Source of the DNA: a virus
Virus record (IMG/VR): IMGVR_UViG_3300037485_000134
Span: 1 to 22,605 of that record
DNA: 22,605 nt
Reading direction: 5' to 3' (one strand)
Below are positions 1 to 22,605 of this stretch, in pieces. The position numbers and the translations under genes are program-made. The notes beneath the pieces were generated by a model that had not been told where the DNA came from, ran no database searches, and saw only the letters and a program-made list of their open reading frames with translations. Numbering within the stretch: the first letter of the stretch is position 1; the number at the start of each line of letters is the position of its first letter.

Positions 1-1
1 T

Positions 2-1096
2 GAGCACAGGTTTATCATCAATGAGGGTGGATCAAGGTCAAGTAAGACCTACTCACTTTGCCAGCTGATTATTGTCTACTGCTTACAGAATCCTAACAAG
101 GTAGTGTCAATCATTCGCAAGACTTTCCCAGCTTTGAGAGCTACTGTCATGAGAGACTTCTTAGAGATAATGAAGACCCTAGAGATTTATGACGTGGCAA
201 GGCACAATAAGTCTGAGCACATCTATACCTTTGGCAATGGCTCAATAGTTGAGTTTTTCTCTGTTGATGACGAACAAAAGATAAGAGGTAGAAAGAGAGA
301 CCTTGCCTGGTGTAATGAAGCCAATGAGCTCTACTATGATGACTTCACTCAGCTCAATATGAGGACAGAAGGAAAGCTAATCTTTGACTACAATCCATCT
401 GAGTCTAACTCTTGGCTGTATGAGTTACCAGTTGAAGAGTCAATCCTAATCAAGTCAACTTATAAAGACAATCCCTTCCTACCTGAAAGCATCAAGCGAC
501 AGATTGAAGACTTGAAGAGGACAGATGAGGCACAGTATCAAATCTACGCACTAGGAGAGAAAGCAATCAGCAAAAGTAACATCTACTCTAATTGGTCATT
601 TGTTAAGCATAGACCAGCTAAATTCACGTCTTATGTGTATGGATTAGACTTTGGATACAATCACCCTACTGCATTGGTCAGAGTGTACTGGAGAGACAAA
701 GACATCTACATTGAGCCTGTCATCTATGAAAGTTACTTGACCACTACTGACCTGATTGCAAGAATGGATCAGTTAGGGATTGAGAAGAGCATCAACATAC
801 TAGCTGACTACTCTCGACCTGAGACAATAGCTGAAATTGATAGAGCTGGCTACTACATTGAGAATGCTAACAAGGTAGTAAAGCAAGGGATAGATAACAT
901 AAAGACCTTTGGTATATTCTGTGAGGACCATCCAGCAATCAAGAAAGAATATGAGAATTATAAGTGGAAGAAAATAGGTGACCAAATCACAGACGAGCCT
1001 GTCAAACTTTGGGATGATGCTATGGATGCCATTAGGTATGCGGCAACCTACATCAAGAAAGAATACTTTACAGATGACAGCTACCTATCCTTCTAA
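2..1096 (+). CDS. Terminase large subunit, 5'-truncated
   Basis: This is the ATP-driven DNA packaging motor and nuclease that fills proheads. The reading frame is open from base 2, so the true start lies left of the window and 364 residues are visible. A terminase-type Walker A, GGSRSSKT, is encoded at about 26-49. A Walker B-like segment, LAWCNEANE, lies near base 314. The C-terminal RNase H-like nuclease shows its acidic residues in order: GLDFGYNHPTA (Asp codon near 647), ILADYSRPE (near 806) and WDDAMDAIRYA (near 1013-1027), the typical end of a Terminase_3/6 C-domain. A GTG at 104 could be mistaken for the start but would remove the Walker A. No small subunit is visible. The next gene follows after 29 bases. 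Confidence 0.93.
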   Translation, partial: EHRFIINEGGSRSSKTYSLCQLIIVYCLQNPNKVVSIIRKTFPALRATVMRDFLEIMKTLEIYDVARHNKSEHIYTFGNGSIVEFFSVDDEQKIRGRKRDLAWCNEANELYYDDFTQLNMRTEGKLIFDYNPSESNSWLYELPVEESILIKSTYKDNPFLPESIKRQIEDLKRTDEAQYQIYALGEKAISKSNIYSNWSFVKHRPAKFTSYVYGLDFGYNHPTALVRVYWRDKDIYIEPVIYESYLTTTDLIARMDQLGIEKSINILADYSRPETIAEIDRAGYYIENANKVVKQGIDNIKTFGIFCEDHPAIKKEYENYKWKKIGDQITDEPVKLWDDAMDAIRYAATYIKKEYFTDDSYLSF

Positions 1097-1113
1097 TTGA
1101 AATCTAATAAAAA

Positions 1114-1123
1114 TACAATATAG
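1114..1123 (+). promoter_or_regulatory. TACAATATAG motif, copy 1 (putative leaderless late promoter)
   Basis: TACAATATAG lies exactly two bases before the ATG at 1126, between the terminase and the first tail gene. The same ten bases with the same spacing occur at 8414, 12449 and 15021. TACAAT resembles a bacterial -10 hexamer; a start point 6-7 bases downstream would fall on the A of the ATG. No Shine-Dalgarno sequence is present. A TTG at 1097-1099 upstream is not conserved in the other copies. Confidence 0.6.
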
Positions 1124-1125
1124 GT

Positions 1126-2628
1126 ATGGCAACAACAATTATAGCACAGCCTCAGGACTTCACTCCAGCTTACAATGAGTGCAAGTTTATCATTAACTCT
1201 TCTAAAAAGAATATATCAGGCTTCAGATATATCTTTGAAGTTTATGACTCAGTGACCAATGCCAGAATAGGGTACTATAAAGCACTGCCTACATTTGGCA
1301 CTGGCTATGGTGAGCAAGATTTATCTAAGCTATTAAGCAACTCAGTGAGCTTTGACTTCAATCCATCAATCACTACTTTCTATAATGCTGAGAATAGTTA
1401 CTTTGGCTACTATGTCAGATTTGGTGAAGAGTACATTTTTAGCTTACAATATTCAGCATCACTTACTAACAACGCTGGTAATGTTCGCATCACAGCTACA
1501 CATTCATTTCAGGTAGGTGACCAGATTAATATAGTTCAAGGTGTAGGTGGAGCAGCTGCGAATCCTGGTGTTGAGGGCTTGCATACTGTCATTGCTATTA
1601 CTGGCACAACAAACTTCACAATCAATGCACTATGGTCAGGAGTATCAAATGCTACCATTAATGGTGTTATTGAATATGCTGATAAGAGAAAGACGATAGT
1701 TTTAAACATCATAGATGCCATAGATAAATTTGTCTTCAATGGTGTATATTCATGGCTTGACTTTCCGTATTGGGATGAGGATACTTATAACACAAATGGC
1801 ATCACTAAGGAATGGCTAACAGACCAGCCTCAGTTATTCAGTTGCACACCTGGTCAAGATTTATGGCTAAACATAAAAGATAGGGGCCCAGTAACTGGAG
1901 GTAACAAAAGAGCATACTTTGAGAATGACAATGGCGATAAGTTCTATAAGAATCTAAATTCAAATGACTACATCAAAGGTGTGGCGGTTGGTCCTAATAA
2001 CTATGGCTCATTGACCTTAGTAAGTGGCACAGCTCCATTGGTAAAGAATGACACTACTAGCTATGAGGTATGGTACTCAGATGGAGTATTCAATCCAGTT
2101 AAGTCAGTCAAGTATAAAATCAACATAGATAGACGTATGCTTATCTCTGAGAGTCATATTGTATTCTTAGACAGATTAGGCTCATGGAGTAGCTTTGCTT
2201 TCCAGCTTAAGAGTTATGAAAGAGGCAACATCACTAGACAGACTTACAATCAAGATGTACCTGGTGCAGTTGTTGACAGTCAGTGGGGATACAAAAGTTA
2301 TGAACAAGGAACAGTTAACATCAACACTGAGGTGACTAAGACAGTTGACTTATCAACAAACTTCATGACAGAAGAGGAGGGTGTATACTTCCAGCAGTTG
2401 CTAACTTCACCACAAACGTACGTCAAAAACGTACTTTACCACATCACAGAAGATGGAGCTGTACTATTTGATGAGGATGGCTGTATAATTCACGTACCTG
2501 AGAGCACTGAGTATGTCAGCTGTAATGTATTGACTAACAACTTTGAAGTCTATCAACAACGAAATAAGAATTTAATCAAGCAATCTATTCAAGTTAGGAT
2601 AGGCAATAACGATACAATCAATGGTTAA
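1126..2628 (+). CDS. Tail/baseplate-like structural protein
   Basis: A 500-residue protein in the tail module, with no signal peptide and no membrane segment. It is rich in Tyr, Asn, Thr and Phe and reads as beta-structure. An internal segment at about residues 125-190 (VRITATHSFQVGDQINI, then GLHTVIAITGTTNFTIN) resembles the small beta domains inserted in phage tail proteins. I cannot name a family. It is the first gene after the terminase, is preceded by the TACAATATAG motif, and overlaps the next gene by 8 bases, which suggests translational coupling. From its place upstream of the tape measure I infer a tail or baseplate part; this is context, not homology. Confidence 0.6.
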   Translation: MATTIIAQPQDFTPAYNECKFIINSSKKNISGFRYIFEVYDSVTNARIGYYKALPTFGTGYGEQDLSKLLSNSVSFDFNPSITTFYNAENSYFGYYVRFGEEYIFSLQYSASLTNNAGNVRITATHSFQVGDQINIVQGVGGAAANPGVEGLHTVIAITGTTNFTINALWSGVSNATINGVIEYADKRKTIVLNIIDAIDKFVFNGVYSWLDFPYWDEDTYNTNGITKEWLTDQPQLFSCTPGQDLWLNIKDRGPVTGGNKRAYFENDNGDKFYKNLNSNDYIKGVAVGPNNYGSLTLVSGTAPLVKNDTTSYEVWYSDGVFNPVKSVKYKINIDRRMLISESHIVFLDRLGSWSSFAFQLKSYERGNITRQTYNQDVPGAVVDSQWGYKSYEQGTVNINTEVTKTVDLSTNFMTEEEGVYFQQLLTSPQTYVKNVLYHITEDGAVLFDEDGCIIHVPESTEYVSCNVLTNNFEVYQQRNKNLIKQSIQVRIGNNDTING

Positions 2629-5404
2629 GATAGTCTTATCAACTGGGGTGCTTGATGTATCTGAGACATTAGCACTACCTATCACATTCAGTGTTGGTGA
2701 CATTAGAGATTTGTCTTCACGCAAGGGTACATTCTCAAAGACTGTGACCTTAGCTGGCACTAAGAACAACAATGACCTACTAGGTCACTACTATGATGTC
2801 AACATCCAAGCTGGCACATTCAACATAAATACACTGACTAAGTGTCAAGTGATACAGAATGGTGTGCCAATCTTAGACGATGCACTATTGCAATTGGTAA
2901 GTGTTAACAAGGTACAAACTAGCACTAGATTTGAAGACGAAGTAAGTTACACAGTACTTATCAAAGATAGTAGAGCTGAGTTCTTCACAGCCATCACAAA
3001 TGCTAACTTGACTGACTTAGACTTCTCAGACTTAGATCATACATTCAGCTCCACAGATATAGTAGCTTCATTCAATAATACTGTGGTAGATGGTTATAAG
3101 TATATGATGCCCTATGTTATCAACAATGACTACAATGCTAATGACTTCAAGCCAGCTATCTATGCTAAGACTTACTTTGATAGAATATTCTCAAATGCTG
3201 GTTTCACATACACTTGGGATGATATAGTCTCCGCTAATTTTGACAAACTGTTAATTCCTTACAACGGAGATACTAATAACCAAGATTATGCTGATTATAG
3301 AGTTGAGGCTAACAACACATGGACCACAAGCTATGTTCAACCTACTGGATACAATAATACATTTGAGGAGCTTATTGACTCAGGGTGGTCTGAGGTTATA
3401 GATACACAGAATATCTTTGACCCTACAGTAGGAGAGTATTCAACACCATTTAGCACTAATGCTTTAGCTGGTGAAAATTACTCTTACACATTGACTATTG
3501 GTGGCTCAATAATCTTAGAGAATACAAGTGGAGGTAATGCTAGATTGAGAACACAAACATCAATAGATTTTGGTTATAAAAAATATAGAGTATTTGCAAG
3601 AGTACAAGTAGGTGTTAATACAAATGCTGTCATTGTGTATGGCTCAAGTGTTATTGTTAATTACTTTACTGGCTTACCACTACCTAATGGTAATACTACT
3701 ATTCTTAATTTCTCAGATACCTTGACTATACCAGCAGTAGTTAATGGTGTAATATTAGGGATAACTGCATCTGATATTCAAATTCTTGAGATAGGAGTTG
3801 AGATTTTCCCTGTGTATAGTTTCACTAATGATGCGCAATTACCTTACAACACTTTATGGTACACATTTGCTGGGACTCCTACATTAGCACCAGTTAACGT
3901 GGTCCTTGACTTGACATTTATTAACATGGTTATTCTACCAAGTAACAATGTACAAGTCACTGGTAGCACACTTAATATCAATCAATACGTACCAAACGAG
4001 ATTAAGCAGTCTGACTTTGTTAAGTCTATCTTTCAGATGTACAACTTGTACGTTGAGCAAGATGTTAACAATCCTAACAATCTAATATTAAGACATCGTG
4101 ATGAGTACTATGACTCAGGAGCTGAGAAAAACTGGTCAAGAAAACTAGCAAAGGATAAGGAGCAAGAATTAATATTTTTGCCTGACCTAAGCAATAAGAA
4201 GCTAAAGCTGACTTATGCTCCTGACACAGATGAGTTCAACACAATGTACACACAAGCGACTGCTGAGACGTATGGTCAGATAGAGTATACATTTGACAAT
4301 GAGTATGTGAAGGATGTTGCTACACAAGAATTAATATTCTCACCGACACCTGTGGTATTGACTTCATTTGGAGCTTACGTGCCAGCTATCAATGGATCAG
4401 CTCCAAACACTAACATCCGCATCTTATACGATGGTGGAGTACAATCATGCCAGCCATTTGATATCTTAGATTTTGGTACTACTGGTGAATTTGGATTGAC
4501 AAGTTATCCAATGCTAGGACATTTTGACAATGCGTCGACACCTAGCTTTGACATCAACTTTGGCACTAATGACTTCTACTTTTATGAGCCATTGTCATTG
4601 ACAGCTAACAACCTTTATAACCTATATTGGAGACGCACAGTTAACCAGATTAATGTTGGAAAAATGTTGATAGCTTACTTTGACTTGACTGAGGTAGATA
4701 TTCAAGCATTGAAGCTCAATGATAAGATATACATTGATAACTCCTGGTGGAACATCAACAAGATACAAGACTACAATGGTAACCAAAGACAGCTTACTAA
4801 GGTAGAGCTTATCAGTATTGACACTGAGATAGACTTAGCACCATTTAAAATTAGACCAGGTCGACCATTTGGTGACAACTCAGTAGGTGAAACGGTAGGT
4901 AAATTAGAAGCTAGATCTACATTCAACAACAACGTCATTGTACCAGGTGCGAATGCTCTTATCTTTGGCAAGGGCAACGTGGTCACAGCTGGCACAAAAG
5001 GAATCATCATTGGTGATGGTCAGACTTTGACTGAGGATGGAATGGTTATTAACAACCTGACAGTCACTGGCACAATCAATGGAGATGCTGTAATACCTTA
5101 CAAGAAATACATAGCTACAATTAGTCAGACTGGCACAAGTGACCCAACGGTCACAGTACTTGAAAATACAATAGGTGATATAGTGTGGACTAGAGCATTA
5201 GCTGGTAGATATGAAGGTACATTAGTAGGAGCTTTCCCTGACCAAAGCAAAACATACTTACTTAACAGCATAACTCAAACGAATAATTACATAAGATTTT
5301 ATTGGACATCTGCAAATGTAGTACAGATTAGAACTGCTGACTTCACTAACACACTTCAAGATGGACAGCTTGATTTTAACACAATTGAAATAAGAACATA
5401 CTGA
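2621..5404 (+). CDS. Large tail/baseplate protein (tail-associated, possible hub)
   Basis: A 927-residue structural protein. The central part (about residues 460-770) has mixed beta character with a segment DKIYIDNSWWNINKIQDYNG that is reminiscent of tail-hub or tail-associated proteins binding the tail tip. The C-terminal part (about 770-870) has short Gly/Asn/Thr-rich repeats such as NNNVIVPGANALIFGKGN, IIIGDGQTL and GMVINNLTVTGTINGD, which look like a beta-solenoid stalk found in phage fibres. The last roughly 60 residues may be a terminal cap domain. It starts 8 bases inside the preceding gene, and the tape-measure ATG follows its TGA after one base. A baseplate hub fused to a short fibre stalk fits best, but the sequence alone does not prove it. 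Confidence 0.6.
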   Translation: MVKIVLSTGVLDVSETLALPITFSVGDIRDLSSRKGTFSKTVTLAGTKNNNDLLGHYYDVNIQAGTFNINTLTKCQVIQNGVPILDDALLQLVSVNKVQTSTRFEDEVSYTVLIKDSRAEFFTAITNANLTDLDFSDLDHTFSSTDIVASFNNTVVDGYKYMMPYVINNDYNANDFKPAIYAKTYFDRIFSNAGFTYTWDDIVSANFDKLLIPYNGDTNNQDYADYRVEANNTWTTSYVQPTGYNNTFEELIDSGWSEVIDTQNIFDPTVGEYSTPFSTNALAGENYSYTLTIGGSIILENTSGGNARLRTQTSIDFGYKKYRVFARVQVGVNTNAVIVYGSSVIVNYFTGLPLPNGNTTILNFSDTLTIPAVVNGVILGITASDIQILEIGVEIFPVYSFTNDAQLPYNTLWYTFAGTPTLAPVNVVLDLTFINMVILPSNNVQVTGSTLNINQYVPNEIKQSDFVKSIFQMYNLYVEQDVNNPNNLILRHRDEYYDSGAEKNWSRKLAKDKEQELIFLPDLSNKKLKLTYAPDTDEFNTMYTQATAETYGQIEYTFDNEYVKDVATQELIFSPTPVVLTSFGAYVPAINGSAPNTNIRILYDGGVQSCQPFDILDFGTTGEFGLTSYPMLGHFDNASTPSFDINFGTNDFYFYEPLSLTANNLYNLYWRRTVNQINVGKMLIAYFDLTEVDIQALKLNDKIYIDNSWWNINKIQDYNGNQRQLTKVELISIDTEIDLAPFKIRPGRPFGDNSVGETVGKLEARSTFNNNVIVPGANALIFGKGNVVTAGTKGIIIGDGQTLTEDGMVINNLTVTGTINGDAVIPYKKYIATISQTGTSDPTVTVLENTIGDIVWTRALAGRYEGTLVGAFPDQSKTYLLNSITQTNNYIRFYWTSANVVQIRTADFTNTLQDGQLDFNTIEIRTY

Positions 5405-5405
5405 T

Positions 5406-7964
5406 ATGAATGAAGTAGAGATACCATTAAAGATAACTGGCATAGGAGCTATCAAAGCTGAGCTGAGAGAGTTAAAAGGTGCTATTGCTGATGCAACTGA
5501 CCCAGAACAAATTGCCAAGTTATCACAGAGAGCTGGTGAGCTGAAAGATAAGTTATCAGATGCAAATGAGGCTGTGAATAACTTTGCAACTGGTTCTAAA
5601 TTCGAGCAAGTCAGTAACTCATTAGGTGGTATTAAGGACTCATTGCTATCATTAGATTTTGCAGAAGCACAACAAAAGGCTAAGGTATTCTCCACAGCAT
5701 TAAGTAGTGTCAATCCAAAAGAGATAGCGGCTGGATTCAAAGCCTTCACTGGTACTATAAAAACAATGGGTGGAGCATTTGTTAAGTTAGGTATTCAAAT
5801 CCTAGCTAACCCTATATTCTTACTGGTGGCTGTCATTGTGGCTATAGTAGCAGCGGTGGCTATTTTCTTGAATAAAATTGGAGTACTTACTAAAGTGCTT
5901 GATGTACTGATGGCTCCTATCAATGCACTGATAGCTGGCTTTGAAGCTCTCACAGATTGGTTAGGCTTGACAGACAATGCAGCACAAAAAAACGCTGAGA
6001 CAATTAAAGCGGCATCTGAGTCCAATATCAAATCTATTGAATCTGAAATGTCGGCAAGAATAGGTTTGTACAATGTAACCAAAGACTTAACTAATGAAGA
6101 AATAACAGCTATAGAAGATCAACTAGGAATAGAGACTGATAGATGGTCTACATTAGAGGAGTTACAGATTGAAGAGGAGCAAAGAAAACAATACCAGAGG
6201 AAAAGAGAGATTAAAGCAATGGGTGATCTTGCTGACATGGATGAGGAGCAGACTAAGAGATTCAGAGAATTAAAGGATCAAGAAGCTGATGCTATCAATA
6301 AGATTAACCAGTTAGCAATTCAAAATGCTACTAACAAAAAGAAGTTAGCTCTTGACATTGACAAGCAGATTGAAATGTTGAATGCTAAATCAATCAAGAA
6401 TGAGACTGAAAGGTCTAAGGCTATGCTTAAGATTCAAGAGACTGAGGCTATATCTAAGTTGAAGACACAACGAAGAGAAGCATCAAGGTCACAAGATTGG
6501 AAAACAGTTATCAAAATTGATGAGTTAATTTTAGCAACTCAAAAAGACTTTGAGCAACAAAGAACTGACATTACCACTGCATCCAATAAGAAGAGAGTAG
6601 AAGAAAATAAAACAGCAAATGCTAAGATAGAATCTGAACAAGATAAGCATTTGAAGACAATGCGTGCTCAGTTCAAAATTGACCTGGACAAAGCTGTCAT
6701 TGATGGTAAGACAAAGCTAGACATTGACCAAATGAAAATTGACCAAATGGTCAAGGAATCTAAGGAGATTGAAAAGTTAAACATCAAGAAGACTAAAATC
6801 TTTGCCAATGAAATGGAGAGAGCTACTGCAGTCTCAGCAATGAATGCTCAGATAAAGATAGCTACTGACCAACTTGAAGCTGATAAGATAGCAATAGCTG
6901 ATAAAGATGCTGTGTCAAGAATTAAGACCTTGATGTTAGAGGAGCAAGATGCTATCAAAAAACTTGACTTACAAAAAACTTTAATAGAAGAGGAAAGAAA
7001 GCAAGCAGTTCTAGGTAAAGATTTAACTGAGCAACAAATTAAAGAAATCAACTCTAAAGCAGTTGAGGACACTAAGGCTGTGTCTGTTCAAATAACAGCT
7101 ATTGAGACTGATAAGAATGCCAAGATACTTGCATCGGCTCAATTAGTTAGAGACACTAAGCTATCCTATTCAACATTTGAGCTTGAGAGATTCAAAGGTG
7201 ATAAGGATGAGGAGATAAGACTTAATAATGAATTTTTAGCTCAGCAACTTACAGCATTAGAGGCACAGAGATTAGCTGAAATTTCAGCACTAAACTTGTC
7301 AAAAGAAGAGATAGCGGCTATTGAGGAAAAATTCAGACAAGCTAAAATCACAGCAGAAGAAGCTACAGCTAAGAAAATCTCAGACATTGAAGCTGAGGCT
7401 CAGGCTAAGACATTAAAGAACATCAATGAAGGCTTTGACACTGCTAAAGAAGCACTAGGAGCTATCTCAAGCATTCAAGAAATTACTACTAGAAATAAGC
7501 TGAAAAATGTTAAGAAAGGTAGTAAAGAAGAGGAAGCTATCCTTAAGCAACAATTTGAACAACAAAAGAAAATGAACTTAGCAATGGCGGCTATCAATGG
7601 AGCTCAAGCTATCTTAGCTATTCTATCAGTTCCTGACTTCACATTAGGTATTGCATCTGGGATAAGAATAGCGGCATCTATAGCGGCAACTGCGGCATCT
7701 ATATCAGCAATTTCTTCTACATCATTTGAAGGAGGTGGTAGTGTTCCAACTTCGCCAGATGCTGGATCTCCTCCATCTAACACTGGTCAGATGGCAACAC
7801 CTAACTTATTTGGTAGCAATAACAACGCTAACAATGTAGGTGGAGAGAATCAAAACAGCAACCAATCAACACCTAACTTCACAGTAACAGCTGTGGTAAG
7901 TGAGACAGAGATGACAAACGTACAAAATAGAGTTAATCGTATCCAACAAAACGCAGAATTATGA
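5406..7964 (+). CDS. Tail tape measure protein
   Basis: An 852-residue protein with the classic tape-measure layout. The N-terminal helical region carries a hydrophobic segment at about residues 133-156 (FLLVAVIVAIVAAVAIFL). A very long Lys/Glu/Gln-rich coiled coil runs from about 200 to 710. A second hydrophobic, Ala/Ile-rich patch at about 715-770 is followed by a Gly/Ser/Asn-rich tail. Tape measures set tail length at roughly 1.5 angstrom per residue in long-tailed phages, which would give a tail near 125 nm. This is also the main evidence for a siphovirus-like virion. The usual overlapping tail-assembly chaperone genes are not directly upstream; possible candidates sit inverted at 11165-12416. 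It overlaps the next gene by four bases (ATGA). Confidence 0.9.
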   Translation: MNEVEIPLKITGIGAIKAELRELKGAIADATDPEQIAKLSQRAGELKDKLSDANEAVNNFATGSKFEQVSNSLGGIKDSLLSLDFAEAQQKAKVFSTALSSVNPKEIAAGFKAFTGTIKTMGGAFVKLGIQILANPIFLLVAVIVAIVAAVAIFLNKIGVLTKVLDVLMAPINALIAGFEALTDWLGLTDNAAQKNAETIKAASESNIKSIESEMSARIGLYNVTKDLTNEEITAIEDQLGIETDRWSTLEELQIEEEQRKQYQRKREIKAMGDLADMDEEQTKRFRELKDQEADAINKINQLAIQNATNKKKLALDIDKQIEMLNAKSIKNETERSKAMLKIQETEAISKLKTQRREASRSQDWKTVIKIDELILATQKDFEQQRTDITTASNKKRVEENKTANAKIESEQDKHLKTMRAQFKIDLDKAVIDGKTKLDIDQMKIDQMVKESKEIEKLNIKKTKIFANEMERATAVSAMNAQIKIATDQLEADKIAIADKDAVSRIKTLMLEEQDAIKKLDLQKTLIEEERKQAVLGKDLTEQQIKEINSKAVEDTKAVSVQITAIETDKNAKILASAQLVRDTKLSYSTFELERFKGDKDEEIRLNNEFLAQQLTALEAQRLAEISALNLSKEEIAAIEEKFRQAKITAEEATAKKISDIEAEAQAKTLKNINEGFDTAKEALGAISSIQEITTRNKLKNVKKGSKEEEAILKQQFEQQKKMNLAMAAINGAQAILAILSVPDFTLGIASGIRIAASIAATAASISAISSTSFEGGGSVPTSPDAGSPPSNTGQMATPNLFGSNNNANNVGGENQNSNQSTPNFTVTAVVSETEMTNVQNRVNRIQQNAEL

Positions 7965-8413
7965 CAAGCTATCAGGCACTAATCAACAAGATTGAAGCAT
8001 TTTACACTGACCATTTACAAGTTAAAAAAGTAGGTAGTGACTTCAATGAGCAACTTCCTAACTTTGCCACTAAGGATGAGAGATATCCTTTGGTATTTAT
8101 TACTCCTATTGTGGCATCTACTACAATGGATGTTAACACTATCAGCTTAGAGGTGTATTGCTTAGACATAATTCAAAAGGATAGAGCTAACATCACAGTT
8201 ATTCTCTCAGACTGTCATCAAATTCTAGTAGATCTAATCAACTATTTTAATTTTAGCAATGATTATAGCTTTGATATTGTAGGATCACCATCAATCACTC
8301 CATTAAATAATCAACTATTAGACTATGCAGCGGGCTGGGTGATGAGCTTAGACGTGGACATTAGCAATTGGACTAATTGTCAAGTCCCTCTTATAACTAA
8401 TTTACCAGCTTAA
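7961..8413 (+). CDS. Possible tail terminator / tail completion protein
   Basis: A 150-residue protein whose ATG overlaps the tape-measure TGA. It lacks signal and membrane segments. The pattern of an N-terminal helix (ALINKIEAFYTDHLQVKKV), a strand with YPLVFITPIV, the strand-helix stretch VYCLDIIQKDR, and the closing GWVMSLDVDISNW is compatible with tail-terminator-type proteins that cap the head-facing end of a siphovirus tail. This is a fold impression only. A hypothetical structural protein of the tail module is the safe call. The TACAATATAG motif follows directly after its stop codon, marking the end of the first tail block. Confidence 0.4.
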   Translation: MTSYQALINKIEAFYTDHLQVKKVGSDFNEQLPNFATKDERYPLVFITPIVASTTMDVNTISLEVYCLDIIQKDRANITVILSDCHQILVDLINYFNFSNDYSFDIVGSPSITPLNNQLLDYAAGWVMSLDVDISNWTNCQVPLITNLPA

Positions 8414-8423
8414 TACAATATAG
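8414..8423 (+). promoter_or_regulatory. TACAATATAG motif, copy 2
   Basis: An exact copy of the ten-base motif, starting immediately after the stop of the preceding gene and lying two bases before the ATG at 8426. It would start a separate transcript for the tail-fibre block. No TTG-type -33 element is seen at standard distance. Confidence 0.6.
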
Positions 8424-8425
8424 TT

Positions 8426-9736
8426 ATGGCATATAGAAGACAGAAAATATCACAGATGCCTCCTAAGGGAGCTAACCTTGAGCCTACAGACTTATTAGAG
8501 ATAAGTGAAGTTAGTGGCACTGGCTACATCACTAAGTCAATAACTGGTCAAGAGATAATTGATGCGGCTGGTGGTGGCACAGGCACTGTTACAAGTGTTG
8601 ACTTGACTATGCCGTCAGCATTCACAGTGACTGGCAACCCAATAACCACAGCTGGCACATTAGCGGTTGCTGGTGCTGGTGTTGCAACACAATATATCAG
8701 AGGTGATGGTCAACTTGCTAACTTTCCTACAACAAGTGGAGGCGGTGCATCTGTCAGCTATTACCTTAATGGCTCAGTGAGTCAAGGTACATTTGGAGGT
8801 GTTGCAATGAAAGAGATTAATAAGACACCAATCATAGGTACTGGCACAGATTTTACAATCAATGCTAATGGTTACATTCAATCATTTATAACAGATGCTA
8901 ATGATCCTAGTCAATTAGAGATACCAGCTGGCAATTGGAACTTTGAAACCTATTTTTCTGCATCAAGTGGTGGTGGTTCACCTTCATTTTATGTAGAGCT
9001 TTACAAATGGAATGGTGCTACATTAACATTAATTGCTTCTAATTCAGCAACCCCTGAGGGTATTACTAATGGCACAGCAATAGACTTGTATTTAACAGCA
9101 CTAGCTGTACCACAGACTACCTTAGCTCTTACAGATAGACTTGCTGTGAGGATATATGTCACTCATAGTGGTAGAACAATAACACTTCACACAGAAGACA
9201 ATCACCTTAGTCAGGTAATAACTACTTTCTCAACTGGCTTAACAGCATTGAATGGATTAACAGCTCAGGTACAGAACTTAGCAGTAGGTACAAGTGGCAC
9301 GGACTTTGCAATTAACTCAGTTGCATCAACACACACATTCAATTTACCAACTGCATCAGCTACTAATAGAGGTGCTTTGAGTTCAGCTGATTGGACTACA
9401 TTCAATGACAAAGCATCATACACTCCACGAGTTCAGACAGTAGCTTCAAGTGCAACGGTTACAGCAGTTAGTACAAATGACATAGTGACTATTACAGCAC
9501 AAGCAGTTGGACTTACACTTGCTAACCCTACTGGTGCATTTGTTGAGGGTCAATCTTTGATTATAAGAATTAAAGATAATGGCACTGCAAAGTCAATTGC
9601 ATACGGAACTAATTTCAGAGCAATAGGAGTGACAGCACCAACAACAACGGTGGCAAATAAGACTACTTATATTGGTTGCATTTATAATTCAACAGACACT
9701 AAATTTGATATTGTAGGGACATGTACAGAAGCCTAA
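8426..9736 (+). CDS. Tail fibre protein
   Basis: A 436-residue protein with the organisation of Bacteroidota phage tail fibres. A short N-terminal attachment segment (YRRQKISQMPPKG, then DLLEISEVSGTGYITKSITG) comes first. It is followed by Gly/Thr/Ser-rich repeats (GTVTSVDLTMP, ATQYIRGDGQLANFPT), a globular beta domain at about residues 110-290, and a second shaft segment, STHTFNLPTASATNRGALSS with ADWTTFNDK, of the kind often seen in phage fibres. The C-terminal roughly 110 residues form another beta-rich domain. It probably contributes to host recognition, with the next gene as the tip. It overlaps the following gene by 16 bases in another frame if the first ATG of that gene is used. Confidence 0.75.
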   Translation: MAYRRQKISQMPPKGANLEPTDLLEISEVSGTGYITKSITGQEIIDAAGGGTGTVTSVDLTMPSAFTVTGNPITTAGTLAVAGAGVATQYIRGDGQLANFPTTSGGGASVSYYLNGSVSQGTFGGVAMKEINKTPIIGTGTDFTINANGYIQSFITDANDPSQLEIPAGNWNFETYFSASSGGGSPSFYVELYKWNGATLTLIASNSATPEGITNGTAIDLYLTALAVPQTTLALTDRLAVRIYVTHSGRTITLHTEDNHLSQVITTFSTGLTALNGLTAQVQNLAVGTSGTDFAINSVASTHTFNLPTASATNRGALSSADWTTFNDKASYTPRVQTVASSATVTAVSTNDIVTITAQAVGLTLANPTGAFVEGQSLIIRIKDNGTAKSIAYGTNFRAIGVTAPTTTVANKTTYIGCIYNSTDTKFDIVGTCTEA

Positions 9737-10539
9737 TCTCTTTGATGCCTAAAAGTAGCTTTGACCCAGATGCACAAGCCTTCATAACAGCGGCTTCAAT
9801 AACTGATAACACCCAAAAGAATGCTATTAACACTTTGGTTATTGCATTAAAAGGCTATAGTATTTGGACAAAGTTCAAAGCTATCTATCCAATTGTAGGA
9901 GGTACAGCTTCAAGCCATAAATACAACCTTAAAGACCCGAGAGATTTGGATGCTGCATTTAGATTGACTTTTACAACTGGTTGGACGCATTCAGCAAATG
10001 GAATGTTACCCAATGGGACGAGTGCTTTTGCAGACACTTTTTTTACTCCAAGTTCTAATTTATCAGTTAACAACACAAGTATGTCAATATATGTCAATAA
10101 TAATATAGCCCCAATATTGGCAGCTCCTACCTTTGGATGTTATTTTGATGGAACAAAAACTTTTTATACTACTTTAAAACAAAGTAATACATTTTATTCT
10201 TTTATTGGTTCGGAAAATGGAAGTGCTACTTTTGGAAATTCTTTTAGCAATACAGATAGTAGTGGTTTTTATATTACTTCAAGAACATCTTCAACAGTTT
10301 TAAAATCTTATAAAAATAATTTATTAAAAAACACAACTATTTTAGCCAATACGGGAACGTTGCCTGCATTAAAGTATACTTATGGAGCCTTTAGAAATAG
10401 CGCAGGTATAGCTGCCACAACATATAATAATTATGCTCATGCATTTATGTCATTAGGAGATGGATTAACAGATACCGAAGCGGCTAACTTTTACACAGCG
10501 GTTCAAGCATATCAAACAACTTTATCTAGACAAGTATAA
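9721..10539 (+). CDS. Putative receptor-binding / tail-tip protein
   Basis: A 272-residue protein that probably forms the adhesive tip next to the tail fibre. The N-terminal part (PDAQAFITAASITDNTQKNA, then AINTLVIALKGYSIWTKF) reads as a conserved helical docking module. The middle (about residues 95-230) is Ser/Thr/Asn/Phe-rich and beta-like, as in lectin-type binding domains. The end (SLGDGLTDTEAANFYTAVQA) is again helical. DNA of the middle part is visibly richer in T runs (10030-10330) than its flanks, consistent with exchange of the host-range module. Two starts are possible: ATG 9721, overlapping the fibre gene by 16 bases, or ATG 9745, just after its stop; the longer form is listed. 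Function is inferred from position and composition. Confidence 0.6.
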   Translation: MYRSLISLMPKSSFDPDAQAFITAASITDNTQKNAINTLVIALKGYSIWTKFKAIYPIVGGTASSHKYNLKDPRDLDAAFRLTFTTGWTHSANGMLPNGTSAFADTFFTPSSNLSVNNTSMSIYVNNNIAPILAAPTFGCYFDGTKTFYTTLKQSNTFYSFIGSENGSATFGNSFSNTDSSGFYITSRTSSTVLKSYKNNLLKNTTILANTGTLPALKYTYGAFRNSAGIAATTYNNYAHAFMSLGDGLTDTEAANFYTAVQAYQTTLSRQV

Positions 10540-10754
10540 TGGAAGGTAGAATAGTAACAACCCAAACAGCAGAAAGTTTACAAAATGTATTTTTTGACTC
10601 AGACACTTTTTTTAACTTTGTTCAGGATATTAACGACGTTTATTTCTTATTTTTGAGTGAACAAGATGAGGTGGATATTTCAGTAACTGAATATGCTTAC
10701 TTGCTAGATATACCTTTGAGTCCTTATGTACCAAAACCAATACCCTTAGACTAA
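10539..10754 (+). CDS. Small acidic protein of the tail-fibre block, unknown function
   Basis: A 71-residue acidic protein (many Asp/Glu, Phe-rich: FFDSDTFFNFVQDINDVYF) with no membrane segment and no recognised domain. It shares its TAATG start with the stop of the receptor-binding candidate and likewise hands over to the next gene by TAATG at 10754, so the three are probably translated together. Small proteins next to fibre genes are sometimes fibre assembly factors, but nothing here shows that. Confidence 0.5.
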   Translation: MEGRIVTTQTAESLQNVFFDSDTFFNFVQDINDVYFLFLSEQDEVDISVTEYAYLLDIPLSPYVPKPIPLD

Positions 10755-11176
10755 TGGCATACGCAAACAACGGTGAATTTAATGTGCTTTATCCTACAAG
10801 AAGGAAGGTAGCTAATGTGCTCAAGAAAATAATCTTAGATGAGAATTTAATTGATACCAGAACTCTATATGATTCAATACGTATCAATGCCAAAGTCAGT
10901 ACTGAGGGTAATTTACGCATTCAAATTGTAGCGGCTTATTACTTTGGATTCTTAAACAATGGTACAATAACAATACTACCCTTTAATTTGGTGCGTAAGT
11001 TCAATGCTAAACTTGAGCAAGAAGGACTTATCAATGAAATGTATGGTCAATACATAGCTTATGTAGCTAATAAATTCCCTATCTTAGAACTTGGTGGTTT
11101 ACTTCGCCAAAAGGTAGTAGTGATTTATGACTTTGAGCCATTGTTTGGTGAGTTCTTTAACACATTAGATGTTTAA
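10754..11176 (+). CDS. HK97 gp10-like neck/tail-completion protein (tentative)
   Basis: A 140-residue protein. Residues 34-68 show the pattern DTRTLYDSIRINAKV, a short strand with LRIQIVAAYYF, and then FLNNGT. This resembles the signature of HK97 gp10-type head-tail joining proteins (a Leu/Ser-rich helix, strands, and an aromatic-x-G-T turn), although the usual Glu before GT is Asn here. It is the last gene of the rightward tail block. Its final 12 bases overlap the end of the leftward gene at 11165, so the two transcripts converge with no terminator between them. The neck assignment is an inference from a short pattern. Confidence 0.45.
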   Translation: MAYANNGEFNVLYPTRRKVANVLKKIILDENLIDTRTLYDSIRINAKVSTEGNLRIQIVAAYYFGFLNNGTITILPFNLVRKFNAKLEQEGLINEMYGQYIAYVANKFPILELGGLLRQKVVVIYDFEPLFGEFFNTLDV

Positions 11177-11896
11177 TTCTTTCTTCATGGCTAACATATT
11201 GAAGGTCATGATTAGTGGTAGGTTGGTGACCTCTTCAAATTTAGTGAGGTCTTCATTGCATAGGGAGTAGATTAATCTCTCCCACCCCCACTTCATTTCA
11301 CTCTTTTTGAGCTGTAAGTCTTTTGACTCCTGAGATGTGGTAGGTTTATCCTCTTCCTCATCACCATCACTGTCATCATGAAATAAGTTGCCGTATGTCT
11401 CCATGAAGTTTTCCCTAAAAGCTATGAACTCAGGTACAATACCATAGATATCATTGATGCAATAGTCTTCAAAGAGCTCAAATCTTTGTCTAGGTGAGAA
11501 GTTGTAAGGCTCAAAGACAGTCACACCCCATTCATTGGTAGATTTTTGCCTATACATAATGGATGCAATGTGACCTATGTGCTTATTGTAGTCTTTTGAA
11601 AAGTAAAATTCAAGGTCAATGTACTCACCAATGGTTAACTTATCTAGTGGCTTGTAGTGATAGTCATCAATTTGGTGCTTGTATTGCTTAGATGGTTCTG
11701 AGTTCACAAATTTAATCTCATTAATCATAGCAGTCACTTCCTCAATGTCAAGGTCTTCAAGTTCCTCAGAGCTAACATCCGCTAAAATAGCAAGTATTTC
11801 TATCTCTCTATTGAAGACCTCAGTGATTGTGTACAGCTCTCTAATCTCTTTGAACTGCAATACATCAATCTCACTCCAATATTTCGGTAGGTGCAT
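11165..11896 (-). CDS. Leftward gene, paralogue of upstream gene; possible tail-assembly-chaperone-like protein
   Basis: A 243-residue protein read leftward from ATG 11896. A TTG at 11929 would add 11 residues. The first 130 residues follow the same order of motifs as the neighbouring 181-residue protein: a QF-x-x-I helix near the start, an IEILAILADV helix, an acidic stretch LEDLDIEEV, IDDYHYKPLDKLTIGEY, and KHIGHIASIMYRQKS. About 100 extra residues follow, including an acidic linker DDSDGDEEEDK and a Trp-containing helix. The gene starts 26 bases before the stop of the upstream gene, in the +1 frame. A shorter protein followed by a longer overlapping partner recalls tail-assembly chaperone pairs, but here both have their own N-domain. 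Function unproven. Confidence 0.5.
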   Translation of the reverse strand: MHLPKYWSEIDVLQFKEIRELYTITEVFNREIEILAILADVSSEELEDLDIEEVTAMINEIKFVNSEPSKQYKHQIDDYHYKPLDKLTIGEYIDLEFYFSKDYNKHIGHIASIMYRQKSTNEWGVTVFEPYNFSPRQRFELFEDYCINDIYGIVPEFIAFRENFMETYGNLFHDDSDGDEEEDKPTTSQESKDLQLKKSEMKWGWERLIYSLCNEDLTKFEEVTNLPLIMTFNMLAMKKELNI

Positions 11897-12416
11897 CCTT
11901 AGGTATGTATTTAGATAACTTCTGACCAATCTCCACTAGGTAAGGCACAGCTATTTCAGCTTTCAATTCTCTAATTAATTTAGCTTTCAGCTTGATGTGA
12001 GCATCTGAGTAGTGCTCTACCTTAGTCAAGTCAGTACGCTTGAATAAAACTGCTAACATCTCAGAGATATAACCTTTATGTCTCGAGTGCATGATTTTTT
12101 CAATGTGCTTAGTGTCTTTTACTGAGAGCTTGAATCTGTCTTCAAATGCCACATAAGTATAGCCATCAATCTCAAATGAGCTAATCAAATCAGGCTTATC
12201 ACCTAAGTTATTAAACTCTTTTACTATCTCTTTGAACTCTTCAATCTCAACTGCATCCCACTCAATAGCTGGTACTCCTAAGAATTCAAACACTTGCAAA
12301 TGTTTGTCAATAGCATCCAGCTCAGTGTCAGCATGGATAGTTGTGATTGTTTCAAATTGCTGTACACTCAACTCATTCAGTTGGTTAGGTACGTCAAAGC
12401 CTAAAATATTTACCAT
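11871..12416 (-). CDS. Leftward gene; possible tail-assembly-chaperone-like protein
   Basis: A 181-residue, helix-rich, acidic protein without signal or membrane segments, and the first gene of the only leftward operon in the window. Motifs in order: LSVQQFETITTI, LQVFEFLGV, VEIEEFKEIVKEF, FEIDGYTYVAFEDRFKLSVK, and GYISEMLAVLFKRTDL. The same series recurs in the downstream leftward gene, indicating duplication. Tail chaperones in siphoviruses are small, acidic, helical and made as an overlapping pair, which fits, but they normally precede the tape measure on the same strand. A TATATTTG box on this strand lies 17 bases before the ATG. The alternative is an unrelated conserved phage protein. 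Confidence 0.5.
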   Translation of the reverse strand: MVNILGFDVPNQLNELSVQQFETITTIHADTELDAIDKHLQVFEFLGVPAIEWDAVEIEEFKEIVKEFNNLGDKPDLISSFEIDGYTYVAFEDRFKLSVKDTKHIEKIMHSRHKGYISEMLAVLFKRTDLTKVEHYSDAHIKLKAKLIRELKAEIAVPYLVEIGQKLSKYIPKDAPTEILE

Positions 12417-12432
12417 AGATTTTAATTTTTAA

Positions 12433-12440
12433 CAAATATA
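12433..12440 (-). promoter_or_regulatory. Candidate -7 box TATATTTG for the leftward operon
   Basis: On the minus strand the sequence reads TATATTTG, a perfect fit to the Bacteroidota -7 consensus TAnnTTTG, 16 bases before the start codon at 12416. No TTG element lies 17-23 bases upstream, so only half of the promoter is recognisable. Transcription from here would leave a leader of about ten bases. Confidence 0.4.
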
Positions 12441-12448
12441 ATACTTTT

Positions 12449-12458
12449 TACAATATAG
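12449..12458 (+). promoter_or_regulatory. TACAATATAG motif, copy 3 (divergent gap)
   Basis: An exact copy two bases before the ATG at 12461, inside the 44-base gap between divergent operons. Since the upstream genes run leftward, a rightward promoter is expected here, which is the best argument that the motif is a promoter rather than a translation signal. Confidence 0.65.
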
Positions 12459-12460
12459 GC

Positions 12461-13417
12461 ATGGATAGACCTATCTACAAAATTACAATTGAGGATGAGT
12501 ATGCCGATGGTGAGAACTTAGGTATAGAAATGATTGCATTTACTTCAAAGCCTGCAATAAAGGTTAAAGGTATGGCATTCAATTCTCATGTAGCTATGAC
12601 GTTCAAGGACGATGTTAAGATGAGAGTAGTTGCACCAGCAATGATTCCTATGAACATCTATCGTAAAGATGAGGATGGTGAGGAGTACGACGTTCAATTC
12701 TCAGCTGAGGTTATTGAACAGATCCATTCTAAGTTCATGCAGAATCTACAGAATAAAGACATCTTTAACTTAGAGCATGACACTACTAAGAAAGTCCCAG
12801 CTTACATTTTAGAGGCTTGGATAGTAGACAACCCAACTACTGACAAAGCATTCACTACTTATGGTATTGAAACCCCTAAGGGAACATTGATGCTAACAAG
12901 TCAAGTGACTGACAGAGCATACTATGATGAGCTTGTTGAGTCAGGTCAAGTAGGCTATTCAATTGAGGGATTCTTAGGTATGAAATTATCGGAACAATTA
13001 AAATTAAATACTATGAAATTACCTGATGGAGAGCATCTAATTGAGGATAAGATCTATGTTGTAAAAGACGGAGAAGTTATTGAGATTAAAGATGTACCTA
13101 CAGAGATGGAAGCTGAGTTATCAGCAGATCCAGCTGTGGAAGAAGAAGTGGCTGATGCTGAGGCTCAAGCTACAGAAGAAGCTGAAACAGAAGAAGTAGC
13201 TATGGCTATTGACCCAGCTGTAGATGCTGAGGCTATTATTGCTATTGTACGTCCTTTATTAGAGGAGCACATGAATTCAGTTATCTCTATGATTGCTGCT
13301 CTTAAAAATCAAATTGAGGAGAGCATCACAGTAGAGACTGAAGAAGAAGTTGAGCCAGTTGCATTGACTGCTCACGAAAAGTTTAAAGAATTTGTAAAAT
13401 TTTCAAAATCAAAATAA
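12461..13417 (+). CDS. XkdF-like prohead protease with C-terminal scaffold-like region
   Basis: A 318-residue protein. Residues about 75-175 match the pattern of the XkdF-type putative serine protease of phage proheads: NLEHDTTKKVPAYILEAWIV with a candidate His at 106, then ITDR-like VTDRAYYDELVESGQVGYSI with a candidate Ser at 167 in the GYSIEG motif. Residues about 210-260 form a Glu/Ala-rich acidic stretch, and the last 60 residues are helical (PLLEEHMNSVISMIAALKNQ), as expected for a scaffolding domain. Protease-scaffold fusions are known in other phages. The stop is one base before the major capsid ATG, consistent with a maturation role. It is the first gene after the divergent gap. Confidence 0.75.
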   Translation: MDRPIYKITIEDEYADGENLGIEMIAFTSKPAIKVKGMAFNSHVAMTFKDDVKMRVVAPAMIPMNIYRKDEDGEEYDVQFSAEVIEQIHSKFMQNLQNKDIFNLEHDTTKKVPAYILEAWIVDNPTTDKAFTTYGIETPKGTLMLTSQVTDRAYYDELVESGQVGYSIEGFLGMKLSEQLKLNTMKLPDGEHLIEDKIYVVKDGEVIEIKDVPTEMEAELSADPAVEEEVADAEAQATEEAETEEVAMAIDPAVDAEAIIAIVRPLLEEHMNSVISMIAALKNQIEESITVETEEEVEPVALTAHEKFKEFVKFSKSK

Positions 13418-13418
13418 A

Positions 13419-14351
13419 ATGACACGTAACCTTAAATTCGACCTAGACATCGAAACAAATGCACTTTTGTGTGCAAACCCAGATGAGTTCTATTCAAGAG
13501 CTTATTTATCAAGCCCTGATATTGCTAACAACTTCCGTACCCTACCAGGTATCAAGAGCAAAACTAAATTAGCAAATGTTACTTTTGGTAGCTTATTGCA
13601 AGCATCAACTTGTAACTTTTCAGCTCCTACAGATTCATTAGATGCAATTGACATTGATGTATGTGCTTTATCAGCTATGGCTCAACTTTGTCAATTTGAC
13701 TTAGAGCAGTCTTTCTTAGCTTTGCAAATGTCTCAAGGCTCAAATGGTGACTTCACAGTTGCATCTTTCATGTCTTACTACTGGAATGAAATGGCTAATG
13801 TTATTGGTCAAGACTTAGAGTTGTTAAGATGGCAAGGTAATGATGCATCTGAGGATCCATTGTTAGGTCTTTGTACTGGATACTTATTTCCAATGTTCTA
13901 TGATACTGATATTATCGGTTTGTACGCAGGTGCTATCACTACATCAAATGTATTGACTGTATTAGAATCAGTTGTTAATGCTGCTCCTAATACAATTTCA
14001 CGTAAAAAAGCTGACCTTAGATTGTATGTATCAACAAATGTAGCTAATGCTTATGAGTTGAAAGCAGCACAAGGTAACACTCAGACTTATGTGACTTTAC
14101 CATTAGGGTTGACTTTCTTAGGAATCAATGTAGTAGTGTGTGAAGGTATGCCTGACAACACTATCTTATTGACTTTGAGAACAAATCTTATCTATGCATT
14201 TGATGCTGAGGGAGATTCAAAAGCATTGAAAGCAGTTAACTTGTCTGACTCAGTTGCTGAGCCTTACTTGAGAACTCGTGCTAACTTGAAAGCTGGTTTT
14301 CACTACACAAACCCTACTGAGATAGTGTTATACAATGCATTCTACATCTAA
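13419..14351 (+). CDS. Major capsid protein
   Basis: A 310-residue protein directly behind the protease-scaffold gene and in front of a strong terminator. It has no membrane segment. It has the alpha/beta mixture expected of an HK97-fold capsid protein: an N-terminal arm, a long helical section near residues 70-150 (SAMAQLCQFDLEQSFLALQM), and a C-terminal beta/alpha part with ADLRLYVSTNVANAYELKAA and LGLTFLGINVVVCEGMPDNT, a typical P/A-domain pattern. Arginine is encoded by CGT in four of nine cases, whereas AGA dominates in most neighbouring genes; this fits selection for high expression. The family is inferred from position and pattern rather than from an obvious signature. Confidence 0.8.
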   Translation: MTRNLKFDLDIETNALLCANPDEFYSRAYLSSPDIANNFRTLPGIKSKTKLANVTFGSLLQASTCNFSAPTDSLDAIDIDVCALSAMAQLCQFDLEQSFLALQMSQGSNGDFTVASFMSYYWNEMANVIGQDLELLRWQGNDASEDPLLGLCTGYLFPMFYDTDIIGLYAGAITTSNVLTVLESVVNAAPNTISRKKADLRLYVSTNVANAYELKAAQGNTQTYVTLPLGLTFLGINVVVCEGMPDNTILLTLRTNLIYAFDAEGDSKALKAVNLSDSVAEPYLRTRANLKAGFHYTNPTEIVLYNAFYI

Positions 14352-14359
14352 GATATAAA

Positions 14360-14388
14360 AGGGAGGTAGCAATGCCTCCCTATTTTTT
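14360..14388 (+). terminator. Rho-independent terminator after the capsid gene
   Basis: AGGGAGG (14360-14366) pairs with CCTCCCT (14375-14381). An additional T-G and A-T pair close a GCAA loop, a GNRA tetraloop. The run TATTTTTT follows. It starts 8 bases after the capsid stop. The next gene begins only 22 bases later, so tail-tube expression needs read-through or a promoter not recognised here. Confidence 0.9.
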
Positions 14389-14410
14389 CACTTTTAAAAC
14401 ATAAAAAGAC

Positions 14411-14947
14411 ATGGCATGTGATGCACTCCAAACCATCTTGAAAAGTTGTGACAACAACACTGGTGGTATTTATAAATTTTTTGTTAATCAACAAGATAAT
14501 GTTGATATGACTACATTGTCAGTTGACCCAGCTGATGACTACATAATTGATGCCTTAGACCTAGTAGGTGGAGCTGATCCATTTATTGAGTTTGAATTCA
14601 GACGCAATACTTCAAGCTACACTGAAGATTCAAATATTGACTTGATCAATGGTTCTTCTTTTGTTACTCAGACTATCAACCTAATGTTTCACAGACGTGA
14701 ATCTGTTAAGTCTAGTGCTATTAAAGTATTAGGTTCAGGTCAACAGTACTTAAGTGGTATTGTTCAAGATGCTAATGGCTTATATTGGTTCTTCCCTTAC
14801 TTGCAGTTGACTGCTACTGGTGAAGGCTCAGGAACAGCTCGTGCAGATGGTTCTAAGTATTCAATCACTTTGCTTGCAGAGAATGAGTTTTTAGCTTACC
14901 AAATTGAAGAGTCAGTAGTGACTACTTTGACTACACCAGCTCCATAA
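14411..14947 (+). CDS. Major tail (tube) protein candidate
   Basis: A 178-residue protein flanked by two strong terminators, a sign of a separately dosed, abundant virion protein. It has no membrane segment. The sequence is beta-rich: FIEFEFRRNTSSYTE, SFVTQTINLMFHRRESVKSS with a strand-loop-helix, then LYWFFPYLQLTATGEGSGTA and a final strand SKYSITLLAENEFLAYQIEE. This matches the look of siphovirus tail-tube subunits (a beta sandwich with one helix and a GSG-type loop). Two of five Arg codons are CGT and one is CGC, again differing from the AGA norm. The alternative is a head decoration protein, because it sits directly after the capsid gene. Confidence 0.65.
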   Translation: MACDALQTILKSCDNNTGGIYKFFVNQQDNVDMTTLSVDPADDYIIDALDLVGGADPFIEFEFRRNTSSYTEDSNIDLINGSSFVTQTINLMFHRRESVKSSAIKVLGSGQQYLSGIVQDANGLYWFFPYLQLTATGEGSGTARADGSKYSITLLAENEFLAYQIEESVVTTLTTPAP

Positions 14948-14967
14948 TCTATCTTTCTTCCATAGAT
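14947..14967 (+). other. Short hairpin at the tail-tube stop
   Basis: ATCTAT (14947-14952) and ATAGAT (14962-14967) can form a six-pair stem with a nine-base pyrimidine-rich loop, beginning at the last base of the stop codon and just ahead of the terminator hairpin. It could protect the 3' end or assist termination. Confidence 0.4.
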
Positions 14968-14973
14968 AAAGAG

Positions 14974-15001
14974 GCCTTGCAGAAATGTAAGGCTTTTTTT
15001 T
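14974..15001 (+). terminator. Rho-independent terminator after the tail-tube gene
   Basis: GCCTTGCA (14974-14981) pairs with TGTAAGGC (14986-14993), with one G-T pair, around a GAAA tetraloop. Eight T residues follow at 14994-15001. It ends 20 bases before the next TACAATATAG motif, so a new transcript is expected to start there. Confidence 0.93.
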
Positions 15002-15020
15002 AATTAAAATTTTCTCTAAG

Positions 15021-15030
15021 TACAATATAG
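15021..15030 (+). promoter_or_regulatory. TACAATATAG motif, copy 4 (after a terminator)
   Basis: An exact copy two bases before the ATG at 15033 and 20 bases after a strong terminator. The terminator-motif-gene order supports a promoter role for the portal-lysis block. Confidence 0.65.
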
Positions 15031-15032
15031 GT

Positions 15033-15368
15033 ATGATATATCTTGAGAAAGACTCAACTAATAGCTTTGTGCTGACCTTAACAGAAGTCACTACACTATC
15101 AAATGCTTACTATTTGTTTGAGTTTGAAGATGAGTTTAATACAACACCCAACCCTATCTATTGGCAAGGTGCTGACACTTCATTGTGGCCTTCAAGATTT
15201 AACCTATTCACTATTGAAGACCCTGCAGATATTGACTTTATAAAAGGTCAGTACAGATACAAGGTTTATGAAAGCTCATCTCCTACATTAGATCCTACTG
15301 GATTGACAATGATTGAAGAGGGAAGGCTTGTAGTGGCTGGTGCAATTATTAACTCAATTTATGACTAA
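15033..15368 (+). CDS. Small structural protein of the portal block, unknown function
   Basis: A 111-residue protein starting with MIYLEKDSTNSFVLTLTEVT, followed by alternating strands (AYYLFEFEDEF, GQYRYKVYESS) and a closing LTMIEEGRLVVAG. This reads as a compact beta-sandwich domain of the kind found in small phage head or tail accessory proteins. It has no signal peptide or membrane segment. It is the first gene after copy 4 of the promoter-like motif and is coupled to the portal by TAATG. I do not recognise a named family; a minor virion component is inferred from its neighbours. Confidence 0.5.
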   Translation: MIYLEKDSTNSFVLTLTEVTTLSNAYYLFEFEDEFNTTPNPIYWQGADTSLWPSRFNLFTIEDPADIDFIKGQYRYKVYESSSPTLDPTGLTMIEEGRLVVAGAIINSIYD

Positions 15369-16681
15369 TGGCTTGGTATAACAGATTCATAGGCACTAAG
15401 CCTCAGACAACAACACAAGTAGTAGAAGGCTATCAGTCATTCTCTACACCATTCGGTAGAGTAGGTGATGCTAACTTATCACTTCCTTATGTTAATGGTA
15501 GATATCAGATAGCTGGCTACATTCCATTTGGTCAGGATAACATGTTCCCTGAGCTATTAAATCAGCTCTACTATACATCACCTTTGCATGGTGCAATTGT
15601 GGATTTTAAAACCAACTCAGTTGTTGGTGGAGGATACGTTCTTAAGAGTGAAGGAATGACCAATGAGGACAAGCTCAAGCTCTACACATTTGAGAAGAAA
15701 ATAAAACTTGGCAAAGTAGAAAGAGCAATAGCTCAGCAGTTGACTGTACACCATCGAGTTTACTTTAAATTGTGTTACAATGCTAAGAGAGAGCTGTACA
15801 AGATATACAATGTATCACCTGAGAAGGTAAGAATTGCTAGAGACAAAGTCACTTACTTCTTATGTGATGACTGGTCAGCTAGAATTGACGTAACATCTAT
15901 AAAAAAATATCATCCTACTAACTCAGACCTTGAGCAGTTGTATGTTTACGAAATTATGACACTAGGTCAGGAGTGGTATCCATTGCCACAGTACACTAGT
16001 GCTCTTAACTTTGCTTTCCTATCAGGTGAGTTGAGCTACTTTGCAAAATCTAACATTCAAAATAGTGTGTTTCCTTCATTTGCAATGATGTTCCCTAAGA
16101 GACCACAATCAGAGGAGGAGAAATCAATGATTAAACACACAATTGATAGGTTAAAAGGTGCGGCTAATGCTGGTAAGGCAGTTGCATTCTTTGCTAACTC
16201 AGCTGACCAATTACCAAAAATAGAATCTTTACCTACAAATGGCAATGATAAGCTGTTTCACGAGGCCTCAGCTTTGAACACTGAACAAATTTGCTTTGCT
16301 CACACAATAGACCCTATCCTTATGGGTGTCAGAACTACTGGCTCACTAGGTGGAGGAGCTGATATCAAGCAAGCCTATGTCATCTTTGAGAAAAATGTGG
16401 TCATGCCATTAAGAACTCAGGTAGAAGAGATAGTTAATGAGCTTTTAGAGATTGCTAAGATACCAGGTGAATATACAATCAACAACTTCCAGATCATCAA
16501 TGAGACTATTGTAGAGATTGAAGGTGATGCAAGTAAAACAGCTGATGCTATCAACTCACTTAGTCCATTGGTAGCTACAAAAGTACTTAATGCAATGACT
16601 CCTAATGAAGTTCGCTCACTTGCATCTTTGCCTCCTATTGAAGGTGGTGATGTTATACCAATTGAAACACCTGCACTATGA
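15368..16681 (+). CDS. Portal protein
   Basis: A 437-residue protein, the length usual for siphovirus portals, which form the dodecameric DNA entry ring at one capsid vertex. Portal-like features are YIPFGQDNMFPELLNQLYYT near residue 52 followed by PLHGAIVDFKTNSVVGGGYV, a helix-turn region with EKVRIARDKVTYFL, and a long stem-like segment at 225-265. Then comes FAHTIDPILMGVRTTGSLGG with a C-terminal helix (NVVMPLRTQVEEIVNELLEI), the typical end of PBSX/HK97-type portals. It lies far from the terminase (about 14 kb), unlike most phages, and is coupled by ATGA to the connector-like gene. Confidence 0.85.
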   Translation: MAWYNRFIGTKPQTTTQVVEGYQSFSTPFGRVGDANLSLPYVNGRYQIAGYIPFGQDNMFPELLNQLYYTSPLHGAIVDFKTNSVVGGGYVLKSEGMTNEDKLKLYTFEKKIKLGKVERAIAQQLTVHHRVYFKLCYNAKRELYKIYNVSPEKVRIARDKVTYFLCDDWSARIDVTSIKKYHPTNSDLEQLYVYEIMTLGQEWYPLPQYTSALNFAFLSGELSYFAKSNIQNSVFPSFAMMFPKRPQSEEEKSMIKHTIDRLKGAANAGKAVAFFANSADQLPKIESLPTNGNDKLFHEASALNTEQICFAHTIDPILMGVRTTGSLGGGADIKQAYVIFEKNVVMPLRTQVEEIVNELLEIAKIPGEYTINNFQIINETIVEIEGDASKTADAINSLSPLVATKVLNAMTPNEVRSLASLPPIEGGDVIPIETPAL

Positions 16682-17244
16682 TCTACTTTATCACAGAAAC
16701 CTACTTAAAGGTCAATACCCCTATTACAGCGAATGTAGATGTAACAGATGTTACTCCATACATAGCTACTCAGGCACAATTGAGAGTGATGCCTATCTTA
16801 GGTACAACATACTACAATTATTTACTTGCCGCTTACAATGCTCAGACACTGACCAATGATGAGGAGACACTTGTTACCTTCATTCAACCAGTGATCGCTT
16901 GGAGGTCAGCAGAGGATGCTATCTTTGGATTGACTTATCAGCTAAAAAATAAAGGATTGCAGACTCAATTCGGTGACTTCTCAGCATCTGTGAGTAGAAG
17001 TGAGGTAGCATTCGGAATGGAGCACTATGCACAAAAGGCTTCATTTTATGAGCAAAGATTAATCAGATACTTAATAGCAAATAAAGACCTTTATCCTGGC
17101 TTCACAGATGCCACTAACAGAGATACTGACCTTCGACCAATGATTGACCAGTGTTCTTGCAATTGTGTTGGTCAATGTCATAGTGGATGTCCTTGTGGAG
17201 GGATGAGAGAAAATGGTTATAACAATTCAATACTTATTTTGTGA
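16678..17244 (+). CDS. Head-tail connector-like protein with cysteine-rich C-terminus
   Basis: A 188-residue protein directly after the portal. Residues about 1-140 are mainly helical (LRVMPILGTTYYNYLLAAYN, then IQPVIAWRSAEDAIFGLTYQ and MEHYAQKASFYEQRLIRYLI), like the small adaptor proteins that bind the portal; it resembles what is annotated as DUF6712 in Bacteroidota phages, from memory. After residue 155 the character changes: six Cys at 159, 161, 163, 167, 171 and 173 with one His at 168, then Gly-rich residues, looking like a metal-binding or disulphide-rich appendage. It overlaps the portal stop by four bases and the next gene by one. Confidence 0.6.
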   Translation: MIYFITETYLKVNTPITANVDVTDVTPYIATQAQLRVMPILGTTYYNYLLAAYNAQTLTNDEETLVTFIQPVIAWRSAEDAIFGLTYQLKNKGLQTQFGDFSASVSRSEVAFGMEHYAQKASFYEQRLIRYLIANKDLYPGFTDATNRDTDLRPMIDQCSCNCVGQCHSGCPCGGMRENGYNNSILIL

Positions 17245-17534
17245 TGGGATTCAACGAGACAGCATTCACAATTATTACAGTACTTTTATCAGCTATTGGC
17301 TACTTTATTAAAGGTGTACATGGCGAGATTAAGGCTATAGTAAGTGAACAGAAAGAGATAATATCAGACATTAGTCATCTTAAAGGCAAGATTGACCTAG
17401 TAGATAATGAGGCAAGATTCCGAAGTGACTCAATTGAGAAAATGACACAGCTTGAAATCAAGCATTTAGCTGAGCACATAAGCGAGTTGACACAATCAGT
17501 GAAAAAACTAATTGAAATACAGTTAATAAAATGA
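17244..17534 (+). CDS. Membrane-anchored coiled-coil protein of the lysis cassette
   Basis: A 96-residue protein started at ATG 17244, which shares a base with the preceding TGA; a GTG three bases earlier is possible. One hydrophobic segment at about residues 7-24 (FTIITVLLSAIGYFIKG) is followed by a charged coiled coil (about 28-90) with heptad-like Leu/Ile spacing. This architecture, short membrane anchor plus helix, occurs in XhlA-like and other holin-accessory proteins. Placed between connector and holin-like genes, it may be a holin accessory or a lysis regulator. It is not a recognisable spanin because it has no lipobox. Confidence 0.55.
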   Translation: MGFNETAFTIITVLLSAIGYFIKGVHGEIKAIVSEQKEIISDISHLKGKIDLVDNEARFRSDSIEKMTQLEIKHLAEHISELTQSVKKLIEIQLIK

Positions 17535-17734
17535 CACTAAGAGACAGATGGTGTGCCAAAACACCTAACTTTTGGCTTAGAGTTCGCAACCTATCAATCA
17601 CTATTGGTACTATTGGAGCTGTCTTATTGACTTCACCATTCACACTACCTACTATTGTAGTAGATATGGCTGGCTATTTAGTAACTGCTGGCACAATTGG
17701 AGCTACACTTTCACAATTAACAGTTCAAAAATGA
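17531..17734 (+). CDS. Holin-like small membrane protein
   Basis: A 67-residue protein with a basic N-terminus (TLRDRWCAKTPNFWLRVRN) and two predicted membrane segments, about residues 22-40 (ITIGTIGAVLLTSP and following) and 43-62 (VVDMAGYLVTAGTIGATL), separated by a Pro-containing turn. A small size, two transmembrane helices, a charged N-terminus and a place directly upstream of the endolysin are what is expected of a class II holin that permeabilises the inner membrane and releases the lysis enzyme. It is coupled by ATGA overlaps on both sides. Confidence 0.65.
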   Translation: MTLRDRWCAKTPNFWLRVRNLSITIGTIGAVLLTSPFTLPTIVVDMAGYLVTAGTIGATLSQLTVQK

Positions 17735-17805
17735 TGGAATTTATCATAGGAGCTGTATGTGGAGTGATGGTAGGAATTATTGCAATCGTATATTATGAAT
17801 TATAA
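17731..17805 (+). CDS. 24-residue membrane micropeptide in the lysis cassette
   Basis: ATG 17731 overlaps the holin stop (ATGA), and the TAA at 17803-17805 lies inside the endolysin gene. The peptide is almost entirely one hydrophobic helix, MMEFIIGAVCGVMVGIIAIV plus YYEL, with glycine spacing as in oligomerising membrane helices. Its precise fit between two coupled genes argues for translation. A lysis-timing or holin-partner role is inferred. It is short enough that chance cannot be excluded. Confidence 0.5.
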   Translation: MMEFIIGAVCGVMVGIIAIVYYEL

Positions 17806-18310
17806 CTGGCTAACAGAAGAGACTGGTCCTAAAATCTTAGTGCAAGCTGTCAAGTTGATAGGTACTAAGGAGATAGTAGGCAAGCAACACAACCCTATTA
17901 TATTAGACTGGGCTAGACAGCTTAGACTTAAAGTCTATACAAATGATGAGATCCCATGGTGTGGTCTATTCATTGGCATTTGTGCATTCAAGGCTGGAGT
18001 TCAGGTAGTAGATGGTCCATTGTGGGCTTTGAACTGGGCTAAGTATGGCACTTCAGTAGATCAACCTATGCTGGGTGATGTATTAACATTTAAAAGAGAT
18101 GGCGGTGGTCACGTTGGTATCTATGTTGGTGAGGATAGAACTCACTACCATGTACTAGGTGGCAACCAAAACAACCAGGTGAATGTGATGCGAATTGCTA
18201 AGACTAGATTGCACCAGGCTAGAAGAACTGAGTGGAAAATAGCACAGCCATCCAATGTGAGAGTAGTAAATTTATCAAGTCAAGGAGTAATAAGTCAAAA
18301 CGAAGCATAA
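17795..18310 (+). CDS. Endolysin, CHAP/NlpC-P60-type cysteine peptidase (TIGR02594-like)
   Basis: A 171-residue enzyme predicted to cut peptidoglycan during lysis. The start is taken as ATG 17795 inside the micropeptide gene; a TTG at 17780 would add five residues without motif support. Catalytic residues appear in order: Cys56 in DEIPWCGLFIG, His106 in GGGHVGIYVG, and Asn124 in VLGGNQNNQV, the C-H-N arrangement of CHAP-like cysteine amidases or endopeptidases. The segment SVDQPMLGDVLTFKRD before the His is also typical. It lacks a signal peptide, so release depends on the holin-like protein. The next gene begins at its stop (TAATG). Confidence 0.85.
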   Translation: MNYNWLTEETGPKILVQAVKLIGTKEIVGKQHNPIILDWARQLRLKVYTNDEIPWCGLFIGICAFKAGVQVVDGPLWALNWAKYGTSVDQPMLGDVLTFKRDGGGHVGIYVGEDRTHYHVLGGNQNNQVNVMRIAKTRLHQARRTEWKIAQPSNVRVVNLSSQGVISQNEA

Positions 18311-18585
18311 TGAAAGAACCAAAAAAGAAAAAAGACATCAACATCAACATTGATACTAAGAATGTAGATATTAAAGTGACGCGAAAACATGGCGTTACAG
18401 ACGTTAAATTAGATACAGATAAAGTAGATATAGACTTTCATAAAGAAAGTGACTCTAAGAGCCTAAAAATAGATACTGATAAGGTAGATGTACAAGTCAC
18501 CAATGGAGAGGTGAATGTAGATGTTAATGAGCAATCAGGCTTTGTAGGAAAGTTAATAAAATTCTTACTCAGAAGAAAAAAATAG
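18310..18585 (+). CDS. 20-residue-repeat protein with basic amphipathic C-terminus
   Basis: A 91-residue protein begun at ATG 18310, which overlaps the endolysin stop. After a Lys-rich N-terminus it carries three near-identical repeats of pattern DT[KD][NK]VD[IV] at residues 15, 35 and 55, exactly 20 residues apart, built of alternating hydrophobic and polar residues as in a beta-solenoid or stacked beta-hairpins. The C-terminus ends GKLIKFLLRRKK, a short basic amphipathic helix able to touch a membrane. It is the last gene of the late block. Given its position it may act in lysis, for example on the outer membrane, but no family is recognised. Confidence 0.6.
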   Translation: MKEPKKKKDININIDTKNVDIKVTRKHGVTDVKLDTDKVDIDFHKESDSKSLKIDTDKVDVQVTNGEVNVDVNEQSGFVGKLIKFLLRRKK

Positions 18586-18586
18586 T

Positions 18587-18594
18587 TATATTTG
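18587..18594 (+). promoter_or_regulatory. Candidate -7 box TATATTTG for a small RNA
   Basis: TATATTTG matches the Bacteroidota -7 consensus TAnnTTTG and starts one base after the end of the repeat-protein gene. No good -33 TTTG lies at the usual distance. A start near 18599 would make a transcript of about 67 bases up to the T-run at 18660-18666. Confidence 0.4.
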
Positions 18595-18599
18595 TACCG

Positions 18600-18666
18600 C
18601 ATGTATATTGTTTGGTTACAATAACACCTAAGAGGGATGATCTAGTGATAGTTTATCCCTTTTTTT
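18600..18666 (+). ncRNA. Putative two-hairpin small RNA
   Basis: Between a TATATTTG box and a terminator lies a segment that folds into two hairpins. The first is TATTGT (18606-18611) with ACAATA (18618-18623) around TTGGTT, extended by TGT/ACA past one bulged A. The second is the terminator stem at 18633-18660. A linker of six bases joins them. A seven-codon reading frame, MYIVWLQ, runs from 18601 to 18624 across the first hairpin and could be a leader peptide instead. The segment may simply be the 3' end of the late transcript. Confidence 0.4.
18633..18666 (+). terminator. Rho-independent terminator after the late block
   Basis: AGGGATGA (18633-18640) pairs with TTTATCCC plus T (18653-18660), one T-T mismatch follows, and CTA/TAG close a GTGA loop, again a GNRA tetraloop. 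Seven T residues follow at 18660-18666. It ends the lysis-cassette transcript and the putative small RNA. Confidence 0.88.
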
Positions 18667-18676
18667 ATGCAATCAA

Positions 18677-18696
18677 ATGTTAAAATATGTTAAAAT
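18677..18696 (+). repeat. Tandem 10-bp repeat, ATGTTAAAAT x2
   Basis: Two perfect adjacent copies, 18677-18686 and 18687-18696, end one base before the operator-like dyad and two bases before the -33 element of the next promoter. The one-turn spacing would place a bound regulator twice on the same face of the helix. Confidence 0.65.
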
Positions 18697-18714
18697 GTTT
18701 GCATATATGAAAAC
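18697..18714 (+). promoter_or_regulatory. Operator-like dyad between promoter elements
   Basis: GTTTGCATATATGAAAAC is an imperfect palindrome: 16 of 18 bases equal its reverse complement, with the core CATATATG perfect. It covers the -33 box and most of the spacer of the promoter at 18698-18728, the usual place for a repressor site. Confidence 0.5.
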
Positions 18715-18728
18715 AGTTACTAACTTTG
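18698..18728 (+). promoter_or_regulatory. Host-type (Bacteroidota) promoter for the small-gene block
   Basis: TTTG (18698-18701), a 19-base spacer, then TAACTTTG (18721-18728) match the Bacteroidota consensus TTTG-N19-TAnnTTTG. It lies after a terminator and before a run of rightward small genes, with a leader of about 27 bases to the first ATG at 18760. The same architecture and spacer recur at 21878-21908. Confidence 0.7.
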
Positions 18729-18759
18729 TTTCATAATTATTAACACAAAAACAAATAAC

Positions 18760-18840
18760 ATGCAAGGAACAATCATTTACTTATTAGTGCTTTACAGCAT
18801 AGTAGCAACAATCAAAATTTTAACCCTTAAAACTAAATAA
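18760..18840 (+). CDS. 26-residue membrane micropeptide
   Basis: The first reading frame after the promoter at 18698. MQGTIIYLLVLYSIVATIKI followed by LTLKTK forms a single hydrophobic helix with a basic tail. The context AAATAACATGCAA at its start (18753-18765) is repeated exactly at the start of the following gene (18835-18847), which supports real initiation at both. The function is unknown. Small early membrane peptides of phages often target host functions, but nothing specific shows here. Confidence 0.5.
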   Translation: MQGTIIYLLVLYSIVATIKILTLKTK

Positions 18841-18841
18841 C

Positions 18842-19072
18842 ATGCAAAATTTAATCAATCACATTATTCAAGAAGAGAAAAAAAGCTGGGACATGTACCT
18901 ATGGGCTATGAGTCAACATGGTAATGACTCTGAAATCACAGCTAGATGGAGAGCTATATGGAGTACTCACTCAGAAATGATAACTCAGTTCAATCTGACT
19001 GCTCCTACTAGAAATAACCTGAGCACATTCAAGCACAAAAAGTACAAAACTATTAAAACTTGTGAGCTATGA
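18842..19072 (+). CDS. Small protein of the early/accessory block, unknown function
   Basis: A 76-residue protein, Trp- and His-rich in its first two thirds (KKSWDMYLWAMSQHGND, then RWRAIWSTHSEMITQFN), probably helical, with a basic Lys/Thr-rich C-terminus. There is no membrane segment or recognised domain. The ATG follows the micropeptide stop after one base and carries the same 13-base start context as that gene. Its stop overlaps the zinc-ribbon gene by ATGA, so it belongs to the same transcript. Confidence 0.6.
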   Translation: MQNLINHIIQEEKKSWDMYLWAMSQHGNDSEITARWRAIWSTHSEMITQFNLTAPTRNNLSTFKHKKYKTIKTCEL

Positions 19073-19200
19073 TTTGTCCTGACTGCAATGGAGAGGGTAC
19101 TGTAGAGGTACACTACTGCACATTTGGTAATGAAATTCACTACACAGAAGAAGAGTGTGGATGTAACAACGGACAAATTGAAGAAGATGAACTTAGCTGA
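19069..19200 (+). CDS. 43-residue zinc-ribbon-like protein
   Basis: A very small protein starting MICPDCNGEGTVEVHYC. The CxxCxGxG signature at residues 3-10 is that of the DnaJ-type zinc finger, and a second pair, Cys30 and Cys32 (ECGCNNGQ), with Cys17 and His15 nearby, can complete a metal site. The C-terminus is acidic. The gene is bounded by an ATGA overlap upstream and a 14-base overlap downstream, which supports its reality despite its length. Such minimal zinc ribbons are common in phages as nucleic-acid or protein adaptors; the target is unknown. Confidence 0.65.
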   Translation: MICPDCNGEGTVEVHYCTFGNEIHYTEEECGCNNGQIEEDELS

Positions 19201-19387
19201 TATTGAGTCCTACTGGGCTAAGAGAGGTCACTTTGACATCCAACTATACATTAACTACCTAAGAGCTAAAAATGAAAACATACAAAGTTACACTGAGAGA
19301 CAAGTCCTTCAAGATAGTGAAGGCATACGACCAACACCATGCATTCTTGATGGTGGACAAGTGGATATGTTTAATCTTAAAAATTGA
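19187..19387 (+). CDS. Small protein, unknown; overlaps two neighbours
   Basis: A 66-residue protein from ATG 19187, which overlaps the end of the zinc-ribbon gene by 14 bases. The frame is open further upstream, but the earlier start at 19124 would overlap that gene heavily. The first 40 residues (MNLADIESYWAKRGHFDIQL followed by YINYLRAKNENI) look like ordinary folded helical protein. The last 38 codons run in the same DNA as a second gene at 19272-19397, in a different frame, so this part may be non-functional or a genuine dual-coding segment. No family is recognised. Confidence 0.45.
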   Translation: MNLADIESYWAKRGHFDIQLYINYLRAKNENIQSYTERQVLQDSEGIRPTPCILDGGQVDMFNLKN

Positions 19388-19397
19388 AGAGCTATGA
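19272..19397 (+). CDS. 41-residue basic protein, unknown
   Basis: MKTYKVTLRDKSFKIVKAYD followed by QHHAFLMVDKWIC and an ending ILKIEEL. The alternating pattern suggests a small beta-alpha unit with a hydrophobic C-terminal helix. Its stop overlaps the next start as ATGA, the coupling seen throughout this block, which is the main argument that it is real. It lies in the +1 frame relative to the 66-residue gene for 116 bases. I recall similar short proteins in Bacteroidota phages but cannot name a family. Confidence 0.5.
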   Translation: MKTYKVTLRDKSFKIVKAYDQHHAFLMVDKWICLILKIEEL

Positions 19398-19573
19398 CAC
19401 CAAAAGAGAAAGCAAAGGACTTAGTAGATAAGTTTAGTAATGAAGTATTAATAGATAACTATGAAGCTAAAAGATGTGCATTGATTGCAGTTGATGAGCT
19501 TATACGAAATTCATTTCCTGGAGTAATAAAAAGCCATTGGGAACAAGTTAAACAAGAAATACAAGCACAATGA
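19394..19573 (+). CDS. 59-residue helical protein, unknown
   Basis: MTPKEKAKDLVDKFSNEVLI followed by KRCALIAVDELIRNSFPG and a Trp-containing basic C-terminus (HWEQVKQEIQAQ). Two amphipathic helices are likely. It is coupled on both sides by ATGA. Proteins of this pattern are frequent in phages of Bacteroidota, always small and uncharacterised, from memory. It is the first of a series of short acidic or helical proteins in which the EQ/QE-rich helix recurs. Confidence 0.6.
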   Translation: MTPKEKAKDLVDKFSNEVLIDNYEAKRCALIAVDELIRNSFPGVIKSHWEQVKQEIQAQ

Positions 19574-19797
19574 AAGACACAGCAGTAAAATTCCTTATAG
19601 ATGAAATCTCATGTAGATTTATAATCTCTGAGGAGCTAAGAATAGCAATGTATAAGGCTATTGAAATGGAGAAGGAACAACACAATGAAACCTGGGACAT
19701 TGCACACCAAGCTGGTAGATTTGAAGGGAAAGGTATTGCTGAAAACAATTGGCAAACATTTGAAACACATTGGAACGAAAACTTTAAATCAGAATAA
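19570..19797 (+). CDS. Small acidic protein, paralogue A of a local family
   Basis: A 75-residue protein: KDTAVKFLIDEIS, a helix EELRIAMYKAIEMEKEQHNE, then a His/Trp-containing tail ending FETHWNENFKSE. It shares the order [K-x-TAV/AL]-helix, EMEK(E/Q)Q helix, and F-E/D-x-x-[WY]-x-E-[NT]-F-K ending with the genes at 19799 and 21098. It is acidic and has no membrane segment. Its last bases belong to a 37-bp direct repeat also found at the end of the next gene, indicating local duplication. The function is unknown. Confidence 0.65.
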   Translation: MKDTAVKFLIDEISCRFIISEELRIAMYKAIEMEKEQHNETWDIAHQAGRFEGKGIAENNWQTFETHWNENFKSE

Positions 19798-19810
19798 GAT
19801 GAAACAAGAA
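19774..19810 (+). repeat. 37-bp direct repeat, copy 1
   Basis: AACGAAA...TTTAAATCAGAATAAGATGAA...CAAGAA covers the end of one paralogue and the start of the next. It recurs at 19997-20033 with only three differing bases, in the same position relative to the genes. Confidence 0.8.
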
Positions 19811-20020
19811 ACAGCAGTAGAATGGTTATTTGAGCAATTAGATGTAGTTGACTCATCAATAAGTTATGAATTATTTAAACAAGCCAAAGAAATGGAGAAG
19901 CAACAACATGGGAAAACATGGGATACTGCACTTGATAAATATGAAGTAAGAGCAGGAAACTATATGAGAGCTTATGAGGACTTTGATGAATACTACAACG
20001 AAACATTTAAATCAGAATAA
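19799..20020 (+). CDS. Small acidic protein, paralogue B
   Basis: A 73-residue protein begun at ATG 19799, four bases after the TAA stop region of paralogue A. An upstream ATG at 19661 in the same frame would run through most of paralogue A and is rejected. Sequence: KQETAVEWLFEQLDVVDSS, then EMEKQQHGKTWDTA and the ending DFDEYYNETFKSE. The ETAVEWLFEQL opening and the EMEKQQ helix are common in short phage proteins of this group. It is acidic with a low predicted charge and no membrane segment. The function is unknown. Confidence 0.7.
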   Translation: MKQETAVEWLFEQLDVVDSSISYELFKQAKEMEKQQHGKTWDTALDKYEVRAGNYMRAYEDFDEYYNETFKSE

Positions 20021-20033
20021 GATGAATCAAGAA
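19997..20033 (+). repeat. 37-bp direct repeat, copy 2
   Basis: The second copy of the 19774-19810 repeat, spanning the end of paralogue B and the start of the next gene. The two copies are 223 bases apart, one gene length, as expected if a gene-sized unit was duplicated or can be deleted by recombination. Confidence 0.8.
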
Positions 20034-20261
20034 CAAAAACTACTAGCTGTAGTGGCATTGCTACCAGTGCTCGCTGATTTATTAGAGGATGTGCCACTAT
20101 ACAGAATGTGCAAAAGACATGGCAACTCATTTATAGATGAGGTCAGAAAGGTAGACAATATCATCATCAATGATGCAGAGCTTGATGCACAATCTCAGCA
20201 AGTAAACATCCAAAGAGCATTTAGACAATGGCTAGAAACAGAATTTAAAGAGGAGTTATGA
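20022..20261 (+). CDS. 79-residue helical protein, unknown
   Basis: Begins NQEQKLLAVVALLPVLADLL, a hydrophobic helix probably buried rather than membrane-spanning because Asp and Glu follow at once. It continues with MCKRHGNSFIDEVRKVDNI, and ends in a helix QQVNIQRAFRQWLETEF. It starts in the 37-bp repeat and overlaps the next gene by ATGA. It looks like a small all-helical globular protein and does not belong to the A/B/C paralogue family. The function is unknown. Confidence 0.6.
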   Translation: MNQEQKLLAVVALLPVLADLLEDVPLYRMCKRHGNSFIDEVRKVDNIIINDAELDAQSQQVNIQRAFRQWLETEFKEEL

Positions 20262-20881
20262 CACCCAATGAAATTATAAGACAAAGATTCCCACATGAAA
20301 AGACTCAAGGTATTGCAGATGACTTAGGATTTACTTATTCTCAAGTAGCAAATAGAGCATTCTCAATGGGACTTAAAAAAACCTTAGAGTTCAAAAGGTC
20401 AGAGTCTTCTGGTAGACACAATCTCATTGAAGGTGGTAAAAAGTTTAGATATACACCTGGACACACACCATTTAACAAAGGCAAAGAAATGCCAGCAGAA
20501 ATCTATGAGAAAGTCAAAGCTACAATGTTTAAAAAAGGTAATAGACCACACAACTGGAAGCCTGATGGAACAATAGTAGCTAGAAAAGATGCTGATCAAA
20601 GTGGTAGAGTATATCTGTACTACAAGGTAAGAGATAGCAAGTGGATTCTTTACCATAACAAAGTATGGATTGACCAAAATGGACCAATTCCTAAGGGTAG
20701 CATCATTAGATTCATTGATGGTAACACTAAGAACTGTGACATAACTAATCTTGAAATGGTATCAATGAAAGATAACATGCTCAGAAATAGCATCCAAAGA
20801 TTCCCAGAAGAAATACAACAAGTAATTAAATTAACAAGTAAACTAAAAAAGAAAATCAATGGCAAGAAACAAAATCAGTGA
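20258..20881 (+). CDS. HNH-like DNA-binding protein with a degenerate active site
   Basis: A 207-residue basic protein. The N-terminal 40 residues (KTQGIADDLGFTYSQVANRA) form a helix-turn-helix. A Lys/Gly-rich linker (HTPFNKGKEMP, FKKGNRPHNWKPDG) follows. Residues 118-170 match an HNH_3-type fold: YHNKVWIDQNGPIPKGSIIR, FIDGNTKN and ITNLEMVSMKDN. Where active enzymes have His before the I/V-D-G-N motif (HHIDGN or DHIDGN), this protein has Arg-Phe, so the expected catalytic His is absent. From memory this is common in the Bacteroidota phage branch of the family, suggesting DNA binding or regulation rather than cutting. It is coupled to both neighbours. Confidence 0.75.
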   Translation: MTPNEIIRQRFPHEKTQGIADDLGFTYSQVANRAFSMGLKKTLEFKRSESSGRHNLIEGGKKFRYTPGHTPFNKGKEMPAEIYEKVKATMFKKGNRPHNWKPDGTIVARKDADQSGRVYLYYKVRDSKWILYHNKVWIDQNGPIPKGSIIRFIDGNTKNCDITNLEMVSMKDNMLRNSIQRFPEEIQQVIKLTSKLKKKINGKKQNQ

Positions 20882-21101
20882 TCTACGTGACCACATGTTC
20901 GCAGCATTAGAAAGACTTAATGATGAGTCTTTAACAAATGACCAGATAAAAGAAGAGGTAGATAAGGCAAAAGCTATCAGCTCAATTGGTTCTGTGATAA
21001 TCAACTCAGCTAAGCTAGAAGTAGACTTTATCAAGGCTACTGGAAGGATGGACTCAGACTCTGAGATATTTAAAAATATTGACCAAAAGAAAATAGCATG
21101 A
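20859..21101 (+). CDS. 80-residue conserved-type phage protein, unknown
   Basis: ARNKISDLRDHMFAALERLN followed by an acidic linker and VDKAKAISSIGSVIINSAKL plus EVDFIKATG. Two helical parts joined by a short acidic loop; the second, with Ala/Ile/Ser spacing, looks like a dimerisation helix. It overlaps the end of the HNH-like gene by 23 bases and the next gene by ATGA. I recall this protein commonly next to such HNH-like genes in Bacteroidota phages, so a shared regulatory role is possible. That is an inference from neighbourhood only. Confidence 0.65.
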   Translation: MARNKISDLRDHMFAALERLNDESLTNDQIKEEVDKAKAISSIGSVIINSAKLEVDFIKATGRMDSDSEIFKNIDQKKIA

Positions 21102-21334
21102 AACAAACAGCACTACAAATGGTATTTAGTGACTTAGAAAGTAAATATCCATCAATTTTTAACATGTTTACTCAAGATGGTAGAGAGTTTGTTAACCACT
21201 TTCACCACTATTTAGAAGTGGAGAAACAGCAATTAAGTGATGCATACAATAGTGATAGACCTAATCTATGTGCATTCACAGAGGGTACAGCATTTGAAGA
21301 ATATTATCAAGAAACATTTAAGAAACCATGCTAA
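21098..21334 (+). CDS. Small acidic protein, paralogue C
   Basis: A 78-residue protein: KQTALQMVFSDLESKYPSIF, then VEKQQLSDAYNSDRPNL and the ending FEEYYQETFKKPC. It shares the KQ(E)TA start, the E-K-Q-Q helix and the EYY(N/Q)ETFK end with the genes at 19570 and 19799. It stands apart from them by 1.1 kb, so the duplication is older than the 37-bp repeat suggests for A and B. It carries two His residues (NHFHHYLE) in the centre. It overlaps the DnaA-like gene by 7 bases. The function is unknown. Confidence 0.65.
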   Translation: MKQTALQMVFSDLESKYPSIFNMFTQDGREFVNHFHHYLEVEKQQLSDAYNSDRPNLCAFTEGTAFEEYYQETFKKPC

Positions 21335-21711
21335 AAAAAATCAAATACATGATAGAGCTCCACAACCTATGCGATAGTGGTAGACAAAGAGAGCTAGTGT
21401 ACAAGAGAGACTACATTTTCTCTGAGCTGTACAAATTAAACATGAATCTAAGTCAGATAGGTAGAATGCTAGACAAACATCATGCAACTGTATTGAATGG
21501 CTTAAAGATAGACAAGCAGTTCCAAAACTGTGACAAGCTCTATGATGACATTATTGCACCTATTAAAGACTATCTCTATCCACCAGATGCACCCCGAGAA
21601 GTAGAGAAATACTCTATCTTTGAGGATGTTATGAAATGCAGTAACACATCTTACTTAAGAATGATAAAGGAAAGAATTGAGCAAGGTTTGTACATTGAGC
21701 GTGACAACTGA
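21328..21711 (+). CDS. Stand-alone DnaA-domain-IV-like DNA-binding protein
   Basis: A 127-residue protein. Residues about 38-62, LNMNLSQIGRMLDKHHATVL followed by NGLKI, match the DnaA domain IV signature (a helix-turn-helix with IGR, an H-x-T-V motif and a following helix) used to read DnaA boxes. The AAA+ ATPase part of DnaA is absent. The N-terminus is helical and basic (ELVYKRDYIFSELYK), and the C-terminal 45 residues are acidic. Its 3' end contains the first repeat of a cluster of AGTTGTCACGC elements, and a primase-like gene follows. It may bind those repeats as origin-binding factor or autorepressor; this link is inferred. Confidence 0.7.
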   Translation: MLKKIKYMIELHNLCDSGRQRELVYKRDYIFSELYKLNMNLSQIGRMLDKHHATVLNGLKIDKQFQNCDKLYDDIIAPIKDYLYPPDAPREVEKYSIFEDVMKCSNTSYLRMIKERIEQGLYIERDN

Positions 21712-21754
21712 CAAGCTTTCTTATAGGGGGTAGCTAGCTTTTTTAAAAAAACAA

Positions 21755-21767
21755 GGGGGGCACCCCC
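21755..21767 (-). terminator. GC hairpin; possible leftward terminator
   Basis: GGGGG (21755-21759), GCA, CCCCC (21763-21767). On the plus strand it is followed by A residues, but on the minus strand the hairpin is followed by TTGTTTTTTT, so it could end leftward transcripts entering from the repeat cluster. A structural role in the origin is equally possible. Confidence 0.35.
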
Positions 21768-21877
21768 AAAAAAAGTTGTCTAGTTGTCACGCTTTTGCTG
21801 TAACTCAATAGCAGTATAGCTTATAGGCGTGACAACTACTTTTGAAGTTGTCCCATAGTTGCCACGTTTGTCACGCA

Positions 21878-21908
21878 TTTGGATAATTAAAAATTATTAT
21901 TACATTTG
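21878..21908 (+). promoter_or_regulatory. Host-type (Bacteroidota) promoter for the primase-like gene
   Basis: TTTG (21878-21881), a 19-base spacer, and TACATTTG (21901-21908) fit TTTG-N19-TAnnTTTG, with the same spacer as the promoter at 18698. The -33 box begins one base after the last strong repeat (21866-21876), so proteins bound to the repeats could block or help RNA polymerase. The leader to the ATG at 21996 is about 83 bases. Confidence 0.72.
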
Positions 21909-21943
21909 CAAAGGGGTTGTCGGAGGCATCCACATAAAAAGTT

Positions 21944-21981
21944 TTCTTGCTACTTTTCCCCTTCTTTTTTTTTAGCAAGAA
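21944..21981 (+). promoter_or_regulatory. Leader hairpin with an all-pyrimidine loop
   Basis: TTCTTGCTA (21944-21952) and TAGCAAGAA (21973-21981) are perfect inverted arms around a 20-base loop of only C and T. GTTTT/AAAAC just outside could extend the stem with a bulge. It ends 14 bases before the ATG at 21996. CCCCTT in the loop is complementary to AAGGGG at 21911-21916, so an alternative fold or pseudoknot is possible. Confidence 0.5.
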
Positions 21982-21995
21982 TAAAAACAAGAGTT

Positions 21996-22605
21996 ATGAA
22001 AAAAATATCTGTATTCAAATCACTATTTAAGTCAAAAGAGACTCCATTCAATCTAAATCCAGCTGAGGTAGTTGCTAGAATAAGGTTAGGAACTGAAGAG
22101 CTTAGAGAAAAAATAAATCTAATTAGGTCAGTAGACAAGAAAGACCCAAGATATTCAGCATCTAAAAAAGAATTAAATGCCATTATGTTCAATGGTACTT
22201 TCTCTGAAAGAACTGCAAAAGGATTGATTGAGCACTCAGGGCTTTGTGTCTTAGACTTTGATGGTTATCCATCTACTGAGATAATGCAAGCTGAAAGAGA
22301 AAGATTGATTAATGACCCTTATGTTATAATAGTTTTCACTTCACCTGGTGGTAATGGTTTAAAAGCTGTGATAAGAATACCTGAGTCAACAGCTGTAGAA
22401 CATAAGAGAAGGTTTTTAGCCTATGCTGAATACTTTAAGTCAGAGTATTTTGACTCAAAGAATCAAGATGTCAGTAGAGTATGCTTTGAATCTTATGACC
22501 CTGAGGTGTATTTCAATGAGTTTTGTTTAGTGTTTGAAGGAATTACACAAGATAAAGGATTTGAGTACATTGAGAAGCCTCCAGTGTGCATCCTTCAAGA
22601 TGAGA
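21996..22605 (+). CDS. VirE-N/BT4734-like primase-type protein, 3'-truncated
   Basis: The first 203 residues are visible; the frame runs off the window. The stretch GLCVLDFDGYPS with Asp87 and Asp89 is the DxD metal site, and VFTSPGGNGLKAVIRIP (residues 113-129) and DVSRVCFESYDPEVYFN (158-174) follow in the order seen in the BT4734/VirE N-terminal domain, an archaeo-eukaryotic-primase-like fold found mainly in Bacteroidota and their phages. Such proteins usually continue into a helicase domain, not visible here. The gene is the first after the repeat cluster and a host-type promoter, suggesting the replication module begins here. The start was chosen as the only ATG downstream of the leader hairpin. 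Confidence 0.82.
   Translation, partial: MKKISVFKSLFKSKETPFNLNPAEVVARIRLGTEELREKINLIRSVDKKDPRYSASKKELNAIMFNGTFSERTAKGLIEHSGLCVLDFDGYPSTEIMQAERERLINDPYVIIVFTSPGGNGLKAVIRIPESTAVEHKRRFLAYAEYFKSEYFDSKNQDVSRVCFESYDPEVYFNEFCLVFEGITQDKGFEYIEKPPVCILQDE

Follow-up and report, generated by a model that had tools for sequence, protein, structure and literature searches.

A conserved small-RNA-type element between the late and early genes of a phage and its predicted antisense role at the first early start codon

What is encoded in the 80 bases that lie between the late and the early genes of the virus record IMGVR_UViG_3300037485_000134? A sequence-only reading had proposed a trans-acting small RNA, an attenuator with a leader peptide or simply the 3' end of late transcription. 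We analysed positions 1 to 22,605 of this 22.6-kb record (hereafter, the window) together with related loci (L numbers), and set out below the evidence that the stretch carries a putative small-RNA gene whose product may control the first early gene.

The element and its conservation

The late-type genes end with a lysozyme-like gene and a gene for a 91-aa protein; 3' of the element lie small early-type genes, an HNH nuclease and a DnaA-C-like protein (scoring below cut-off). Since six of the nine relatives of the lysozyme in genome_contigs (best, 65% identity) are from Flavobacteriales, to which we take Cruoricaptor to belong, the host of the phage is probably a member of this order. A minus-strand pair of overlapping ORFs (254 and 181 aa; 11165-12416) sits within the plus-strand late block. 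The features of the window to which we refer are as follows.

104-1096: terminase
15368-16681: portal
17795-18310: CHAP/NlpC-like tail lysozyme or endolysin, with Pfam scores slightly below the cut-offs
18310-18585: 91-aa protein with no family assigned, directly before the small-RNA element
18587-18594, plus strand: TAnnTTTG promoter-type box, TATATTTG; the T after the box is also invariant
18596-18598, plus strand: variable gap from the box to the RNA body (ACC in the window)
18599-18666, plus strand: predicted antisense small RNA of about 67 nt, with a putative 5' end at 18599
18599-18618, plus strand: antisense stretch, complementary to the early leader and start codon
18601-18624, plus strand: mini-frame MYIVWLQ, read directly
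18602-18626, plus strand: weak hairpin 1 with loop UUGGUU, in group 1 only
18630-18666, plus strand: terminator T1, a GTGA-loop hairpin followed by T7; exchangeable
18698-18728, plus strand: early promoter TTTG-N19-TAACTTTG, found by motif script
18740-18763, plus strand: target site, the leader and start codon of the first early gene
18760-18840, plus strand: first early ORF, 26 aa, hydrophobic; the putative repressed gene

The perfect TAnnTTTG box claimed at the outset is borne out both by the sequence and by a motif script. Taken alone it is weak evidence, because the whole window holds 57 TAnnTTTG matches (36 on the plus and 21 on the minus strand) and has no TTG upstream of the TATATTTG box at a spacing of 17-24. 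Among 61 close loci, a TTG at spacing 17-23 is absent from 41 and CTTG at spacing 19 is found in 20; the boxes of host AbiF-upstream RNAs (see below) have a TTG partner in just five of 21 cases. The distance from the box to GCAT, the start of the RNA body, is 12 nt in 51 of the close loci and 11 nt in the other 10, with the gap between box and body reading ACC in 27, ACT in 16, AC in 10 and CAC in 8. Variation of this kind, in both sequence and length, is what one would expect of a gap separating a promoter box from the start of a transcript. A further promoter-like site, TAACTTTG at 18721 with TTTG at spacing 19, precedes the early genes and is exact in 46 of 61 loci, one more locus having an exact site beside a further match. 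The tandem ATGTTAAAAT repeat ahead of this promoter (18677-18696), to which relatives have similar sequence, is a possible operator.

The exact 29-nt core of the element occurs once in each of 60 viral contigs. As this set was selected by the core itself, conservation was tested on 55 sequences obtained by way of the adjacent 91-aa protein, through which 62 loci were located. Fifty-six of these have the exact core; the other six consist of two truncated loci (L114, L138), two divergent ones (L136, L137) and two with a different layout (L140, L141). The alignment comprises the window and 54 of the 62 loci, these six being excluded along with L090 and L133, which have less than 300 nt upstream. 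In it, the 28 nt of 18599-18626 form the longest invariant run, followed by runs of 11 nt within the 91-aa gene, of whose third codon positions 27% are invariant, and of 9 nt over the box region (18587-18595). The element is thus conserved above its neighbouring gene, and the region is not a product of chance.

A profile search for divergent relatives (63-71% identity; 80 of 131 kept) extended the comparison. In all 20 divergent loci that were read, the box is kept as TAT[AC]TTT[GA], its distance to GCAT is 12 nt with the four intervening nucleotides varying, and a terminator follows. The RNA body is group-specific among them (GCATATCTGTTT, GCATAATTAT, GCATAATTGTTT), beginning GCATATC or GCATAAT; groups 1-3 are defined by these first RNA bases, not by a tree. 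Relatives accordingly retain the box and the antisense stretch, not the terminator hairpin alone. Judged by this comparison, the element is real, conserved and of small-RNA type.

Its predicted folding agrees with the hairpins first described. The TTGGTT-loop hairpin is present at 18602-18626, yet weak (-4.6 kcal/mol); it is invariant within group 1 and absent from the three divergent relatives that were folded (L136, L137, L080). The GTGA-loop terminator is a strong hairpin (18630-18663) with T7 at 18660-18666, found in 50 of 61 loci and replaced by a different hairpin in 11; T1 was not among the predictions of an automated terminator scan of the window. The fold of 18587-18680 has a z of -3.8 against 200 shuffles.

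A host counterpart of the RNA was sought and rejected: model R2 had matches at E <= 0.1 in 84 of 299 genomes (the lowest E, 1.3e-6, in one genome), and the six matching loci that were read, out of 10 fetched, are ordinary-looking terminators preceded by an A+T-rich stretch. A 17-nt sub-pattern matched 75 contigs, and none of the 15 new ones, all read, has the box-body-terminator layout.

Complementarity between the RNA and the early gene start

The antisense hypothesis arose after reading the 20 divergent loci, most of which bear in their early leader, up to the start codon, the complement of the RNA (for example AAAACAGATATG). In the window, RNA nt 1-20 show gapped complementarity to the early leader and its start codon, which lie some 150 nt further downstream on the strand that encodes the RNA. 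The start codon would be covered by GCAUGU pairing with ACAUGC, and UUGUUU would pair with AAACAA, the predicted energy being -13.6 kcal/mol (p 0.013, or 0.03 under another shuffle). The 26-aa ORF that begins there has no PHROGs match.

The 61 close and 20 divergent loci gave 79 RNA/start-site pairs, 43 of them unique; L216 (cut off) and L225 (no 15-codon ORF) yielded no pair, and L137 is outside the 81 loci because it ends ahead of the early leader. Own pairs average -14.66 kcal/mol against -11.12 (sd 0.46) for permuted ones over the 43 unique pairs, lower than all 20000 permutations (lowest -12.91), in a comparison where loci are related and permutations ignore kinship. Mononucleotide shuffles give p < 0.05 in 24/26, 10/10, 3/4 and 3/3 unique pairs of four groups.

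In groups 2 and 3 (14 distinct pairs), each of RNA nt 2-11 is paired in 13 or 14 of the 14, with two-sided compensatory changes at nt 6, 7 and 9, and nt 5 is G-C in 14 of 16 group 1 pairs versus A-U in 13 of 14 pairs of groups 2 and 3. This pairing is specific to its register, 136 of 140 cells (97%) being paired in groups 2 and 3 versus 28-53% in ten other registers; for nt 1-6 of group 1 the corresponding values are 118 of 138 versus 7-57%. Group 1 pairing is gapped, with nt 7-9 mostly unpaired in strict register, and in the best close relatives, L013 among them, nt 2-20 pair with bulges (-18.9 kcal/mol). The comparison shows that RNA and start site changed together across groups of related phages, and it strongly supports an antisense role.

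More distant lineages are consistent with this picture to varying degrees. L256 has 16 contiguous pairs (p 0.001), its second box being devoid of pairing support, and L080 reaches p 0.002; L072, L074, L076 and L078, where GCAT is further from the box, give weaker support (p 0.006-0.036). Convincing pairing is absent at two exceptional loci, L241 (p 0.136) and L391 (p 0.143), and phage Fpv5 has a similar layout with pairing that is not significant (p 0.21). An automatic scan of lysozyme-related loci gave 17 candidates with an own mean of -7.4 versus -6.2 permuted, 66 of 5000 permutations being equally low; since the 29-nt slices used had cut some RNAs short, four loci were analysed again manually from a different start.

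Raw energy singles out the target less sharply. Ranked against gene starts defined as mechanical ORFs of at least 60 aa, the target is third of 38 starts in the window; it takes first place in 15 of the 48 close loci and in 9 of the 20 divergent ones. A test over 32 window starts placed 18760 fifth (p 0.03, not significant once corrected) and gave p 0.003 for 18842. The first early peptide is of the 26-aa hydrophobic type in at least 50 of 79 loci (the 16 commonest peptides were inspected), the remaining loci having a 48-aa membrane-like or other first early gene. Given that the leader complementarity is mostly retained despite these other first genes, selection may be for control of the first start in the early operon.

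Proposed mode of action, alternatives and known phage RNAs

Promoter box, terminator and complementarity to an mRNA start each have sequence evidence of their own. We put at about 0.74 the probability that we are dealing with a small phage gene whose product is a ~67-nt antisense RNA covering the start of ORF 18760-18840. Transcription would start behind the TAnnTTTG box, with +1 at about 18599, and stop at the T-run; upstream late transcription may yield the same 3' piece. The RNA would act in trans on the early leader, where pairing would block ribosome binding at the 26-aa hydrophobic ORF, so that the first early gene would be held down once the RNA accumulates. In group 1 the antisense stretch would also fold as hairpin 1, whose UUGGUU loop may initiate pairing where the leader has AACCAA, a motif present in 49 of 59 group-1 loci and absent from the window. 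More speculatively, late transcription could enlarge the RNA pool and so bring about a late-to-early shut-off. Antisense control is directly testable, as the pairing predicts which changes should break it and which should restore it.

The same complementarity would fit equally well a regulation in cis, without a separate RNA, in which read-through of T1 places the stretch and the leader, on one strand and about 150 nt apart, within one long transcript where the stretch hides the early start codon. We hold this to be unlikely, as it leaves unexplained both a conserved box at near-fixed spacing and a strong terminator between stretch and leader. A decoy RNA that binds a protein is suggested by the AbiF-type RNAs which relatives carry at the same junction, directly 3' of the RNA body in 11 of 61 loci. 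That the window RNA is itself such a decoy is very improbable: at gathering score no Rfam family, RF01695 and RF03085 included, matches anywhere in the window, a host-AbiF-RNA model has no window match up to E 5, none of 397 family genomes contains the core (<=3 mismatches), and the covariation with the start site would require a different cause.

The remaining readings are less probable again. The element does follow the last late-type gene and has a strong terminator, and to this extent the suggestion of a late 3' end fits; across loci, however, it is the terminator that is swapped while the box and antisense stretch are kept, body and box being the first and third longest invariant runs, and we give little credence to an account that reduces the element to a terminator with functionless sequence. 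Still less do we credit a site that works as DNA, for instance in phage attachment or as an operator. The 28 invariant base pairs do include an ATTGT-N6-ACAAT dyad, but divergent groups lose the dyad and keep the start-site complementarity; an attachment site was rejected, the 21-nt core having no match in genome_contigs and the full core (<=3 mismatches) occurring in 0/5 and 0/397 genomes. The leader peptide can practically be dismissed. MYIVWLQ is found where it was reported, with its ATG and stop, and is probably non-coding: RNAs of the divergent groups (GCATATC/GCATAAT) are without that ATG and hence the frame, and coding-type variation is absent where the frame exists because its DNA is invariant there. 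Of the options initially raised, the small RNA is the one best supported by these comparisons, through its conserved box and body and its covariation with the target.

Phage antisense RNAs are a known kind, of which the window RNA would be a new variety. The sar RNA of P22 is encoded opposite its target and fully complementary to it. It is described as a small phage antisense RNA that pairs with the ant mRNA and prevents its translation (PMC13397905). The window RNA resembles it as a small phage RNA predicted to pair with an mRNA, and differs in lying on its target's own strand about 150 nt away, in its gapped complementarity and in its putative target, a small hydrophobic early ORF. The c4 RNA of P1 and P7 is located upstream of its target on the same strand, has complementarity around the translation start of a neighbouring phage gene and is made from the same transcript as that target. 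Accounts of c4 (RF01695) present it as a short phage RNA of 77 nt acting on the ant mRNA in trans (PMC12197685) and list it for Proteobacteria and phages (PMC2864571). The window RNA shares this complementarity to the translation start of a neighbouring gene; it differs from c4 in having its own box and terminator and in occurring in other phages. Between it and its putative target lie a terminator and a second promoter-like site. If the antisense reading is true, phages of Flavobacteriales-type hosts would have a post-transcriptional early-gene switch, of which literature searches, at the level of listings and abstract openings of open-licence PMC papers, showed no report.

RNA cassettes at the junction and their possible link to AbiF

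Further or replacing cassettes are found at the junction in 24 of 61 loci, a count that rests on fixed motifs and scores loci that are cut off as having none. Those discussed here, and a hairpin RNA of host genomes, are:

L191 1564-1599, minus strand: module D, an abiF-like hairpin, also in 13 other records
L191 1604-1657 (minus strand), L226 6309-6362 (minus strand), L233 6206-6259 (plus strand): module C, a hairpin RNA
L212 5293-5314 (minus strand), L247-L255 and others, 14 contigs in all: module B, an RNA-like cassette of about 135 nt
L268-L292, upstream of Abi_2-type genes: second-type hairpin RNA that has a TAnnTTTG box and often reads AACAGTAC...

Module D matches the abiF model at 22-27.4 bits (cut-off 37) in 14 of 50 records, all 14 beside the core, and lies directly 3' of the antisense body in 11 loci; the abiF-RNA and Abi_2 scans were run on 50 of the 60 contigs, a set with many fragmentary records, and found no Abi_2 protein in these phage sequences. 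An Rfam search of eight relatives by E-value gave three sub-threshold matches, one being the abiF-like hairpin of L191. Above cut-off, an abiF RNA (42.5 bits) was found in one of 299 family genomes, where it precedes a 328-aa protein assigned to the Pfam family Abi_2 (E 4.7e-58), with relatives in 31 of 397 genomes; loop and flank of this host RNA are nearly identical to those of module D.

The second-type hairpin RNA was delimited upstream of 22 of 30 fetched Abi_2-type genes and, at three host loci, has no Rfam family up to E 1. A model built from 18 of these host RNAs recognises module C, at E 1.3e-9 to 6.1e-9, in the three phage loci L191, L226 and L233, and we regard module C as homologous, a putative phage copy of the Flavobacteriaceae AbiF-upstream hairpin RNA without the toxin gene. 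At host locus L290, C-type and D-type hairpins appear by eye in tandem, as in the phages with modules C and D, Rfam giving no score for the second hairpin. Module B, nine of whose 14 contigs are outside the 60 core-bearing ones, has a TAnnTTTG-type box and a terminator stem whose sequence varies while its pairing is kept; the host-RNA model scored it at E 0.0012 to 4.5 and, since unrelated places already reach E 3.5, it is a possible relative only.

The AbiF family has been linked to ancestral Cas13, and the RNA RCd22 is described as neutralising AbiF through direct RNA-protein interaction (PMC12373285). By analogy with RCd22, the host AbiF-upstream RNAs are presumably antitoxins. The window RNA resembles abiF RNA (RF03085) and RCd22 in its box, hairpin and terminator and in the related hairpin at the same junction of relatives, and differs from abiF RNA in lacking a match at the 37-bit gathering cut-off. 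The adjoining cassettes suggest that phages collect RNA antitoxins against AbiF. Tentatively, the junction could be an RNA island in which a constant antisense-RNA gene is joined by exchangeable cassettes, including toxin-free AbiF antitoxin RNAs, and the RNAs with an AbiF-type ending (11 of 61) might serve two ends, phage regulation and neutralisation of a suicide RNase of the host; we consider this possible, with doubt prevailing. Other structured-looking cassettes occur at this or other junctions, namely E (L194, L205, L228, L244), F (L205, L013), G (L246, L254) and a block before B (L249, L254, L255).
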